Shown: in pieces, positions 1 through 64,000 of the stretch
How the letters are laid out: every line of letters starts with the position of its first letter
Position numbering within the stretch: the stretch's first letter is position 1
NCBI RefSeq assembly: GCF_030581075.1
Contig: NZ_JAUQSW010000015.1
Span: forward strand, 1 to 64,000
Direction: 5' to 3'
Length of the DNA: 64,000 nucleotides
Source: Hymenobacter cheonanensis
GTDB lineage: Bacteria > Bacteroidota > Bacteroidia > Cytophagales > Hymenobacteraceae
Notes under the pieces: generated by a model
The model's database searches: none
What the model saw: the letters and a program-made list of their open reading frames with translations, nothing else
What the model was told of the DNA's origin: nothing
Translations under genes and position numbers: made by a program

Positions 1-45
1 GCACGTTTGGACCGGGCAGCAGCAGTATCTACACGCTCGTCTTCG

Positions 46-120
46 TTAAAGGCCAGTAGCCCGCAACCGTTCGACGATTGCGGGCTGGTTGGCATCGACT
101 TTGGCGGCGGTGCGCAGCAT
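46..120 (-). CDS. Short coupled ORF, possibly the start of a broken phage gene
   Basis: The stop of the ASCH gene and an ATG overlap here as TAATG, which is typical of translational coupling. The frame runs only 24 codons before a TAA. Its first residues (AKVDANQPAIVERLRATG) resemble, from memory, the N-terminus of small phage nuclease-type proteins that begin with a VDANQ motif. The next reading frame stays open from this point to the left edge of the window, so the gene may be frameshifted, or this may simply be a tiny coupled peptide. The rest lies outside the window, so no firm call is possible. Confidence 0.3.
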   Translation of the reverse strand: MLRTAAKVDANQPAIVERLRATGL

Positions 121-614
121 TACTGAGGCAAGGGTGGAATGGGACTCGACGAAAGTGGAAACTGCTCTTCGACTTCAGGCGGCACCTGCCAGAGGGAGAG
201 CGCGCCCTTGCACGGCACCGGCGTGGCGAAGGCATGCACGTGGCTCAGGGCCCACGCCCAGCGGCCGGGCGTGTAGTCGCCGGCGGCCACCTCCACAGGC
301 TTGAGTTGACTAGGGGCCACCTCGTCGGGACAATTGGCATGTTGCACGCTAACAATGCGCTTCATACCCGTGAGCTGCACGACCCCGAGCACTGACCCAC
401 GGGGCAACGTATCGAAGGTGAGGCCGTGCTGGGCCAGGATGCCGCGAATGATGGGGTCGGTTTCGCACACCTCGCGCGCCCAGGCGGGTTTGCCAGCACT
501 AGCCGCGATGGCCAGCGTGCCGCGGTGCTGGGTAGCCCACGAGCGAGTTTCGTATTCTTTGTAGCCCAGCATGATGAGCGTAGCCCAGGGCTGAAGAAGT
601 GAGAGGGCTTTCAT
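120..614 (-). CDS. ASCH domain protein
   Basis: 164 aa. The N-terminus MKALSLLQPWATLIMLGYK followed by ETRSW is the hallmark of the ASCH (ASC-1 homology) fold, a PUA-like beta-barrel thought to bind RNA or modified nucleotides and common as a small phage protein. Later residues (GSVLGVVQLTG, then the WAWALSHVHAF segment) fit the remaining strands. The ATG overlaps the stop of the zinc-ribbon gene by four bases (ATGA), so the two are probably translated together at the end of the phage replication operon. The substrate cannot be told from sequence. Confidence 0.8.
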   Translation of the reverse strand: MKALSLLQPWATLIMLGYKEYETRSWATQHRGTLAIAASAGKPAWAREVCETDPIIRGILAQHGLTFDTLPRGSVLGVVQLTGMKRIVSVQHANCPDEVAPSQLKPVEVAAGDYTPGRWAWALSHVHAFATPVPCKGALSLWQVPPEVEEQFPLSSSPIPPLPQ

Positions 615-727
615 TTGGTGGCAGTGCTAGAAGTGGGGCGCGGGCACAGCGCGCAATGGTGGTAGGTGCTCAGCACCTCGCCGCAGCTGGGGCAATGGGT
701 GTCGGGGTTGGGCTGGGTTGTGGGCAT
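611..727 (-). CDS. Small zinc-ribbon protein (38 aa)
   Basis: A 38-residue protein with two cysteine pairs, CPSC and CALC, about 11 residues apart, which is enough for one zinc ribbon, then a Ser/Thr-rich tail. The frame is open further upstream, but the ATG at 727 starts just before the cysteines and clears the opposite-strand membrane ORF at 747. Its stop overlaps the ASCH start (ATGA). Tiny zinc ribbons are frequent in phage operons. Role unknown. Confidence 0.55.
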   Translation of the reverse strand: MPTTQPNPDTHCPSCGEVLSTYHHCALCPRPTSSTATK

Positions 728-746
728 GAAGAAGTAGTTTTGACTT

Positions 747-974
747 ATGCTACTGACGTTATTGCTAGACCCGCACAGCTTCTTTCCACCAGGATTCTGG
801 TCGATAGTCCTCGCGGTGCTGCTCGTGCTAGTTGGGTTGGGCATCGGGCTGTTATGCATGTTGCGCGCCTTGTGGCGTAGTGGAAAGGATTGGGCGCAGT
901 TGCTAGCGCTGGCGGTAGCTGGTGGCGTGCTGGTGGCTATTGCTAGCTTCTGGCAGGGAGTGCTACATCACTAG
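747..974 (+). CDS. Small two-helix membrane protein
   Basis: 75 aa with two clear hydrophobic segments (about residues 17-41 and 50-69) separated by a short basic loop (RALWRSGKDW), so probably a helical hairpin in the inner membrane. It is the only rightward gene inside the otherwise leftward phage operon and fills the gap between the zinc-ribbon gene and the 64-aa gene. Small membrane proteins in such positions can be lysogenic-conversion or superinfection-exclusion genes, but nothing here proves that. It could also be a chance ORF. Confidence 0.5.
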   Translation: MLLTLLLDPHSFFPPGFWSIVLAVLLVLVGLGIGLLCMLRALWRSGKDWAQLLALAVAGGVLVAIASFWQGVLHH

Positions 975-981
975 GCTAATG

Positions 982-1176
982 CTAGGCCGCCTGAGGTGGA
1001 TAATTGGTTTGGTGGCGCTGGGCCCGGGCGGTGGCTTCGGCTTCCGCCAGGGCGAGGCCTGGGCCGCGCCGCTGCTGGTAGTAGGCGAGTAGCTCGGCGA
1101 AGCGGGCGCCGTCGGCCTGGCGCAACTCCCGGCGCACGTGCACGGCCATGCGTTTGCTGTAGGCCTCGGTGCTCAT
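982..1176 (-). CDS. Hypothetical small phage protein (64 aa)
   Basis: A 64-residue, charged, probably helical protein rich in Ala, Arg, Glu and Gln. Its ATG overlaps the stop of the helicase gene (TGATG), so it is likely translated by coupling with the helicase. No family was recognised. A role as a small partner of the DnaB-like helicase is only a guess from position. Confidence 0.5.
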   Translation of the reverse strand: MSTEAYSKRMAVHVRRELRQADGARFAELLAYYQQRRGPGLALAEAEATARAQRHQTNYPPQAA

Positions 1177-2699
1177 CAGAAGGGCGCGTTGGGGTCGACA
1201 GGCATGCTGGCCAGGGGCGCGGGCTGCCCGAAGTCGCCGGCCGTACCCACGCGAATACCTAAGGGCTGGTAGTCGAGCACGGTTTCGATGGCGCCCACCA
1301 CGTGCGGCTCATTCTCCGGCAGGTCGGAGTAGGCCCCGGTGCGCATCACCGACCGCACCAGGGCCGTGCCCAGCCCGCCGTTGCGGTGCTTGGCCACAAT
1401 CAGCTCGGTGAGGTCGGTAGTGGGGTTGCCCATCTCATCCTCCATGATTTTGTAGTACTCCGGCCGGTAAGGGAAAATCACCAGGTCGGCATCCTGCTCG
1501 ATGGCGCCCGACTCGCGCAGGTCGCTGAGCTTGGGCTTGTTGTCGCCGCCGCGCTTCTCGGTGTCGCGGCTCAGCTGTGAGAGGGCAATGACGGGAATGT
1601 GCAACTCCTTGGCAATGAGCTTGAGCCCGCGGCTGATGGCGCTGATTTCCTGCTCCCGGTTGCCGCCCTTGCCGGCGCGGGCGGTGGCCAGCTGCAGGTA
1701 GTCGACGGCGAGCCAGGTAATGCCGTGCTCCTGCTTGGCCTTGGTGGCCTTGGCCCGCAGCTCCTCGATGTTGATGCCGGGCGTGTCGTCGAGCACCATG
1801 CCCATCTGGCGCAGGGCCGCGCCCCGCTCCCGGATGCTCTCGGCTTCCTGCTTCGAGAGGCCAATGCCGCGGGTGAGCTGGTTGGTGGTGTACTGCAGCT
1901 CGGTGGCCAGCATCTTGGTTACGAGTTCCTCGCTGCTCATCTCCAGGCTCGATATCATGCCCGGGTAGCCGGCGGCGACTGCCTTGCGGGCCGTGGCCAG
2001 CATCAAGCTGGTTTTGCCCATGCCGGGCCGCGCGGCCTCGATGATGAGGTTGCCCGGCTGCCAGCCGCCGGTGATGCGGTCGAGCGCCCACAGGCCCGAC
2101 GGCACGCCCGTAATACCCGACTCGACCTGCGAGGCCGCGACAATCTTATCGACCACCCGGTCGTAGAGTTCGCCCACCAACTGCGGCCGGCGTACCTGCA
2201 TGGAGGTACTCAAGCTGTTGAGCGTGGCGTAGGCATCAGCTAGCAAGGTGTCGGCCGCTACCATCGGGCTGCGGGCCTTGCCCAGCAGCTCCGTGGCCAC
2301 GTTCCAGATTTCGCGCTTGGTGTAGTGCTCGAGCAGCACGGCGCAGTGCGTGGGCAGAATGCCGGCGCCGCTCATGTAGGTGGCCAGGCCCGCCACGCTA
2401 GCCGGCCCGCCCACCTCGCTGAGCTTGCCGGCCGCGGCTAGCTGCTGCACCACGGTAAGCGTATCGACGGCCTGGCCGCTGGTGCTCAGCGTGACGATGG
2501 CCCGAAACACGTGCTGGTGAGCGGGAATGTAGAAAACGTTGGCGTTGGCCCGCAGCAGGGCCAGCACGGTGGCCACGGCCGGCGCTTCGAAGAGCATGGC
2601 CCCGAGCACGGCGGCTTCGATGTCGGGGGCGCTGGGCGGGGGTAGCGTTTCGGTGCGGGCCGGCCGGGCCGGCGGGGTAATAAATTTTTGGGGCTGCAT
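1176..2699 (-). CDS. dnaB: Replicative DNA helicase (DnaB-like)
   Basis: 507 aa, close to the usual DnaB length. The N-terminal helical domain (about residues 25-130, starting DIEAAVLGAMLFE) is followed by a linker and a RecA-type ATPase domain with Walker A ARPGMGKTS at about 224-231, the Walker B-like DYLQL and the SQLSR motif. It unwinds DNA as a hexamer at the replication fork. The ATG at 2699 lies two bases after the initiator stop; longer in-frame extensions overlap that gene and look spurious. As a second DnaB beside phage genes it most likely serves the element's own replication. Confidence 0.9.
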   Translation of the reverse strand: MQPQKFITPPARPARTETLPPPSAPDIEAAVLGAMLFEAPAVATVLALLRANANVFYIPAHQHVFRAIVTLSTSGQAVDTLTVVQQLAAAGKLSEVGGPASVAGLATYMSGAGILPTHCAVLLEHYTKREIWNVATELLGKARSPMVAADTLLADAYATLNSLSTSMQVRRPQLVGELYDRVVDKIVAASQVESGITGVPSGLWALDRITGGWQPGNLIIEAARPGMGKTSLMLATARKAVAAGYPGMISSLEMSSEELVTKMLATELQYTTNQLTRGIGLSKQEAESIRERGAALRQMGMVLDDTPGINIEELRAKATKAKQEHGITWLAVDYLQLATARAGKGGNREQEISAISRGLKLIAKELHIPVIALSQLSRDTEKRGGDNKPKLSDLRESGAIEQDADLVIFPYRPEYYKIMEDEMGNPTTDLTELIVAKHRNGGLGTALVRSVMRTGAYSDLPENEPHVVGAIETVLDYQPLGIRVGTAGDFGQPAPLASMPVDPNAPF

Positions 2700-2701
2700 G
2701 G

Positions 2702-3700
2702 CTAGATGACGGGTTGCTGCTGCGCGGTGGCAGCGGTTTTGATGTTGAGCTTGGCATGGGTTGGCGGGGGCGGTGGCTGGCCATGACCGGCGGGCCGCGC
2801 CTGGGCCTTGGCCGCGACGCTGGGCCAGTCGCAGCCGCACCACTCGCCCTGGGCGTAGTCGTCGGCCGGGCTGCCCAGCCAGCGGTCGAGCTGGTGGGGC
2901 CGCACGCCGGGGCGTAAGTGGCCAGCCAGGTAGCCGGCCAGCTGCAGCCTCACGTCGGGCAGGCGGCCGAGGCGGGCCATGCAGCGCGTGAAGGCATGAA
3001 TGCGGGCCCACTTGGGCTGATTGCGGATTTCGGATAGGTCCCAGATGGGCGCTATCTCGGCGGCCAGGGCCCTGGCCTCGGCCGCTAGCGCTTCCGGCAG
3101 CTCGGCAGCCGCCACGGGCCGGGACTCGGCAGCGTGGGGGGGCTCCGCAACGGGGGGCACTAACTCTGGTTTTTTGGCGGTCAGAGGGGCGAGAGTTATT
3201 TCCTCCGCAGCCTCCCCCACCTTTTTTTTTGTTTGGTCTTCTCTAGTCTGGTCTTGTCTATTCCTTATAGGTGGGGAAAAATTCCCCTTGAGAAGGGGCC
3301 TATCCGGCATTTCAAGGGGAATTTCTCCCCCTGAGAAGGGGCCTATTTCGGAATCTTGAGGGGAATTATTCCCCACGTGTTGAGGGGAAAAATTCCCCTC
3401 GACTAGCTGCCAATCAGCAGCCGGGCCGTAGTTCAGGTGCCAGGTGCCCGAGGCGATTTTAGTGCCGGCGGTGTGCCGCAGCAGGCCGCGCGCTACCAGT
3501 TGAGCCGTGGCGCGCTCGAGCGATTTCTTATCAACTTCCAGGTCGATGTACACCTGGTTAGCGCGGCGGTAGAGCACGGCCGGCCAGCGGGCCTGGTTGA
3601 ACTCGTGCAGCCAGTACATGTACAGCTTCGTGGCCAGCGGCGCAATCGTCTGCTGGGCATTAAGCTGAAAGAATTGGTCGAAGAGTTCGAAGAAGGACAT
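2702..3700 (-). CDS. Phage replication initiator / helicase-loader type protein
   Basis: 332 aa. The first 110 residues (MSFFELFDQFFQ, then a segment on cells or subunits with KLYMYWLHEFNQARWP and a TAQLVARGLLRH helix) look like a winged-helix DNA-binding domain of the kind found in phage replisome organisers. A low-complexity middle contains repeated NFSP/NNSP motifs encoded by the iteron array, and the C-terminus carries a small helical domain. It sits directly upstream of the dnaB-like gene, as lambda O sits before P. The start at 3700 is chosen because upstream sequence belongs to the exonuclease gene. Role inferred from position and layout. Confidence 0.65.
   Translation of the reverse strand: MSFFELFDQFFQLNAQQTIAPLATKLYMYWLHEFNQARWPAVLYRRANQVYIDLEVDKKSLERATAQLVARGLLRHTAGTKIASGTWHLNYGPAADWQLVEGNFSPQHVGNNSPQDSEIGPFSGGEIPLEMPDRPLLKGNFSPPIRNRQDQTREDQTKKKVGEAAEEITLAPLTAKKPELVPPVAEPPHAAESRPVAAAELPEALAAEARALAAEIAPIWDLSEIRNQPKWARIHAFTRCMARLGRLPDVRLQLAGYLAGHLRPGVRPHQLDRWLGSPADDYAQGEWCGCDWPSVAAKAQARPAGHGQPPPPPTHAKLNIKTAATAQQQPVI
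3273..3398. other. Putative element origin: four palindromic iterons inside the initiator gene
   Basis: Four 15-bp near-palindromes of the form GGGGAAnnnnTTCCCC or GGGGAATTTCTCCCC lie at 3273-3287, 3316-3330, 3360-3374 and 3384-3398. Between them a perfect 15-bp direct repeat, TGAGAAGGGGCCTAT, occurs at 3289-3303 and 3332-3346, giving a 43-base period. A pyrimidine-rich tract with a run of T lies beside the array at about 3222-3270 and could be the unwinding element. Iterons in the middle of the initiator gene next to a helicase gene match the arrangement of lambda ori in gene O. Confidence 0.6.
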
Positions 3701-3704
3701 GGGT

Positions 3705-4643
3705 TTAGGCAGCAAAGAGTTGGGATTGGGCGGCTGCCTTAGCCTTGGGGTCGAGTGAGCGCAGCGTCTCCAGCTCGTGGAAGTGGCGCAGCACTTTGTA
3801 GGTGCGCTCCACGTCGGACATGGCCCGGTGGGCACCCTTGTTGCTGAACTTGAGTCGGTCGCAGAGCTCGGTCAGGCCGCACTTAGCCCCCTTGGCTGAG
3901 CGGGCCCGCGCTAACTGGAGCGTGCAAAACCATTTGTTGGGCAGCATCTCGCGGCCCTGGCGCAGGCAGGCATGCTGGAGCTTGCTGCGGTCGGCGCCTA
4001 CGTTGTGGGCGATGAGCAGCGAATCGCCAGCTAGGGTGATGAACTTTTGCAGCACCGCCGTTTCCGGCGTGGCACGGCGTACCTGGCTCTCCGTGATGGT
4101 AGTGAGCTCGGTCGTCTTAGGCCAGAGCCAGTCCGTGAAGCGCACGAACGACTCGTAGCGGTCCACTTCCTGCCAGTTTTTATAGCGGATGGCGGCTAGC
4201 TCCAGCAGGAAATCGCCCTGGTACTCGGTATCGATGATGGTGAAATCACCAAACAGGTCGGTGGTGGGCTCGGGCGTGGGGGCCACGCGCATCGCCGCCG
4301 GCGCGGGCGCCGGGCCCAGGCCGCGGATGCCGTTGAGCTTCTTATCGGCCAGCTTACGCGCCGCCTTTTCCTGGTCAGCCAGCAGCTTGCGGGCGGTCGA
4401 ATCCTTACGAAAGCGCAGCAGGGCCTGCGTGTAGTCCAGCTTGGTAATGCGCTGACAGCCATAGGGCAGGCCGAACGCTAGCTGGGTCGGGCGGTAGATA
4501 GTCTTATCCTCGTATTCGACCACCGACTCCAGCCGGTCGCGCTTGCCGCCGAGCGTGAGCTTCAAGTACTCCCGTTTCCAGGAGTACTTGCTGTGGCTCA
4601 TCGACGAGTGCAGCAGAAAGTAGAAGGCCTGCGCGCTGCTCAT
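3705..4643 (-). CDS. DnaQ-like 3'-5' exonuclease (DEDDh)
   Basis: 312 aa. The C-terminal half (about 132-300) is an exonuclease domain: Exo I with D138-T-E140, Exo II with AHN at 212-214 and D218, and Exo III with H272 and D277, a complete DEDDh set. The first 110 residues carry an unrelated region containing DKTIYRPTQLAFG and a KLDYTQALLRFRK segment, then a Pro/Ala linker; I do not recognise it. The start at 4643 overlaps the previous stop as ATGA. Likely a proofreading or DNA-processing enzyme in the phage replication module. Confidence 0.8.
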   Translation of the reverse strand: MSSAQAFYFLLHSSMSHSKYSWKREYLKLTLGGKRDRLESVVEYEDKTIYRPTQLAFGLPYGCQRITKLDYTQALLRFRKDSTARKLLADQEKAARKLADKKLNGIRGLGPAPAPAAMRVAPTPEPTTDLFGDFTIIDTEYQGDFLLELAAIRYKNWQEVDRYESFVRFTDWLWPKTTELTTITESQVRRATPETAVLQKFITLAGDSLLIAHNVGADRSKLQHACLRQGREMLPNKWFCTLQLARARSAKGAKCGLTELCDRLKFSNKGAHRAMSDVERTYKVLRHFHELETLRSLDPKAKAAAQSQLFAA

Positions 4644-5290
4644 GCCATAGCCTCCTCTCTCGTAAATCGGTAAGCTTCCCACGTCTGATTGAGGAGGTGC
4701 TGCTCAGTAAAATTTTCTAAGCAGCCAGGCATGGGATAGATATTGCCGATTGCCGACTTTTTAATGACGTAGCGGCTCAGGTCTGGCCAAGTACAGATGC
4801 GTAGCTTCACCTCATCACGTGCCGGCCGCATCCACAGGGTATCAAGTAGCGTGCCTTCGAAAGGCTTGCCTTCGTCTGGTTGCACCCGTACCTGGTCACC
4901 GGCCACGAGCAGAGCCCACCCACCGGGCCGGAAGCCCAGGCCATTGGGGTAAGCCAGCGGCGGCGTAGGCAAGTCAGCTAGCCGGTACTCGTAGCCACCA
5001 ATAGCAAAGGCTACGGTACCATCTGAGTGACCACGTGTGAGGCGGGTTAGCACCGGCTTCCCTTCTGGCCAGTGCGGTAGCTTGTGTGGAAAAAGTACCG
5101 ACACCATCAGGCCAGGCACTACTTGGTAGTAGTGCTCAAGTGGATAGCCAGCAGCAGCAACGGGCTCCCGGTGACAGGTTGGCCCGCCACCCTCGCTGGC
5201 AACTCGTGCCTGCAGTGAGGTGAAACAGGGCACAGATGCCAGCGGGGCAGCTAGCTGAGTTAGCGCATTAAATAGTGATAACTGGCTCAT
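4640..5290 (-). CDS. Hypothetical phage protein (216 aa)
   Basis: 216 aa, no family recognised. It begins MSQLSLFNALTQLAAPL and has a beta-rich centre (VLTRLTRGHSDGTVAFAIGGYEYRLADLPTPP is split by glycines) and a C-terminus with several aromatic residues. Start and stop both overlap neighbours by four bases (ATGA), so it is part of a translationally coupled string with the exonuclease and the 81-aa gene. Its GC content looks slightly lower than its neighbours. Confidence 0.6.
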   Translation of the reverse strand: MSQLSLFNALTQLAAPLASVPCFTSLQARVASEGGGPTCHREPVAAAGYPLEHYYQVVPGLMVSVLFPHKLPHWPEGKPVLTRLTRGHSDGTVAFAIGGYEYRLADLPTPPLAYPNGLGFRPGGWALLVAGDQVRVQPDEGKPFEGTLLDTLWMRPARDEVKLRICTWPDLSRYVIKKSAIGNIYPMPGCLENFTEQHLLNQTWEAYRFTREEAMA

Positions 5291-5532
5291 CCTGCCACCT
5301 CCCCTCTGCGCTGCTGCTCGGCCACAATCACATTCAGGTGCCCGCGTAGGGCCGTGCCCAGCGTGCCGCGTGGGCCTTCCTCCACGATGGCCAGACCGCG
5401 CCCCACCTCACTGGCTGCCTGGGTCAGCTCAGCGGTTTCGACCTGCTGGTAGTGAGCGGCCAGGGCATTGCTAACCTGTTCTGGCGTAGCCGTAAGCACG
5501 GCCGCCGGGTAGTCTTTCCAGTGACGGTTCAT
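5287..5532 (-). CDS. Hypothetical phage protein (81 aa)
   Basis: 81 aa, predicted mostly helical, with a TPEQVSNALAAHYQQVETAE segment. No family recognised. Both ends overlap adjacent genes by the ATGA pattern, which supports that it is a real, coupled gene of the early operon. Confidence 0.55.
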   Translation of the reverse strand: MNRHWKDYPAAVLTATPEQVSNALAAHYQQVETAELTQAASEVGRGLAIVEEGPRGTLGTALRGHLNVIVAEQQRRGEVAG

Positions 5533-6149
5533 GCTGCGGCCCCCTTCTTTTTGCCTTTGCAGTCAAACCAGGGTAGCGTTGGCTCCTCCCGAATGGGCGC
5601 TGGAGCAGGTGCCGGCAGTACGTCGGCCTCAGTGACTGAAGGTTTCCAATTCACCCAGGCGCGATAAGCGTCCTGGCCCGTGCCGGTGCGGGCCGCCAGC
5701 GCGTAGGCCATTCGGCGCGGGTGGCTGGGCAGCAGCTTGCGCATTTGCTCCAGCATGCGACCAATGGGTGAGAGCCCGGCGCTCTTCACCTTGGCACTCA
5801 CGCGGGCATTGAGTACCGGCGTAGCTGGTTGCTTTTCTTGTTTGCCGCTGCGCTTCGACTTGCCTTTGGTCGCCTGGCTCTGGGCGGTGGCCTTCGCCTG
5901 CTTGGTGCGCTTGAGGCCGTGGTAGATGGCCCAGCTCATTATCTGCTGCCGGCTGCGGCCGGGGGCCAGTAGCAGCAAGTCCGGCCAAGCCGCTGTCGGG
6001 TACAGCCGGCGGATGTTAGCCTGCTCCTGCGCCGTAAAAAGGGGGCCACACGGCGGCGATGCCGCCGGTACTGCAGCGTTGACCATAGCGGGTGGTGGTG
6101 CTGGGCTAGCACCAGTGCGGCGTGCGGGCCGCAAAGCGGTTGTTGTCAT
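5529..6149 (-). CDS. Putative DNA-binding phage protein
   Basis: 206 aa. After a Pro/Ala-rich leader, residues of about 36-78 (FTAQEQANIRRLYPTAAW to SRQQIMSWAIYHGLKR) look like a SANT/Myb- or homeodomain-like helix-turn-helix in which helix three is RSRQQIMSWA. A basic Lys/Arg/Gln linker follows, then a region rich in Arg, then a C-terminus ending in CKGKKKG. The open frame extends upstream to 6347 but would run through the tRNA-like gene; the ATG at 6149 is more likely. Role unknown, possibly regulatory or nucleic-acid packaging. Confidence 0.55.
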   Translation of the reverse strand: MTTTALRPARRTGASPAPPPAMVNAAVPAASPPCGPLFTAQEQANIRRLYPTAAWPDLLLLAPGRSRQQIMSWAIYHGLKRTKQAKATAQSQATKGKSKRSGKQEKQPATPVLNARVSAKVKSAGLSPIGRMLEQMRKLLPSHPRRMAYALAARTGTGQDAYRAWVNWKPSVTEADVLPAPAPAPIREEPTLPWFDCKGKKKGAAA

Positions 6150-6214
6150 ACTTTTGTGGGGTATAGGTTGAAAAAATGAGGAGGGGTCACCGTGTCCGCG
6201 GTGGCCCTTTCTCG

Positions 6215-6279
6215 TGCCCTGGGGTGGACTCGAACCACCGACCTCTGCTGTGCAGCGCGCTACCATCCGCGACCAGGGC
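6215..6279 (-). tRNA. tRNA-like gene with a collapsed anticodon arm
   Basis: Read leftward, seven bases GCCCTGG pair exactly with CCAGGGC at the other end, leaving A as discriminator. A perfect T arm (GGTGG, loop TTCGAGT, CCACC), a five-base variable loop AGGTC and a short D arm with the GG of the D loop are all present. The anticodon arm is only 11 bases, CTGCACAGCAG, which can make four pairs around a three-base loop, instead of 17 bases. Total length is 65 rather than 73-76 and no CCA is encoded. It is therefore a decayed or re-purposed phage tRNA, not a standard decoder. Confidence 0.65.
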
Positions 6280-6285
6280 AGGGAG

Positions 6286-7374
6286 CTAGGCTGCGGCCGG
6301 CAGGGCAGCTGCCCCAGCACCACCTTCCCGCTCCTGGATAGCCTCATTCAGCACCTCAATCAGCTCGTGCGCCCGGTCAGTATCGAGCCGGTTGATAAAG
6401 AGCAGTACCGTCGTTTTTTTCGGGCGCGTGATGACGGGTATCTCGATTAAGCGCTTGATTTCCTGCTTCTGGCCGTCGGTAGCGAACACCACGGGCGCTT
6501 TGCCATCGAGCGTTGGGCGGTCGCGGAATTGCTGCACCAGGCCGGCGCTAGTGGTCGTGGCCTCCTGGGTGATGACCGTCTTGGGGGCCTTTTTCTTGGG
6601 TTGTTTCTCTAGCCAGGCCAGCACCGTTTTGCCTTTCTGCTCGGTAAGCGTATCGAGGTTGTCGACGAGCTTGGCTTCATAGCCCTCGCCGCCGGCATGG
6701 TTGGCATCAAAGGCATCGACGGCCAGCAGAATCAGCTTGCGGGTTTGGGCACTCAGCGGCTCACCCTCGACGCTGGCCAGTGGGCTAGCCACCGCGGCGC
6801 GCTCCTGCACCACTTCGGCGCCAGTGCCCAGCTCTGTGGCGGCGGGCAGGTGCACAGCCGTGGCCTGGGGCAGCGTATCAAGTTCGCTTTCGTCGAGCAT
6901 GCCCAAGCCGCAGATGCTGAGTGTGGCCCGGCGCTTGGCTTTGGTTTCGGCCTTCATGAAGGCGTTGGCCAGTGCCTCGCCCTTGAGGTTGGTGACGGGC
7001 ACGGCGCCGGTACCGGCATCGGTGCGGCCGGTGCTATCCACCACGTAGGCCACCACCACGAACACGTCGCCTTCCTGGCGTTGCTCCAGCTTGGTGACGC
7101 TCACGCCCCAGAGCTTGCGCAGCTGTTCGGTGCACGACTTGGTGGCGTACATCACCTCTTTGCCCGAGAGCTTCAGAATCTGGAAGGGCTGGGTGTGCGG
7201 GTTCAGGCTCAGCGACTGGCACAGCTGCACGTAGTAGCGCACGCGCGCCGGGTTGTCCATCTTGGAGAGGTCGCCGCCGAGCACGAGGCTGGCAATCGTA
7301 TCGGCCTGCTCAGCCGAGAGGGTGGCCGCGGCGGTAGCCGGCGCCACGGTCAGGTTGGTTGACTTGAGGGTCAT
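6286..7374 (-). CDS. Phage recombination / ssDNA-annealing type protein
   Basis: 362 aa. The centre (about 40-165) reads like phage single-strand annealing or RecT/Erf-type proteins: LSLNPHTQPFQILKLSGKE, then CTEQLRKLWGVSV and the conserved-looking block NAFMKAETKAKRRATLSICG followed by LGMLDESE. The C-terminal 180 residues are helical and charged with a KKKAPK patch. Position in the early operon, before replication genes, fits recombination-dependent phage replication. The exact family (RecT, Erf or Rad52-like) cannot be fixed by eye. Confidence 0.6.
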   Translation of the reverse strand: MTLKSTNLTVAPATAAATLSAEQADTIASLVLGGDLSKMDNPARVRYYVQLCQSLSLNPHTQPFQILKLSGKEVMYATKSCTEQLRKLWGVSVTKLEQRQEGDVFVVVAYVVDSTGRTDAGTGAVPVTNLKGEALANAFMKAETKAKRRATLSICGLGMLDESELDTLPQATAVHLPAATELGTGAEVVQERAAVASPLASVEGEPLSAQTRKLILLAVDAFDANHAGGEGYEAKLVDNLDTLTEQKGKTVLAWLEKQPKKKAPKTVITQEATTTSAGLVQQFRDRPTLDGKAPVVFATDGQKQEIKRLIEIPVITRPKKTTVLLFINRLDTDRAHELIEVLNEAIQEREGGAGAAALPAAA

Positions 7375-7406
7375 ATCTTTGTCGAAGAAGAATGGTTGAA
7401 TGATGA

Positions 7407-7440
7407 GCCGCCGGGTGTGCGCCCGGCGGCTTTTCTTTTT
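7407..7440. terminator. Strong GC hairpin with T-run on the + strand
   Basis: GCCGCCGGG at 7407-7415 pairs with CCCGGCGGC at 7422-7430 around a six-base loop, followed rightward by a T-rich tract. As a terminator it points against the leftward operon, so it would stop antisense transcription; for the operon itself it is a hairpin just before the recombination gene. Confidence 0.5.
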
Positions 7441-7718
7441 TAGTTGCTGAGGTAGTCGGACTCGTACCAGGCTGCGGCGCCGTGGGCTAGCTCAGTCGGG
7501 TGCTGAGGCTCAGCCGGCTCCTTGCCCGGGTAGAGCGCCGTGCCCAGGATGAGGAAAAAGAGGGCGCCTAGCAGCAGGCGCAGCATGCCAATGGAGAGCA
7601 AGGCAGTAGCCTGCTGATGCAGCGAGGGCGCGGGTGCCGCCGGGCGCTCCGGCTGGGCGCGCAGCTGCTGGCGGTAGTCGGCCAGGGCGCGGGCGCGGGT
7701 AGTGAGGTGGTGAGCCAT
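7440..7718 (-). CDS. Single-pass membrane phage protein (92 aa)
   Basis: 92 aa with an N-terminal basic region, one hydrophobic segment (about 42-62, MLRLLLGALFFLILGTALY) and a short acidic tail ending YLSN. No family recognised. It is in line with its neighbours in the early operon, 28 bases downstream of the 82-aa gene. Confidence 0.5.
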   Translation of the reverse strand: MAHHLTTRARALADYRQQLRAQPERPAAPAPSLHQQATALLSIGMLRLLLGALFFLILGTALYPGKEPAEPQHPTELAHGAAAWYESDYLSN

Positions 7719-7746
7719 TTGTGCGAATGGGTTGGGAAAAAGTTGA

Positions 7747-7995
7747 TTAGGCAGCTTGACTGAGCGGGCCGGCTATGCGCTGGGCTAGCCGCTGGCAGCG
7801 CTCGACTTCTTGTTGCAGGGCCGGCAGGGCTGCGGCGATTCGCTCGGGCTTGCCGCTCTCCAGGGCCCGGCGCATCTCGCGGCCGTGCACCTTCTGGATA
7901 GTGGGCTGGGTCAGCAGCTGCTCGGCCAGTGTCTGGCGGTGGTGCGCGCTGGCCCAGGCCCGCAGCGCCAGGTTTTGTTCACAGGTGCGCGGCAT
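7747..7995 (-). CDS. Hypothetical phage protein (82 aa)
   Basis: 82 aa, helical and charged, with LAEQLLTQPTIQKVHGREM and a coiled-coil-like end (LPALQQEVERCQRLAQRI). No family recognised. Only four bases separate it from the upstream 60-aa gene. Confidence 0.5.
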   Translation of the reverse strand: MPRTCEQNLALRAWASAHHRQTLAEQLLTQPTIQKVHGREMRRALESGKPERIAAALPALQQEVERCQRLAQRIAGPLSQAA

Positions 7996-7999
7996 GGGG

Positions 8000-8182
8000 C
8001 TAAGCGGCTAGGCAGGTGGTACCAAGGGATTTTTTGGCAGCTTTCAGCGTGGCCCGTGCCTCCTGGTAGTTGGCATGGGCGATGTTGTAGGCGTTGGGGC
8101 TCTCGGCCTGGTCCAGGCGCTGGCGGGCGGCGGCCACGTCAGCCTCGAAAGGGGCCAGCGGGTTGAGAAGGGGCGCTCTCAT
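8000..8182 (-). CDS. Hypothetical phage protein (60 aa)
   Basis: 60 aa, starting MRAPLLNPLAPFEADVAAA, predicted to form two helices (an EADVAAARQRLDQAE segment and an ANYQEARATLKAAKK segment). The start at 8182 is used because it follows the upstream stop by two bases; the longer open frame overlaps the excisionase-like gene. No family recognised. Confidence 0.5.
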   Translation of the reverse strand: MRAPLLNPLAPFEADVAAARQRLDQAESPNAYNIAHANYQEARATLKAAKKSLGTTCLAA

Positions 8183-8184
8183 GG

Positions 8185-8496
8185 CTAGGCAGCGAGCGCC
8201 CGTAGGCCTTGCTTGGTGCGGGCGTAGTCGATGCAGCTCGCTTGCAGGTAGTAGCACTTGGTGCCTTCCTTGCGGTAGGTGATGCGGCCGGGCTCGTGCT
8301 TGCCGGGAGCCGAAGCCCGGGCGAATTGCACCAGCGTAGAGCGAGCCTTGATGTTGGCCGCTTCGAGGGCCTGCTCAGTCGGCAGCCACTTCTCCGCGCT
8401 GCCGACGTAGGCGCGAAACAGGCCGAGCAGCTCCTCGCGCAGGCTGGTCATGGCCGCCTCGTGCTCTTCTGGGGTGATAAAGGCAACAGTTGGCAT
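8185..8496 (-). CDS. Excisionase-like winged-helix protein
   Basis: 103 aa. An N-terminal helix (HEAAMTSLREELLGLFRAYV) is followed by EKWLPTEQALEAANIKARST, GRITYRKEG and CYYLQASCIDYARTK, the order of helix-turn-helix, wing and C-terminal strand seen in phage excisionases and MerR-type Xis proteins. Such proteins bend att DNA and steer the integrase towards excision, which suits its place as the second gene leftward from the control region. Similarity is by pattern only. Confidence 0.5.
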   Translation of the reverse strand: MPTVAFITPEEHEAAMTSLREELLGLFRAYVGSAEKWLPTEQALEAANIKARSTLVQFARASAPGKHEPGRITYRKEGTKCYYLQASCIDYARTKQGLRALAA

Positions 8497-8498
8497 GG

Positions 8499-8711
8499 CT
8501 AGGCAGCAATAGAGGCCAGCGTTTGGGCAGCTTCGAGGCTGCCGCACTCTTTGGCAATGCGCAGGGCCTGCTGCACGAAACGGTTGGTAGGCTTGCCCTT
8601 GCGCAAGGCCTGTCCTACCGCCTGCTTGGTTACGCCGGCCTCTTTCGCCATTGCCGTAATGCTGCCAGGAGGCAGTAAGTCTATCAAGACCTTTGGCTTT
8701 TTGCTTTCCAT
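8499..8711 (-). CDS. Cro-like helix-turn-helix regulator
   Basis: 70 aa. GSITAMAKEAGVTKQAVGQA is a standard helix-turn-helix (AMAKEAGVTKQAVGQALRKG), with the recognition helix at about residues 28-38. It is the first leftward gene, divergent from the CI/LexA-like repressor, the place of cro in lambdoid phages. It is likely to repress the repressor promoter or its own, at the palindromic operator in the 8,712-8,813 gap. Confidence 0.7.
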   Translation of the reverse strand: MESKKPKVLIDLLPPGSITAMAKEAGVTKQAVGQALRKGKPTNRFVQQALRIAKECGSLEAAQTLASIAA

Positions 8712-8717
8712 TTGCCT

Positions 8718-8725
8718 TACATTTG
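8718..8725 (+). promoter_or_regulatory. Candidate rightward -7 box for the repressor
   Basis: TACATTTG matches the Bacteroidota -7 consensus TAnnTTTG. A TTTG lies 22 bases upstream at 8692-8695. The leader to the repressor ATG at 8814 would be about 85 bases and would contain the palindromic operator. Confidence 0.4.
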
Positions 8726-8747
8726 GTTTACTTTAGCTTTAATACGC

Positions 8748-8779
8748 CAAATATATTGACAAGTTGTCAATATGTCAAA
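8748..8779 (-). promoter_or_regulatory. Leftward early promoter (-33 TTTG, -7 TATATTTG)
   Basis: Read leftward, TTTG at 8779-8776 and TATATTTG at 8755-8748 are separated by 20 bases, an ideal Bacteroidota sigma-ABfr promoter. The transcript would start at about 8,744 and run into the Cro-like gene (ATG at 8711). The palindromic operator lies between the two boxes. Confidence 0.7.
8753..8773. promoter_or_regulatory. Palindromic operator in the lysis-lysogeny control region
   Basis: ATATTGACAA, a single G, then TTGTCAATAT: a perfect inverted repeat with 10-base arms. It fills the spacer of the leftward promoter, so a bound dimer would block that promoter. It is the obvious binding site for the CI/LexA-like repressor or the Cro-like protein. 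Confidence 0.7.
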
Positions 8780-8813
8780 TAAAAAGCAACACTACCTCTA
8801 GAAAATTTCCACA

Positions 8814-9584
8814 ATGGGAGCAAAATTGCCAGAAAACAGTGATAAAAAGCCTAGAACACCCTTTGATGTCCTTATCCTGGAAGAGGTTGACAAGATAATT
8901 TCCCAAAAAGGGTTCAGAAGCGACCGGCGGTTCTTAATGCATCACGGTTTAGGCGAGTCACTTCTTAGTAAGGTGCGCTCAGGTGTACAGTCAGCCCCAC
9001 CTACACTTGTTGACATTCTAGTCAAAGAATATCAAGTCCCGTTGTCTTATGTTGAGAATGGCGCAGGCAAGATTTTTTCACCCTATCCTGCGGGCCAAAC
9101 CAACGTGCAGGCCATAGGGCTACTCTCTGATATTCTAGTTATCAAGTTGCGCCGCGTAAGCTTTAAGGCACGTGCCAGCTTCGGCTACATGCAAATGCAG
9201 CGATTTAAAGATTCCGACATTTTTGACACAGTACTATTTCGCCTACCACCCGGCCGCACAGAGGAAGATTATCGGGATGCCCTAGTATTCGACATAGAAG
9301 GCGACAGCATGGAACCCAGCCTGCGAGATGGGCAGCAGGTGATTGCCTGGCCTATTCCAGAAAGCAAGTGGGAATACCTACATAACACGGCCTGCGTGGT
9401 AGCCTATGCTGAGGAGGTCACGGTAAAAGCCATCCTCAAAAACGACCTCAACAATACCGATGGCCTGACGCTACATGCTACCGGCGGGCCAGGTGGTTCG
9501 TTCACGGTGGAGCGCAATGACATTCACTCCATTTGGGAGGTGCGCGAGTTTTATGGCATTGTACCCTTTCGCCTAATAGCGTAA
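8814..9584 (+). CDS. CI/LexA-like phage repressor with S24 peptidase domain
   Basis: 256 aa. The N-terminal half (about 15-85) is a divergent DNA-binding domain, and residues of about 110-250 form a peptidase S24 domain with IEGDSMEP (catalytic S165) and TVKAIL (K205), spaced 40 residues apart as in LexA and CI. Self-cleavage triggered by RecA filaments would release repression during DNA damage. The gene is visibly more AT-rich than its surroundings, especially at the 5' end, a sign of transfer. It ends two bases before the integrase start, so the two are probably co-expressed. Confidence 0.85.
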   Translation: MGAKLPENSDKKPRTPFDVLILEEVDKIISQKGFRSDRRFLMHHGLGESLLSKVRSGVQSAPPTLVDILVKEYQVPLSYVENGAGKIFSPYPAGQTNVQAIGLLSDILVIKLRRVSFKARASFGYMQMQRFKDSDIFDTVLFRLPPGRTEEDYRDALVFDIEGDSMEPSLRDGQQVIAWPIPESKWEYLHNTACVVAYAEEVTVKAILKNDLNNTDGLTLHATGGPGGSFTVERNDIHSIWEVREFYGIVPFRLIA

Positions 9585-9586
9585 GT

Positions 9587-10936
9587 ATGCCAGCCACCTT
9601 CAAACTCGTGCTCGCTGCCAAGGCTGACAGCGACGGCCTGTTCGACGTGCGCCTGCGCCTCACGGCCGACCGGGTGGTGCGCTACCAGAATACAGGCATC
9701 GCCCTGCCCGAAAAGCAGTGGAACCCCAACGCCACGCTACTCACCAAGAACTGGGTGCGCACGGCCCACCGCAAGCACGCCGCCTACAACGCCGACCTGC
9801 TGCGCTGGCACGACCGGGCCCAGCAGCTGGCCCAGGACAACCCCGGCTGGGGCGCCGACCAGCTAAAGGCGGCCCTGCGCAACGGCGACCTGGACCCCGA
9901 AGCGCCTGATTTTATCAAGTTTTGCCACGAGCGGCTCGACGCAGAGCAACAGCTGGTCGACGAGGCCTACGCCAAGCGCCGGCCCACCGTGGGGCTGAGC
10001 CAGGGTAGCATCGATGTGCGCCGGCCTTCCATCAACAAGTTTGCCGCCTGGCACGGCAAGCCCCTCCCCTTTCCGCTGCTCACCGTGGAGCTACTCAAAA
10101 AGTACGAGCTCTACCTGCTGCACACGGTCGGCAACGCGGCCACGACCGTCGTCAAGGAGCTTAAGACCCTGCGGCTTTTCATCACCAAGGCCATCCGGGC
10201 CAAGCTCCTCAAGCCCCAGGATGACCCGATGCACTTTTACGAGTACCCAAGCGGCAAAGCAAAGCGGGTATGGCTGGAGCAGGAAGAGGTAGTGAACTTC
10301 GAAACCGTGCCCCTGCCCCGGGCCGCCCACCTGGCCCGCACGGTGTACTTTATTCAGCACTACGCCCACGGCTCGCGCATCGGCGTCATTCTGCGGCTCA
10401 AGTGGCAGGACCGCGCCGGTGGGCGCCTGCGCTTCACGATGGATAAAGGAGGCCAGGAAAAGGATGTGGAGGAAACACCCGAGCTTACGGCCCTGCTCGA
10501 TAGCCTGCTGCCCCCCGGGGGCTCCCCGCGGCCGGGGGCCTATATCCTGCCCTACCTGCCGGCTAACTTCGAGCAGCTGCACCCCCATCAGCAGATACAG
10601 GTAATGAAGAATAAGCTCACCACCATTAATGGCTACCTGCGGCGCGCGGCCAAAAAGCTCGGCATCGAGAAGCGCCTGAGCTCCCACGTCGCGCGGCGCA
10701 CCCTGGCCACGCTCGGCGAGCGGGCGCTGGGCGGTGACTTGCGGGCCACCGGCGGCATGCTGGGCCACCGGCGCACCAGCACGACCGAGATTTATCTGCG
10801 CGGCATGGACACCGCGCAGGTGGATACGGCCAGCCACACCGTGTACGAAGCGCTGCGCGTGGGTAAAACACAGGTAAAACAAACAGCAGACGCGCACGGG
10901 GCTTCGGCGTCCGATGAAGCAGAGAAAGCCGCCTAG
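9587..10936 (+). CDS. int: Tyrosine recombinase / integrase
   Basis: 449 aa, Bacteroidota phage or conjugative-element type. The N-terminal arm-binding domain (about 1-90) is followed by a SAM-like core-binding domain (about 135-215) and the catalytic domain with the full set R264, K287, H367-x-x-R370, H394 and nucleophile Y403 (TEIYLRG). It catalyses site-specific insertion and excision of the element. The start at 9587 follows the repressor stop by two bases; an upstream in-frame start would overlap it. As the outermost gene it marks the right end of the element. Confidence 0.92.
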   Translation: MPATFKLVLAAKADSDGLFDVRLRLTADRVVRYQNTGIALPEKQWNPNATLLTKNWVRTAHRKHAAYNADLLRWHDRAQQLAQDNPGWGADQLKAALRNGDLDPEAPDFIKFCHERLDAEQQLVDEAYAKRRPTVGLSQGSIDVRRPSINKFAAWHGKPLPFPLLTVELLKKYELYLLHTVGNAATTVVKELKTLRLFITKAIRAKLLKPQDDPMHFYEYPSGKAKRVWLEQEEVVNFETVPLPRAAHLARTVYFIQHYAHGSRIGVILRLKWQDRAGGRLRFTMDKGGQEKDVEETPELTALLDSLLPPGGSPRPGAYILPYLPANFEQLHPHQQIQVMKNKLTTINGYLRRAAKKLGIEKRLSSHVARRTLATLGERALGGDLRATGGMLGHRRTSTTEIYLRGMDTAQVDTASHTVYEALRVGKTQVKQTADAHGASASDEAEKAA

Positions 10937-10937
10937 C

Positions 10938-10958
10938 GTCGAACGGGGGCCGTTCGAC
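10938..10958. repeat. Perfect inverted repeat after the integrase, near the presumed attR
   Basis: GTCGAACGG, spacer GGG, CCGTTCGAC: 9-base arms without mismatch, starting one base after the integrase stop. The motif GTTCGA recurs at 10971-10976. Without a following T-run it is a poor terminator, so it may be an integrase or excisionase site at the element end. The attachment core cannot be fixed because the left end is not in the window. Confidence 0.5.
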
Positions 10959-11007
10959 AAAGGCGCGTTCGAAAATCTTAGTACGGGTGGTACTACCGCA
11001 CTTTTTG

Positions 11008-11037
11008 AAAGGCTGCCTGATTTTCAGGCAGCCTTTT
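11008..11037. terminator. Rho-independent terminator (bidirectional)
   Basis: AGGCTGCCTGA at 11010-11020 pairs perfectly with TCAGGCAGCCT at 11024-11034 around TTT, flanked by A-run and T-run. It separates the element from the chromosomal mannosidase gene and may have belonged to the host gene next to the insertion site. Confidence 0.8.
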
Positions 11038-11093
11038 TGGTGCGCGGGGCCGGGGTTTTGGCGCATCTTTACCCAGGTTTTCTTTTGCTAAGT

Positions 11094-12512
11094 ATGATGA
11101 ATCGCCGTTCGTTTGTGCGGGGCGCGGGGCTGGTGGCCGCCGGCCCGCTGCTAGGGTTTTCGCCGCTGCGGGCAGCACCCGCTTTTCCGGTAGTGCGGCC
11201 GGCGGCCAGCCAGCGCCGCTTTCGGAGCCGGGCGGTGGAGAGTGCCATCCGCGAGTTTCAGCAGCAGGTGAAAGACCCCGAGCTGGGGTGGCTTTTCGGC
11301 AACTGCTTTCCGAACACGCTCGACACGACGGTGACGCACACCACCCTGGCCGGCCGGCCCGATACCTACGTCATTACCGGCGACATCGACGCCATGTGGC
11401 TGCGCGACTCCTCGGCCCAGGTGTGGCCCTACCTGCCGCTGGCCCCGCACGATGCCGCCCTGCGCGAGCTTATTGCGGGCGTGCTCAACCGCCAGACGCA
11501 GTGCATCTTGCAAGACCCCTACGCCAATGCCTTCTACGCCGACAAAACCCGGGTGGGCGAGTGGAAGAGCGACCACACGGCCATGCAGCCCGGCGTGCAC
11601 GAGCGCAAGTGGGAAATCGACTCGCTCTGCTACCCCATCCGGCTAGGCTACCACTACTGGAAAACGACCGGCGACACCCAGCCCTTCGATGCGCAGTGGC
11701 GCCGCGCCATCGACCTGATTGTAAAGACCTTCCGTGAGCAGCAGCGCCGCGGCGGCCCCGGCCCCTATCACTTTCAGCGCGAAACCCTGACCTCGACCGA
11801 TACCCAGCCCCTGGCCGGCTATGGCTACCCGGTGCGGCCCTGCGGCCTCATTGCCTCGGCCTTCCGGCCCAGCGACGATGCCACGCTGCTGCCCTTTCTG
11901 GTGCCTGGCAATTTCTTTGCCGTGGCCAGCCTGCGCCAGGCCGCCCTCATGCTCTATGACATTCACCATGAGCAAAATGGCTACAACGACCTCATGGCCT
12001 TTGCCGATGAGGTTGCCACCGCCCTGCGCCAGCACGCCCTCGTCACGCATCCCGAGCTAGGCCCGGTCTACGCCTACGAGGTTGATGGCTACGGCGGCCA
12101 CATCCTCCTGGACGACGCCAACGTGCCCAGCCTGCTGAGCCTGCCCTACCTGGGCGCGCTGCCCCTCAACGACCCCGTTTACCAGAACACCCGCCGGCTG
12201 GCCCTCTCGGCCGCTAACCCCTTCTTTTACAAGGGTTCGGCCGCCGAGGGCATTGGCGGGCCGCACGTGGGAGCCGACATGATTTGGCCGCTGGCCATCA
12301 TCATGCGGGGCCTCACCAGCAACGACGAGGCCGAAATCCGGGGCTGCGTGCAGGCGCTGCGCGCCACCCACGCGGGCACCGGCTACATGCACGAGTCGTT
12401 TCACAAAGACGACGCCGGCAAGTTTACCCGCCCGTGGTTTGCCTGGGCCAACACCCTGTTTGGCGAGTTTCTCTGGAAAGTGTACCAGGAGCGCCCCGCC
12501 CTGCTGGGCTAG
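11094..12512 (+). CDS. GH125 family alpha-mannosidase, exported
   Basis: 472 aa. MMNRRSFVRGAG near the start is a twin-arginine signal (RRSFVRG, then a hydrophobic stretch), so the folded enzyme is probably exported by Tat. The body matches metal-independent exo-alpha-1,6-mannosidases of GH125: GNCFPNTLDTTV, ITGDIDAMWLRDSSAQVWPY, WEIDSLCYPIRLGYHYW and a late GADMIWPLAIIMRGL. It trims terminal mannose from glycans. The ATG at 11094 is chosen because the signal peptide begins there; a longer frame runs back through the terminator. No other glycan genes lie nearby. Confidence 0.9.
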   Translation: MMNRRSFVRGAGLVAAGPLLGFSPLRAAPAFPVVRPAASQRRFRSRAVESAIREFQQQVKDPELGWLFGNCFPNTLDTTVTHTTLAGRPDTYVITGDIDAMWLRDSSAQVWPYLPLAPHDAALRELIAGVLNRQTQCILQDPYANAFYADKTRVGEWKSDHTAMQPGVHERKWEIDSLCYPIRLGYHYWKTTGDTQPFDAQWRRAIDLIVKTFREQQRRGGPGPYHFQRETLTSTDTQPLAGYGYPVRPCGLIASAFRPSDDATLLPFLVPGNFFAVASLRQAALMLYDIHHEQNGYNDLMAFADEVATALRQHALVTHPELGPVYAYEVDGYGGHILLDDANVPSLLSLPYLGALPLNDPVYQNTRRLALSAANPFFYKGSAAEGIGGPHVGADMIWPLAIIMRGLTSNDEAEIRGCVQALRATHAGTGYMHESFHKDDAGKFTRPWFAWANTLFGEFLWKVYQERPALLG

Positions 12513-12517
12513 CCCCC

Positions 12518-12555
12518 AAAAAAAGCGGGGCGCCCCCACCAAAGGAGCGCCCCGC
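12518..12555 (-). terminator. Terminator of the leftward lipoprotein gene
   Basis: On the minus strand GCGGGGCGC (12555-12547) and GCGCCCCGC (12533-12525) enclose a 13-base loop, followed by a run of seven T. Confidence 0.75.
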
Positions 12556-12580
12556 CGGACTAGCCGCAGCAGCGTTTTTT

Positions 12581-13237
12581 TTAGGATTTTGCCGGGGTGT
12601 AAGGGAACTTGCGCGAGGCATTGCGCATGAGCGCATTCACCATATTCTCGGGCGAGCTGCCCACCGAGCCGCTGGCCACGAAATCGTATTTCCAGAGCAG
12701 CTTGCCGGCCGCGCCGTCGTGGATGTTCACCGTGATGTTGGCCTGGTTGGTAGCGCCCCAGGCGCCCACCAGCACCCCCAGCGCCACGGCCGCGCCATCG
12801 CTCATGGGCTTGGACGTGCGCACGCTCGTGCTGAGCACGGCGTCTACGCCCAGCATTTTGGCCAGCTCCTGGGGCGAGAGGGTACGCATGTCCTGGTCGG
12901 TGAGGTTGGCTTTGCGCAGCATGGAGTTGGTAAGGGCTACGTCTTGAAAGTCAACCGTGTAGTGCTGCTGCATCTGGCGGCGCAGCAGCCAGGCGTAGAT
13001 GCGCGACTGAAAATCGAGGGCGCTTTGCTGCTGCATGTTGCGCATCTGGTCGCTGCTGGTGTTGCGCGCCTCCTTGGGCCGCAGGCCGATGTTGACGCTG
13101 GCCGGCAGGATGGCTACCGTCTTATGCGCGGGCGCATACGTGCGGAAATCTTGGGCCAGGTAAATGCTAGGGCCGCACGACGAGCAAAGCAGCACTAAAA
13201 AGAAAACGGCCGCAAGGCCCAGGGTACGAATGCGCAT
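12581..13237 (-). CDS. Lipoprotein, CsgG/LpoB-like fold suspected
   Basis: 218 aa. A signal peptide of about 20 residues ends in the lipobox LCSSC, so the protein is lipid-anchored at about C21. The body (KTVAILPASVNIGLRP, DFQSRIYAWLLRR, LAKMLGVDAVLSTSVR, ITVNIHDGAAGKLLWKYDF) has the alternation of strands and helices typical of CsgG, LpoB or GNA1162-like periplasmic lipoproteins that read out a short-lived ligand or partner. Function not known. It has its own terminator and is transcribed alone, convergent with the mannosidase gene. Confidence 0.6.
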   Translation of the reverse strand: MRIRTLGLAAVFFLVLLCSSCGPSIYLAQDFRTYAPAHKTVAILPASVNIGLRPKEARNTSSDQMRNMQQQSALDFQSRIYAWLLRRQMQQHYTVDFQDVALTNSMLRKANLTDQDMRTLSPQELAKMLGVDAVLSTSVRTSKPMSDGAAVALGVLVGAWGATNQANITVNIHDGAAGKLLWKYDFVASGSVGSSPENMVNALMRNASRKFPYTPAKS

Positions 13238-13404
13238 AAGGCAAGAAGAAAAATTAAATTGTACAGAAAAAAGAGAGCTGCTAGCCTATGCGCAAAGCTA
13301 AGGGCATTGCCCTGCTCTTACCTCTTGCAAAGCCAGATTTTTTTCAGAAAAATATTTTTTGCCGCTGAAATTTTTGCGCGCCCGGCACCTAGTGGCTTAT
13401 TCAG

Positions 13405-13412
13405 TACTTTTG
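13405..13412 (+). promoter_or_regulatory. -7 box for the GAF protein gene
   Basis: TACTTTTG fits TAnnTTTG and lies 52 bases before the TTG start at 13465. The rest of the 13,238-13,464 gap is AT-rich and shows no gene. Confidence 0.5.
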
Positions 13413-13464
13413 CCTGAACCCTATTACTAACCTTCTGTAGTAAAGCATCCTAACTGCTGCTATT

Positions 13465-14184
13465 TTGTCAACCTCGTCCCACCCCCTGCTACCCCTCACC
13501 GAGCCGCTACGCCTCGAAGCCCTGCGGCCGTACCGGGTGTATACTACCATGCAGGACGAGACGTTTGCCGAACTGGTGCGCCTGACGGCCAAGCTCTTCA
13601 ACGTGCCCATCGCCATCATCGCGTTTGTGGAAGAGGAGGAGGTGCGCTTTGGCCTCAACTACGGGCTGGCGCCGGACATGGACCGAGTGAACCGCTGGGA
13701 AACGCTGTGCTCGGTGGCCATGCTGCACGATGAAATCAGCGTGTTTGAGGACCTGCGCGAGCGTCCCTGCGAGCTTATCAACCCGCTGCTGGTGCAGCGT
13801 CTCAACCTGGGTTTTTATGCGGGCTGCGCCCTGCGCACGCCCGAGGGCTATTCTATTGGGGTGCTGTGTGTTATCGACCACAAGCCGCGCCAGTTCAGCC
13901 CCGCCGAGGCCGACCTGCTGCAGCGCCTGGCCGGGGCCGTGATGAGCCTGCTCGACCTGCGCCTGCACCTGCTGCAGCAGCCCACCTGGAACCAGCAGCT
14001 ATGGGCCAGCGTGTACGCCCGCATCGATACCTCCATTACCCGCCTCGAAACCCTGGCCGCGCTGGCCAGTTGGGAAACGCAGCCCGACACGCCCGCCGCC
14101 CAGGCCTACCAGGCCTCGACACTTGAGGAGATGGTGCAGATTATTGACGTGCTTACCGGGCACATCCGGGCCCTGCAAGCCTAG
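13465..14184 (+). CDS. GAF domain protein
   Basis: 239 aa. Residues of about 25-165 form a GAF domain: LVRLTAKLFNVPIAIIAFVE, RFGLNYGL, RWETLCSVAMLH, FYAGCALRTPEGYSIGVLCV, and a final FSPAEADLLQRLAGAVM helix. No output domain follows; the C-terminal 70 residues are helical. Such stand-alone GAF proteins sense small molecules or signal by partner binding and are numerous in Hymenobacter. TTG at 13465 is used as start because the domain needs residues before the first ATG at 13550. Confidence 0.75.
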   Translation: MSTSSHPLLPLTEPLRLEALRPYRVYTTMQDETFAELVRLTAKLFNVPIAIIAFVEEEEVRFGLNYGLAPDMDRVNRWETLCSVAMLHDEISVFEDLRERPCELINPLLVQRLNLGFYAGCALRTPEGYSIGVLCVIDHKPRQFSPAEADLLQRLAGAVMSLLDLRLHLLQQPTWNQQLWASVYARIDTSITRLETLAALASWETQPDTPAAQAYQASTLEEMVQIIDVLTGHIRALQA

Positions 14185-14265
14185 CGGCGGCGGGCGGGGC
14201 TTCCCGTTAGCTCTGCCTCGAAGGCGTTGTGAAACGCCTGCAAGCCTAGCGGCGGCGGGCGGGGC
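14172..14265 (+). repeat. 29-bp perfect direct repeat around the GAF gene stop
   Basis: A 29-base sequence beginning CCTGCAAGCCTAGCGGCGG occurs at 14172-14200 and again at 14237-14265. The first copy contains the GAF gene's last codons and stop; the second is intergenic, just before the next promoter. It looks like a local duplication. Confidence 0.75.
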
Positions 14266-14266
14266 C

Positions 14267-14274
14267 TAGCTTTG
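14267..14274 (+). promoter_or_regulatory. -7 box very close to the rhtA-like start
   Basis: TAGCTTTG fits TAnnTTTG and ends seven bases before the ATG at 14282, so the mRNA would have almost no leader. Confidence 0.5.
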
Positions 14275-14281
14275 TGCCACC

Positions 14282-15154
14282 ATGCCCAAGCCTTCCCGTT
14301 TTTCGCTGCCGCCCGTGCCGGCCGTACTATTGGCCATTATCAGCGTGCAGGGCGGGGCGGCCATTGCCAAGGGGCTGTTTCCGGTGGTGGGGGCGGCGGG
14401 CACCGCCAGCCTGCGCATTGGGCTCTCGGCCCTGATGCTGCTGGTGGCGGTGCGGCCCCGGCTGGGGCAGCTGCGGGCGGCGCAGTGGCGGGCGGTGGTG
14501 CCCTACGGCGTGGCGCTGGGCGCCATGAATTTCCTGTTTTATTGCGCCCTGGCCAGGGTGCCGCTGGGGCTGGGCGTCACGCTCGAGTTTGTGGGGCCGC
14601 TGCTGGTGGCGCTGGCCGGCTCGCGCCGCTGGCTCGATGTGCTATGGGCCGTGCTGGCGGGCGCGGGCATTGCCCTCATTGCACCCTGGGGCGGCCACGG
14701 CATTGATGTGGTGGGCATGCTGTTTGCGCTGGCGGCGGGCGGCTGCTGGGCAGTATACATTGTGCTGGGTGGGCGCGTGGCCGAGGTGCTGCCCGGCAAC
14801 ACGGCCGTGGCTGTGGGTATGCTGTTTGCTACGCTGGCGGTGCTGCCCTTTGGCGTGGCCAGCGGGCAGTTGAGGGCGCTCACGCCGCGCCTGCTGGCGC
14901 TGGGGGCGGCGCTGGCGCTGCTATCGAGCGCGCTGCCCTTCACCCTGGAAATGCAGGCGCTCAAGCGCTTACCCACGCGCACCTTCAGCATCCTGATGAG
15001 CCTGGAGCCGGCCGCCGCGGCCCTCTGCGGCTGGTTTTTTCTGCGCGAGCGCCTCTCGCCCGGCCAGTGGCTGGCCGTGCTGCTCGTGATGGCGGCCAGC
15101 GCGGGCGCCACGCTCACGGCCCGCAAGGTGCTGGCCGCCACCGGCGGCGAGTAG
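14282..15154 (+). CDS. rhtA: EamA/RhtA-type inner-membrane exporter
   Basis: 290 aa with about ten hydrophobic segments in two EamA halves. The opening (PAVLLAIISVQGGAAIAKGL), GVTLEFVGPLLVALAGSRR, and the second-half SSALPFTLEMQALKRLPTRT followed by SILMSLEPAAAALCGWFFLR are characteristic of RhtA, the threonine/homoserine exporter, rather than of other DMT transporters. It probably exports amino acids or related metabolites. Monocistronic, with a promoter directly before the start. Confidence 0.8.
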   Translation: MPKPSRFSLPPVPAVLLAIISVQGGAAIAKGLFPVVGAAGTASLRIGLSALMLLVAVRPRLGQLRAAQWRAVVPYGVALGAMNFLFYCALARVPLGLGVTLEFVGPLLVALAGSRRWLDVLWAVLAGAGIALIAPWGGHGIDVVGMLFALAAGGCWAVYIVLGGRVAEVLPGNTAVAVGMLFATLAVLPFGVASGQLRALTPRLLALGAALALLSSALPFTLEMQALKRLPTRTFSILMSLEPAAAALCGWFFLRERLSPGQWLAVLLVMAASAGATLTARKVLAATGGE

Positions 15155-15276
15155 CCGGCAGGCCGCCTTACCGGGCAGCCTCTGAACGGCCCGCTGGCGC
15201 ACGCAGTCAACCGGGCTGCCAACCCCGGCGGCCAGTGGCGTGTTTAATAGGCAGGCCCAGATGAGGCCCCTAGCTT

Positions 15277-15690
15277 ATGTCTGCTTCCTCCCCTGCCGTT
15301 GTGCTGTTTGATGGCGTATGCAACCTCTGCAACGGCTTTGTGCAGTTCCTTATTCGCCACGATGCGCAGGCGCGCTTCCGCTTTGCGGCGCTGCAAAGCG
15401 AGGCGGGCCAGGCCCTGCTGGCCGCGGCCGGGCACCCACCGCCCGGGCCCGCCGGCCCCGAGTCGGTGCTGCTGCTGGTAGGTGGGCAATTGTATTCGCA
15501 CTCGGCGGCGGTGCTGCGCATTGCCGGGCTGCTGGGGGGCGGGTGGCGCATAGCGGCGGTGGGCTGGCTGCTGCCCCGGCCCTGGCGCGACGCGCTGTAT
15601 CGCTTCGTGGCGCGCCACCGCTACCGTTGGTTTGGGCGCCAGGAAAGCTGCTGGCTGCCTACGCCGGCCCTGCGGGCGCGGTTTCTTTAG
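15277..15690 (+). CDS. DCC-family thiol-disulfide oxidoreductase-like protein (DUF393)
   Basis: 137 aa. The N-terminal FDGVCNLCNGFVQFLIRHD is the DxxCxxC motif that names the DCC (DUF393) family, followed by FRFAALQSEAGQALL and a C-terminal WLLPRPWRDALYRFVARHRY block. The fold is thioredoxin-related, and a redox role is assumed. Length is normal. The ATG at 15277 sits directly after TAGCTT, so the promoter may again lie very near the start. Confidence 0.85.
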   Translation: MSASSPAVVLFDGVCNLCNGFVQFLIRHDAQARFRFAALQSEAGQALLAAAGHPPPGPAGPESVLLLVGGQLYSHSAAVLRIAGLLGGGWRIAAVGWLLPRPWRDALYRFVARHRYRWFGRQESCWLPTPALRARFL

Positions 15691-15769
15691 GCCGGGCTTG
15701 GTTGAATGGCGCAATGCGCAAGAAGCTACTCCGGATAGGGAAGCGGCCCCCGTTGCTTTGTGCACCGCT

Positions 15770-15806
15770 GGTAGGTTATTTAACAACTCCCAATAAATAA
15801 CCTACC
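15770..15806. terminator. Hairpin between convergent genes
   Basis: GGTAGGTTATTTA at 15770-15782 pairs perfectly with TAAATAACCTACC at 15794-15806 around an 11-base loop. There is no T-run, but it sits between two convergent genes, where it could end transcription or protect 3' ends. The rest of 15,691-15,979 holds nothing recognisable. Confidence 0.45.
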
Positions 15807-15979
15807 GGCGATGCTGCGCCCGGCCGCTCCGCGCGCCGGCAGGCTTTGTTAGCCCCACTATCAACACCGCAGGCTAAGCCCGTCGAAGCACGGGCCTGTT
15901 TCAAGCTCTTCAATACGCGCCAAGCGTGCATAGCTCAAAGCAGCCCAGCGGCTTCCCTGGGTTTTCGATGCAGGCGGGG

Positions 15980-16957
15980 CTAGCGGCCACCGGCGCCGGC
16001 CAGGCGCGCAGCCAGGTCTTCGATGTCGGCGCGGCGAGCCAGCCCGGCCAGCCACTCGGCCGGAATACCGGCTTCGCCATACGCCAGCCCGGCCAGCCCG
16101 CCGGCCACCGCGCCGGTGGTATCGGTGTCGTCGCCCAGGTTCACGGCGGCCAGCACCGTGGCGGCGTAGGTATCGTGGCGCAGCAGGCACCACAGGGCCG
16201 CCTCCAGGGTGTGCACCACGTAGCCGGAGGACTTTATTTCGGGCTCGGCCACGGCGGGCAGCGTGCCATCCAGAACGGCGCCGTAGTTGGGCCACTCATA
16301 AAAAACCGGCCCTTTTGCTTGCTTTTGCAGCCAGTAGTTGGCCAGGGTGCGGGCTTGCTCATAAGCCGCTGCAGGGGCTAACCCACGCACCAGCCCCCGG
16401 GCCACCAGCAGGTAAAGCCAGCATCCTAGCGTGGAGCGCGGGTGGCCGTGCGTGACACTGGCTACGGCCTCCGTCAGCGCCCAGGCCGCGTTCAAATCCA
16501 GGTTTTCAGCTTGCCAGGTTTGGTGAAATACCAGCGGCAAAATGCGCATCAGCGCGCCATTGCCATTGTCGAACTCCGAGCGCGGGCCGGCCTGGCTAGG
16601 GGGCACGCCGCGCTTTAGGCTCTGGATGGCCGCCCGGGTAGCGCCGCCCACGTCAAACCTCTGGTTATGAGCCGTCCAGTAGCCGTTGTCCAGCCAATTA
16701 CTAGCGCGGCGGCCGAAGTCGACCAAATCGGGCACGCCGGCTAGCCCCTCGGGCCGGGCCAGCGTTTCGGCCAGGCAAAAAGTCAGCGACGAATCATCCG
16801 ACCACGTGCCGGCCGGCTGGTGGTGGGTGCCGTAGGCGCGCAGACCGGTTACGGGGTCGCGCTGGCGCACGTGGCGGCTGATAAACTCAACGGGCACGCC
16901 CAGGGCATCGCCCACGGCCAGGCCCAGCAGGGCCGCGCGGGTAGCAGCAACGGTCAT
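15980..16957 (-). CDS. ADP-ribosylglycohydrolase family protein
   Basis: 325 aa. The dinuclear-metal motifs of the DraG/ARH family are all present: GLAVGDALGVPVEF at the start, GTWSDDSSLTFCLAE at about 52-66, GNGALMR near the middle and NLGDDTDTTGAVAGG near the C-terminus. It removes ADP-ribose from proteins or nucleic acids, or hydrolyses ADP-ribosylated small molecules. The ATG at 16957 is chosen because the conserved ALLGLAVGD follows within ten residues. No partner ADP-ribosyltransferase is visible nearby. Confidence 0.9.
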   Translation of the reverse strand: MTVAATRAALLGLAVGDALGVPVEFISRHVRQRDPVTGLRAYGTHHQPAGTWSDDSSLTFCLAETLARPEGLAGVPDLVDFGRRASNWLDNGYWTAHNQRFDVGGATRAAIQSLKRGVPPSQAGPRSEFDNGNGALMRILPLVFHQTWQAENLDLNAAWALTEAVASVTHGHPRSTLGCWLYLLVARGLVRGLAPAAAYEQARTLANYWLQKQAKGPVFYEWPNYGAVLDGTLPAVAEPEIKSSGYVVHTLEAALWCLLRHDTYAATVLAAVNLGDDTDTTGAVAGGLAGLAYGEAGIPAEWLAGLARRADIEDLAARLAGAGGR

Positions 16958-17110
16958 ATAAACAGCGTACAAAAAGCGAATGGGTGGCGAAGCTAGCAGC
17001 GGGCGCTACAAATGCCGTAGAAGAACCGGGTTTGGCGGCACTATTCATGGCCCCGTCGACGTTTTTGCCGTAGTTACGCTTGGGTTATGCAACAAGCGCT
17101 GCCTATCCCC

Positions 17111-17118
17111 TACATTTG
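17111..17118 (+). promoter_or_regulatory. -7 box for the Prc protease gene
   Basis: TACATTTG fits TAnnTTTG, 24 bases before the ATG at 17143. Confidence 0.5.
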
Positions 17119-17142
17119 GCTTTCTCCTAATTAATCTCCTGA

Positions 17143-19284
17143 ATGTTCTCCCCTCGCCTCAAAATTAGCTCCTACGCTGGCCTGGTGGCCGCCGTATTCG
17201 GGCTGGCGTCTTACCGCTTCTATGAGCACAGCGGCCCGCAGGCGGCCCCTAGCAAAGAGCAGGTGCTGGTAGGCACCATCGTGCAGGGGCTTTCGCAGGC
17301 ACATTATCAGCCCGAGCGGGTTGATGATGCCTTCAGCAAGCGCGTGTTTGATTTGGCCCTCAAGCGCCTGGACTACCGCAAGAAATTTCTGTTGCAGTCC
17401 GACATTGCCCAGCTGACTAAATATCAGCTTGATATCGACGACGAAACCAAGCGGGGCACCCACGAATTCCTGGACCTGAGCACCAAGCTCATGGCCGAGC
17501 GCACCAAGCAGATGCAGGCGCTGGCCCACGAGATTCTGGCCAAGCCCTTCACCTTCGACACCGAAGAAACCATCCAGACGGACTTCGAGAAGGCCACCTT
17601 CCCCGCCAATGCTGCCGACCAGCGCGAGCAGTGGCGCAAGCTGCTCAAGTACGAGACGCTGACCCGCGTGGCCGAGATGATGGACGAGCAGGACAAGCGC
17701 CACGACCGCACCCGCGTGGCTAGCCTCGCCAAGGAGCCCGCCACCGCCGAGCCCGACCGCACCCCCGCTCAAATGGAAGTAGAGGCCCGCAAGCGCGTGC
17801 TTAAGTATTACGACGAGCAGTTTGCTGACCAGCCCGATACTAATGAGGTGCTGACCAACTATGCCAATGTCATCGCCAATACCTACGACCCTCACACTGA
17901 GTACTTTGCGCCCCGCGACAAGGCGGAGTTTGATATTCAGCTCACGGGCCGCTTCGAGGGTATTGGCGCCACGCTGCGCGAAAAAGACGGCCTGATTTAC
18001 ATCGAAGACATCGTGCCCGGCTCGGCTTCGTACCGCCAGGGCGAGCTGAAGAAGGGCGACGCCATCCTGCGCGTGGCCCAGGCCGCCGCCGAGCCGGTGA
18101 GCATCGAGGGCTGGCACACCAACAAGGCCGTGACGCTTATCCGGGGCAAAAAAGGCTCGGAGGTGCGCCTCACCGTGAAGAAGCCCGATGGCTCGACCAA
18201 GGTTATTCCCATCATCCGCGACGTGGTGGTAGTGGAAGATACCTACGCCCAGTCGGCCGTTATCAACGACCCCAGCGGCATTAAAATCGGCTACCTGCGC
18301 CTGCCGGCGTTCTACGCCGACTTCAACGACAACGGCGGCCGCTCGTCGGCCGAGGACGTGAAGAAGGAGCTGGCCAAGCTTACGGCCGAGGGCGTGAAGG
18401 GTGTTATTTTCGACCTGCGCAACAACGGCGGCGGCTCGCTCAACGATGCCGTGGAGATGGCCGGCCTCTTCATGCCCAGCGGCCCCATGGTGCAGGTGCA
18501 CGACAGCCGCGGCGTTACCAACGTGCTCAACGACAAGGACCCGCGCGTGCAGTACAGCGGCCCGCTCGTGGTGCTGGTGAACAAGTACAGCGCCTCGGCC
18601 TCCGAGATTCTGGCCGCTGCCATCCAGGACTATAAGCGTGGCATTATCATGGGTACCACCACGACCTATGGCAAAGGCACCGTGCAGCGCATTATCGACC
18701 TCGACGAAACGCTGCCCGCCGAGCTGGCCAGCCTCAAGCCGTTTGGCTCGCTCAAGTTCACGATGCAGAAGTTTTACCGCGTTACCGGCGGCTCGACCCA
18801 GTTCAAGGGCGTGGCCTCGGATATCGTGCTGCCCGACCTGTTCTCGTACGTAGACCAGGGCGAGAAGGAGTCGGACTACCCGCTGAAGTGGGACGAGATT
18901 AAGCCCGCCGCCTACCGCCCTTGGGACGACCAGCCCAACTACGCCAAGCTCGAAGCCAACAGCAAGGCCCGCGTGGCCGCTAGCCCTGCCTTCCAGCAAA
19001 TGACCGAGCTGGTGCAGAGCCTGCGCAAGCGCAAGGATGAAACGGTAGTATCGCTGAAGCTTGACAAGTATCGCACCATGCAGCACTTGCTAAAGGCGGA
19101 ATCAGACAAGTACGAGACGATTCAGAAGACGGCGACCCCGCTAGCCCTTGCCCCCCTCGCGGCCGACCGCACGGCCCTCGGCGGCGACTCAGTGAAGGTA
19201 AACCGCGCCATGCGCTTTACCCGCGGCCTCAACAAGGACATCACCGTGGGCGAAGCCGTGAACGTTATTAAAGACGAACAATAA
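17143..19284 (+). CDS. prc: Carboxy-terminal processing protease (Prc/Tsp, S41)
   Basis: 713 aa, the usual length for Prc. An N-terminal membrane anchor or signal (about 10-25) precedes a helical domain, a PDZ domain (about 255-340), the S41 protease domain with the catalytic pair S485 (NKYSASASE) and K511 (TTYGKGTVQ), and a long helical C-terminal domain. It cleaves periplasmic proteins from their C-termini and in other bacteria acts on lipoproteins and on cell-wall hydrolases. Monocistronic, with its own promoter and terminator. Confidence 0.93.
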   Translation: MFSPRLKISSYAGLVAAVFGLASYRFYEHSGPQAAPSKEQVLVGTIVQGLSQAHYQPERVDDAFSKRVFDLALKRLDYRKKFLLQSDIAQLTKYQLDIDDETKRGTHEFLDLSTKLMAERTKQMQALAHEILAKPFTFDTEETIQTDFEKATFPANAADQREQWRKLLKYETLTRVAEMMDEQDKRHDRTRVASLAKEPATAEPDRTPAQMEVEARKRVLKYYDEQFADQPDTNEVLTNYANVIANTYDPHTEYFAPRDKAEFDIQLTGRFEGIGATLREKDGLIYIEDIVPGSASYRQGELKKGDAILRVAQAAAEPVSIEGWHTNKAVTLIRGKKGSEVRLTVKKPDGSTKVIPIIRDVVVVEDTYAQSAVINDPSGIKIGYLRLPAFYADFNDNGGRSSAEDVKKELAKLTAEGVKGVIFDLRNNGGGSLNDAVEMAGLFMPSGPMVQVHDSRGVTNVLNDKDPRVQYSGPLVVLVNKYSASASEILAAAIQDYKRGIIMGTTTTYGKGTVQRIIDLDETLPAELASLKPFGSLKFTMQKFYRVTGGSTQFKGVASDIVLPDLFSYVDQGEKESDYPLKWDEIKPAAYRPWDDQPNYAKLEANSKARVAASPAFQQMTELVQSLRKRKDETVVSLKLDKYRTMQHLLKAESDKYETIQKTATPLALAPLAADRTALGGDSVKVNRAMRFTRGLNKDITVGEAVNVIKDEQ

Positions 19285-19330
19285 GCGCTAGCCCTGCTAA
19301 ATAACCATTAGCAAACAGCTTTGCCTTTAA

Positions 19331-19363
19331 GGCTCCCGGACCAGTGGTTCGGGAGCCTTTTTT
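19331..19363 (+). terminator. Rho-independent terminator of prc
   Basis: GGCTCCCG (19331-19338) pairs with CGGGAGCC (19350-19357), with an inner ACCA/TGGT, then six T. Confidence 0.85.
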
Positions 19364-19511
19364 GTATCCCTGGCCCTATCACGCACTGCGCAGGATGGGC
19401 ATTTTTGGCTGCTGGGGGTGGCTAAAAAGACTAGCCAATATTTTTAGTAAATTGCCTTGAATTTTCTTAGCAAACTTGCAACTAAAATCTTTGGCAACGG
19501 GTTTACTAAGC

Positions 19512-20621
19512 ATGACTACTAAAACCGAAGCCCGCATTATCCCGCTCATTCCGGCCGACATGTATTCGGCTCCGGTTATGGCCGTTTCGCCCGCCCAAGC
19601 CATGCTCACGCCCGAGGAGCAGGAGCAGCAGCGGCTGGCCGACGAAACCTGGCGCCGCTCTATTCCGGCTCAGGTATTTCTCAACTACTTTTTTGCCCTT
19701 AGCTACCACATTCAGGAGGGTGAAAGCCCGCTGGGGGGGCTAGCCCACTCGCCTTATTTCCGCCAGCACCAGGCCGAGCTGACCGAAGGCGACGTAACCG
19801 CCCTCACCAAGCTGCTGCACTCGTGCTGGAGCACCGAGTATGCTCTGCGCGCCACCGCCGAGCTGGGCGACGAGAACTTCCTGCGTAACGCCCTGCACTG
19901 GACCTTCCCGCAGGCTTACCACACCATTTTGTCGGGCCTGCAAGCCTTTCTGTATACGACCGGCGTGCGCTCGAACAACGCCCAGGTTATTCGCCGCGAG
20001 GTGGGCCGCCTGGTGGTGAAGAACGCCTACCCACGCCCGGTGTCGTTCTACGCCGCAGGTGCCTACGGCGACTTCAACATTCACCGCCTGCCGCTGGCCG
20101 GCTATAAGGCCGGGCTGCACATCGCCTCGCAGGAGATTGATGCCCAGGCCCAGATTGGCCAGTTCTTGCGCACCACGCGCAAGCAAACGGCCATTGCCGT
20201 GCGCCAGCAGGTGCAGGCTAATCCCAACACGGCTATCCGCAGCCAGAAAACCGGCAAGCCGCTCGATAAGTGGACGGCCGCCCACTGGCAGCAGATTACC
20301 TGGCGCTTGGGCTACACCACTATTTTTGATTTGCTGGGCCGCCTGCGCATCTCGCAGAGCAGCCGAGAGATTGAGCGCTACGTGGAGGCCGACATCGATT
20401 TCAAGCTGTTCCACAGCTCGTTGCTGAACGTGGTGAGCTACCTCAACGGCATCCACGAAGCCTACGTGGCCAAGGCCCTGGGCCTGGCCCGCTATGAGCA
20501 GCTGGTGCGCGAGCTGCCCACCCACCTGCAAGCCGGCTTTGTGCAGGAGCGCCTGCGCACCCGCGTGCAGCCTATCCTGCTTGGCACCGAGCCGGAGCCC
20601 GAGTTTAAGATGGCCGCCTAA
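19512..20621 (+). CDS. Unrecognised 369-aa protein
   Basis: No family recognised. The protein appears soluble and mostly helical, with no signal peptide. Notable parts are WSTEYALRATAELGDENFLR, TFPQAYHTILSGLQAFLYTT and FKLFHSSLLNVVSYLNGIHE. It starts at ATG 19512, after an AT-rich stretch of about 130 bases that stands out from the GC-rich surroundings. Its stop is fused to a repeat element. Isolated position and AT-rich upstream region suggest an accessory gene; function cannot be stated. Confidence 0.7.
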   Translation: MTTKTEARIIPLIPADMYSAPVMAVSPAQAMLTPEEQEQQRLADETWRRSIPAQVFLNYFFALSYHIQEGESPLGGLAHSPYFRQHQAELTEGDVTALTKLLHSCWSTEYALRATAELGDENFLRNALHWTFPQAYHTILSGLQAFLYTTGVRSNNAQVIRREVGRLVVKNAYPRPVSFYAAGAYGDFNIHRLPLAGYKAGLHIASQEIDAQAQIGQFLRTTRKQTAIAVRQQVQANPNTAIRSQKTGKPLDKWTAAHWQQITWRLGYTTIFDLLGRLRISQSSREIERYVEADIDFKLFHSSLLNVVSYLNGIHEAYVAKALGLARYEQLVRELPTHLQAGFVQERLRTRVQPILLGTEPEPEFKMAA

Positions 20622-20675
20622 ATCACGGATTACGCGGATTTTAGCGGATTCCACGGATTTTGTGAACGGTACAGG

Positions 20676-20701
20676 GCCGCTCCATTCGGGGCGGCTTTTT
20701 T
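20676..20701 (+). terminator. Rho-independent terminator
   Basis: GCCGCTCC (20676-20683), loop ATTC, GGGGCGGC (20688-20695), then six T. It ends the 369-aa gene transcript. Confidence 0.8.
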
Positions 20702-20708
20702 CGTGCCG

Positions 20709-20716
20709 TACTTTTG
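20709..20716 (+). promoter_or_regulatory. -7 box for lysS
   Basis: TACTTTTG fits TAnnTTTG and lies about 140 bases before the lysS start, directly after the upstream terminator. The long leader contains the right-hand repeat copy. Confidence 0.5.
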
Positions 20717-20858
20717 CACCTCATTTTTACTTTTCACACAGCGGGAACTGCTCTCAAACGCCACCTAACAATTGGCGCAAACAGCTAGCACGGAACTAGG
20801 ATTAATCGTCCACAAAATCCGTGAAATCCGCTAAAATTCGTGCTAATCCGTGATTCAT

Positions 20859-22406
20859 TTGAGTGAGCAGGAACTCCTGCGCCGCCAAAAGCTCGACGAG
20901 CTGAAAGCGCTGGGCATCGAGCCCTACCCTTCCGAACTGTTCGACGTTAATTTCTCGGCCCAGGAAATTCACGACAACTACCACCCCGAGCTAAACAACT
21001 TTCAGGAGGTGGCCCTGGCTGGCCGGCTCATGACGGTGCGCGTAATGGGCAAGGCCTCGTTTGCCGAACTCATGGACTCGTCGGGCCGCATTCAGCTCTA
21101 CGTGAACCGCGACGAGATTTGCCCCGGCGAGGACAAGACGCTGTATAACACCGTTTTCAAGAAGCTGCTCGACCTCGGCGATTTTATCGGCGTGAAGGGC
21201 CACGTGTTTAAGACGCAGGTGGGCGAAACCTCCATTCACGTGAAGGAATTGACGCTGCTGGCCAAAGCGTTGCGCCCGCTGCCCGTGGTGAAAGAGCGCA
21301 TTGATGAAGCCACCGGCGAAAAAGTGGTGTACGACGCCTTCACCGACCCCGAGCAGCGCTACCGCCAGCGCTACGTGGACATGGTGGTGAACCCGCAGGT
21401 GCGCGACACGTTCATCAAGCGCACGCAGCTGGTGCAGGCCATGCGCAACTACCTGAACGACAAAGGTTACTTAGAAGTAGAAACCCCAATTTTGCAGCCG
21501 CTCTACGGCGGCGCGGCGGCTAGGCCCTTCAAGACGCACCACAACACGCTGGACATGACGCTCTACCTGCGCATTGCCAACGAGCTGTACCTCAAGCGCC
21601 TCATTGTGGGCGGCTTCGACGGCGTGTACGAATTCTCGAAGGACTTCCGCAACGAAGGCATGTCGCGCTTCCACAACCCCGAGTTCACCCAGATGGAGCT
21701 TTACGTGGCCTACAAGGACTACGCCTGGATGATGGACCTGGTGGAGGAAATGGTGGAGCGCGTGGCGCTAGCCCTGCACGGCAAAACCGAGGTGCAGGTG
21801 GGCGACAACCTCATCAACTTCCAGCGCCCCTGGCAGCGCTACACCATGTTTGAGGCCATTGAGAAGTTCACGGGCGTGGCCATCGGCGAGATGGACGAGG
21901 CTGCGCTGCGCGAAACGGCTAAAACCCTGAAAGTGGGCCTCGACCCGAGCATGGGCAAGTCGAAAATCATTGACGAGATTTTTGGCGAGCACGTGGAGCC
22001 CAAGCTCATCCAGCCCACCTTCATCACCGACTACCCGGTGGAGATGTCGCCCCTGGCCAAGAAGCACCGCGACCACCCCGGCCTCGTGGAGCGCTTCGAA
22101 GCCATCTGCAACGGCAAGGAAATCTGCAATGCCTTCTCGGAGCTGAATGACCCCATCGACCAGCGCCAGCGCTTCGAAGACCAGCTGGAGCTGGGCAAGC
22201 GCGGCGACACCGAGGCGATGGTGCTCGACGAAGACTTCCTGCGCGCCCTGGAGTACGGCATGCCGCCCACGGCCGGCCTGGGCATCGGTATCGACCGCCT
22301 GAGCATGATTATGACCAACTCGCACTCCATCCAGGATGTGCTGTTCTTCCCGCAGATGCGCCCCGAAGTGGTGGCGCAGGAAAAAACCCAACCCAGCGCT
22401 TCGTAA
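20859..22406 (+). CDS. lysS: Lysyl-tRNA synthetase (class II)
   Basis: 515 aa. An N-terminal OB-fold anticodon-binding domain ([29 protein letters not shown]) precedes the class II catalytic core: motif 1 region [20 protein letters not shown], motif 2 with [18 protein letters not shown], and motif 3 [14 protein letters not shown]. It charges tRNA-Lys. TTG at 20859 ([10 protein letters not shown]) is the likely start; a GTG at 20850 lies inside the repeat. The stop codon sits in the loop of a small hairpin (arms 22393-22402 and 22407-22416), upstream of the terminator. Confidence 0.95.
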
Positions 22407-22434
22407 GAAGCGCTGGCTAGCGGCCACAAAAAAA

Positions 22435-22465
22435 GGCCCGCTTCCGAAGGGAAGCGGGCCTTTTT
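22435..22465 (+). terminator. Rho-independent terminator of lysS
   Basis: GGCCCGCTTCC (22435-22445), loop GAAG, GGAAGCGGGCC (22450-22460), five T. Confidence 0.9.
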
Positions 22466-22478
22466 ACGAACAGCCGAT

Positions 22479-22563
22479 AAAAGCTGCCAGTGAAACTAGA
22501 ACTGTGCGATGGGCCGTCTGATTTTACAAGCAGAATGTTTAACCAACTCTGCTAGAAGCTCCT
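22479..22563 (-). tRNA. tRNA-like remnant, resembling tRNA-Thr(UGU)
   Basis: Read leftward, the segment holds a tRNA-style D loop AGTTGGTTA (22548-22540) followed by an anticodon-arm-like TCTGCTTGTAAAATCAGA (22534-22517) and ends AGGAGCT and AGCTTTT that can pair with two G-U wobbles. The anticodon stem has mismatches, the D stem does not pair, and no clean T arm is present; the total of 85 bases is too long. It looks like a decayed tRNA gene. It could also be chance or an unrelated RNA. Confidence 0.35.
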
Positions 22564-22682
22564 ACGACCGGCAATTTTACTACTTTCAGTTAGCGGGCTT
22601 CGTTTAAGCCGTTTGTATAGTCTTTAACGCGGCGCTCGGAGTGAGGTTACGCGCCGGGGCATTTTTTTCTAAAAAATTTTGG

Positions 22683-23093
22683 CTAGGACCCTACGCCAGT
22701 GCGCCGCGGAGTTTGGTCTTCGTCACCATCGGCGCTAAAGTCGTCGCGGTGGCTAGCGGCGTAGTCGGTGCCCTGGCCGGCTACCGAGTGGCCGTCGCCG
22801 GCGGGCGTAGCCAGGTCGCCGGGCTCGGCGGCACCCATTTTGTCGAACAGCGCATCAGCGGCGTTTTTGTCTTCGCTCACGGCCGCGTCGGGGTTGGTAG
22901 CAGAGCCTTGAAACCTGGCCAGGGCATCCTGGGCCAGTTTGCCGAGGCCGCCGGCCCACAGGCTTTTGGCCGACTCGCGGATGCTCTTGCGGGCATCCTC
23001 GCCGGTTTCGGGGGCTAGCAGCAGGCCCGTTACGATGCCGGCGGTGGCGCCGGCCAGCAGCGATACAATTACTTTTCCGTTGTCCTTAGGCAT
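22683..23093 (-). CDS. YtxH-family small membrane-associated protein
   Basis: 136 aa. GKVIVSLLAGATAGIVTGLL followed by LAPETGEDARK is the YtxH signature: one short transmembrane helix with a glycine zipper and then LAP-x-TG. The rest is acidic and low in complexity. YtxH proteins are general-stress proteins of unknown biochemistry. The ATG at 23093 starts four residues before the helix region. A second YtxH protein is encoded immediately upstream, on the same strand but separated by a terminator. Confidence 0.8.
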   Translation of the reverse strand: MPKDNGKVIVSLLAGATAGIVTGLLLAPETGEDARKSIRESAKSLWAGGLGKLAQDALARFQGSATNPDAAVSEDKNAADALFDKMGAAEPGDLATPAGDGHSVAGQGTDYAASHRDDFSADGDEDQTPRRTGVGS

Positions 23094-23172
23094 CAGTGAA
23101 AAGGGTGTTAAAATGAGAGATGGAGTACTGGTTGCAAACGGCGAAGGCCGCCTAGTGGTTAGCCCAAAGCGC

Positions 23173-23203
23173 AAAAAAGCCCCGCGCCGAGTTGGCGCGG
23201 GGC
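23173..23203 (-). terminator. Terminator after the YtxH-CsbD gene
   Basis: Leftward GCCCCGCGCC (23203-23194), loop AACTC, GGCGCGGGGC (23188-23179), then six T. Symmetric flanks make it usable in both directions. Confidence 0.85.
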
Positions 23204-23226
23204 TTTTGTTTGCTAAGAAACTGGGC

Positions 23227-23787
23227 CTAGCTGGCGCGGTTAGCGGCATCTTTGGCAGCATCGGCGCCTTTGTCAGCCAAGTCCTTGGCCTTATCGGCAC
23301 CTTTGTCAACGGCATCCTTTGCCTTGTCGGCCACATCGCCGCTTTTGCCTACCAAGTCGTTAATGATTTTGGTTACTTCGGCTTTGCCCTTGCCAAGCTT
23401 GTCTTGCAGCTTGCCCAGTAGCTCGTCGCCTTTGCCTTCGGCGTAGGTCAGGTCCTCATCGGTGAGCTGCGCGTACTGCTGCTTCAGCTTGCCTTTGATG
23501 TCGTCCCAGTTGCCGGCAATATTGAGGCTGCCGCCAGCACCCAGGATGCCCATATCTTCGAGCTTGTCGCTCAGGCCTTTAAATTTAGTTTCGAGGTCAG
23601 CGCTGTACTTATTGAACTGCTCGCCCAGCTGGCCGCCATATTGCTTGGCTGCGCCTTTCCAGTTTTCGAGGGTAGCCGTGCCTTTATCGGGGGCCAGCAG
23701 AATGCCGGCGATGATGCCAGCGCTAGCGCCAGCGAGGGCGGCGAGGAGAATTTTGCCTGCGTTGTTATCTTCTTCGCGGTACGACAT
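23227..23787 (-). CDS. YtxH-CsbD fusion stress protein with repetitive helical tail
   Basis: 186 aa in three parts. Residues 11-35 form a YtxH-type helix (GKILLAALAGASAGIIAGIL then LAPDKG). Residues of about 88-145 are CsbD-like (NIAGNWDDIKGKLKQQYAQL, then LTYAEGKGDELLGKLQDKLG). The last 40 residues repeat Lys/Asp/Ala units such as DKAKDAVDKGADKAKD, an amphipathic LEA-like helix. All three elements are associated with general stress or desiccation responses. Membrane-anchored with a cytoplasmic or periplasmic tail; biochemical role unknown. Confidence 0.8.
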   Translation of the reverse strand: MSYREEDNNAGKILLAALAGASAGIIAGILLAPDKGTATLENWKGAAKQYGGQLGEQFNKYSADLETKFKGLSDKLEDMGILGAGGSLNIAGNWDDIKGKLKQQYAQLTDEDLTYAEGKGDELLGKLQDKLGKGKAEVTKIINDLVGKSGDVADKAKDAVDKGADKAKDLADKGADAAKDAANRAS

Positions 23788-23967
23788 GAGAAGGAAAGAA
23801 AAAGTGGTAAGGTGAAAGGGCCGGGGCCGGCGCGGTAGTGGCCGTCAGCCCGGAGTTTGGCAGCTATACGCGGGGCGGGGCGAGGGGTTGGGGTGGGGCC
23901 TTTTTTTCTTAAAATTGGCCCTGGTCCGGTTGCCACTACCCGCCGCACCTGCGTATAAGCCCGTCCT

Positions 23968-24222
23968 ATGACGCGCGTTTTGTCCTTCTGCGGGCTGGCG
24001 CTGGCCTTGCTGGCCGGCTGCACCCGCCCGCACCCCGCCAGCCCGCCCACCGCCGCCGGGCCCGATTGCCTCGACCCCAAGCGGGCCAACCCCAATGGCA
24101 TGTGCACCATGGAGTACGACCCGGTGTGCGGCTGCAACGGCCTCACCTATGCCAATGCCTGCGTGGCCCGCAACGCGGGGCTGCTCGCCTTTAAGCCCGG
24201 CCCCTGCCCTAGCCGGCCCTAG
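23968..24222 (+). CDS. Lipoprotein with a Kazal-type protease-inhibitor domain
   Basis: 84 aa. Signal peptide with lipobox LLAGC (C18), then a short Pro-rich linker and a Kazal-like domain with CTMEYDPVCGCNGLTYANAC and a final cysteine near the end, matching the spacing VCGxxGxTYxNxC. Kazal domains inhibit serine proteases by presenting a rigid loop. Anchored in the envelope it could protect against host, predator or self proteases. The small size is normal for bacterial single-domain versions. Confidence 0.8.
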   Translation: MTRVLSFCGLALALLAGCTRPHPASPPTAAGPDCLDPKRANPNGMCTMEYDPVCGCNGLTYANACVARNAGLLAFKPGPCPSRP

Positions 24223-24225
24223 GCT

Positions 24226-24233
24226 TACTTTTG
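24226..24233 (+). promoter_or_regulatory. -7 box for the cupin gene
   Basis: TACTTTTG fits TAnnTTTG, 29 bases before the ATG at 24263 and three bases after the Kazal gene stop. Confidence 0.55.
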
Positions 24234-24262
24234 CGCCCCTTCGCATTTTACCTTGCCTGTTT

Positions 24263-24634
24263 ATGTCTGCCGAAAAAAACTATTTTCGCAACGCCCAGCC
24301 CTTCCGCGTGCCTACTACCGATGGCAAGCTCATTGAGGAGCATATTGGGCTGGCCAGCACCCACACCGGCCAGTACAGCGTGGCCCACATGGTGGCCCCG
24401 CCGCAGTGGAGCGAGCCGCACCAGCGCCCCGAGTTCGACGAGATTACGATTGTGGTGCGCGGGCGCAAGCGCTTCGAGATAGACGGCGATGTGGTGGAGC
24501 TGCAAGCCGGCGAGTCGCTGCTGATAAAGGCCGGGGCGCGGGTACGCTACTCCAACCCTTTCGAAGCTGAGTGCGAGTATTGGTCGGTGTGCGTGCCCGC
24601 CTTTAGCCCGGCCACCGTACACCGCGAAGAATAG
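24263..24634 (+). CDS. Cupin domain protein
   Basis: 123 aa, a single cupin barrel: WSEPHQRPEFDEITIVVRG (motif 1, with His and Glu as possible metal ligands), GDVVELQAGESLLIKAGARV (motif 2). Single-domain cupins bind metals or small ligands; the reaction cannot be told. The start at 24263 gives MSAEKNYFRNAQPF, close to the normal length of the family. It may be read together with the following 138-aa gene, 20 bases downstream. Confidence 0.8.
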   Translation: MSAEKNYFRNAQPFRVPTTDGKLIEEHIGLASTHTGQYSVAHMVAPPQWSEPHQRPEFDEITIVVRGRKRFEIDGDVVELQAGESLLIKAGARVRYSNPFEAECEYWSVCVPAFSPATVHREE

Positions 24635-24654
24635 CCGCTGGCTTTGCTTGCCCC

Positions 24655-25071
24655 ATGACTACCACTATTGTTGCCTCTTACCCTTTCTTAGACGTGCTGC
24701 TGCACAGCGGCGGGCCGCGCAACGTGCTCGAAACCGAATGGCTCGGCTTTGCCGGCAGCGCCGATTTTCGCGCGGCCCTGGTAGAAGCCCTGCGCCTGGC
24801 CCGGCTGCACCACGTTACGGGCTGGGTGGCCGACGACCGCCGCCTCGGCGCCGTGCGCCCCAAAGACCTGGAGTGGACGCACACCGAGGTGCTAGCCCCG
24901 CTGGGCGCGCTGGGGGTGCTGCGCTTCGCGCACCTCGAATCGGAAGAAGCCATGAACCGCCTCACCATCGACGGCATGTACCAGCGCAGCCTGCCGGGCC
25001 TACCCTACGAGTTTCGGCACTTCTTGTCTCTGGCCGAAGCGCGCGCCTGGGCCTGCGGGCTGATTGATTGA
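24655..25071 (+). CDS. STAS/SpoIIAA-like small protein
   Basis: 138 aa. The order VLETEWLGFAGSADFRAALV, LHHVTGWVADDRRLGAVRP, LEWTHTEVLAPL resembles small SpoIIAA-like (STAS) proteins that are abundant in Hymenobacter. No signal or membrane segment. The stop overlaps a possible TTG of the next gene, so the two are probably one transcript. Function unknown. Confidence 0.5.
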   Translation: MTTTIVASYPFLDVLLHSGGPRNVLETEWLGFAGSADFRAALVEALRLARLHHVTGWVADDRRLGAVRPKDLEWTHTEVLAPLGALGVLRFAHLESEEAMNRLTIDGMYQRSLPGLPYEFRHFLSLAEARAWACGLID

Positions 25072-25073
25072 GT

Positions 25074-25343
25074 ATGAAAGAAGTCTGGGTTTTTCACGGT
25101 GTGGGCAGCCGCTTTGCGGGCGGGGTATTCTCCTCTAGGGCGCAAGCCGAAGAATTTATTAGCCTTTACCGACTGAGCGGTTTGCTCACCAACTACCCGG
25201 TTGGCATAAGCGCCTACGATTGGGCGATTCAAGAAAAGTTGTTCGAGCCCCGCAAGCCCGAACAATACGAAACCAGCTTTATACAGCGCTTTACAACAGC
25301 CAGCCAAGAACACTATCATTATGAGGATGGCCGCCTAGACTGA
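25074..25343 (+). CDS. Small protein, DUF7710-like
   Basis: 89 aa starting at ATG 25074, two bases after the previous stop. VWVFHGVGSRFAGGVFSS and ISAYDWAIQEKLFEP fit the short DUF7710-type proteins I recall. Soluble, no motif of known activity. Somewhat lower GC than the neighbours. Confidence 0.55.
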   Translation: MKEVWVFHGVGSRFAGGVFSSRAQAEEFISLYRLSGLLTNYPVGISAYDWAIQEKLFEPRKPEQYETSFIQRFTTASQEHYHYEDGRLD

Positions 25344-25428
25344 ATTATACTAGCCACTGCATTCAATCTTCCGCCACTCATTTCCCGTTTTCGTTGTTAC
25401 CCATTCAACGAAATCAATCAATTCGCTT

Positions 25429-27417
25429 TTGTCGACCCAAACTACGTCCCCCCACGCCGAGCCCTACGCCATTGAGCAGGAGCTGCGCCGCGTGCAGGCC
25501 TTGCTCAAGCTTGAGCAACAAGAAGATTTAGAGCAGTTTAAGCTAAAGAATGCCAAAGCCACCGTGCAGGAGCGTCAGAAGCGCGGCCTCACCTGGTACC
25601 CCGTCACGATTACTAAGGAAGACGTGGGCTTTGGCGGCAAGGTGGTGCTGGAGCTGGAGCGCCCCGCCGGGCAGCAGGGCCTACACCTGTTTCAGGTAGG
25701 CAAGAATGCGGCCTTATTTGGCAATATTCCGGGGCGCTCGGCCACCGACCGGCCCACGCTCAGCGGTGTGATTACTAGCGTGCGGCGCAATAAGCTGCTG
25801 CTGAGCACGGCCAAGGAAGACCTGCCCGACTGGGTGCTCGAAGGCGGCAAGCTGGGCATCGACCTCACGTTTGATGAGGTGAGCTACCGCGAGATGGACT
25901 ACGCGCTGGGCAAGGTGATGGGCGCCTACGGCGACCGCCTGGCCGACCTGCGCGATATTCTGCTGGGTGCCAAGCCCGCCCGCTTCCGTCAGGAGAAAGC
26001 CGACGACCTCTTCTACCCTAGCCCGCTGAACGAGAGCCAGCTAGCCGCCGTGCGCCACGTGCAGGCCGCCCAGGACGTGGCCATCATCCACGGCCCGCCC
26101 GGCACCGGCAAAACCACCACGCTGGTACAGGCCATCCTGGAAACCATCCGGCGCGAGCGCCGCGTGCTGGTGTGCGCCCCCAGCAACACGGCCGTAGACC
26201 TGCTTACCGAGAAGCTGGCCGAGCGCGGCGTCAACGTTATTCGGATGGGCAACCCTAGCCGGGTGAGCGACCTGCTGCTGGAGCACACCCTCGATGCCCA
26301 GGTGATGGCCCACAAGCGCTACGGCGAGCTGCGCAGTATGCGCCTCACGGCCGAGCAGTACCGCGAAGAAGCCGGCAAGCACACCAAGCACTTCGGCTGG
26401 GAAGAGCGCGAGCAGCGCCGCCACCTCAAGGAGGAAGCACGCGCCCTGCACCAGGAGGCCGATGGCCTGGAGCGCTACATTACCGAAGATTTGCTCGACC
26501 AGGTGCAGGTGATTACCTGTACCCTCGTGGGCGCCAGCAACCGCAACATCCGCCACCTCACCTACGAGACGGTATTTATCGACGAGGCCGCCCAAGCCTT
26601 GGAGCCGGGCTGCTGGATTCCGATTGCTAAGGCGGGCCGCGTGGTGCTGGCCGGCGACCACCAGCAGCTGCCGCCCACCGTGAAAAGCGAGAAGGCCGGC
26701 GCCCTGCGCGAAACGCTGTTCGAGAAGGCTATCAAACGCCAGCCCGAGGCTAGCCGCATGCTCGAAGTGCAGTACCGCATGCACGAGCAGATTATGCAGT
26801 TCAGCTCCGAGCAGTTCTACGAAGGCCGCCTGGTGGCGGCGCCCACCGTGGCCCACGCCGGCCTCGATGCTTACGATATTCGCTTCGCCCCCGACCTGCC
26901 GGTGGAGTTTCTGGATACGGCCGGCTTTGGCTTTCAGGAAATTACCATCCCCGAAAGCCGCTCTACGGCTAACCCTGAGGAGGCCGACCTGCTGCTGAAG
27001 CGCCTGGCCCAGCTGCTGGAGCCCTACGACCAGGCCGACCACGAAACCGACCCGCTCAGCATTGGCGTCATTGCCCCGTACCGCGCCCAAATCAATTATC
27101 TGAAAGACGCAGTGGAAGAAAACGATGAGCTTAGCGGCCTGCTGCTGCACCGCCAGCTTAGCGTGGGCACCGTCGACTCATTTCAGGGCCAGGAGCGCGA
27201 TATAATCGCTATCTCACTCACGCGCAGCAACTCGCACGGCGAAATCGGCTTCCTCTCCGACATCCGGCGCATGAACGTGGGCATGACCCGGGCGCGCAAA
27301 AAGCTGCTGCTCGTGGGCGACTCCAGCACGCTAGGGGCGCACCCGTTCTACAAGGCATTTCTCGACTACGTGGAGCGCGTGGGCGGCTACCGCACCGCCT
27401 GGGAATTGCAGGATTAA
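25429..27417 (+). CDS. SF1B helicase of the IGHMBP2/Dna2 type
   Basis: 662 aa. The helicase motifs are complete: Walker A GPPGTGKTTT (about 219-228), Walker B region FIDEAAQALEP, GDHQQLPPTV, QYRMHEQIM, VDSFQGQERD and VGMTRARKKL. A beta-barrel-like domain precedes them and a helical 1C insertion follows motif Ia. Relatives unwind DNA or RNA 5' to 3'. TTG at 25429 is taken as start (MSTQTTSPHAEP); no earlier ATG fits. Stand-alone gene followed by a long hairpin. Confidence 0.88.
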   Translation: MSTQTTSPHAEPYAIEQELRRVQALLKLEQQEDLEQFKLKNAKATVQERQKRGLTWYPVTITKEDVGFGGKVVLELERPAGQQGLHLFQVGKNAALFGNIPGRSATDRPTLSGVITSVRRNKLLLSTAKEDLPDWVLEGGKLGIDLTFDEVSYREMDYALGKVMGAYGDRLADLRDILLGAKPARFRQEKADDLFYPSPLNESQLAAVRHVQAAQDVAIIHGPPGTGKTTTLVQAILETIRRERRVLVCAPSNTAVDLLTEKLAERGVNVIRMGNPSRVSDLLLEHTLDAQVMAHKRYGELRSMRLTAEQYREEAGKHTKHFGWEEREQRRHLKEEARALHQEADGLERYITEDLLDQVQVITCTLVGASNRNIRHLTYETVFIDEAAQALEPGCWIPIAKAGRVVLAGDHQQLPPTVKSEKAGALRETLFEKAIKRQPEASRMLEVQYRMHEQIMQFSSEQFYEGRLVAAPTVAHAGLDAYDIRFAPDLPVEFLDTAGFGFQEITIPESRSTANPEEADLLLKRLAQLLEPYDQADHETDPLSIGVIAPYRAQINYLKDAVEENDELSGLLLHRQLSVGTVDSFQGQERDIIAISLTRSNSHGEIGFLSDIRRMNVGMTRARKKLLLVGDSSTLGAHPFYKAFLDYVERVGGYRTAWELQD

Positions 27418-27432
27418 GTTAGTATAAACGAC

Positions 27433-27548
27433 AACCGCCCGTCAGGCTACCCAGGCGTTCGCTTGCCGCAGCACTTCTACCGCCTTCTTGAATGAAGCGG
27501 CAGAGGCAGCGCGGCAAGCGGACGCTCGGGAGCGTGACGGGCGGTTTT
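27433..27548. repeat. 114-nt imperfect hairpin with terminator-like end
   Basis: AACCGCCCGTCA at 27433-27444 pairs with TGACGGGCGGTT at 27535-27546, and a long inner part pairs GCGTTCGCTTGCCGC with GCGGCAAGCGGACGC. It ends in TTTT. It lies between two convergent genes, so it may terminate both, but its size suggests a mobile hairpin repeat. Confidence 0.7.
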
Positions 27549-27562
27549 AATTACTTGGGCTG

Positions 27563-28705
27563 CTACTTCAGGTCGATTATCGACTCGGTATGCGGGGCAT
27601 CCGATTTGGTATTCACGAATTTTTTGTCGGGCTTGTCGTAGTCCGACACAAGCAGCTGCTTGCCTTTGAGCAGCACCTCGGCGGGCTGGTCGAGCTTGCC
27701 GCCCGCGCCGTTGGTGTCGCCGTTGCGGGCTAGTATGGTGTGCGCGCCAGTCGTCAAATCAACCACGTCAATCGAGTTGAGGCGCGAGCTGCACACGTAG
27801 GCCTTGTCGGTAGCGCGGTCAATAACCAGGCCGTCGATGCACGGTATTTTGGGGCTAGCCACGGGTACCGCTTCCTGCTTGGCAAAGCTGCCGTCGGGCT
27901 TCAGGGTTACGCGGTAAAGCGTGCCATCGCCATACGAGCCGGTGTAGAGGCGGCCCTGGCTGTCGTAGTCGATGCCATCGGCGCCATTGTCGATGTCCGT
28001 CTCGTTCACGGTCGTCGTAAACGTCGTCAGCACGTGCGGGTCCAGCGTTTTGGGCTTAAGATGCAGGGTAGTACCCGGCTTAAGCTCGGCCAGGCTGAAG
28101 TGCATAATCGCGCTGCCTTTGTCATTGCCAGGCAGGTCCCACTGGCTATCGGTTACGTACAGGTCTTTGCCTTTCCACACCACGCCGTTGGCCAGCGCAA
28201 AGCCGTCAACGGCGGTTTCTACCTTGCCGGGCTTACCGCCGCTCATCAGCACCCGCATCAGGCGCGACTTAAAATCCTTGCTGTTTTCGTATTGGTTTTC
28301 AGCGTAGTATAAGTTCCCATCCGGCCCCACTGCCAAATCCATTGGCGCGGCGTGCTTGGTAGTGGGCTCGGGGGGCAGGTTGTTAAGGAAGGGCTTGTAG
28401 CCACTCGCCGTCAGCTCCACGATGCGGGCCGGATACTTATTGTCGGCCAGGTTAGGCACCGATAGGAATACCCGGCCATCGGGGGCCAGCGCCAGGCCAT
28501 CGGGCGTGTTCAGCGAGTCGGGGAAAGTAGCCAGCAGGCGCGGCGTGGCACCCTGGGTGGCACTGTCAGTTTTAACCTGCGCTTCGGCCGACTTATCGGT
28601 GGCATCGGCGGCGGCCTGCTTTTCGGCCGGCTGCTGCGGCCCGCAGCTGGCTAGCAGGCCCGCGCCCAGCAGCGCGGTAGCCCAGCCATAATATGAATTT
28701 TTCAT
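27563..28705 (-). CDS. SMP-30/gluconolactonase-like lipoprotein
   Basis: 380 aa. Signal peptide with lipobox LLASC (C22), a charged Ala/Lys/Asp linker, then a six-bladed propeller of the SMP-30/gluconolaconase/LRE type: LNTPDGLALAPDGRVFLS, PMDLAVGPDGNLYYAENQ, NGADGIDYDSQGRLYTGS and IPCIDGLVIDRATDKAYV. The repeated DG-hydrophobic pattern marks the blades. It may act as a lactonase or a scaffold in the periplasm. ATG at 28705 is chosen since MKNS directly precedes the hydrophobic core. Confidence 0.75.
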   Translation of the reverse strand: MKNSYYGWATALLGAGLLASCGPQQPAEKQAAADATDKSAEAQVKTDSATQGATPRLLATFPDSLNTPDGLALAPDGRVFLSVPNLADNKYPARIVELTASGYKPFLNNLPPEPTTKHAAPMDLAVGPDGNLYYAENQYENSKDFKSRLMRVLMSGGKPGKVETAVDGFALANGVVWKGKDLYVTDSQWDLPGNDKGSAIMHFSLAELKPGTTLHLKPKTLDPHVLTTFTTTVNETDIDNGADGIDYDSQGRLYTGSYGDGTLYRVTLKPDGSFAKQEAVPVASPKIPCIDGLVIDRATDKAYVCSSRLNSIDVVDLTTGAHTILARNGDTNGAGGKLDQPAEVLLKGKQLLVSDYDKPDKKFVNTKSDAPHTESIIDLK

Positions 28706-28980
28706 GAACAACAAACTGCTAGTGGAAGAAGTATGCCGCCATACGCACCGCGCGGGCCCGGGGTTTTTCTACCGCAGCCGGGGTCCCAACCGGCTTTTTT
28801 TACCCGATTAGTATCCTCGTCCTTACCCGCTGCTAGAGGTTTGCCAATCAAGAGCTGAAGCAGCCGGCAGACCCGCTCCGCGCAACCCGCTGCTGGTGCG
28901 AGCGGCTGGCTGGTGCCAACCCTGCCCGGGCGAGCCCGTTTAGGCACCCAGTTTTCAAGCCTCTATTCCTTTTCCCCGAG

Positions 28981-31170
28981 ATGAGCGATAAACCCCTAGC
29001 CAAGCAGACCCACGAAGACGTGGTCGGCAACCCCAAGACCGACGAGATGGCCCAGAACCGCGAAGACGGCTACGGGAAGTTTCTGACTACCAACCAGGGC
29101 TTGCGCGTCAACGACGACCAGAACCAGCTGAAGGCCGGCGAGCGCGGCCCCACGCTGCTCGAAGACTTCATCTACCGCGAGAAGATGACGCACTTCGACC
29201 ACGAACGCATTCCCGAGCGCGTGGTGCACGCCCGCGGCGTGGCCGCCCACGGCTACTTCGAAGCTTATAACGACAACGCCAACCTGAGCCGCGCCGCCTT
29301 CTTGCAGCCCGGCGCCGTAACGCCGGTGTTCACGCGCTTTTCCACGGTAGCCGGCTCGCGGGGCTCCAGCGACATGGCGCGCGACGTGCGCGGCTTCGCC
29401 GTGAAATTCTACACCGAGGAAGGCGTTTATGACCTGGTAGGCAATAACATCCCGGTTTTCTTTATCCAGGATGCCATCAAGTTTCCCGACTTCATTCACG
29501 CCGTGAAGCCGGAGCCGCACAACGAAATTCCGCAGGCCGCTTCGGCCCACGACACGTTCTACGACTTCATCTCGATTAACCCCGAAACCACGCACATGCT
29601 GCTGTGGGTGATGAGCGACCGCGGCCTGCCCCGCAGCCTGCGCATGATGGAAGGCTTTGGTATTCACACCTTTCGCCTCGTAAACGCCGAGGGCAAGGCG
29701 CGCTTCGTAAAATTTCACTGGAAACCCTTACTAGGCACCCACTCGGTAGCCTGGGAAGAGGCGCAGCAGATTTCGGGCAAAGACCCCGATTTCCACCGCC
29801 GCGACCTGTGGAGCAACATCGAAGGCGGCAACTACCCCGAGTGGGAGCTGGGCGTGCAAGTGGTAGAAGAAGAGGACGAGCGCAAGTTCGACTTCGATAT
29901 TCTCGACTCGACCAAGCTCATTCCGGAGGAGCAGGTACCCGTGATTAAGCTGGGCAAGATGGTACTCAACCGCAACGTAGACAACTACTTTGCCGAGACC
30001 GAGCAGGTAGCGTTCTGCCTGAGCCACATCGTGCCGGGCATTGATTTCTCGAACGACCCGCTGCTGCAAGGCCGCCTGTTTTCGTACCTTGATACGCAGC
30101 TCAAGCGCCTGGGCGGGCCGAACTTCCACGAGATTCCGATTAACCGCTCGCTAGCCCCCATTCACAACGGGCAGCGCGATGGGCACATGCGCCAGACCAT
30201 CAACAAGGGCAACGTGGCCTATGGCGTGAATAAGCTTAACGACGGCTACCCCAAGCAGGCCAAGGCTAGCGAGGGCGGCTTCGTATCGAGCTACGAGCGC
30301 GTGGAAGGCCACAAAATCCGGCTGCGCAGCAAGAGCTTCGTCGACCACTACAGCCAGGCCAAGCTGTTCTGGAACAGCCAGACCGATGCCGAGAAGATGC
30401 ACATTGTGAAGGCCTTGCGCTTTGAACTGAGCCACGTGCAGCACTCGGAAGTGCAGGAGCGTACCCTGGTGCAGCTAGCCCAGGTAGACCACGACCTGGC
30501 CCGCCGCGTGGCCGAAGGCCTGGGCATGGCAGTGCCTTCCTCGGACGGTGTGCAGCTGAACCTGGCCGTGCCCGCCGATGGCGACGTGGCCCACTACCAG
30601 TCGGGCCCGGTGAAGGATGCCAGCGCCAGCTCGCCGGCCCTGAGTATTGCCACCGACAGCCCCATCAACGCCGGCAAAGCCAGCATTAAGACCCGCCAGA
30701 TTGCCATTTTGGCCACCGATGGCGCCGACGTGGCCGCCATTGGCGAGCTGATGAAGACGCTGATGGACCAGGGCGCCCAAACTGCCATTGTAGCCACCCA
30801 CCTGGGCACACTGAAAGGCAAGGACGGCCAGGAAATCCTGATTAACTGGACGTTCCAGGCCACGTCCTCAGTCTTGTTCGATGCCTTGTACGTGGCCGGC
30901 GGCGCCGGCAGCGTGCAGAGGCTGACCCAGGACGCCGACGCCGTGCGCTTCGTAAATGAGGCCTTCCGCCACTGCAAGCCCCTGGCCGCCTCGGCCGAGG
31001 GCGTAGAGCTGCTCAAAGCCGCCTCGTATCCCGGCGCGACCGACATTTTGAGCGCCGATGGCGTGGTGACGAGCCCTGACAACAAAGTGGCCGGGCTAGC
31101 CCAGAACTTCATCAAGGCCATTGCGCAGCACCGCTTCTGGAGCCGCGAGCTGAAGGCGATGCCCGCTTAA
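28981..31170 (+). CDS. katE: Large-subunit catalase (HPII type)
   Basis: 729 aa. The catalase core carries the distal His in [13 protein letters not shown], Asn in [11 protein letters not shown], and the proximal heme Tyr in [15 protein letters not shown]. The last 170 residues (from [20 protein letters not shown]) form the flavodoxin/GATase1-like domain typical of clade 2 HPII catalases. It decomposes hydrogen peroxide. The start ATGAGCGATAAA gives a normal N-terminal extension of about 70 residues. Alone between its own terminator and the divergent SMP-30 gene. Confidence 0.96.
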
Positions 31171-31190
31171 AAACTGGGGCATTAAAAACT

Positions 31191-31234
31191 AAATTCCCCC
31201 GCCGCCCGTTGGGTATGGCGGGGGAATTTTTTTG
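31191..31234 (+). terminator. Rho-independent terminator of katE
   Basis: AAATTCCCCCGCC (31191-31203) pairs with GGCGGGGGAATTT (31217-31229), followed by T. Confidence 0.9.
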
Positions 31235-31307
31235 CTTCCGCTAGGGCCGAGTTCGGACCAAAGCCCGCTTACCGGCCTTTAAATGGCAATTAGTCAGGGG
31301 CTGACCC

Positions 31308-31315
31308 TACCTTTG
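31308..31315 (+). promoter_or_regulatory. -7 box for slyD
   Basis: TACCTTTG fits TAnnTTTG, 25 bases before the ATG at 31341. Confidence 0.55.
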
Positions 31316-31340
31316 CCCCATACCACCCCACCCCACTTCT

Positions 31341-31856
31341 ATGGCTAGCATTGCCCAAAACTCGGTCGTGACCCTGACGTACGACCTCTCCGTAACCGAC
31401 GAAAACCAGCAGAAAGTATTGGTAGAGCAAGCCGAAGCCGACGAGCCGATGGTCTTCCTATTTGGCCACAGTGGCCTGCCCGAAGAGTTTGAGCGCCAGC
31501 TCGATGGTAAAAACCCCGGCGACGATTTCAGCTTCTCGCTCACGCCCGAGCAGGCCTATGGCGACTACGACCAGCAGGCCGTAGTGGAGATTCCGAAGCA
31601 GGTATTTGAAATTGACGGCCAGCTCGACGACCAGATGCTGCAGGTAGGCAACTACCTGCCCATGGCCGACAACGAAGGCAACCACATGCAAGCCAAGGTA
31701 GTAGAAATCGGCGCTGAGCAGGTAACTATGGATTTCAACCACCCGCTGGCCGGCATGGTGATGCACTTCGACGGCAAAATCCAGGATGTGCGCCCCGCCA
31801 CCGCCGAGGAGCTGGCCCACGGCCACGTGCACGGCGAAGGCGGCCACCACCACTAG
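31341..31856 (+). CDS. slyD: FKBP-type peptidyl-prolyl isomerase, SlyD-like
   Basis: 171 aa. The FKBP strand TLTYDLSVTDENQQ is interrupted by an insert-in-flap domain, with PMVFLFGHSGLPEEFERQLD and FSLTPEQAYGDYD, the arrangement of SlyD. The C-terminus is histidine-rich (HGHVHGEGGHHH) and should bind nickel or other metals, like the SlyD tail. It speeds up prolyl isomerisation and acts as a chaperone in the cytoplasm. Monocistronic. Confidence 0.9.
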   Translation: MASIAQNSVVTLTYDLSVTDENQQKVLVEQAEADEPMVFLFGHSGLPEEFERQLDGKNPGDDFSFSLTPEQAYGDYDQQAVVEIPKQVFEIDGQLDDQMLQVGNYLPMADNEGNHMQAKVVEIGAEQVTMDFNHPLAGMVMHFDGKIQDVRPATAEELAHGHVHGEGGHHH

Positions 31857-31903
31857 CCTCCCCACCGGCTACTTAGCCGGCCCCACCACTGCCCTTTATC
31901 CGG

Positions 31904-31946
31904 AGCGGGAAGAGCTTGCCTGGCGAGTTCTTCCCGCTTCTATTTT
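31904..31946 (+). terminator. Terminator of slyD
   Basis: AGCGGGAAGA (31904-31913) pairs with TCTTCCCGCT (31929-31938), then TCTATTTT. A short palindrome AGGAGCTTAGCTCCT follows at 31947-31961, before the first SemiSWEET gene. Confidence 0.75.
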
Positions 31947-31980
31947 AGGAGCTTAGCTCCTGCCCACGAACTGTTTACCT

Positions 31981-32271
31981 ATGTCGTTCTTCTCCCTGAT
32001 TGGCGGGCTGGCTGCCTTTCTAACCACGGCCGCCTACGTGCCCCAGGCCTACAAAACCATCAAGACGCGCGCCACGGCGGCGCTCTCGCTGCCTACCTAT
32101 GTGATGCTGTTTGTGGGGGCCTGCCTGTGGGCCACCTACGGCCTGCACATTGGCGACCTGCCGGTTATCGTGTCCAACATTGTAACGGCCGCGCTGGCGG
32201 GTATTATTCTGGTTTTGAAGCTGACCGCCAAGCCTACGGAGGAGAATACTGACGCAACGAGCGCGCCCTAG
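31981..32271 (+). CDS. SemiSWEET sugar transporter (copy 1)
   Basis: 96 aa, three transmembrane helices forming one MtN3/PQ-loop triple-helix bundle. TTAAYVPQAYKTIKTRATAA contains the PQ motif, and LSLPTYVMLFVGACLWATYG the second helix. SemiSWEETs dimerise to form a complete sugar pore in the inner membrane. The copy 2 gene lies 88 bases downstream and is clearly related, with the same helix order. Confidence 0.9.
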   Translation: MSFFSLIGGLAAFLTTAAYVPQAYKTIKTRATAALSLPTYVMLFVGACLWATYGLHIGDLPVIVSNIVTAALAGIILVLKLTAKPTEENTDATSAP

Positions 32272-32359
32272 CCGCTACCTTGCGGCCCGGGCGGGGCGGG
32301 CCAATTGGCGGGCCCCGTCCGGCTTTTGCCCTCACTGCCTGTTCTTCTTTTCGTTAGCT

Positions 32360-32638
32360 ATGACCACCGTTACCCTCATCGGCAGCCTGGCCGCTTTTCT
32401 GACTACCATTGCCTACGTGCCGCAGGCGTACCAAACCATAAAAACCCGCGACACCAGCGCCCTCTCGCTGCCCACCTTCCTGATTTTGTTTTTGGGCACT
32501 TGTCTGTGGGGAACTTACGCGGTGCTCATCCACGACATTCCGATTTTGATGACCAATCTCATCTCGGGCGGGCTAGCCACCATTATCCTTTACCTGAAGC
32601 TCACGGCCAAGCCAGGCGATAAGGTAGCGCGGACTTAG
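32360..32638 (+). CDS. SemiSWEET sugar transporter (copy 2)
   Basis: 92 aa, paralogue of copy 1: TTIAYVPQAYQTIKTRDTSA and ALSLPTFLILFLGTCLWGTY align without gaps to its neighbour. The loop ends KLTAKPGDK in place of KLTAKPTEE. Two adjacent single-bundle genes could form homodimers or a heterodimer; they mimic the two halves of a eukaryotic SWEET. The gap between them (32,272-32,359) shows no terminator, so they may share one mRNA. Confidence 0.9.
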   Translation: MTTVTLIGSLAAFLTTIAYVPQAYQTIKTRDTSALSLPTFLILFLGTCLWGTYAVLIHDIPILMTNLISGGLATIILYLKLTAKPGDKVART

Positions 32639-32680
32639 TCCACGTAGCCTGTTGCCCAGGTATGGCCTGCAAACCCCGCG

Positions 32681-33271
32681 CTACAACCCGGCCGCGTAGG
32701 CTTGCAGCATGGGGAAAAACTCCCGGAAATCGGCCTCGTAGGCAGTGTAGTTGCGGCGCAGCTCTTCGGTGGCCGTATCCATGCCCGAGCCGGGCGAGGC
32801 CCGGCGGCTGAGGCCCAGCAAGGCACGGGTAATGCCTTCGAGGTCAGCATAGTGCAGCAGCCAATTGTGCTGCACCAGGTGCGGAAAAAACCGCTGCACT
32901 GCCGCCGGAAAGCCGGCCTGCTGGCTAGCCAGCCCGGCATATACGCGCTGGGTAAAATCGGCCAGGCTTTCGCTGGAAAACTCCGTAAAGTAGCGCGCCA
33001 GAAAATGGTCCATAAACACGTCGGCCACCACGCCGGCGTACTTGCCGGCGCCGGCCGCGCGCAGGCGGGCCGTGGTGCGCCGCACCACGGGGTGCTGGTC
33101 GGTAAAGGTGTCGATGGCGCGGTGCGCCCGAATGCCGGCCTGCACGGCGGGCGCGTAGGTTTCGAGCTGGCGGCCGGGCACCGAGTCGGCAATAAACTGG
33201 CCCACTAGCCGCCCCGGGTAGTCAGGAGCGGCGGGCGGGCCAGCCAGGTAGAGGTGGGCCAGAAAATTCAT
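32681..33271 (-). CDS. acpH: Acyl carrier protein phosphodiesterase-like protein
   Basis: 196 aa. MNFLAHLYLAGPPAAPDYPG followed by GQFIADSVPGRQ, HRAIDTFTDQHPVVRRTTAR and VVADVFMDHFLARYF match AcpH, which removes the phosphopantetheine arm from holo-ACP. The family is a divergent HD-type hydrolase. ATG 33271 is selected because the conserved MNFLAHLYL must be the N-terminus; the frame is open further upstream. Confidence 0.85.
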   Translation of the reverse strand: MNFLAHLYLAGPPAAPDYPGRLVGQFIADSVPGRQLETYAPAVQAGIRAHRAIDTFTDQHPVVRRTTARLRAAGAGKYAGVVADVFMDHFLARYFTEFSSESLADFTQRVYAGLASQQAGFPAAVQRFFPHLVQHNWLLHYADLEGITRALLGLSRRASPGSGMDTATEELRRNYTAYEADFREFFPMLQAYAAGL

Positions 33272-33410
33272 AAGCGGGGCGGCAAAAGGGCCACGCGCGG
33301 CGGCCTGCCCCTTCCAACCGGGAAACCCGGGGCAAGTTCGGCCGTAAGCTAAAGCCGCAGCGTGCGCCCAGCGGGCCCGCTCCCGTTCTTTCCTTACCAT
33401 TTCCTTTCCC

Positions 33411-33923
33411 ATGTCTGATTCGAAAACCCCGGTCACCCACGACCTCAGCAAGCTATTTGAAAAAATCAAGGATGTGCGCATCGCCATGCTCTCGACCTTC
33501 GACGAGGAGCACGCGCTGCACAGCCGCCCAATGGGCACCATCAAGCCCGGCACCGACGGGGCACTGTACTTCTTCACCGATAAGGATTCGGCCAAGGTGT
33601 ACGAAGTAAAAAAAGACAATAAGGTTAACCTGAGCTACGCCAACCCTAGCGACAACGTGTACGTGTCGATATCGGGCACGGCCAGCGCCTACCGCGACGA
33701 AGCGAAGATTGCCGAGCTGTGGAGCGAGGACATGAAAGCCTGGTTTCCGAAAGGCAAGGAAGACCCGAACATCATGATTCTCAAAGTTGACATTGAGAAA
33801 GGTGAGTACTGGGATTCGCCCAGCGGCATGCTGTCGCGCGCCTACGCTTACTTGCGCGCCGTAACTACGGGCGAGGGCAGCAAGTCGGACGACGTGAATG
33901 AGCACGCCCAGGTGCAGAAATAA
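33411..33923 (+). CDS. Pyridoxamine 5'-phosphate oxidase-like general stress protein
   Basis: 170 aa. A split-barrel flavin-binding fold of the general stress protein 26 group: VRIAMLSTFDEEHALHSRPM, GALYFFTDKDSAKVYEVKKD, KVNLSYANPSDNVYVSISGT and a conserved acidic WSEDMKAWFPKGKEDPNI. These proteins bind FMN or FAD; the physiological substrate is unknown. Not true pyridoxine oxidases. Divergent from acpH. Confidence 0.85.
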   Translation: MSDSKTPVTHDLSKLFEKIKDVRIAMLSTFDEEHALHSRPMGTIKPGTDGALYFFTDKDSAKVYEVKKDNKVNLSYANPSDNVYVSISGTASAYRDEAKIAELWSEDMKAWFPKGKEDPNIMILKVDIEKGEYWDSPSGMLSRAYAYLRAVTTGEGSKSDDVNEHAQVQK

Positions 33924-33937
33924 GTATGAGGTAAAAG

Positions 33938-33984
33938 GTATGAATTATGAGGTGCCGGACGAGTTCATAACTCATAATTCATAC
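33938..33984. repeat. Perfect 14-bp inverted repeat
   Basis: GTATGAATTATGAG at 33938-33951 and CTCATAATTCATAC at 33971-33984 with a 19-base loop, just after the stress-protein stop and before its terminator. AT-rich, unlike the surroundings. Confidence 0.7.
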
Positions 33985-33990
33985 ATTAAA

Positions 33991-34022
33991 AAAAAGGCCG
34001 GACGCGATTCCGGCCTTTTTTT
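33991..34022 (+). terminator. Rho-independent terminator
   Basis: AAAAAGGCCGGA (33991-34002) pairs with TCCGGCCTTTTT (34009-34020); symmetrical A and T flanks. Confidence 0.9.
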
Positions 34023-34044
34023 GCGCCCGGTTGTTACCCTAGCC

Positions 34045-34743
34045 ATGCACATTACGCTTTCGCTGCTTACCCTGAAACCCGGCGCCAACGCGGCGCGCTG
34101 GGCGCTGGCCCAAATGGCCACGGCCCCGCGCCAGCTGCGGCGAGTAGCCGGGCTGCGCTTTTTTCAGCTATTGGGGAGCGGGGCCGACAACGGGTTTGGG
34201 TTTTGGCCCAACCTGCGGCGCTACGGCTTTATGGCCACCTGGGCCAGCCCCGAGGCAGCGGCCGAGTTCTTCGCCACCCACCCGGTGTGGGCCGCCTACC
34301 AGCAGCGCAGCACCGAGTGCTGGACCGCCGAGCTAGCCCCCCTGCAAGCCCACGGCACCTGGGACGACGTGCTGCCCTTCGGCGAACCAGCGGCCGGTGG
34401 CGGCCGGGCCGAGGGGCCGGTGGCCGTGCTCACGCGGGCCAGCATCCGGCTGCGGCGGGCACCGCGCTTCTGGCAGTTTGTGGAGCCCACGAGCCGGGCG
34501 CTGGCCGGGGCCGAGGGCCTGCAGCTGGCCATTGGGCTGGGCGAGCTGCCGCTGGTGCGCCAAGCCACGTTTAGCGTGTGGGAGTCGGTGCAGGCCATGC
34601 AGCAGTACGCCTACCGCGATGTGCGGCACCGCGAGGTAATCCAACTTACGCGCCGCGAGGGCTGGTACTCGGAAGAGTTATTTGCCCGCTTTCAGGTGCT
34701 GAGCAGTTCTGGCACCGTGGATGGCCGCAACCCGCTGGGCTAG
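34045..34743 (+). CDS. Spheroidene monooxygenase (CrtA)-like protein
   Basis: 232 aa. RRYGFMATWASPEAAAEFF, GPVAVLTRASIRLRRAPRFW and ATFSVWESVQAMQQYAYRD with a final REGWYSEELFARFQV match CrtA-type carotenoid ketolases/monooxygenases, which introduce a keto group at C-2. Hymenobacter makes ketolated and hydroxylated carotenoids, so a role in pigment tailoring is likely. No other carotenoid gene is close by. Start at ATG 34045, immediately after the terminator; the longer frame upstream runs across it. Confidence 0.8.
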   Translation: MHITLSLLTLKPGANAARWALAQMATAPRQLRRVAGLRFFQLLGSGADNGFGFWPNLRRYGFMATWASPEAAAEFFATHPVWAAYQQRSTECWTAELAPLQAHGTWDDVLPFGEPAAGGGRAEGPVAVLTRASIRLRRAPRFWQFVEPTSRALAGAEGLQLAIGLGELPLVRQATFSVWESVQAMQQYAYRDVRHREVIQLTRREGWYSEELFARFQVLSSSGTVDGRNPLG

Positions 34744-34834
34744 CCCGGCAACAAGGCTACGAACCGGCCACCAGGCGTCTGAAAGTGTTTGGAACGCAAA
34801 AAAAGTTGACAACAAGCCCAAACATGCCCGATAG

Positions 34835-34875
34835 CACGCTGATAGCGCGGGGCTCTGCCCCGCGCTATCAGCGTG
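34835..34875. repeat. Perfect 18-bp inverted repeat with 5-base loop
   Basis: The sequence CACGCTGATAGCGCGGGG at 34835-34852 is followed by CTCTG and its exact complement at 34858-34875. It sits between two convergent genes and lacks a T-run, so it is more like a hairpin repeat than a classical terminator. Confidence 0.75.
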
Positions 34876-34901
34876 GGAGATGTACTTTCTGCACTTCTGC
34901 C

Positions 34902-36521
34902 CTAGCGGCTGCCCAGCTGCAGGCGGTACTGGGTGGCTACCCAGGCGGCGGCCGTGGCGGGGGCCGTGGTGCCGGGCAGTACTCGCACAGTGTGGCTGGC
35001 CTGCACCAGGTCATCGGCCGGGCCAGGGTGGATGGTGAAGCCAGGGCCGGCGGCTTGCATAATGTCGGCTTGCAAAAACACGTTGCGCCCCGCGCCCCCA
35101 TAGAGGTGCACCCCAAAGCCCGGCGCCAGCCGCCCACCGAGCATAAACTCATCCTTACCCCCTAGCCCGTAGATGCTGAGGCGGATGGTGCGGCGGGCGT
35201 CGTAGACCTGCTCGCCGAGCAGGCTATCGGGCCGGGCCGGGCGGCGGGCAAATACGCGCAGGCGCAGCCGGCCCGGCCCCAGCCCCGTGAGTTCGAAGCG
35301 CTCGGGGGCGTCGGTGCCCGTCACCACGGCCTCCTGCTGCAATACCTCGTAATAGCGGCGGGCGGCGGCGGGCAGCGCATCGCGGCGGGCGCGCAGGGCG
35401 GGCAGCAGCTCCTGGGTCATGCGGGCGCGCACCTCGGCGGGCACGGCTTGCAGGGCCTGGGCCAGCACGGCATCGGGCAGGCGGCGGCGCAGCGAGTCGG
35501 CCTCGGCCAGGAAAACTGCCTCGGGCAGCAGGGCCAGGGCCGTGTGGTCGAGGGGCCGAGCGGTGGTGGTGAGCGGGCCCACATCGGCGGGCACGAGGTG
35601 GGGGTTAAAGGTCTGGTAGCGCGGGTGCACCCACGACACGCAGCGCGTGAGCCAGCCATCATCGAAGCGAAAAAACGCCTGGTCGCGGTCGCGCGGGATG
35701 GGTCGCAACACCGTGCCGCCAGTTCCCGCAAATGCTGCCCAGCGCCACTGGTCGGCCCGGCGGCTCCAGTCGCCCACCAGCAGGTCGAGCAGGCGGGCGC
35801 GCAGGTACGCCCGGGGCGCCAGGTGGGCAGCCGGGCCACGCAGCACCTGCATCAGCATACTATCGGAGCCCACCACCCGGCGGGCGCGGCCAAAGCTGGC
35901 GGCGTGGCTTTGGTCGTTGGCGGGGCGCTCTTCGAGCAAATACAAAGCCGGCCGAAAGCGCGTGCGCCACTCGCCCAGCGCGGCATCAGGCAGCAGATAC
36001 ACCAGGCGCGGGTTGGTATGAAACACGCCGGCGGCGCGGGCCAGGGCCGTGGCCACGTAGGCGCCGTAGGGCGGGGCGGCGCAGGTCTGGTCGCGCAGCA
36101 CGGGCGCCACCAGGCGGCCTAGCCAGCCCACCGTCAGGCTGCGGCTCAGGTCCTTATCTACCGAGCGCAGCACGAAAATGCGGCCGTCGGGCGTGCGCAG
36201 GCGCAGGGTATTGGTTTGGAAGCTGCCCCCGGCCCGCAGCGGCGTGAAGCCCAGCTGCCCCAGGCGCAGCACCGGCGCGCTCACGGGCGTGGCCCACAGC
36301 GGGCGGTAGTGGCGGCCCCACAGGCGCTGCCAAAGCCAGCCGCGCCGGGCGTAGTGCGCGCCGGCCGCTACCCGCACCGTGCTGGAATCGGCACTGAACA
36401 CCGGCCCCGTTTCGCCGGGGGCGGGCGTAGCAGGTTCGGCGCAGCCACCCAGGCCCAGCACGGCCAGGGGCAGCCCCAGAACCGCCCACTTCCTCCCAAA
36501 CGATGCTCTACGTACTGCCAC
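34902..36521 (-). CDS. Kinase-like lipoprotein, degenerate paralogue
   Basis: 539 aa. Lipobox LGLGGC (C27), then a domain shared with the divergent neighbour: LRSVDKD with K123, an AAPPYGAYVATALARAAGVF block, LLDLLVGDWSRRADQWRWA and PRDRDQAFFRFDDG. In the neighbour the second motif reads GDWDRH; here D and H are replaced (S253, R255) while DRDQ (278-281) remains, so catalysis may be lost. A C-terminal strand region has GLGGKDEFML and GGAGRNVFLQ. Starts at GTG 36521. Likely an envelope protein; function unknown. Confidence 0.7.
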   Translation of the reverse strand: MAVRRASFGRKWAVLGLPLAVLGLGGCAEPATPAPGETGPVFSADSSTVRVAAGAHYARRGWLWQRLWGRHYRPLWATPVSAPVLRLGQLGFTPLRAGGSFQTNTLRLRTPDGRIFVLRSVDKDLSRSLTVGWLGRLVAPVLRDQTCAAPPYGAYVATALARAAGVFHTNPRLVYLLPDAALGEWRTRFRPALYLLEERPANDQSHAASFGRARRVVGSDSMLMQVLRGPAAHLAPRAYLRARLLDLLVGDWSRRADQWRWAAFAGTGGTVLRPIPRDRDQAFFRFDDGWLTRCVSWVHPRYQTFNPHLVPADVGPLTTTARPLDHTALALLPEAVFLAEADSLRRRLPDAVLAQALQAVPAEVRARMTQELLPALRARRDALPAAARRYYEVLQQEAVVTGTDAPERFELTGLGPGRLRLRVFARRPARPDSLLGEQVYDARRTIRLSIYGLGGKDEFMLGGRLAPGFGVHLYGGAGRNVFLQADIMQAAGPGFTIHPGPADDLVQASHTVRVLPGTTAPATAAAWVATQYRLQLGSR

Positions 36522-36720
36522 TGGCGCATCGGAGCCGGCATTTGCACCGGCATCCTGACTTTAAAAAGTAAAAAGGCCGCAGGCCTGCCCCGTATAGCGC
36601 AAGGCCGGCCTATGGGGTTGCCGGCCAGCGCTAGCCTGGCCCCTATCTTTTTGGGCGCGGGCTACGTTAGACAAGCTTGGGCAGCGCTGGCTGCCGTGCA
36701 CCTCGTTATTCTGGCCCGTC

Positions 36721-38304
36721 TTGCGCTCTGTTACCCTATTATTATCATCTGGCGGGCTGCTGCTTGGGCTAGCCACCGGCTGCGCCCGTAAACATTATTT
36801 CCAGCCCGATGCCCGGCTGCCGGCTTCGGCCCAGCCCGTTGCCAGGCCTGCTACCACCGACAGCGTGTGGGCCACGGCCGGCCGCCAGTACAACCGCCAC
36901 AGCAAAGCCTACCACCTGTTGATGGGGCCGCACCACCGGGCCGTGTGGGCCGCCCCGGTGCGGGTGCCGGTGCTACGCCTGGCCACGGCCGTGCCCCAGG
37001 CGGGCCGCCTCACCCCCACCAAGCTGGGCGGCGGCTTTCAAAGCACCAGCCTCACGCTGCTAGGGGCCGATGGCCGACCCTACGTCATTCGCTCGCTCGA
37101 TAAAGACCCTTCGCGCATTATGCCCGAGTGGCTGCAGAAAACATTTATAACCAATGGCTTGCGCGATGGCACTTCGGCCGGCCTCCCCTACGGGGCGCTG
37201 GTGGTGCCCACGCTATCGCAAAAGCTGGGCGTGCCGCACACGCACCCACGCATCTTTTACGTGCCGCCCGATGCCGACAACCTGGGCTCGGCCGAGGCCA
37301 ACGAGCGCCTGCGCGGCAAGCTGGTGCTGCTCGAAGAAAAGTATGACGGCGAGCGGGTACAGTCTTCGCTGCTGCCCGGGGCTACCAAGTTTATCAGCGA
37401 TGAGAAGATGCGGGCGCACCTCTACGCCGACCCGCGCAACCGCCCCGACCAGCTGGCCCTGCTGCGGGCGCGCCTGCTCGATGTGCTGATTGGCGACTGG
37501 GACCGGCACTCGGGCCAGTGGCAGTGGGGCGAGCTGCCCAACCCGGCTAGGCCCGGCGGCACGCTGTTCGTGGCCGTGCCCAAGGACCGCGACCAGGTGT
37601 TTTTCCGCATGTCGGACGGGGCAGTGCCGTGGCTGATGACGCGCAAGTTTTTGGTGCGCCACCTCGTCACGTTCAAGCCCGACTTTCATGATGTGGTGGC
37701 CCTCACCGGCCAGGGCCGCTACGTAGACCAGCGCGGCCTCAATGCCCTGAGCCGGCGCGACTTTGCCGCGGCGGCCCGCTTCGCAGTGGCTAGCCTCCCC
37801 GATTCGGCCCTGGCCCGGGCCGTGCGCCACCTGCCGCCCGCCGTGTACGCCCTGGAGGGCCCGCGCCTGCTGCACGATTTACGGAGCCGCCGCGACCAGC
37901 TGCCGCAGCTGGCCCAAACCTACTACGAGCTGAAAGCCGAGCGCCCCGTGGTGGCCGGCACCGAGTTGCCCGACCATTTTGCCGTGGCCCGCACCCCCGA
38001 CTCGACCACCGTGCGCGTGTACAACCGCACGCTCGGGGCCGATTCGCTGTTTTACCAGCGCACGTTTTACACCCGCGAAACCAAGCGCCTCACCCTGGAA
38101 GGGCTAGGGGGCAACGACGTGTTTGAGCTTACCGGCCACGGCCTCAAAATCGTAGTTCACGCCGGCGCGGGCGCGGATGTGCTGCGTGCTACCTCGCGCC
38201 GCCGCCTGCGCTACGAGCCCGAGTCAAACGGTACGCTCAATACCCCCGCCCCCACCAAAAAGAAGCAGCGTTTCGACAACTACGACCGCCTCACGGACGA
38301 GTAG
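36721..38304 (+). CDS. Kinase-like lipoprotein with DRH and DRDQ motifs
   Basis: 527 aa, lipobox LATGC (C21). The central domain shows YVIRSLDKD (K128), a helix GLPYGALVVPTLSQKLGVPH, LLEEK (E205-E206), LLDVLIGDWDRHSGQWQWGE (D261, R262, H263, Q266) and VPKDRDQVFF (D289, D291). A Lys, a GDxDRHxxQ loop and a DxD are the layout of HipA/PI3K/Fam20-type atypical kinases. In large Bacteroidota proteins I recall the same domain fused to an outer-membrane barrel. The C-terminus has glycine-rich GLGGNDVFEL and GAGADV turns. TTG at 36721 starts the signal peptide. Confidence 0.72.
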   Translation: MRSVTLLLSSGGLLLGLATGCARKHYFQPDARLPASAQPVARPATTDSVWATAGRQYNRHSKAYHLLMGPHHRAVWAAPVRVPVLRLATAVPQAGRLTPTKLGGGFQSTSLTLLGADGRPYVIRSLDKDPSRIMPEWLQKTFITNGLRDGTSAGLPYGALVVPTLSQKLGVPHTHPRIFYVPPDADNLGSAEANERLRGKLVLLEEKYDGERVQSSLLPGATKFISDEKMRAHLYADPRNRPDQLALLRARLLDVLIGDWDRHSGQWQWGELPNPARPGGTLFVAVPKDRDQVFFRMSDGAVPWLMTRKFLVRHLVTFKPDFHDVVALTGQGRYVDQRGLNALSRRDFAAAARFAVASLPDSALARAVRHLPPAVYALEGPRLLHDLRSRRDQLPQLAQTYYELKAERPVVAGTELPDHFAVARTPDSTTVRVYNRTLGADSLFYQRTFYTRETKRLTLEGLGGNDVFELTGHGLKIVVHAGAGADVLRATSRRRLRYEPESNGTLNTPAPTKKKQRFDNYDRLTDE

Positions 38305-38382
38305 AAGCCCGGGCAATGGCCGACAAACCGCTTAAGCGGCGGCTTATTCTTGACGGCTTCATCCGGATGCGCGTAGTTTCGC

Positions 38383-39621
38383 ATGATGAATGCAGCTGCT
38401 TTCCGGGCTTTTCGCAGCCGCAATTTTCGGCTGTTCTTCGGCGGGCAGTCGCTGTCGCTACTCGGCACCTGGATGCAGAAAACGGCGGTGAGCTGGGTAG
38501 TATATGCCCAAACGCACTCCAAGTTTATGCTGGGCGTGAGCGTGTTTGCCACGCTGTTTCCCTCGGCCCTGTTTTCGCTGCTGGGCGGCGTGGTGGCCGA
38601 CCGCTACAGCCGCTACCGGGTGCTGCTGCTCACGCAGGTGCTCTCGATGGGGCAGGCGGCCCTGCTGGCGCTGGCTGTGTACTGGCGGCCCGATGCGGTG
38701 TGGCCAATTATGGCTCTGAGCGCCGCGCTGGGCGTCATCAACGCCTTCGATGTGCCGGCCCGGCAGTCGCTGGTTTACGAGCTGGTGGCCGATAAGCAGG
38801 ACGTGCCCAACGCCGTGGCCCTCAACTCGACGATGCTCAACCTGAGCAAGCTGCTAGGCCCCGCCCTGGCGGGCCTGGCCATTGAGCGGCTCGGGGCCAC
38901 CGTGTGCTTTGGCCTGAATGCCTTCAGCTTCGTGGCCGTTATCGGGTCGCTGCTGGCCATGCGCCTGCCGGCCTTCGTAGCTAGACCTTCGACCCAAAAC
39001 CTGCTGGCCGAACTCGCCGATGGCTTCCACTACGTGCAAGCCACGCCGGCTATCCGCTTCATTATCAGCACGCTCGGGCTCACGGCTTTGCTGGTGCTGC
39101 CCTTCACCACGCTCATGCCCGTGTACGCCAAGGACATTTTTGGGGGCACGGCCACCACCTTCGGCCTGCTCGACGGCGCCATTGGGCTGGGCGGGCTAGT
39201 GGGGGCGCTGTACCTGGCCGGGCTGCCGCCGGCCACCAACCTAAATAAAGTAGTGACGTTCACCACGTTCGTATTTGGGGCGGGGCTGCTGCTTTTTGCC
39301 TACACGCCCTGGTATGGGCTGGCGCTGGCCTTTCTGGTAGTGGCCGCGTTTGGGATGATGGCCCAGACTACCATCAGCGTGACGCTGCTGCAAACGCTGG
39401 TGCTGCCCGCCATGCGGGGGCGGGTTATCAGCCTCTACGTGCTGGTGTACACGGCCGCGCTGCCGCTGGGCAGCGTGGTAGTGGGGGCCGTGTCGCAGCG
39501 CCTCGGCGTGCAGCCTACCGTACTGGCCGAGAGCCTGTTGGCTTTCGGCATTGGCCTGCTGTATTGGCGCAATCTGCGGCAGGCGGCGCCCGCCGCCCCC
39601 CCCGAGCTGGCCGCCCGCTAG
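38383..39621 (+). CDS. MFS transporter (EntS/MFS_3 type)
   Basis: 412 aa, 11-12 transmembrane helices. FRSRNFRLFFGGQSLSLLGT, the loop GGVVADRYSRYRVLLL and FDVPARQSLVYELVADKQDV are typical of the MFS_3 group that includes the enterobactin exporter EntS. Substrate not deducible. It ends three bases before the convergent topoisomerase stop, so no room for a shared terminator. Confidence 0.82.
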   Translation: MMNAAAFRAFRSRNFRLFFGGQSLSLLGTWMQKTAVSWVVYAQTHSKFMLGVSVFATLFPSALFSLLGGVVADRYSRYRVLLLTQVLSMGQAALLALAVYWRPDAVWPIMALSAALGVINAFDVPARQSLVYELVADKQDVPNAVALNSTMLNLSKLLGPALAGLAIERLGATVCFGLNAFSFVAVIGSLLAMRLPAFVARPSTQNLLAELADGFHYVQATPAIRFIISTLGLTALLVLPFTTLMPVYAKDIFGGTATTFGLLDGAIGLGGLVGALYLAGLPPATNLNKVVTFTTFVFGAGLLLFAYTPWYGLALAFLVVAAFGMMAQTTISVTLLQTLVLPAMRGRVISLYVLVYTAALPLGSVVVGAVSQRLGVQPTVLAESLLAFGIGLLYWRNLRQAAPAAPPELAAR

Positions 39622-39624
39622 GGG

Positions 39625-40743
39625 CTACACCTCGGCCAGCATCTCCAGCACCAGGTGCTCGGTGGGCGAAAGCTCGTCGCGGTCCTGCGGGTCGGCATCG
39701 TGGCGGCGCAGATACTCAATAAGTTTGCCCGATTTGAACAGCTCCGTCACCTGCGGATGAATGTAGTACTTGGAGCACACGGTGGGCGTGTTGCCGAGGT
39801 TGCTGGCAACCTCTTTGGTAGCTTGGCGAATGGCTTTTTCGGGGGCTAGCTCCACGTCGCCGTTCAGCACTGTTTCGAGGCACTGCACCATTTTTACGGT
39901 GCCGCCCCAGGTGCGGAAGTCTTTGGCCGAGAGCGCGATGCCGGTATGCTGGTGCAAGTAATCATTCACATGGCCCGACTCCAGGGGGTGACGCTGGCCA
40001 TCGGCGCCGTAGAACTGAAACAGGTGCTGGCCCGGTATCTCCTTGCACTTGCGCACGAGGCTAGCCAGCTTGCGGTCGTGAATGGTGACGTCGTGGGCCA
40101 CGCCTTTTTTACCCACGAAGGAAAACCGCACGTCGCCGTGGCTGATTGCCACGTGGTCATCGAGCAGCGTGGTGAGACCGTAGCTTTTGTTTTTCTTGGC
40201 GTATTCCTCGTTGCCGATGCGGATAAACGACTGGTCCATGAGCGTGAGCACGAGGGCCACCACCTTATCGCGGTCGAGGCCGGGGCGGGCCAGGTCTTTG
40301 CGCAGCTGCTGGCGCAGCTCGCCCAGCTTTTGGCCGAAGGCCAGCAGGCGCGAAAACTTGGTGAGCGAGCGGGCGGCATCCCAGGCCGGGTGGTAGCGGT
40401 ACTGCTTGCGGCCGGCCGCGTCGTGGCCCGTCACCTGCAGGTGAAAGCTGGGATTGGGCGCAATCCACACGTCGGTCCAGGCCGGCGGAATCACGAAGCT
40501 GTGGATGCGGTCCAGCGTTTTGGCATCGGTAATTTTCTCGCCTTTCGCATTGACATACACGAACTCATGCGCCCCGCTAGCCTCGCGGCGCAGGCCAGGG
40601 CCGGCATCGGTGGCGTAGCGCAGGCCGGCCAGCTCGGCCTGGCGGGCGGGGTCTTTGTAAAGCTCGTGGGCGGCCAGCTCGTGGATGGGCGGCAGGCTTT
40701 TCTTGCGGGTTTTGGGGCGGGGCTGCACGGGGGCGGTGGGCAT
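39625..40743 (-). CDS. DNA topoisomerase IB (poxvirus type)
   Basis: 372 aa. The N-terminal domain GLRYATDAGPGLRREASGAH recognises DNA; the catalytic domain holds LTLMDQSFIRIGNEEYAKKN (Arg), KDFRTWGGT (Arg), and KYYIHP with the nucleophile at about Y327. It relaxes supercoils by cutting one strand with a 3'-phosphotyrosine link. The enzyme is common in environmental bacteria alongside topoisomerases I and III. Convergent with the MFS gene. Confidence 0.93.
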   Translation of the reverse strand: MPTAPVQPRPKTRKKSLPPIHELAAHELYKDPARQAELAGLRYATDAGPGLRREASGAHEFVYVNAKGEKITDAKTLDRIHSFVIPPAWTDVWIAPNPSFHLQVTGHDAAGRKQYRYHPAWDAARSLTKFSRLLAFGQKLGELRQQLRKDLARPGLDRDKVVALVLTLMDQSFIRIGNEEYAKKNKSYGLTTLLDDHVAISHGDVRFSFVGKKGVAHDVTIHDRKLASLVRKCKEIPGQHLFQFYGADGQRHPLESGHVNDYLHQHTGIALSAKDFRTWGGTVKMVQCLETVLNGDVELAPEKAIRQATKEVASNLGNTPTVCSKYYIHPQVTELFKSGKLIEYLRRHDADPQDRDELSPTEHLVLEMLAEV

Positions 40744-40818
40744 GGAAGCGCGGGGTAAAGCCGGGTTCTACGCAAAAGCCAGGCAAATGGTGAGGCCGCC
40801 CAAACCGCCCGCCGGCCG

Positions 40819-40826
40819 TAGGTTTG
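40819..40826 (+). promoter_or_regulatory. -7 box for the App1-like gene, probably leaderless
   Basis: TAGGTTTG fits TAnnTTTG and ends four bases before the ATG at 40831. With transcription starting four to seven bases after the box, the mRNA would begin at or near the start codon. Confidence 0.55.
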
Positions 40827-40830
40827 CCGG

Positions 40831-41967
40831 ATGGACATAGCGCAATGGCTAGCGGATGGGTGGGAATGGGTCGATGCGTCGATAACGCGCGTGGCGGCCC
40901 GGCTGGGGCGGCTGCGCCCGCTGCACCTCGATGTGTACCGCAGCTACGGCACCCCGCACCGCTTCTACGTGAAGGGCCGCCTGCTTGCCGACCGCGGCCT
41001 CACGCCCCAGACCGATGCCGACTCGCCGTGGCGCAACTTCCAGGCCATGTACCGGCGCTTCAACAGCCGCGAAATACCCGGCGCTGAGGTCGTTATCTCG
41101 CTACCCAACCACCTGGAGCTGCCCGTCGTCACGGGCAACACCGGCTACTTCACCCTGCGCCTCGACCCGCCCGCGCTACCGCCCTCGGTCGAGTATTTGT
41201 GGCACCCGGTGCCGGTGCGCCTCACCAAGCTGCCCCCGCGGTTTCTGGGGCTGCTGGGGCAGGTCGAGGGCACGGCGCAGGTGCTTATTCCGCCGCCCAC
41301 GGCCGAGTTTGGGGTCATCTCCGACCTCGACGATACCGTGATTGTGACCAAGGCCACGCACATTTTGCGGATGCTGCGCACCGTACTGCTGCGCAACGCC
41401 CACTCGCACGAAACGCTGGCGGGCGTGGCGGCCTTTTACCAGGCGCTGCTGCGCGGCCTCAGCGGCCGGCCCGACAACCCCTTTTTCTACGTCAGCTCGT
41501 CGCCCTGGAATCTGTACGACGTGCTCGATGACTTTCTGCGCCTGCAAGGCGTGCCGCCCGGCCCGCTGCTGCTGCGCGAAACCCTGCTGGGCCGCACGCC
41601 CGGCTCGGAGGCAAAACCTACCGCGGCCTCGCCCCACCACGGCCATAAGCTAAAGGAAATCAATCAGATACTCGATACGTATCCCGACCTCACGTTTATT
41701 TTACTCGGCGACAGCGGCCAGCAGGACCCCGACATCTATACCGAGGTAGTGCGCACGCACCCCGGGCGCATTCGGGTAGTGTACATCCGCGACGTGGGCG
41801 TGCCGGCCCGCGCCGCCCGCGTGGCGCCCCTGGCCGAGGCCCTGCATCGCGACACCGGCGTGGCGCTGCTGCTGGTGCCCGACTACCTGGCCGCCGCCAC
41901 CCACGCCGCCGCCCACGGCCTCATCACGGCCGAGGGGCTGGCGCAGGTGCGCGCCGAGCACGGCTAG
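40831..41967 (+). CDS. App1-family phosphatase (DUF2183, HAD-like)
   Basis: 378 aa. The HAD-like domain starts with GVISDLDDTVIVTKATHILR, giving the DxDxT motif, followed by NPFFYVSSSPWNLYDVLDDF, HHGHKLKEINQILDTYPDLT and LLGDSGQQDPDIYTE. This is the App1 catalytic domain, a Mg-dependent phosphatidate phosphatase in yeast. The N-terminal 150 residues form a beta-rich domain seen in bacterial members. Likely acts on lipid phosphates. Its stop lies three bases before the mtgA promoter. Confidence 0.85.
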   Translation: MDIAQWLADGWEWVDASITRVAARLGRLRPLHLDVYRSYGTPHRFYVKGRLLADRGLTPQTDADSPWRNFQAMYRRFNSREIPGAEVVISLPNHLELPVVTGNTGYFTLRLDPPALPPSVEYLWHPVPVRLTKLPPRFLGLLGQVEGTAQVLIPPPTAEFGVISDLDDTVIVTKATHILRMLRTVLLRNAHSHETLAGVAAFYQALLRGLSGRPDNPFFYVSSSPWNLYDVLDDFLRLQGVPPGPLLLRETLLGRTPGSEAKPTAASPHHGHKLKEINQILDTYPDLTFILLGDSGQQDPDIYTEVVRTHPGRIRVVYIRDVGVPARAARVAPLAEALHRDTGVALLLVPDYLAAATHAAAHGLITAEGLAQVRAEHG

Positions 41968-41970
41968 CCT

Positions 41971-41978
41971 TACTTTTG
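41971..41978 (+). promoter_or_regulatory. -7 box for mtgA, probably leaderless
   Basis: TACTTTTG fits TAnnTTTG; the GTG start follows after only CCCC. Confidence 0.55.
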
Positions 41979-41982
41979 CCCC

Positions 41983-42744
41983 GTGGCGCATTCCGTACAA
42001 TCTCTTCTTCCGCCGTGGCGCACGGTTTTTCGCGTGGCGCTGCAAACCGTGGCGGCGCTGTTTCTGCTTACCGTGACGTGGGTGCTGCTCTACCGCTGGG
42101 TGGCGCCGCCCGCCACCTGGCTTATGCTCGACCGCCGCGCCCACGCGCCGGTGGGGCTAGGGTACATCGGCATTCAGGCCGACCCACGCCACGCGCACTA
42201 CAATTTTACCTCGCTCGATGAGGTGGCTCCCAGCATCCCGCTGGCCGTGGTGGCGGCCGAGGACCAGCGCTTCCTCATCCACCACGGCTTCGACGTGGAT
42301 GGCATGTGGAAGGCCGCCCAGTACAACTGGCACCGCGCCGATGGCAAGCCCGTGCGCGGCGGCTCTACCATCTCGCAGCAGGTGGCCAAAAACGTGTTTC
42401 TCTGGCAGGGCCGCTCCTACGTGCGCAAGGCCGCCGAGGCGTACTTCACCGTCCTCATCGAGCTGCTCTGGAGCAAGCGCCGCATCATGGAAATGTACCT
42501 GAGTGTGGCCGAGATGGGCGACTGCACCTTCGGCGTGGAAGCGGCCAGCCAGCGCTATTTCCACAAGCCCGCCCGCAACCTCAGCGCCCCCGAAGCGGCG
42601 CTGCTGGCCGGCGTGCTGCCCAACCCGCTGCGCTTTCGGGCGGGCCAGCCCGGGCCGCAGGCGCGGGCCAAGCAGCTGCGCGTGCTGCGCAACATGCGGG
42701 CGCTGGGCGGCACCGCCTACGTGGCTACCTTGCTGAACCGCTAG
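41983..42744 (+). CDS. mtgA: Monofunctional peptidoglycan transglycosylase
   Basis: 253 aa. An N-terminal transmembrane helix (about 17-40) precedes a GT51 domain: AAEDQRFLIHHGFDVDGMWK, with the catalytic Glu, then GGSTISQQVAKNVFLWQGRS, and ELLWSKRRIMEMYLSVAEMG. It polymerises lipid II glycan strands without a transpeptidase domain. GTG at 41983 is taken because it provides the membrane anchor and follows a promoter. Confidence 0.94.
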   Translation: MAHSVQSLLPPWRTVFRVALQTVAALFLLTVTWVLLYRWVAPPATWLMLDRRAHAPVGLGYIGIQADPRHAHYNFTSLDEVAPSIPLAVVAAEDQRFLIHHGFDVDGMWKAAQYNWHRADGKPVRGGSTISQQVAKNVFLWQGRSYVRKAAEAYFTVLIELLWSKRRIMEMYLSVAEMGDCTFGVEAASQRYFHKPARNLSAPEAALLAGVLPNPLRFRAGQPGPQARAKQLRVLRNMRALGGTAYVATLLNR

Positions 42745-42789
42745 CCCTTACGCCCTGGCACTTCACTTATACCTTTTGCCGCCAAGCTT

Positions 42790-43206
42790 ATGCTGAACAC
42801 GCTGCTGCTCGCCCTGGCCCTCGCCGCGCCGCCCACCCCACGCCAGGCCATTGCCCAGGTGCTCACTACCCAAACGGCGGCCTGGAACCGGGGCGACATT
42901 CCCGGCTTCATGGCCGGCTACTGGCACTCCGACTCGCTGGTGTTCATTGGCAAGGGCGGCGCTACCTACGGCTGGCAGCCGACCATAGCCAACTACCAAA
43001 AACACTACCCCGACGCCGCCCAGATGGGCAAACTTGATTTCAGCCAGCTGCGCATTACGCCCCTCGCCCCCGACGTGGCGCAGGTAGTGGGCCACTGGCA
43101 CCTGGCCCGGCCCAGCGCGGCGGCCGGCGATGCGCAAGGGCAGTTTCTGCTGATTTTCCGCAAGCTAAACGGCCAGTGGGTTATCGTGGCCGACCATTCG
43201 AGTTAA
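42790..43206 (+). CDS. Secreted SnoaL/DUF4440-like protein
   Basis: 138 aa. A short signal peptide (MLNTLLLALALAAPP) precedes one NTF2-like cone: AAWNRGDIPGFMAGYWHSDS, VFIGKGGATYGW, NYQKHYPDAAQ, FLLIFRKLNGQWVIVADHSS. Such domains bind small ligands or act as enzymes, but the active residues are not diagnostic. Directly downstream of mtgA, 45 bases apart, so possibly cotranscribed. Confidence 0.7.
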   Translation: MLNTLLLALALAAPPTPRQAIAQVLTTQTAAWNRGDIPGFMAGYWHSDSLVFIGKGGATYGWQPTIANYQKHYPDAAQMGKLDFSQLRITPLAPDVAQVVGHWHLARPSAAAGDAQGQFLLIFRKLNGQWVIVADHSS

Positions 43207-43212
43207 GGTGGG

Positions 43213-43863
43213 CTAGCGGCGGGCCGTGTCCTGAATCATAATAGTACCGAGCGGGTAAGTCTTGGTTAGCGGGCTAGGCTCTTGCAAAAGCCACACCCCA
43301 ACGGTGGTGCCGATGGGCGTGCGGGCCAATTTTATTTCCGCAATGCTGGCCGTAGCGATGCACAGGGCGCCGTTAGCTGGCAAGTCGTTAATGGTATAGC
43401 TTATCGGCCCCTGCACTCGCAGTTGACGCCCTAGCTGCGCCAGCGTTTGACTTTTCAGGCGCCTTTTCTTCTTCAGCCTTATCGCTATCAAACCGTTCCT
43501 ATCCAAGCCGCGCCATTGGATAGGTGTGGTGGCATGCATGGAATTGCCGCCCTTGTAAACAATAACTCTTTTGATATTAGCAGGATTGAGCTTGTTTAAG
43601 TAGGCATAATCAGTTAGCAATTTTGAGTTTATTACTAGTAGTGGCATTGGCGGCAACACCGAAACCAGGCACCGCCTAGCTATTGGTGCTGCACTGGCCA
43701 CCGGCGCAACTGTGTGCCCGGTGCTCTCACTAGAGGCAGCGGGCCACACAAGCCGGGGCTGAACTGGCTGCACTGGCGTAAGGTCTGCCTGTTGAGCCAG
43801 ACTAGGCCGGACAAGCAGACTGAAGGCCAGCACCAAGGGGCTGAGGTAACGAAGCAACGCCAT
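43213..43863 (-). CDS. Secreted TonB plug-like small protein
   Basis: 216 aa with signal peptide (MALLRYLSPLVLAFSLLVRP, cleaved before QQADL). The core PLLVINSKLLTDYAYLNKLN, ANIKRVIVYKGG, and then NGLIAIRLKKKR resembles the plug domain of TonB-dependent receptors, where I and V strands precede a conserved NGV-I turn, but no barrel follows. It may be a periplasmic plug-domain protein, as is common in Cytophagales. Lower GC than its neighbours. Confidence 0.5.
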   Translation of the reverse strand: MALLRYLSPLVLAFSLLVRPSLAQQADLTPVQPVQPRLVWPAASSESTGHTVAPVASAAPIARRCLVSVLPPMPLLVINSKLLTDYAYLNKLNPANIKRVIVYKGGNSMHATTPIQWRGLDRNGLIAIRLKKKRRLKSQTLAQLGRQLRVQGPISYTINDLPANGALCIATASIAEIKLARTPIGTTVGVWLLQEPSPLTKTYPLGTIMIQDTARR

Positions 43864-43960
43864 GGGAATATTTTTTGGCAAAGTAGGGCGGGTAGCCTTT
43901 AGCAGCAAGCTAAATCTCGCAAACTACTCGGCACGCCTAACATATTTCCGCAAGCTTGCG

Positions 43961-43968
43961 TATCTTTG
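43961..43968 (+). promoter_or_regulatory. -7 box for the 44-aa peptide gene
   Basis: TATCTTTG fits TAnnTTTG, 33 bases before the ATG at 44002. Confidence 0.6.
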
Positions 43969-44001
43969 CGCTGCGTTTTAATCTTTTAACAACCAGTGCT
44001 C

Positions 44002-44136
44002 ATGAAGAAGACAACTGCCCTATCGTCGTTGCTGCTGCTCGGCAGCCTGGGTTCGCTTCGCTACCTGCGGGCGCAGCTGGCCAACCTCAATCTGACCTTT
44101 CACCTGCACGGCGAAGAGGACCATTACTACCTCTAG
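44002..44136 (+). CDS. Small membrane or secreted peptide (44 aa)
   Basis: 44 aa starting MKKTTALSSLLLLGSLGSLR and ending HGEEDHYYL. The first 25 residues form a signal peptide or single membrane helix; the rest contains NLNLTFHLHG and acidic/aromatic residues. A -7 box lies 33 bases before the ATG and a clean terminator 31 bases after the stop, so this is a complete single-gene unit. No family known. Its promoter-gene-terminator layout makes it more than a chance ORF. Confidence 0.6.
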   Translation: MKKTTALSSLLLLGSLGSLRYLRAQLANLNLTFHLHGEEDHYYL

Positions 44137-44167
44137 CCCACCGGGTTTCCCACCATACTTGCCTGCA

Positions 44168-44193
44168 AAGCCTCGCCCCCGGCGGGGCTTTTT
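44168..44193 (+). terminator. Terminator of the 44-aa peptide gene
   Basis: AAGCCTCGCC (44168-44177), loop CCC, GGCGGGGCTT (44181-44190), then TTT; one T-G pair. Confidence 0.8.
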
Positions 44194-44254
44194 GCGTAAG
44201 AAGCGGCTAGCAGTGCCGACCTTCGCGGCCTCATTTCCTCATTTTTCACGCCTG

Positions 44255-44274
44255 GCCGGCTCTGGCGAGCCGGC
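44255..44274 (+). other. Hairpin just before the FKBP start
   Basis: GCCGGCTC, loop TGGC, GAGCCGGC, ending 20 bases before the GTG at 44295. It could be an mRNA 5' structure. Confidence 0.4.
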
Positions 44275-44294
44275 GCATTTACGCTCATTTACCC

Positions 44295-44930
44295 GTGACG
44301 CTCGACACCAATCAACAGCAGGTCAGCTACATCATCGGCCGCGACCTGGCCCGCAACTTTGCCCAGCAGGGCCTGGAGCTGGATATCGACACCCTGGCGG
44401 CTGCCCTTAAAGAAGGCCTCTCGGGCCAGCCCAGCCGCCTGACCCAGGAGCAAATGCAAGCCGCCATGCAGCAGCTGCAAGAGCAGCTCGGCGGCGGTGA
44501 AGACGACGATGACGACGCCCCCCAAAACCCCAATGCCATGAACAACAAAGCCGAAGGCGAAGCCTTCCTCGCCGAAAACGCCCAGAAGCCGGGCGTAACC
44601 ACCCTGCCCAGCGGCCTGCAGTACGAAGTGCTGACCCAGGGCACCGGCCCCAAGCCCACCCTGCGCTCGTCGGTAACCACGCACTACCACGGCACGCTCA
44701 TCAACGGCAACGTGTTCGACAGCAGCTACCAGCGCGGCCAGCCGGCTACCTTCCCGGTGAATGGCGTAATCGCCGGCTGGACCGAAGCCCTGCAGCTGAT
44801 GCCCGAAGGCTCGAAGTACCGCCTCTACATCCCCTCGGACCTGGCCTACGGCAAGCGCGGCGCGGGCCGCGACATCGGCCCCGACTCGGCGCTGATTTTC
44901 GACGTGGAGCTGCTTAAAGTAAACAACTAA
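44295..44930 (+). CDS. FKBP-type peptidyl-prolyl isomerase (FklB/Mip type)
   Basis: 211 aa. An N-terminal dimerisation region (QQVSYIIGRDLARNFAQQG, then a helix with MQAAMQQLQEQL) is joined by an unusual acidic linker (GGGEDDDDDAPQNPNAMNN) to a complete FKBP domain: PSGLQYEVLTQGTGPKP, VTTHYHGTLINGNVFDSSY, GVIAGWTEALQLMPEGSKYR, LAYGKRGAGRDIGPDSALIF. No signal peptide is evident, so it is likely cytoplasmic. Starts at GTG 44295. The next gene follows six bases later. Confidence 0.85.
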   Translation: MTLDTNQQQVSYIIGRDLARNFAQQGLELDIDTLAAALKEGLSGQPSRLTQEQMQAAMQQLQEQLGGGEDDDDDAPQNPNAMNNKAEGEAFLAENAQKPGVTTLPSGLQYEVLTQGTGPKPTLRSSVTTHYHGTLINGNVFDSSYQRGQPATFPVNGVIAGWTEALQLMPEGSKYRLYIPSDLAYGKRGAGRDIGPDSALIFDVELLKVNN

Positions 44931-44936
44931 GCAGCC

Positions 44937-45716
44937 GTGCCAGACGGGGATGTACCGGGCGAGGCGCCCCAGGCGCCCGCCCCCCTAGCGGGCGCCACGG
45001 CCACCGCTGCTACCGCCCCCACCTGGGTACGGCACAGCACGGCCGTGCCCGCTAGCCCCGTTTTGGCCGCGCCTGCTGCCCCTAGTCCGCCACCGGTCGC
45101 GCCCGCGCCGGTGGCGGCTTTGGTAGCAGCCAGCCCGGCGGATGAACCGGCGGCTACCGACGCGGCACCTGCCCTAGCGGCCGAAGCCGAGGCGCTGCCG
45201 CCCCCTGCTCCTACCATCAGCAGCACCGATGGCCGCCTGACCCTGACTGATACCTCGCTCACGGTGCTGGGCCACACCTACGGCCTGCGCGAGCTGGAGC
45301 GGGCCGAAGTACAGCCAGTGCGCTGGCTGCTGTGGTACCTACTGGGCGGGCTGGGGCTAGCCATTGTGCTGATTCTGTTTTTAAATAACTGGCTACGTAC
45401 GCTGCCTACTATGGCCGGGCTGCTGGCCACGGCGCTGGTGCTGCTCTATGGTCACCGGGGCACCAACCGGCTGCGGCTGGTGCTGCTGGGCCGCGAGGCT
45501 GTGCACTTTGCCCTGCCCGGCGATGCCGATGGCTGGCGGCGCCTGGTGGGCGAGCTAAACCGCCGCGTGCACCGCGCCCACGACCAGGCCGCCGCCGAAG
45601 CCGCTAGGCTGCTGGCCGCCCTGGAAGCCGAGCGTGCCGCCGCCGCCGAGGCAGCCAGGCAGGCCGAAGCGGCACAGTGGGCCCCCGACCCAGCCATTTC
45701 GGACGCGCCTGCGTAA
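44937..45716 (+). CDS. Membrane protein with Pro/Ala-rich N-terminus and coiled-coil end
   Basis: 259 aa. Residues 1-95 are Ala/Pro/Val-rich and low in complexity. A compact domain follows (LTLTDTSLTVLGHTYGLREL), then two transmembrane helices (about 127-146 and 151-168) and a C-terminal Ala/Glu/Arg-rich coiled coil. The middle resembles small DUF6232-like PH-type membrane domains. GTG at 44937 lies six bases after the FKBP stop, so the pair is probably cotranscribed. Function unknown. Confidence 0.55.
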   Translation: MPDGDVPGEAPQAPAPLAGATATAATAPTWVRHSTAVPASPVLAAPAAPSPPPVAPAPVAALVAASPADEPAATDAAPALAAEAEALPPPAPTISSTDGRLTLTDTSLTVLGHTYGLRELERAEVQPVRWLLWYLLGGLGLAIVLILFLNNWLRTLPTMAGLLATALVLLYGHRGTNRLRLVLLGREAVHFALPGDADGWRRLVGELNRRVHRAHDQAAAEAARLLAALEAERAAAAEAARQAEAAQWAPDPAISDAPA

Positions 45717-45736
45717 AGCCGGCCGTCGCACCTTCT

Positions 45737-45744
45737 TACTTTTA
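45737..45744 (+). promoter_or_regulatory. Possible -7 box for kup
   Basis: TACTTTTA differs from TAnnTTTG in the last base; 56 bases before the ATG at 45801. Confidence 0.35.
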
Positions 45745-45800
45745 CCGCGTCACCGGGCTTTACGCGCTGCTTTTTGACTAAGTAATTACTCCGTTACCTC

Positions 45801-47762
45801 ATGAGTTCTAAATCTTCGCACACCGCCATCTCCGGGGCCGGGCTGCTTATTGCGCTCGGTATTATTTATGGCGACATTGGCACCTCGCCTCTGTACGTGA
45901 TGACCTCCCTCATTAAGAGTGGGCACGTGCCGGGCCTGATTGACAGAGACTTAGTCCTCGGCGGCATTTCGTGCGTACTCTGGACGCTCACGCTGCAAAC
46001 CACCGTCAAGTACGTGCTGCTCACCCTCAATGCCGATAATAACGGCGAGGGCGGCATTTTTTCGCTCTACGCCCTGGTGCGGCGGCGGGGGGCCTGGCTG
46101 TCGGCGGTAGCCATTATCGGAGGGGCGTCGCTGCTGGCCGATGGGGTTATTACGCCGCCCATCTCGGTATCGTCGGCGGTAGAGGGCATGAAGGCGGTGT
46201 TTCCGGGCCTCACGCAGGACATTATTGTCTACATTGTTATCGGCATTATCGCGGGGCTATTCCTGCTCCAAAGCTTTGGAACCCAGATAGTAGGCAAAGC
46301 CTTTGGCCCGATTATGTTTCTCTGGTTTACCATGCTGGGCGTGCTGGGCAGCATGTGGATAATTAAAAATCCGGTCATTCTCAAGGCCATCAATCCTTAC
46401 TATGCCTATCAGCTGCTGGTAAATTATCCGGGGGGGTTCTGGCTGCTGGGGTCGGTATTTCTGTGCACTACCGGGGCCGAGGCCCTGTATTCCGACCTGG
46501 GCCACTGCGGCAAGGGCAACATCCGCATCAGCTGGACTTTTGTAAAGACTACCTTGGTGCTCAACTACCTGGGCCAGGGCGCCTGGCTGCTGCTGCACGT
46601 GGGCGAGCCGCTCGGCGATACCAACCCCTTTTATGCGCTTATGCCGCACGGGTTCCTCATTTTTGGTATCGGGCTAGCCACGGTGGCGGCCGTTATCGCC
46701 TCGCAGGCCCTCATCACCGGCTCGTTTACGCTGGTGGCCGAGGCCATTCGCCTGAATATGTGGCCCAAAGTGCGCCTCAACTACCCTACCGACGTGAAGG
46801 GACAGCTCTTCGTGCCCAGCATGAACCGGCTGCTGCTGATTGGCTGCATCGGGGTGGTGCTGCACTTCCGCGAGTCGGCCAATATGGACGCCGCCTACGG
46901 CCTGGCCATCACCCTCACCATGCTCATGACCACGGTGCTGCTTACCGTCTGGCTCTGGAAAGTGAAGCGGGTAGCCCTGCCCCTGGTGGCCCTGTTTGTG
47001 GTAGTGTATGGGCTGATTGAGGGCTCTTTCTTGGTGGCTAACCTGCTCAAGTTTCCCAAGGGCGGCTACGTATCGCTCATGATTGGCACGGCGCTCATGG
47101 CCGTGATGTACGTGTGGCTCAAGGCCTACTACATCAAGCGACGCCTCACCGACTTCGTGAAGATGGAGCCTTACATTGAGCCGCTCAAGCAGCTCAGCAA
47201 CGACGACTCGATTGGCAAGTATGCCACCCACCTCGTGTTCCTGACCTCGGCCGAGCGGGCCAGCGAGATTGAGCAGAAAATCATCTACTCCATTTTCCAG
47301 AAGCGACCTAAGCGGGCGGATATCTACTGGTTTATCCACGTCGATACCACCGACGAGCCGTACACGATGGAGTACAAGGTGACCGAGCTGGCGCCCGACG
47401 ACGTGTTCCGCATTAACTTCAAGCTGGGTTTCCGGGTGCAGCAGCGCATCAACCTGTTCTTCCGCAAAGTGGTGGAGGACCTGGTGCGCAACAAGGAAGT
47501 GGATATCACCTCGCGCTACTCCTCGCTGAGCCAGCGGCACGTGGTGGGCGATTTCCGCTTCGTGGTGCTGGAAAAATACCTGTCGGTCGAGAACGACTTC
47601 CCGACCCAGGAAAAGCTCGTGATGCAGGCATACTTCTACATCAAGCAGTTCATCTCGGGCGAGGCCCAGTACTTCGGCCTCGACACTTCTTCGGTGAAGA
47701 TGGAGAAAGTACCGCTGGTTATTGCCCCGGTGCGCGAAGTGGCCCTGACGCGGGTGAAATAG
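45801..47762 (+). CDS. kup: Kup-type potassium uptake protein
   Basis: 653 aa. GIIYGDIGTSPLYVMTSLIK at the N-terminus is the signature of Kup/HAK/KT transporters, followed by about 12 membrane helices (examples: ADGVITPPISVSSAVEGMKA, TTGAEALYSDLGHCGKGNIR) and a cytoplasmic C-terminal domain. It takes up potassium by proton symport, needed for growth at low potassium. The first residues MSSKSSHT are polar, so ATG 45801 is the natural start. Confidence 0.95.
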   Translation: MSSKSSHTAISGAGLLIALGIIYGDIGTSPLYVMTSLIKSGHVPGLIDRDLVLGGISCVLWTLTLQTTVKYVLLTLNADNNGEGGIFSLYALVRRRGAWLSAVAIIGGASLLADGVITPPISVSSAVEGMKAVFPGLTQDIIVYIVIGIIAGLFLLQSFGTQIVGKAFGPIMFLWFTMLGVLGSMWIIKNPVILKAINPYYAYQLLVNYPGGFWLLGSVFLCTTGAEALYSDLGHCGKGNIRISWTFVKTTLVLNYLGQGAWLLLHVGEPLGDTNPFYALMPHGFLIFGIGLATVAAVIASQALITGSFTLVAEAIRLNMWPKVRLNYPTDVKGQLFVPSMNRLLLIGCIGVVLHFRESANMDAAYGLAITLTMLMTTVLLTVWLWKVKRVALPLVALFVVVYGLIEGSFLVANLLKFPKGGYVSLMIGTALMAVMYVWLKAYYIKRRLTDFVKMEPYIEPLKQLSNDDSIGKYATHLVFLTSAERASEIEQKIIYSIFQKRPKRADIYWFIHVDTTDEPYTMEYKVTELAPDDVFRINFKLGFRVQQRINLFFRKVVEDLVRNKEVDITSRYSSLSQRHVVGDFRFVVLEKYLSVENDFPTQEKLVMQAYFYIKQFISGEAQYFGLDTSSVKMEKVPLVIAPVREVALTRVK

Positions 47763-47786
47763 CCGCCAGGTACCTGATAGCACAAG

Positions 47787-47814
47787 AAAGCCTGCCTGCC
47801 CGGCAGGCTTTTTT
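47787..47814 (+). terminator. Terminator of kup
   Basis: AAAGCCTGCC (47787-47796), loop TGCCC, GGCAGGCTTT (47802-47811), then T. Confidence 0.85.
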
Positions 47815-47983
47815 CGTAAAAGAGGGGCTGGCTGTCGCGACTTTTTGGTTGCAGACTGGCGCTACAGCCAGCGGCCCCGGCCACTACTAGCCTCCGGTAG
47901 CGGCCAGCATACCTTGTCAAAACAAGTAGGCCTGGCAACTGGTAGTTTGCCGATACTGCCTGCCGCTGGGATAAAACAGGCAC

Positions 47984-47991
47984 TACCTTTG
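47984..47991 (+). promoter_or_regulatory. -7 box for the dsbD pair
   Basis: TACCTTTG fits TAnnTTTG, 41 bases before the ATG at 48033. Confidence 0.5.
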
Positions 47992-48032
47992 TTTTAGCGC
48001 ATCTACCGGGCCGCTTATTGCCCTTTGCATTC

Positions 48033-48482
48033 ATGAAAAAACTACTGTTGGCAGGCATGGTCCTGCTTGGCGCCACGCAAGCCAAAGCCCAGATTCTGAC
48101 GCCCGTACACTGGAGCTACGCCGCCAAAAAAATCAGCCCCACCGAGGCCGTGGTGTTCCTGAAAGCCACCATCGACGCGGGCTGGCACGTGTACTCGCAA
48201 AACGTGAAGGACGGCGGCCCGGTGAAAACCACCATTAAGTTTGACCCCTCAAAAGCCTACACCCTGGTGGGCGCGCCGCAGGAGCCCAAGCCGATTTCCA
48301 AGATGGAAAAGACCTTCAACATGGAGGTGAGCTACTTCACTAACTCGGTTATTTTTCAGCAGAAGGTGAAGCTCACTGGCAAGGGCCCCATCACGGTGAA
48401 GGGCAACCTGGAATTTATGGCCTGCAACGACGAGAAATGCCTGCCGCCCGATGAAGTGGCATTCAGCATTCCCGTAAAATAA
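48033..48482 (+). CDS. DsbD N-terminal (alpha) domain as a separate protein
   Basis: 149 aa with a signal peptide (MKKLLLAGMVLLGATQAKAQ). The domain GWHVYSQNVKDGGPVKTTIK and FMACNDEKCLPPDEVAF carries the two cysteines (CNDEKC) of DsbD-alpha, which hands reducing power to periplasmic partners. In E. coli this domain is fused to the rest; here it is split off, 11 bases before the main DsbD gene, so the two subunits are probably made together. Confidence 0.82.
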   Translation: MKKLLLAGMVLLGATQAKAQILTPVHWSYAAKKISPTEAVVFLKATIDAGWHVYSQNVKDGGPVKTTIKFDPSKAYTLVGAPQEPKPISKMEKTFNMEVSYFTNSVIFQQKVKLTGKGPITVKGNLEFMACNDEKCLPPDEVAFSIPVK

Positions 48483-48493
48483 CTTCTTTTGTA

Positions 48494-50245
48494 ATGCGCG
48501 TAACCAATTTAGCAGGAGCCACTAGGCTCCTGCGCTCGTTAAAGGCCCCGGCGGCCTGGCTGCTAGGGCTGTGGCTCCTGGTTGGGGTCTTTGCCGGGCA
48601 GCCCGCCCAGGCCCAGGATACCGTTTCGACGGCCGATATTCAGTTTACCCCCGTGGAGGAGGCCGCCCCGCCGGCCAAGGCTGCCGATACGGCAGCCACC
48701 GCAGTTGCCCCGGCTACTGCCAGCCCGGCGGCCACGGCCGCCAGCCCGGCCGCCGCTGCCGAGGCCAGCCAGCCGGCCCAGGCGGCGCCCGCGCCGGTAA
48801 AATCTTCGCTGTGGGTCACGTTTCTAGCGGGCCTGCTGGGGGGCTTCGCGGCGGTGCTGATGCCCTGCATTTTCCCGCTGCTGCCCATGACGGTGAGCTT
48901 CTTCACCAAGCGCTCGGGCACGCGGGCGCGCGGCATTCGCAACGCGCTGGTGTACGGGGCCAGCATCATCGTTATTTACGTGGCGGTGGGGCTGCTGATT
49001 ACGGTGCTGTTTGGGGCCGATGCGCTTAACAACCTGGCTACCAACGGCATTTTCAACTTCTTCTTCTTCCTGCTGCTGGTGGTGTTTGGGGCATCGTTTC
49101 TAGGCGCGTTCGAGATTATGCTGCCCACGGCCTGGGCCAATAAAATGGACGAGAAGGCCGACAGGGGCGGCCTGGCGGGCATTTTCTTTATGGCTGCCAC
49201 GCTGGCGCTGGTGTCGTTTTCGTGCACCGGGCCCATCATCGGCACCTTACTGGTGCAGGCCGCTACTATGGGCCAGCTGCTGGGGCCGGCCGTGGGCATG
49301 TTTGGCTTTGCGCTAGCCCTGTCGCTGCCGTTTACGCTGTTTTCGCTGTTTCCGGGCTGGATGGCCTCGCTGCCCAAGTCGGGCGGCTGGCTCAATTCGG
49401 TGAAGGTGACGCTGGGCTTTCTGGAGCTGGCGCTAGCCCTCAAGTTCTTGTCCAACGTGGACCTGGCCTACCACTGGCAGTGGTTCGACCGTGAGGTGTT
49501 TCTAGTGCTGTGGGTAATTATTTTCGGGATGATGGGGCTGTATTTGCTAGGCAAGCTGCGCTTCTCGCACGATAGCGACCTGCCGTTTATCACGCTGCCG
49601 CGCTTGTTTTTGTCCATCATCGTCTTGTCCTTCACTCTGTACCTGGTACCGGGCCTGTGGGGCGCGCCGCTGCGGGCCGTGTCGGCCTTTCTGCCCCCGC
49701 AGGACACCCAGGATTTTGACCTTTACACACCTACCCTGCTGGCCCCGGCTGGCACGGGCAGCGCGGCACCCGCTGCTAGCACCGCCCCCCACAAGTACGC
49801 CGATTTGTTCCATGCGCCGCTCGGGCTGCCGGCTTTCTTCGACTATGATGAAGGCATGGCCTACGCCAAGCAAGTGGGCAAGCCGGTGCTCATCGACTTT
49901 ACGGGCCACGCCTGCGTGAACTGCCGCAAAATGGAAGCCAATGTGTGGCCCGATAAGCAGGTGCTGCCGCTGCTGCGCGACAAGTACGTACTCATTCAGC
50001 TCTACGTAGACGATAAAACCGAGCTGCCCGCCGCCGAGCAAACCGTGTCGAAGCTCAGCGGTAAAACCCTCAAAACCATCGGCAATAAGTACAGCGACCT
50101 GCAAGCCAGCCGCTTCAACACCAACTCGCAACCCTACTACGTGCTGCTGGGCCGCGAGGGCCAGGTGCTGGTGCCGCCGCAGGGCGCCGACTACGAGGTG
50201 GCCGACTTCGTAAACTATCTCAATAGCGGCCTGAAAGCCTACTAG
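48494..50245 (+). CDS. dsbD: Thiol:disulfide interchange protein DsbD (membrane and C-terminal domains)
   Basis: 583 aa. A signal peptide and Ala/Pro-rich spacer are followed by the eight-helix membrane domain (GLLGGFAAVLMPCIFPLLPM with the first cysteine, and LVSFSCTGPIIGTLLVQAAT with the second) and a C-terminal thioredoxin domain with HACVNCRKMEANVWPD (CxxC). Electrons flow from cytoplasmic thioredoxin through it to the alpha protein encoded upstream. Length and motifs are normal apart from the missing alpha domain. Confidence 0.93.
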   Translation: MRVTNLAGATRLLRSLKAPAAWLLGLWLLVGVFAGQPAQAQDTVSTADIQFTPVEEAAPPAKAADTAATAVAPATASPAATAASPAAAAEASQPAQAAPAPVKSSLWVTFLAGLLGGFAAVLMPCIFPLLPMTVSFFTKRSGTRARGIRNALVYGASIIVIYVAVGLLITVLFGADALNNLATNGIFNFFFFLLLVVFGASFLGAFEIMLPTAWANKMDEKADRGGLAGIFFMAATLALVSFSCTGPIIGTLLVQAATMGQLLGPAVGMFGFALALSLPFTLFSLFPGWMASLPKSGGWLNSVKVTLGFLELALALKFLSNVDLAYHWQWFDREVFLVLWVIIFGMMGLYLLGKLRFSHDSDLPFITLPRLFLSIIVLSFTLYLVPGLWGAPLRAVSAFLPPQDTQDFDLYTPTLLAPAGTGSAAPAASTAPHKYADLFHAPLGLPAFFDYDEGMAYAKQVGKPVLIDFTGHACVNCRKMEANVWPDKQVLPLLRDKYVLIQLYVDDKTELPAAEQTVSKLSGKTLKTIGNKYSDLQASRFNTNSQPYYVLLGREGQVLVPPQGADYEVADFVNYLNSGLKAY

Positions 50246-50335
50246 TTACCTACTAGCACCTCCTGTTAAGCAAGAGCCCTGGCTGGCAAGCTTTGCTTCA
50301 GTTCAGGCCGCACGCACGTATTTAGCCCTCTCCCA

Positions 50336-50686
50336 ATGGAATACTATCACGACCTGATTCGGAAAGCATATGCGGCTTTCAACGCCCGCGATATTCCAAC
50401 CGTTCTCACCACCCTTCACCCCGAGGTCCGCTGGTCGAAGGCGTGGGAGGGCGACTATGCCACCGGCCACGACGAGGTGCGCGAATACTGGCTGCGCCAG
50501 TGGCAGGAGCTGAACCCGCAGGTGATGCCAACCGGCTTCAAGGAGCGCGAAGACGGCCGGCTGGAAGTTGCCGTGCATCAGATAGTAAGAGATAAGCAGG
50601 GCCAGCTGTTGTTCGATGGCCCGGTAAAGCACCTCTATACTATTGAGGATAAGCTGTTCAAGCAGATGGATATCGAGCAGGTATAA
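50336..50686 (+). CDS. NTF2/SnoaL-like protein
   Basis: 116 aa, cytoplasmic. IRKAYAAFNARDIPTVLTTL, HPEVRWSKAWEGDYATGHDE and a final LYTIEDKLFKQMDIEQV fit the SnoaL-like group of NTF2-fold proteins of unknown substrate. Own terminator downstream. Confidence 0.75.
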   Translation: MEYYHDLIRKAYAAFNARDIPTVLTTLHPEVRWSKAWEGDYATGHDEVREYWLRQWQELNPQVMPTGFKEREDGRLEVAVHQIVRDKQGQLLFDGPVKHLYTIEDKLFKQMDIEQV

Positions 50687-50705
50687 CCGGGTATTTCACC
50701 TTACT

Positions 50706-50744
50706 AAAAAGCCCTCCTGGCCGCTAGGGTCAGGAGGGCTTTTT
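50706..50744. terminator. Bidirectional terminator between convergent genes
   Basis: AAAAAGCCCTCCTG (50706-50719), 11-base loop, CAGGAGGGCTTTTT (50731-50744). Confidence 0.9.
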
Positions 50745-50772
50745 GGTTTTAGGGCAACATCACCGCAAGCTG

Positions 50773-52653
50773 TTACTTGCCCAGCCACTTGGCCAGCAGG
50801 CGCAGTTGGTCGGGGGTGGGGCTAGCCACGGGCTGAATCTGGTAGGTGCGGTCGGGGTCGGGCTGCAGGGTCAGGCTAAGGTCGTGGGTGAGGGCGCCGT
50901 GCTTAACCTGCATTTTCAGGGCCGTGCCGGGCGCGGTGCCGAAGAGCGCCTGCTTCACGGCATCGTCGGTGGGCGCGGCGCCGTTGAGCTGCTGCACCTC
51001 ATCGTTCACGTTGAGGCCGCCGGTCCAGGCGGTGCCGTCGCGCTTCACGCTCGTTACCACGTAGTGGCCGTTGCGGTTGGCGATGGTGGCGCCCAGGCTG
51101 CCGTTGGGGGTCGCGGGGGTGCTGTTCAGGGCCAGGCCCACGTAGCCCAGGGCGGTGGCGTAGTCGAGGGTGCGCGCCTCGTACACGTAGTTGCGGAAGA
51201 AATCGTCGAAGCGCCGGCCGGCTACTTCGGCCACCGCGTCCTGGTACTCCTGGTCGGTAAAGCCGCGCTTCAGGCCTTTGTAATATTTATCGTAGAGCAG
51301 GCGGAACACGTCGTCGATATGCTTCTGGCCGTTGGTGGCCTGCACAATCATGAGGTCAAGCACCATGCCCACCATCTCGCCCTTGTCATAGTAGCTGATT
51401 TCCGAATTCTTCGAGTTTTCATCGGGGCGGTAGGCCCGAATCCAGGCGTCGAAGCTCGCCATGGCTACCGGCTGTAGCTTGTTGCCGGGCTGGTTCTCGA
51501 CGCCCCCCAGCACGGTAGCCAGTTGGTCGTAGTACTGCTGGGCGGTATAGAAGCCGGCGCGCTGGGCAATCTGGTTGGCCATGTACTCGGTCTGGCCCTC
51601 GCTTACCCACAGCATGTGCGTGTAGTTCTCGTGGTCGTAGTCAAACGGCCCCAGCGCCACCGGCCGAATGCGCTTCACGTTCCAGAGGTGGAAATACTCA
51701 TGGGCCACCAGGCGCAGAAAATTCTTGTAGCCCGCCTCCGACGAGTACGTACCCGGCCGCGCCCCCAGCGTGGTCGAGTACAGGTGCTCCAGGCCGCCGC
51801 CACCCGTCTCCAGGTGGTGCACGATGAAGAGGTAGTGGTCGAGCGGATTCTGGCCTACTACGCGCTGGGCTTCCTCGGTAATCTTTTTCATGTCGGCCAG
51901 GAAGCGCGGCTCGTCGGGCAACGTGTAAGGCCCATACATGGCCATTTGGTGCGGCGTATTATTAGCGCTGAAATTCAGCACTTTCTGGTTGCCCACTTCA
52001 ATCGGAGAATCAGCCAGCTCGTCGTAGCTGGCCGACTGGTACACGAACTTCTGCATGCCCGGCGCGGGGCGCAGGGCGGTGCTCACGGTGGCCCAGCCGG
52101 CGGCGGGCTGCACCGTTACCTGGCTAGCCATGTTTTTGGCCAGGGCCGGGTACATGAAGATGCTGCTGCCGAGCGCAAAGCCGTGGTCGGCATCGATAAA
52201 GCTCGTGCGCACGCTGATTTCGTAGGCATACACCCCATAGTCGACCCGGAACGTGCCCTGGCCGGCGTGGTGCACGCGCCAGGTATTTTTGTCGAGCTTC
52301 TCCACGGCCAGCGCCTGGCCATTGGCGCCCTGCGCCCGGAAGCGCTCGACGTGGCGTGCAAACTCGCGCACCAGGTACGAGCCCGGCGCCCACACCGGCA
52401 TTTTGAGGTCAGTGTATTCCTGGCCGAAGCCCTGCAAGTCCATCCGCACCTCGAAATAGTGCGTTTGGGGCGCGGGCATGGCGAGCGTGTAGCGCAGGCT
52501 GCCGCCAGCCACGCTGGCGGGTGCCGGGGCCGATGTGGCAGCGGCGCCCGGCTTTACCTTGATTTTAGTTTTGATTTGGGCGGCGGCGGGCACGGCCGCC
52601 AGCAGGCCGGCCACGGCGGCCAGGCGGCAAAAGGCAGATGTAGATGCGAACAT
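50773..52653 (-). CDS. M61 family peptidase with PDZ domain
   Basis: 626 aa. A signal peptide (about 1-26) precedes the M61 N-terminal beta domain (LKMPVWAPGSYLVREFARHV is typical), a catalytic domain with VAHEYFHLWNVKRIRP (HExxH zinc motif) and then GQTEYMAN (third ligand), and a C-terminal PDZ domain (about 535-620). Relatives are glycyl aminopeptidases. ATG at 52653 gives the signal peptide; the open frame continues upstream but would enter the promoter of the divergent gene. Confidence 0.9.
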   Translation of the reverse strand: MFASTSAFCRLAAVAGLLAAVPAAAQIKTKIKVKPGAAATSAPAPASVAGGSLRYTLAMPAPQTHYFEVRMDLQGFGQEYTDLKMPVWAPGSYLVREFARHVERFRAQGANGQALAVEKLDKNTWRVHHAGQGTFRVDYGVYAYEISVRTSFIDADHGFALGSSIFMYPALAKNMASQVTVQPAAGWATVSTALRPAPGMQKFVYQSASYDELADSPIEVGNQKVLNFSANNTPHQMAMYGPYTLPDEPRFLADMKKITEEAQRVVGQNPLDHYLFIVHHLETGGGGLEHLYSTTLGARPGTYSSEAGYKNFLRLVAHEYFHLWNVKRIRPVALGPFDYDHENYTHMLWVSEGQTEYMANQIAQRAGFYTAQQYYDQLATVLGGVENQPGNKLQPVAMASFDAWIRAYRPDENSKNSEISYYDKGEMVGMVLDLMIVQATNGQKHIDDVFRLLYDKYYKGLKRGFTDQEYQDAVAEVAGRRFDDFFRNYVYEARTLDYATALGYVGLALNSTPATPNGSLGATIANRNGHYVVTSVKRDGTAWTGGLNVNDEVQQLNGAAPTDDAVKQALFGTAPGTALKMQVKHGALTHDLSLTLQPDPDRTYQIQPVASPTPDQLRLLAKWLGK

Positions 52654-52772
52654 GGCCACAAAGTAACGTCGCCAACCGGGCCGGCCGCTGCATCTGCTAG
52701 GCCGGCGGCAAGTCAACTTCCTGCCCAGCCCCGCCGTTAAGCGAGCTAGGCCGCCGCTGCGGCTGCTTTTAT

Positions 52773-53708
52773 ATGCGTAGTATCTGGTTGATTTTTGGTT
52801 GTTTACTGCTGGTACTGCTCGGGCTACGCTTCTGGCTGCCCCGGCGCGCGGCCAAGCCGGCGGCCGGCAGCGCACCCACGGCGCCGGCGGTAGTGCTGGT
52901 GGCCCAGCACTTGGCTAGCCCCCGCCCCGCCCCCACGGGGCAGCGCGATAGCATCGTGCGCTTTGCCCTGCGGCAAGTAGGCACACCTTACACCTGGGCG
53001 GGCACCAGCCCGCTCACGGGTTTCGACTGCTCGGGGTTTATCACCTACGTGTTCGGGCGGTTTGGCGTGCCCACGCCCCACGCCACGGCGCTGCTCATCG
53101 GGGCCGGCCAGGCGGTGCCCCGCGCGCAGGCGCAGCCCGGCGACATCGTGGTGTTCAACGGCACAGCTGAGGGCAGCACTACGCCCGGCCACGCGGGCAT
53201 TGTCATCTCGGCGCTGGGCGAAACGCCGCTGCGCTTTGTACACGCCTCGTCGGCCCGGCGCGAGTCGGGGGTTAAAATCAGCCAAGTCGAAAACTCGGGC
53301 TACGAGCGGCGCTTTATGCAGGTGCGGCGCGTGCTGGGCGCTAGCCCGGCCGGGCCGGCGGCCACCACCCCGAGAATAGCCGCAGCTTCGAGCCGGCCAG
53401 AGCTAGCCCGCCCGCCGGCGCCCGTAACCTCGCTGCCCGCGGCTTCGCCCAAGGTAAAGGTTGACCTGGCCGCAACGCTGCCAGCCAGGGTTGCCCCGGT
53501 CCCGGTTCGGTTACGCCCCCACGCCAGGGCTACCGCCAAAGCAACTGCCACGCGCAAACGGCCTACCCCGGCTAGGCACGCCGCTGCCCAAAAGCTAGTA
53601 AGCAGCAAAAAGACTACGGCCAAAAAGCAGCCAACCGGCCAAAAAGCACTTAAGGCAGCGGCCCAAACAAAGCCAGCGCATCACTCGGCAAAACCAAAGA
53701 CCCGCTAA
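52773..53708 (+). CDS. NlpC/P60 cell-wall hydrolase with a long basic tail
   Basis: 311 aa. An N-terminal helix (about 4-20) is followed by an NlpC/P60 domain: FALRQVGTPYTWAGTSPLTG, FDCSGFITYVFGRFGVPTPH with the catalytic Cys, PGHAGIVISALG with the His. The last 120 residues are Ala/Pro/Lys/Arg-rich and strongly basic (KKTTAKKQPTGQKALKAAAQ). The tail may bind nucleic acids or anionic wall polymers. The stop overlaps the A-run of the minus-strand terminator. Confidence 0.85.
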   Translation: MRSIWLIFGCLLLVLLGLRFWLPRRAAKPAAGSAPTAPAVVLVAQHLASPRPAPTGQRDSIVRFALRQVGTPYTWAGTSPLTGFDCSGFITYVFGRFGVPTPHATALLIGAGQAVPRAQAQPGDIVVFNGTAEGSTTPGHAGIVISALGETPLRFVHASSARRESGVKISQVENSGYERRFMQVRRVLGASPAGPAATTPRIAAASSRPELARPPAPVTSLPAASPKVKVDLAATLPARVAPVPVRLRPHARATAKATATRKRPTPARHAAAQKLVSSKKTTAKKQPTGQKALKAAAQTKPAHHSAKPKTR

Positions 53709-53772
53709 AAAAACGATGCCCGACCGGCCCACCGCGGCGCGCTTGCGCGCGCCAGGGGGCTAGTCGGGCATC
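53707..53772 (-). terminator. Strong terminator of the structured RNA transcript
   Basis: Leftward, GATGCCCGAC (53772-53763) pairs with GTCGGGCATC (53724-53715), with an inner GGCGCGC/GCGCGCC stem, then seven T. It overlaps the stop of the NlpC/P60 gene. Confidence 0.9.
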
Positions 53773-53889
53773 TAATCCTTCAAATCTTACCGAGCGAGAG
53801 CGCTGGGGTGCAGCGCCGCCGTCTCACAGTAAGACCTGTCCAACGAAAGGGGGCCGCAATACTGCAGCGCCCTCCGCCGAGCTGTGTGT

Positions 53890-53961
53890 TTAGGCGAGTA
53901 CGGCGGTGAGGCGTACTACATTGGACAGGCTCGGCAGGATTTGGTTGGGACTACTAGACAT
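53890..53961 (-). CDS. 23-aa peptide with a perfect Shine-Dalgarno site
   Basis: ATG at 53961, stop TAA at 53890. The peptide begins MSSSPNQILPSLSNVV and ends LTAVLA, mildly hydrophobic with one Arg. The site AAAGGAGGT (53975-53967), spaced five bases from the ATG, is a textbook ribosome-binding site, although Bacteroidota genes normally lack one. The coding sequence forms one strand of the RNA's long-range helices, so translation and folding would compete. Candidates: leader peptide, small toxin, or regulatory micro-ORF. Confidence 0.55.
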   Translation of the reverse strand: MSSSPNQILPSLSNVVRLTAVLA

Positions 53962-54059
53962 TTTGTACCTCCTTTCTTTATGGTTCCACATAACCCTGGG
54001 GTTGCTGCCCAGCAAATTAGGGCGGCTCGTCCGGGGCCGTAGCACTCGCTACTGGGTGT

Positions 54060-54089
54060 TAAAGTTAATTGCCGGGGGGTAGGTTCCAA
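54060..54089 (-). promoter_or_regulatory. Promoter of the structured RNA
   Basis: Leftward, TTG (54089-54087) and TAACTTTA (54067-54060) are 19 bases apart, matching the -33/-7 spacing; the -7 box differs from TAnnTTTG in the last base. Confidence 0.5.
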
Positions 54090-54343
54090 GCGTTCCCGAG
54101 TATTTTAGGGGGCCGGGGACGACGTTTACGGCAGTTGACTGAAAGTCAAGCATATTAATTTTGATTTGTCGGCGCTCTTTCTGGGCCCGGCGCCCACGGC
54201 CGGCCAAACGCCGCCGGCCAGGGCCCGGCCGGCGGGGGCGCGCCAAACTGGCCGCATACTTGCACCTCCTGGTTTATTCCTCTTTTTTCCAGTAGCTTTC
54301 CTGTCTCATCCACCCTTCACTACTTCTTCACTCTTTTTTGACA

Positions 54344-54787
54344 ATGTACAAGTCTCTCTTTTTTCTGCTGGCGCTGTGGCTTGGGGCGGCTAGCCTGCCT
54401 GCCCACGCCCAAACCCTCTCGCCGCTGGGCATCTGGACGAATGCCGAGAAAAAGGCGACGTTCGAAATCTATAAGTGCGGCGATAAGCTCTGCGGTAAAA
54501 TCGTGAGCCTGACCATCCCCAACGACCCCGCCACCGGCAAGCCCAAGCTCGACACCCAGAACCCCGACCCCAAGCTGCGCACCCGCCCGCGCCTGGGCCT
54601 GGTATTCATGCAAGGCTTTAATTATGAAGATGATAACAAGTGGGACAACGGCAAGATATACGACCCCGAAAGCGGCAAAACCTACTCGTGCTACATGAAG
54701 ATGGAGTCGGCCAATACGATGGAAGTCAAAGGCTACATTGGCTTCTCGCTCATTGGCAAATCGCAGACTTGGACGCGGGTAAAATAG
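54344..54787 (+). CDS. Secreted DUF2147 protein
   Basis: 147 aa with signal peptide (MYKSLFFLLALWLGAASLPA, cut after HAQ). The body SPLGIWTNAEKKATFEIYKC, GDKLCGKIVSLT, FNYEDDNKWDNGKIYDPESG and YMKMESANTMEVKGYIGFSL is the DUF2147 lipocalin-like fold. Function unknown. ATG 54344 is preferred to the TTG two codons upstream. The promoter is uncertain in the 54,090-54,343 gap, which holds nothing else I recognise. Confidence 0.85.
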   Translation: MYKSLFFLLALWLGAASLPAHAQTLSPLGIWTNAEKKATFEIYKCGDKLCGKIVSLTIPNDPATGKPKLDTQNPDPKLRTRPRLGLVFMQGFNYEDDNKWDNGKIYDPESGKTYSCYMKMESANTMEVKGYIGFSLIGKSQTWTRVK

Positions 54788-54818
54788 GTGCGCCCGTGCA
54801 CTAGCCTGCTTCTGGCGG

Positions 54819-54855
54819 CAGCGGCCTTTCCTGCGGGAAGGGCCGCTGTTTTTTT
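54819..54855 (+). terminator. Terminator of the DUF2147 gene
   Basis: CAGCGGCCTTTCC (54819-54831), loop TGC, GGGAAGGGCCGCTG (54835-54848) with a one-base bulge, then seven T. Confidence 0.85.
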
Positions 54856-54943
54856 GCCGGGCGGCGGAGCCGCTCGCCCCGCGCCGCCCGAAACTATTTG
54901 CCGGAGCCCGTGTTTTTCACCCGTTCAGGTTGCCTTTTTTACT

Positions 54944-55582
54944 GTGCTTCACTTCATCCACCAGCTTTTTCAGCGGCGCCGCAGCGGCGCGGGCCCCGAT
55001 TGGCAGCCCGCCGCCACGCCCACGCCCGCCCAGGCCCGGCGGCACGCCGCCTGGGTAGCGGAGCGCGTGTATCGCAACTGGCTGGGGCCCTACTTTAAGG
55101 CCTACCACCTGCGCAAGGGCGGGGCCGGCGGGCGGCGGGGCTACCGCGTAGATTTGCTGCACGAGAAGGGCCGCCAGGGGGCGTTGTTTTTTTATGACCC
55201 TAGCATTGGGCCGGGCAATTTCGAGCACCTTTATCAGTTGCTGGGCGAGCGCATTGGGGCCCTGGGTTACCACCGCGCCTGCCACGACCGCCGTCAGCGC
55301 CGCCACGAGCAGCTGCGCGAAAACACGATAAAGCAGCTTTTCAAGCCCGACCCCACCGACTGCACCGAGAGCGGCCGCTGCAACCAGCGCTACGGCCTCA
55401 TCACCCTCGACCTGGTGGTGGTGAACGACCGGCCGCTCTTTATTCGCCTCAGCACCAACCCCGTGCACGAGGCGCACTTTACGCCGCCGCAGTCGTTTGA
55501 GGCGCTGCTGCAAACGGTTTTCGACGAGCCGGTGGCCGATGCGGCCATTGAGCAGCGCATTGCCGAGTACTACGAGGGCTAG
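54944..55582 (+). CDS. Hypothetical cytoplasmic protein (212 aa)
   Basis: No family recognised. It has an N-terminal basic segment (HQLFQRRRSG), helix AAWVAERVYRNWLGPYFKAY, then a strand-rich part with RQGALFFYDPSIGPGNFEHL and DCTESGRCNQRYGLITLDLV (two cysteines). No signal or membrane helix. The open frame begins at 54788 but passes through the preceding terminator, so GTG 54944 is a better, though uncertain, start. Confidence 0.55.
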   Translation: MLHFIHQLFQRRRSGAGPDWQPAATPTPAQARRHAAWVAERVYRNWLGPYFKAYHLRKGGAGGRRGYRVDLLHEKGRQGALFFYDPSIGPGNFEHLYQLLGERIGALGYHRACHDRRQRRHEQLRENTIKQLFKPDPTDCTESGRCNQRYGLITLDLVVVNDRPLFIRLSTNPVHEAHFTPPQSFEALLQTVFDEPVADAAIEQRIAEYYEG

Positions 55583-55586
55583 CCGC

Positions 55587-57626
55587 CTACTGCTGCACAA
55601 ATTTGCCCTGGCCTAGGGTTTCGCCCTGCGCGCCGGCCAGGCGCAGGAAATACAGGCCGGGGGCCAGCGCGGCTGTGTTCAGCCGGGCGGGCGCTACCGG
55701 CAGCGGCTGGCGCAGCACCACGCGGCCGGTGGCGTCGCATACTTCGGCCGTAGTGGCGGCGGCCGGGGCTAGCCCGCTGATGGTGAGGTAGCCGCGCGCC
55801 GGATTGGGGAACAGGGTCAGCGCCGGGGCGCTGGCGGCCCGCGTGGCCAGCACCAGGCTATTATCGCGCTGCACGGTATTGGGGAAAGCCAGCAGCCAGG
55901 CATCGGGGTCTACTTCGATGCCCGTAACGGTGCCGGCCACCGGCACGCTAAAGCCCTGGCTGGCCTGGGTTTGGTTGAAACGCACGAGCTGGGTGCTGCC
56001 GTCCTTAAAGGTGAGCTTGTAGTCGACTTCGGTACGGAAAAATGCCGGGGATGCGCCGGCCGAAGTTACTTCATTGACCTGCAGGAAAAGCGAGCTGTTC
56101 AACTGGTTCCAGCGCACATTAAACATCGGGTAGCCATTGCCGCGGTACCACTGGTCGAAGAAATAGCCGAGCGGCTGCCCTAGCTCGGCCTCAAACACGC
56201 GCTGCAAATCGGCAGTGCGGGCGGCGCGGCCGCTGAACTGCTGCTGGTAGGTGCGCAGGGCGCGGAAAAACCGGGCATCGTCGTGGCAGAGGTAGCGCAG
56301 CATGTGCACCACCGAGGCGCCCTTTTTATAGGTCAGGCTGTAGCTGAAAATCCGGCTGACGCTGGTAGTGTCGGGCACGCGCACGGAGCTTAGCGGGTCT
56401 TGCGAGGCGTAGCTGTGGGCGTCATTCAGCCAGCTGCGCGGGTTGTAGTACTGTTGCAAATACAGGTATTCGCCGTAGGAGGCAAAGCCCTCGTTGAGCC
56501 AAATATCCTCCCAGGAGGCGCAGGTCACGTTGTCGCCAAACCACTGGTGAAACAGCTCGTGGGCCGTCAGGGTTAAGTCCGTGCCCAGGCTGCTCTGGGT
56601 GGTCATGGTCTGGTGCTCCATGCCCCCGCCCATGGGCGCGAAGGCCAGCCCGTACTTCTCATCGGCAAAGTAGTAGGTACCCACCAGGCTAGAAAAGTAC
56701 TCGATGGTACTCGGCAAGAAGCTGAGTGCGTACTTATTAGCATCGAGCGCCGCCTGGTCGTAGAGGTAGCCGACTACCGGCATGGCGGGCGCGCCCGGCA
56801 GGTTGGCCTGGGTGGTGTACTCGACGTAGGGCGCCACGGCCACCGAAATGAGGTAGTAATCGATGGGGTGGCGGGTGCTCCACTCGTAGCGCACCTTGCC
56901 CGCGGGCAGCAGCACCGTGCGGCGCAGCAGGCCGTTGGAGGCTACCTTGTTGGGCAGCGTGGTGGTGACGGATACGGCCGAGGAGTCGGCCTTGTCGGTG
57001 AGCGACTGCTTGATGGGAAACCACTCGTGGGCCGAAAACGGCTCCGACAGGCTCCAGCTTACCTGGTAGCTGCCGCCCGGCAGCGTGGCCGTACTGTAGG
57101 CATTGCCGATGGCCGCGGTGCCCGCCGTGGGCGCCGCGCCGTGGTAGTAGATGCGCGCCGCCAGCAGCGCGCCCGCCGGCGCGGGCTGCGCCAGCGCCGC
57201 CGTGGCCGCCTGCCCCTGCCGCAGCACCCCCGGCGAGCGCCGGCCATCGGCCACCACCGAGTCAATGGTGAGCGTGGCCGTGCCGGGCGCGGCGCCGGCC
57301 GGCGCCTGATACAGCTCGAAGGCCAGCGAATCGAGCGGCTGCGGGCCCACCCGCACCAGCAGCAGCGCCGAGCCGGCCACCGCCCGCGAGTTGTTTTCGA
57401 GGGCCAGGTCGAGCTTCACCCATTTCAGGTCGTAGCGGTCCATTTTCTGGCGGTGGCGCACCGGCACCCCGGCCGTGGCCGCCGTGCGGGCGGCGGCCCC
57501 CAGGCGCGCCTGCCGGCACGCCTGCGCGGCATCGGCGCTGGCAAGAGGCGCCTGGGCTAGCGCGGCGGCGGGCCACCGCCCGGCCAGGAAAGTCAGCAAT
57601 ACCCACGCAAGTAGTTTTTTAGACAT
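55587..57626 (-). CDS. Secreted M1 family aminopeptidase with T9SS sorting domain
   Basis: 679 aa. Signal peptide (about 1-24), M1 N-terminal beta domain, catalytic region with GGGMEHQTMT (the exopeptidase motif with His in place of the usual Asn), zinc motif HELFHQWFG and WLNEGFASYGE. The last 75 residues are a type A T9SS domain, with LTLFPNPARGYLTISGL and a final YFLRLAGAQGETL strand. It should be exported by Sec, then by T9SS to the surface or medium. Confidence 0.92.
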   Translation of the reverse strand: MSKKLLAWVLLTFLAGRWPAAALAQAPLASADAAQACRQARLGAAARTAATAGVPVRHRQKMDRYDLKWVKLDLALENNSRAVAGSALLLVRVGPQPLDSLAFELYQAPAGAAPGTATLTIDSVVADGRRSPGVLRQGQAATAALAQPAPAGALLAARIYYHGAAPTAGTAAIGNAYSTATLPGGSYQVSWSLSEPFSAHEWFPIKQSLTDKADSSAVSVTTTLPNKVASNGLLRRTVLLPAGKVRYEWSTRHPIDYYLISVAVAPYVEYTTQANLPGAPAMPVVGYLYDQAALDANKYALSFLPSTIEYFSSLVGTYYFADEKYGLAFAPMGGGMEHQTMTTQSSLGTDLTLTAHELFHQWFGDNVTCASWEDIWLNEGFASYGEYLYLQQYYNPRSWLNDAHSYASQDPLSSVRVPDTTSVSRIFSYSLTYKKGASVVHMLRYLCHDDARFFRALRTYQQQFSGRAARTADLQRVFEAELGQPLGYFFDQWYRGNGYPMFNVRWNQLNSSLFLQVNEVTSAGASPAFFRTEVDYKLTFKDGSTQLVRFNQTQASQGFSVPVAGTVTGIEVDPDAWLLAFPNTVQRDNSLVLATRAASAPALTLFPNPARGYLTISGLAPAAATTAEVCDATGRVVLRQPLPVAPARLNTAALAPGLYFLRLAGAQGETLGQGKFVQQ

Positions 57627-57799
57627 AACCGAATACGGGAAAGGGCGCGCCCGGCGTTAGCCGGGGCAGATAGCCGGGGCAGATAGCCGAAGGTAAATAG
57701 CAGGGGCCAACTAGGCGCCGCGGCTTATCTTCGGGATACGGCGCGGCTTGCCCCCGCCCTTCTTTTTTCTTCGCCAGGCTACCTGCCAACTTCTGCTGT

Positions 57800-60109
57800 A
57801 TGATAAGACTATACGCTGCGCTTTTAGCCCTGGCAACCCGCGCCGGCCGGGCCGGGGGGGCCTTGCTGCTGCTAGGGCTGCTGCTAAGTGCCCCGGCGGC
57901 GCGGGCCACCCACATTGTAGGCGGCGAGATGGACCTGCAATACCTGCGCGGCGACACCTACCAGCTGACCCTCAACCTGTACTTCGACGCCGTGAATGGC
58001 AGCCCCGGCGCGCTCGACAGTGACCTCACGGCCGGCATTTTCGACAAGGCCACCAACCGCCGCATGGCCAACGTGGTGCTGCCGCTCATCAGCAACGCGT
58101 TTGTTAGCTATACCAATCCGGCCTGTACTATTGGGGAGCTTAGCACCAAGGCCATCGTGTATCGCAGCACCATTGAGCTGCCGGCGGGCACCTACAATGG
58201 CACCCAGGGCTACTATGCGGCCGTGGAGCGCTGCTGCCGCAACATCACCATCAGCAACATTATCGCGCCGGCCAATGCGGCCCAAACGTTTTACCTGGAG
58301 TTTCCGGCCGTGACGCGGGGCGGGCAAGCATTTCGCGACTCTACGCCCCGCGTATTTCCGCCGGTGAGCGATTATGCCTGCCTGGGCGAATTATTCACCT
58401 ACGACTTTGGGGGCCAGGACCCCGACGGCGATTCGCTGGTCTACGACATGGTGACGCCGCTCAACGGCCACTCCACGCCCGTGGAGCCCAAGCCGGCGGC
58501 GGCCACTTCGGCGCCCTACACCGAAGTTAGCTGGGCGGCGGGCCGCAGCGTGAGCAGCCAGATTCCGGGCACCCCGGCCCTGAGTATCGGGGCTCGCACG
58601 GGGCGGCTTTCGGTGCGGCCCACGGCCAAGGGCCTGTTTGTATTTGGGGTACGCTGCTCGGAGTTTCGCAAGGGTGAGAAAATTGGCGAAACGCGGCGCG
58701 ACTTTCAGATTTACGTCACTACCTGCCCCAAAAACCTGCCCCCTAGCCTGCAATTGCTGCCCGGCACCAGCGGCAGCACCGTGTACCGGCCGGGCCGCGA
58801 CACGCTGCGCATTGTGCCCGGCGGCCCGCACTGCGTGCGCCTGCGCTTCACCGACCCCGACGCGCGCGCGCAGCTCACGCTAAGCCTGCGGCCCGTTGGC
58901 TACGCGGGGCCGCTGCCTACCTTCACCACGGCCACCAGCGGCACCGTGCACGCGGCCGGCCTGCCCGATACCCTGGTGGCCTCGCTCTGCTTTTCGGAGT
59001 GCACCGATACCAAGGGCAAGGTGGGGTATCTCGACGTGCTGGTGGCTGATAATGGCTGCTCGCTGCCCAAGCACGATACCGTGCACGTGGCCTTCATCGG
59101 CTCGCCGCCACCCAATGCCGCGCCCACTCTCAGCAGCAACGCCGGCCCTAGCTTGCCGCTGCACGTGCGCCCGGGCCAGACGCTGGCCTTCGACCTCGTA
59201 GCGACGGATGCCGACAGCGACCCCATTTTATTTACGCTGGCGGGCAGCCCCAGTGGCTTTGTGCCCGATGCGCTAGGGGCTACGCTGGTGCCGCAGGCCC
59301 AAACCGGCACCACGCGCCGCGCCCGCTTTACCTGGCCCGTCGATTGCCGGGCCCTCACCGACCCGGCCGGCCAGGTGCGGCAGCTGGTTTTCACGGCCAG
59401 CTCTACTACGCCCTGCGGCGAGAAGCTGACCTCGGCCCCGCTCAGCATCCCGGTTATTGTCGATTACAGCAACACGCCGCCGGTGCTCACCACCACGCTG
59501 CCGCCGGCCGGCGCCCCGCCGGCCGAGCCGCCGCTCATCCGGCTGCCGCTGGGCAAGCCCTACGTGGCCACCCTTACCGGCTTCGACGCCGATGCCGACG
59601 TGCTGACGCTGAGCGCCGCCGGGCAGGGCTTCGAGCTGGCCAGCGCGGGCATGCGCTTTACCACGGTGGCTAGCCCGGCGGGGCAGGCCAAGGGCACGTT
59701 TGAGTGGCTGCCGGGCTGCGAGGCGGCCAGCGTGCTGCAAGGCAAGGCCCAAACGCTCACCGTCGTGTTTCAACTGCAGGAGGCTACCTGCCGCGCCCAG
59801 CCCCAGACGCGCACCGTGCGCTTTGCGGTGGTTGACCCCGACACGCTGGCCTTCCTGCCGCCCAACATCATTCTGCCCACCAGCCCCAACCAGGCCAACC
59901 GCGTGTTCACGATGAGCAGCCTGCCGCCCGACTTTTGCGACGCGCGCTTTGCGGGCATCAAAATATTTTCGCGCTGGGGCCGCCAGGTGTACGAGTCGGG
60001 CGAGCGCACCTTCCGCTGGGGCGGCGACAACGTGGCCGGCACCTACTACTACCTGCTCACCTTCACCACCGGCCGCCGCTACAAAGGCTGGGTAGAGGTG
60101 GTGCAATAG
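57800..60109 (+). CDS. Large surface protein with gliding-type T9SS C-terminal domain
   Basis: 769 aa. A signal peptide ends in ARATHIVGGEMDLQYLRG, an opening seen in many Bacteroidota adhesin-like proteins. Several Ig- or cadherin-like repeats follow (PDGDSLVYDMVTPLN, DADSDPILFTLAGSP, DADADVLTLSAAGQG, each with an acidic calcium-type loop). The C-terminus, NIILPTSPNQANRVF to IKIFSRWGRQVYESG and GTYYYLLTFTTGRR, is the CHU_C/type B sorting domain. Likely a cell-surface adhesin or filament protein. Confidence 0.88.
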   Translation: MIRLYAALLALATRAGRAGGALLLLGLLLSAPAARATHIVGGEMDLQYLRGDTYQLTLNLYFDAVNGSPGALDSDLTAGIFDKATNRRMANVVLPLISNAFVSYTNPACTIGELSTKAIVYRSTIELPAGTYNGTQGYYAAVERCCRNITISNIIAPANAAQTFYLEFPAVTRGGQAFRDSTPRVFPPVSDYACLGELFTYDFGGQDPDGDSLVYDMVTPLNGHSTPVEPKPAAATSAPYTEVSWAAGRSVSSQIPGTPALSIGARTGRLSVRPTAKGLFVFGVRCSEFRKGEKIGETRRDFQIYVTTCPKNLPPSLQLLPGTSGSTVYRPGRDTLRIVPGGPHCVRLRFTDPDARAQLTLSLRPVGYAGPLPTFTTATSGTVHAAGLPDTLVASLCFSECTDTKGKVGYLDVLVADNGCSLPKHDTVHVAFIGSPPPNAAPTLSSNAGPSLPLHVRPGQTLAFDLVATDADSDPILFTLAGSPSGFVPDALGATLVPQAQTGTTRRARFTWPVDCRALTDPAGQVRQLVFTASSTTPCGEKLTSAPLSIPVIVDYSNTPPVLTTTLPPAGAPPAEPPLIRLPLGKPYVATLTGFDADADVLTLSAAGQGFELASAGMRFTTVASPAGQAKGTFEWLPGCEAASVLQGKAQTLTVVFQLQEATCRAQPQTRTVRFAVVDPDTLAFLPPNIILPTSPNQANRVFTMSSLPPDFCDARFAGIKIFSRWGRQVYESGERTFRWGGDNVAGTYYYLLTFTTGRRYKGWVEVVQ

Positions 60110-60138
60110 GGCAGCCAGGTGTGCTGGCTGCCCAGCCT

Positions 60139-60460
60139 GAGCAGCTGCCAAAAAAGGGGAGTGAGTTGGGGTCAGACCCGAACTCACTCCCCTTTTTCGG
60201 CAGCTGGCTTCTCTTTTTGCGCAACCCACTCCCCTTTTCGGGCAGCCGGTTGGGGTCCGGCCCCAGCTTGCTCCTCTTTTCGGGCAGCTGGCTTCCCTTT
60301 TTAAGCAACTGGTTTGGGTCCGACCCCAACTTATCTCGCTTTTTAGGCAATCGGTTTGGGTCCGACCCCAACTTATTCCGCTTTTTCGGACTTCTGCCGG
60401 GAAATGGGGTATGATAGCAGCAACGTCCGACCCCAACTTATTCCGCTTTTTCGGCAGCTA
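60139..60460. repeat. Degenerate tandem repeat array, 21/42-nt register
   Basis: Units contain GGTTTGGGTCCGACCCCAAC and CTTATTCCGCTTTTTCGG in varied forms. Anchor sites TCCGACCCC (or close variants) lie at 60172, 60256, 60319, 60361 and 60426, spaced 84, 63, 42 and 65 bases, close to multiples of 21. The array fills most of the 440-base gap after the surface protein gene. Open frames on both strands are by-products of the repeat. Confidence 0.8.
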
Positions 60461-60548
60461 GCCGGGGCTGCCCTCAGCCAATGCCCCTGGCGGCCCAACT
60501 GCTACCGCAGCCTCAACCCGGCGGCTGCCACCGGCCGCCGGGGCCGCC

Positions 60549-61223
60549 TTAGTACAGGAGCAAAAACACCACAAACAGCCCTAGCCACAGCACGTCGATG
60601 AAGTGCCAGTAGGTGAGCAGCGCCCGCAGCTGGCGCAGGTGGTAGGGGTTGCGGATGAAAACGAGCGTGCGCACCGCGTCGCGGCTGGCGTGCAGCGTGC
60701 GCAGCAGCTGTGCCAGAATAAAGACGAGCCCGCCCACGATGTGCGCCACGTGCAGCCCCGAAATAACGTAGACAAACGTGCCGCTGCGCTCGCCCGTGAA
60801 CAGCACACCCTGGTGCACCAGCTCGCGCCAGCCCTGCACCTGCAAGCCGCTGAAAATGCACCCCAGCACCAGCGTAGCGCCCAGGCAGCGCACCAGGGCA
60901 GGCAGGTCGTCGGCGCGGTACAGGCGCGGCGCCTGCCCCAGCGTGTACGACGACACGAGCAGCACCACTGTGCTCAGCGAAAAGTAGCGCGGAAACTCGT
61001 GCAGCCCGCGCGGCACCGCGCTTTGGGCCCGCGAGGCCACGTACAGGGCCACCAGCGTTACAAACAGCATGGTGATGCCCAGCATGGCCAGGTACAGCAG
61101 CATCAGCAGGGGCGGCACGCGCTCGATGCGGCTGAAGGCCGAGCTGCCGGCCGGCCGGCGGCCAGTGCCTAGCGGGGTATTGCGGTCGTCGCGGGGGGCT
61201 TGCACAAAAGCGAAATTAGGCAA
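60549..61223 (-). CDS. Cytochrome c oxidase subunit III-like protein
   Basis: 224 aa, five membrane helices. The C-terminal half with YVISGLHVAHIVGGLVFILA, NPYHLRQLRALLTYWHFIDV and LWLGLFVVFLLLY is characteristic of heme-copper oxidase subunit III. It stabilises the proton-pumping oxidase. No other oxidase subunit is near, so it is an orphan copy. The first 35 residues (QAPRDDRNTPLGTGRRP) are cytoplasmic. Terminator lies directly upstream. Confidence 0.85.
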   Translation of the reverse strand: MPNFAFVQAPRDDRNTPLGTGRRPAGSSAFSRIERVPPLLMLLYLAMLGITMLFVTLVALYVASRAQSAVPRGLHEFPRYFSLSTVVLLVSSYTLGQAPRLYRADDLPALVRCLGATLVLGCIFSGLQVQGWRELVHQGVLFTGERSGTFVYVISGLHVAHIVGGLVFILAQLLRTLHASRDAVRTLVFIRNPYHLRQLRALLTYWHFIDVLWLGLFVVFLLLY

Positions 61224-61262
61224 AAAAAGACTCCCTCCTCTAAGGCGAAAAAGGAGTCTTTT
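61222..61262 (-). terminator. Terminator of the leftward two-gene unit
   Basis: Leftward AAAAGACTCC (61262-61253) pairs with GGAGTCTTTT (61234-61225), 18-base loop, then T. Confidence 0.75.
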
Positions 61263-61284
61263 GTTCGGCCGCGGCGGGCGGCGC

Positions 61285-61653
61285 TCACTTAAAAAACGAG
61301 CCTATTTTCCCCAGCACCGCATTCAGCGTAATCTTGGGCCCGTTGCGGTCGGGCAGGCCAAAGGTGACGTAGGTTTTGCCGGCCACGCGCAGGTCGAGCA
61401 CCAGGCCCAGGCGGCGGGCCAGCCAGTGTAGCTGCTCCAGGGGGTCGGGGCCGGGCTGCTTAGGCTTTTTGGGCGTGCCCGGTGGCTGCGGCGGCCCGCT
61501 CGTAATCAGGTCGAGCACCTGTTGGCTGGGCACGTTGAGAATGAGATACGAGCCCGCGGCCGCCAGCTGAATTTCGTGCCCGCCCGGCCAGGTGAGCACC
61601 AGTTGGGCTTCTACCTCCAGGGCCCTAGCCACGCGGCGCGTTGGCTTGGCCAA
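61285..61653 (-). CDS. Hypothetical protein (122 aa)
   Basis: No family recognised. EVEAQLVLTWPGGHEIQLAA and VLDLRVAGKTYVTFGLPD suggest two beta-rich parts joined by a PQPPGTPKKPKQPGPDP linker, ending KIGSFFK. TTG 61653 or GTG 61632 may be the start; either overlaps the upstream gene by 8 to 29 bases, so the two are translationally linked. Confidence 0.5.
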   Translation of the reverse strand: MAKPTRRVARALEVEAQLVLTWPGGHEIQLAAAGSYLILNVPSQQVLDLITSGPPQPPGTPKKPKQPGPDPLEQLHWLARRLGLVLDLRVAGKTYVTFGLPDRNGPKITLNAVLGKIGSFFK

Positions 61654-61906
61654 ACTGAGGCTGGGGCTGGCCGCTGGGCGCTGGCGGGTCTACGCGCACG
61701 GCGGGAGGTGCCGGGGCCTCCCCCTTGGTGCGGATGCGCAGGGCGCCGTTGAGCTTCCAGGTGGCGGGCACGCCGGCGGGGTTGGCCTGGTTGGGCACCT
61801 GCAGCTCTACCTGGTCGAAGTTCAAATTCAGCTCGACGCCGCCCGAAAGCTTGGTGAGCAGCGAGGCGGCCGTTTCGGCCCAGGAAGTAGCGGATTGGTC
61901 AGGCAT
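61625..61906 (-). CDS. Hypothetical protein (93 aa)
   Basis: No family recognised. WAETAASLLTKLSGGVELNL and FDQVELQVPNQANPAGVPAT form a small beta-type domain, followed by a Pro/Gln-rich tail. ATG at 61906. Overlap with the 122-aa gene and the shared terminator suggest a two-protein unit; both have Pro-rich linkers. Confidence 0.5.
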   Translation of the reverse strand: MPDQSATSWAETAASLLTKLSGGVELNLNFDQVELQVPNQANPAGVPATWKLNGALRIRTKGEAPAPPAVRVDPPAPSGQPQPQFGQANAPRG

Positions 61907-62010
61907 GGGAAGCAAATTTTAAAAGTTAAAGGCACCGTGGCAGCTGCCGCTTGGCGCTGCAAAGCAAGCTAGCGGGCCCCCAACGGCCAAACGCAACCGC
62001 CGGGCCAGGG

Positions 62011-62039
62011 TTGCCGTTGGCCGAAGCGGTGTATTTTTG
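62011..62039 (+). promoter_or_regulatory. Promoter for the small membrane protein gene
   Basis: TTG at 62011-62013 and TATTTTTG at 62032-62039 are 18 bases apart, close to the Bacteroidota -33/-7 pattern, 35 bases before the ATG. Confidence 0.6.
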
Positions 62040-62074
62040 CCCCACATCTGGTTTTGCCCGTTTTCTCTACGCCC

Positions 62075-62314
62075 ATGAAATTCTTCGCCTGGTTCGCCGT
62101 CGCCACCATCCTCTTCCTGCTTGTTGCCCGCTTCAAGCCCCAGGCCCCGGCCGAGCCCATCATTCCGACCGGCGCCAAGGAAGCCCAGGGCCACCAAGGC
62201 GAGGAAAACGCCCCGCCCGCCCGCACCGAGGAGCAAGGCGAGCGCGATGCCCAGCAAAAAAGCGGCAGCACCTACTTCGTAGTGCCCGGCCACCAGCTCT
62301 CGGCCGCCGCCTAG
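62075..62314 (+). CDS. Small membrane-anchored protein (79 aa)
   Basis: 79 aa. MKFFAWFAVATILFLLVARF is a membrane anchor, followed by a polar, Glu/Gln/Ala-rich periplasmic or cytoplasmic tail ending in YFVVPGHQLSAAA. No family recognised. Single gene with a good promoter, followed by a long repeat hairpin. Confidence 0.65.
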   Translation: MKFFAWFAVATILFLLVARFKPQAPAEPIIPTGAKEAQGHQGEENAPPARTEEQGERDAQQKSGSTYFVVPGHQLSAAA

Positions 62315-62338
62315 GTTTTCACCGCACGGCTATTCTAT

Positions 62339-62447
62339 AGAACGTCATGCAGAGCGCAGCGAAGCATATCGCTCGCACCGTTGGGAGTACCAATCCAACG
62401 ATTCGAGCGAGATGCTTCGCTGCGCTCTGCATGACGTTCTTTTTTTA
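62339..62447. repeat. 37-bp-arm hairpin repeat with T-run
   Basis: Arms at 62339-62375 and 62404-62440 match at 36 of 37 positions (start AGAACGTCATGCAGAGCGC); the loop has its own CGTTGG/CCAACG stem. Seven T follow. The sequence motif CGTCATGCAGAGCGCAGCG recalls dispersed repeats of Hymenobacter. It may serve as terminator for the 79-aa gene. Confidence 0.85.
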
Positions 62448-62463
62448 CTTACTAAAAGTTTAA

Positions 62464-64000
<1,537 letters not shown>

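Follow-up and report, generated by a model that had tools for sequence, protein, structure and literature searches.

The divergent gene pair at positions 34902-38304 of the window (the whole analysed stretch of 64,000 nucleotides from Hymenobacter cheonanensis) appears on balance to encode an envelope kinase of the CotH/PI4KII type together with a conserved pseudokinase partner. The two proteins, P0001 (539 amino acid residues, positions 34902-36521, minus strand) and P0002 (527 residues, 36721-38304, plus strand), are encoded on either side of an intergenic region of 199 bases (36522-36720). Pairwise alignment gives 38% identity over 481 columns with an E-value of 3e-72, and on this sequence comparison the two are paralogues. 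Both are predicted lipoproteins with a kinase-like domain, as judged from the open reading frames, the alignment and the fold models. The motif contrast noted in the sequence-only reading, GDWDRH in the rightward P0002 versus GDWSRR in the leftward P0001, is present in the two reading frames. The P0002 residues named in that reading, K128, D261, H263, D289 and D291, agree in letters and codons, and Q266 is likewise present.

The putative active-site residues of P0002 are found in four segments of the plus strand. These are a candidate glycine loop GGGFQS (residues 103-108, positions 37027-37044), the segment RSLDKD with R124 and K128 (37090-37107), the intact catalytic loop GDWDRHSGQW (residues 258-267, 37492-37521) and the predicted metal-binding motif PKDRDQ (residues 287-292, 37579-37596). 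By conservation and by alignment with CotH, D261 is the probable equivalent of the catalytic Asp and D289 that of CotH D251 and of the DFG Asp. On the minus strand, P0001 has the degraded loop GDWSRRADQW (residues 250-259, 35745-35774) and retains the predicted metal-binding motif PRDRDQ (residues 276-281, 35679-35696). Its aligned counterparts of the P0002 residues are K123, S253 (for D), R255 (for H), Q258, D278 and D280. The catalytic Asp and the metal-binding Asp thus follow in the order of protein-kinase-like (PKL) folds in P0002 (D261, D289), while P0001 is without the first.

The conservation expected of the DRH and DRDQ residues holds across the phylum. R124, K128, D254, D259, D261, D289 and D291 (P0002 numbering) are present in 86/86 domains and H263 in 84/86; position 266 is Gln in 83 domains and Asn in three. 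In the P0002 model (model numbering plus 20), R124 is located on the predicted strand 120-125 and K128 after it. Either may be the nucleotide-binding basic residue, and both are candidates.

AlphaFold models of the two proteins were built from alignments of 12 sequences only and are of moderate confidence (P0002, pLDDT 61.7 and pTM 0.63; P0001 core, pLDDT 70.9 and pTM 0.75). Structural matches were re-ranked with VIA, which operates only within the top 1000 of Foldseek itself. By title, every one of the 50 VIA matches in the list for either model is a protein-kinase-like fold, with best Z-values of 11.2 for P0002 and 15.6 for P0001; the kinase likeness predicted earlier was recovered by this comparison and an unrelated fold was not seen. 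The P0001 core is closest to CotH (PDB code 5jd9, Z 15.6, rmsd 3.8, 249 residues aligned), with further matches to PI4KIIbeta (14.4), CtkA (14.1), Fam20C (11.6), Fam20A (11.5) and HipA (11.1). For P0002 the matches include PI4KIIalpha (11.2, the top match), LepB (10.2) and CtkA (9.8). The only unusual name in these lists is LepB, which belongs to LepB_N, a family counted as a PKL fold in PMC9758233. The Foldseek query TM values are low, 0.12-0.41 in the 50 matches shown per search, and count against this assignment. Judged from the models, the domain of both proteins almost certainly has a kinase-like fold.

Sequence searches did not find kinases. No family covers either protein in Pfam and NCBIfam scans; the models for CotH (PF08757), HipA_C (PF07804) and Fam20 did not match P0001 or P0002, and a PF01068 match with E 0.28 was read as chance. 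The Fam20 model also found nothing among 31 family members at E 0.1. At the same threshold the CotH model failed to recognize 30/31 members; its one match, at E 0.098, is no better than those of nine chance families. Searches of PDB sequences with the single proteins and with a profile found no kinase; one of them gave five chains, none below E 0.79 and none of them a kinase.

CotH ranks first in structure for the P0001 core and is also the best profile match. A profile-profile comparison with 24 Bacteroidota CotH proteins gave a score of 29.5 (single-comparison P 0.0043, hhalign probability 8), versus 13.9-15.4 for the reversed-profile and metallophosphoesterase controls. The alignment pairs DWDRH...PIPRDRDqaF with NWD...IPyDyDntf, that is, a DWD...IPRDRD pattern in the family with NWD...IPxDxD in CotH. 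The solved CotH chain from B. cereus carries the two matching Asp residues at 224 and 247 of its sequence. In B. subtilis CotH the published residues D228 and D251 are each four positions higher, and from this constant offset they are inferred to be the same two; the D228Q and D251A variants of the B. subtilis protein are reported as inactive in PMC7821199. In this alignment D261 and D289 of P0002 correspond to the Asp pair whose change inactivates CotH. CotH also works outside the cytoplasm, as is proposed for P0002. However, the solved CotH chain is without the RHxxQW that follows the Asp in P0002, and the two proteins differ from CotH in their predicted envelope anchor and in the pairing with a pseudokinase.

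The other kinases give likenesses of different kinds. The PI4KII segment NTDRGNDNW...AIDNGLAF resembles GDWDRHSGQW...PKDRDQVF of P0002 by eye, and PI4KIIalpha/beta reach Z-values of 11.2 with P0002 and about 14 with P0001. However, identity in these structural alignments is about 10-13%, there is no sequence hit, and PI4KII is a eukaryotic lipid kinase, unlike the bacterial pair. HipA proteins of Bacteroidota have a DxH-type catalytic loop, as does P0002. The HipA profile match has the right register (DWDRH on N-DDH) but is not significant and was kept as a hint only: the first comparison gave a score of 20.7 (P 0.066, reversed control 11.2), and a richer alignment gave a weaker 16.8 (P 0.22, reversed control 14.4). 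Unlike P0001/P0002, HipA is assigned to a toxin-antitoxin type system. On these comparisons we would assign the family to the protein-kinase-like superfamily, with CotH, PI4KII, HipA and Fam20 closest to it.

The envelope location put forward earlier agrees with a predicted signal peptide ending in a lipobox-like sequence on both proteins. The predicted lipidation sites are Cys21 of P0002 (LATG/C, positions 36781-36783, plus strand) and Cys27 of P0001 (LGLGG/C, 36441-36443, minus strand). Relatives from the genus and family loci were surveyed with a regular expression and then by eye. The expression found a lipobox in 73/84 DRH-type rows and 46/68 S-type rows. By eye, a Cys is present at the equivalent place in the remaining 11 DRH-type rows and in 16 of the remaining 22 S-type rows, and a convincing lipobox Cys was not found by eye in six S-type rows (L036, L131, L132, L234, L236 and L244). 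On these counts the DRH-type relatives are predicted to be lipidated throughout, and most but not all of the S type. Little ATP is expected outside the cytoplasm, a point that counts against the kinase reading, and no source of it is known there.

The two genes are retained together. The divergent pair with DRH and SRR motifs occurs in 59/61 sampled Hymenobacter genomes, so the co-occurrence in other genomes that was raised earlier is borne out within the genus, and a DRH gene with an intact S-type (SR[RH]) gene is found in 11/14 selected regions of sister genera. The P0001 type has a predicted kinase fold and lacks a catalytic residue, a loss conserved among its orthologues in the same 59/61 genomes and 11/14 regions, as in a pseudokinase. 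A few of the genes in the sampled genomes of the genus are interrupted: one or both in G005 and G010, while G012 has an S-type remnant. Among the regions of other genera, L235 has a broken S-type gene, L238 and L243 show a DRH gene alone within the fetched stretch, and at L234 the genes are about 3.5 kb apart. All these cases were counted against a partnership. In the tree the S-type rows form one clade (21 rows, SH-aLRT 91) beside a separate clade of lipoprotein DRH rows (27 rows, SH-aLRT 100). Both genes are under purifying selection, with dN/dS of 0.05-0.26 for P0002 and 0.09-0.26 for P0001 (15 ortholog pairs each). Mere decay of the SRR copy was rejected on the basis of these similar values and of the retention of the change across genera.

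It is quite improbable that the two paralogues act independently on separate substrates and have simply stayed next to each other. The gene order is divergent in Hymenobacter versus tandem in one sister genus, and DRH-only stretches exist at L238 and L243. A search for a conserved operon partner showed a topoisomerase IB gene near the pair in 38/40 fetched genus loci; it was taken as a sign of stable synteny rather than of a functional link, and linkage of the pair could be inertia because the neighbourhood is conserved. However, the genes remain adjacent despite the switch between tandem and divergent order, and in nearly every sampled genome of the genus. Neighbouring genes do not always encode proteins that bind each other, and this was counted against a P0001-P0002 partnership. 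The two proteins probably act together.

P0001 very likely has no kinase activity. Its relatives retain the basic residues, Gln (or Asn) and DRD; in the S-type motifs that were read, Ser stands in place of the catalytic base and is followed by Arg and then by Arg or His. These retained residues, the purifying selection on close orthologues and the bacterial pseudokinases with new enzymatic functions listed in PMC12599244 could also fit a P0001 that is still an enzyme, with altered chemistry such as the nucleotidyl transfer of SelO. The substituted base makes this quite unlikely, as does the fact that nothing observed points to another kind of active site.

P0002, in turn, is likely to be catalytic. 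It would bind Mg-nucleotide through the glycine loop, R124/K128, Q266 and D289/D291, and with D261 as catalytic base it would phosphorylate a protein, glycan or lipid component of the envelope. P0001, having kept its putative nucleotide- and metal-binding residues and lost the base (Ser for Asp), would be non-catalytic and would most likely bind P0002 or its substrate, setting the activity of P0002 as Fam20A does for Fam20C. The residue missing in Fam20A differs from the catalytic-loop Asp. Both Fam20 folds are among the matches listed for P0001. According to PMC4421793, Fam20C is a secreted kinase activated by its inactive paralogue Fam20A, which is without another negatively charged residue. 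This arrangement is the one proposed here, but P0001 and P0002 are bacterial lipoproteins and the likeness found is one of fold, with no match to the Fam20 model in sequence.

The domain, of about 450 residues, was found in 144/395 sampled Bacteroidota genomes. In most relatives that were read closely it is fused to an Omp85-type barrel at the C-terminus and to an N-terminal region, a metallophosphoesterase where scanned, in proteins of about 1,240-1,400 residues; the fused domain is 31-37% identical to P0002. P0001 and P0002 differ from these fusions in having the domain alone behind a lipobox. One fused paralogue has the motif GKH, a second loss of the catalytic Asp. That this residue was lost and tolerated twice separately, in the S type and the GKH type, together with the question of ATP supply, would suit kinase folds used for binding only, as envelope nucleotide or glycan sensors or scaffolds with neither protein catalytic. 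We regard this as unlikely, as the invariance of D261, D289 and D291 in the phylum goes beyond the needs of a binding role.

The family is undescribed and absent from Pfam. Open-licence literature, searched by titles and abstract openings, gave no description of it and nothing joining Hymenobacter with a pseudokinase, and the words kinase, phosphatase and phosphoesterase are absent from the main text of an Omp85 survey (PMC4104836). Among viral contigs none of 17 pattern hits is a relative, and phage records gave no match; 5/72,556 plasmid records matched, and in four of these the annotation is hypothetical protein while the fifth lacks a feature.

Few kinases work outside the bacterial cytoplasm. 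We suggest only tentatively that Bacteroidota have an undescribed envelope phosphorylation system. Its CotH/PI4KII-like kinase domain would often lie between a phosphoesterase and an Omp85 barrel, as writer and eraser in one chain. In Hymenobacteraceae a lipoprotein kinase accompanied by its own pseudokinase would have branched off from it, and the fused GKH pseudokinase, evolved within this lineage too, would mean that the pairing arose twice. If this is true, the family would be phylum-wide and outside Pfam, with a conserved active/inactive pair; the natural fusion of kinase-like domain, phosphoesterase and outer-membrane barrel would tie phosphorylation to the outer membrane, and the pair would be a bacterial parallel of Fam20C/Fam20A.

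The gene for P0001, the S-type copy with GDWSRR, is located at 34902-36521 on the reverse strand, and that for P0002, the DRH copy with GDWDRH, at 36721-38304 on the forward strand of a genome of 5.36 Mb in 22 contigs. The two genes diverge across a gap of 199 bases, and their products are 38% identical over 481 columns. The motifs of P0002 (GGGFQS...YVIRSLDKD...LLEEK...GDWDRHSGQW...PKDRDQVF) have their counterparts in P0001 (GGSFQT...FVLRSVDKD...LLEER...GDWSRRADQW...PRDRDQAF), so that the divergent pair of the sequence-only reading is borne out in both position and motif. Both proteins have a signal peptide with a lipobox-like end, consistent with the lipid anchoring that had been proposed for them. 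Scans of both against Pfam and NCBIfam gave no family match beyond one chance-level Pfam match.

An MFS gene (38383-39621) lies between the pair and a topoisomerase IB gene (PF01028, 39625-40743), which is close to the pair in 38 of the 40 loci fetched from the genus. The adjoining section at 32681-34743 codes for an ACP phosphodiesterase (PF04336), a pyridoxamine oxidase-like protein (PF16242) and a product that matches DUF3291 below the cut-off; this gene set is common to six of the 40 loci.

The predicted structures were obtained with AlphaFold from shallow alignments of 12 sequences each. Both models are of moderate quality, that of P0002 (507 residues) with pLDDT 61.7 and pTM 0.63 and that of the P0001 core (386 residues) with pLDDT 70.9 and pTM 0.75. 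Ahead of the GDWDRH loop the P0002 model runs strand-strand-strand-helices-strand-strand-helices; a beta-rich region following the kinase core, at about residues 410-490, belongs to the shared domain. The best Foldseek matches (nine for P0002 and six for P0001) have E-values from 7.6e-5 to 1e-3 with low TM-scores throughout. They are CtkA, YihE, Rio2, AmiN, PI4KIIalpha and 6ykg (VPS34) for P0002, and PI4KIIalpha, CtkA, CotH and HipA for P0001. In VIA, a structural re-ranking of the Foldseek top 1000, P0001 is closest to CotH (Z 15.6, rmsd 3.8, 249 aligned), PI4KIIbeta (14.4) and CtkA (14.1), followed by actin-fragmin kinase (11.8), Fam20C (11.6), Fam20A (11.5) and HipA (11.1). The corresponding values for P0002 are PI4KIIalpha 11.2, LepB 10.2, CtkA 9.8 and VPS34 9.8. 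Judged by title, the 50 rows listed for each model are protein-kinase-like folds, LepB included because PMC9758233 lists LepB_N as such. The models thus favor the kinase-like fold suggested earlier. The proposed analogy with the Fam20C/Fam20A kinase-pseudokinase pair is one of mode of working, and the proteins are not assigned to the Fam20 family.

Sequence-only searches reached no solved kinase. The family profile (166 rows, 19 phylum rows counted twice) was compared with 24 Bacteroidota CotH proteins and scored 29.5 (hhalign probability 8; P 0.0043 for one comparison). The controls scored lower, at 15.4 with the profile reversed and 13.9 with a profile of metallophosphoesterases. In this alignment DWDRH falls on NWD of CotH, and IPRDRDqaF on IPyDyDntf. 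In the sequence of the solved CotH chain from B. cereus these two Asp residues have the numbers 224 and 247. D228 and D251 of the literature lie four positions higher in each case and appear to be the same residues; according to PMC7821199, CotH with D228Q or D251A is inactive. The HipA comparison gave the right register with a score that is not significant. In human PI4KIIalpha, NTDRGNDNW and AIDNGLAF resemble the two motifs by eye.

Among the genomes sampled, the domain is present in 144 of 395 from Bacteroidota, in 100/100 from the bacterial family and in 61/61 from the genus. Conservation was assessed in 86 phylum-level domains (from the best-scoring loci L050-L075, and from L166-L225, picked among the matches listed; some genomes contribute two). 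In P0002 numbering, every one of the 86 has R124, K128, D254, D259, D261, D289 and D291. Position 263 is His in 84 and Thr in two; position 266 is Gln in 83 and Asn in three. Of the residues singled out by the sequence-only reading, K128 and the three Asp are therefore fully conserved and H263 nearly so. Two phylum relatives, L169 and L171, have ADSDRTPDNV, retaining Asp with Thr for His and Asn for Gln.

The survey of the genus gave 60 loci for 61 sampled genomes; in the 82% complete G036 the only match is of fused length. The divergent SRR and DRH pair was found by script in 58 and by eye in G028, where the contig end cuts the SRR motif, so that it is present by motif in 59 of 61 genomes. 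The partner in G012 is a short remnant. Both domains are whole and in a single frame in 36 of the 40 loci with long flanks; the others are G012, G010 (DRH gene split), and G037 and G052, where the S-type match stops at about 354 of 446. The other 20 loci have short flanks, with whole partner genes mostly outside view; among them, G005 has a split S-type gene and one stop in the DRH match. Fourteen regions of four sister genera, chosen non-randomly for lipoprotein-sized matches, comprise 11 with an intact DRH gene and an SRR or SRH gene, one with the S-type gene broken and two with DRH only. The co-occurrence of the pair in other genomes, which the sequence-only reading named as a check, is thus observed. 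Genus g218 has the two genes in tandem, and in the remaining three genera they diverge; locus L234 has about 3.5 kb between them. Some Hymenobacter genomes (L023, L029, L035, L129, L132 and others) have a third, tandem DRH lipoprotein, several of these with the metal motif PKDRDM, not PKDRDQ.

In a quick maximum-likelihood tree of 80 rows, with SH-aLRT as the sole branch support, the S type forms one clade (91), the lipoprotein DRH type another (100) and GKH, a fused paralogue with ADFGKH in place of GDWDRH, a third (100); the split between lipoproteins and other rows has a support of 86. Two losses of the catalytic Asp, one in the S type and one in GKH, would explain this most simply. The dN/dS values for six close orthologues are 0.05-0.26 for P0002 and 0.09-0.26 for P0001.

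Many relatives are fused. In L050-L075, 19 of 26 loci have at least 400 residues N-terminal to the domain and about 390 C-terminal; one has about 265 residues before it, four have a C-terminal extension only and two consist of the domain alone. Seven of these proteins were scanned: four long ones gave Metallophos (one sub-cut-off) and Omp85- or ShlB-type barrel matches, two of mid-length gave barrel matches only and the short one gave no match. The genome that carries the window also encodes two fused copies, L008 (with GDWDRH) and L010 (with ADFGKH, on contig C5), with Metallophos above the cut-off in L008 and just under it in L010, and Omp85 sub-cut-off in both; all matches to the NCBIfam Omp85 model are under the whole-protein cut-off. 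The fused GKH form occurs at more than 570 bits in 51 of 61 genus genomes, and its motif is ADFGKHEDNW in all 30 read (L136-L165). Going by the fused relatives, the domain may naturally sit beside the outer membrane and a phosphoesterase.

P0002 is most likely a CotH/PI4KII-type kinase anchored in the envelope, as predicted from its fold and motifs, and P0001 most likely a pseudokinase that would retain the nucleotide and metal ligands with the catalytic base gone. Such an enzyme would require a source of phosphate, which may be periplasmic or external ATP, or another donor.
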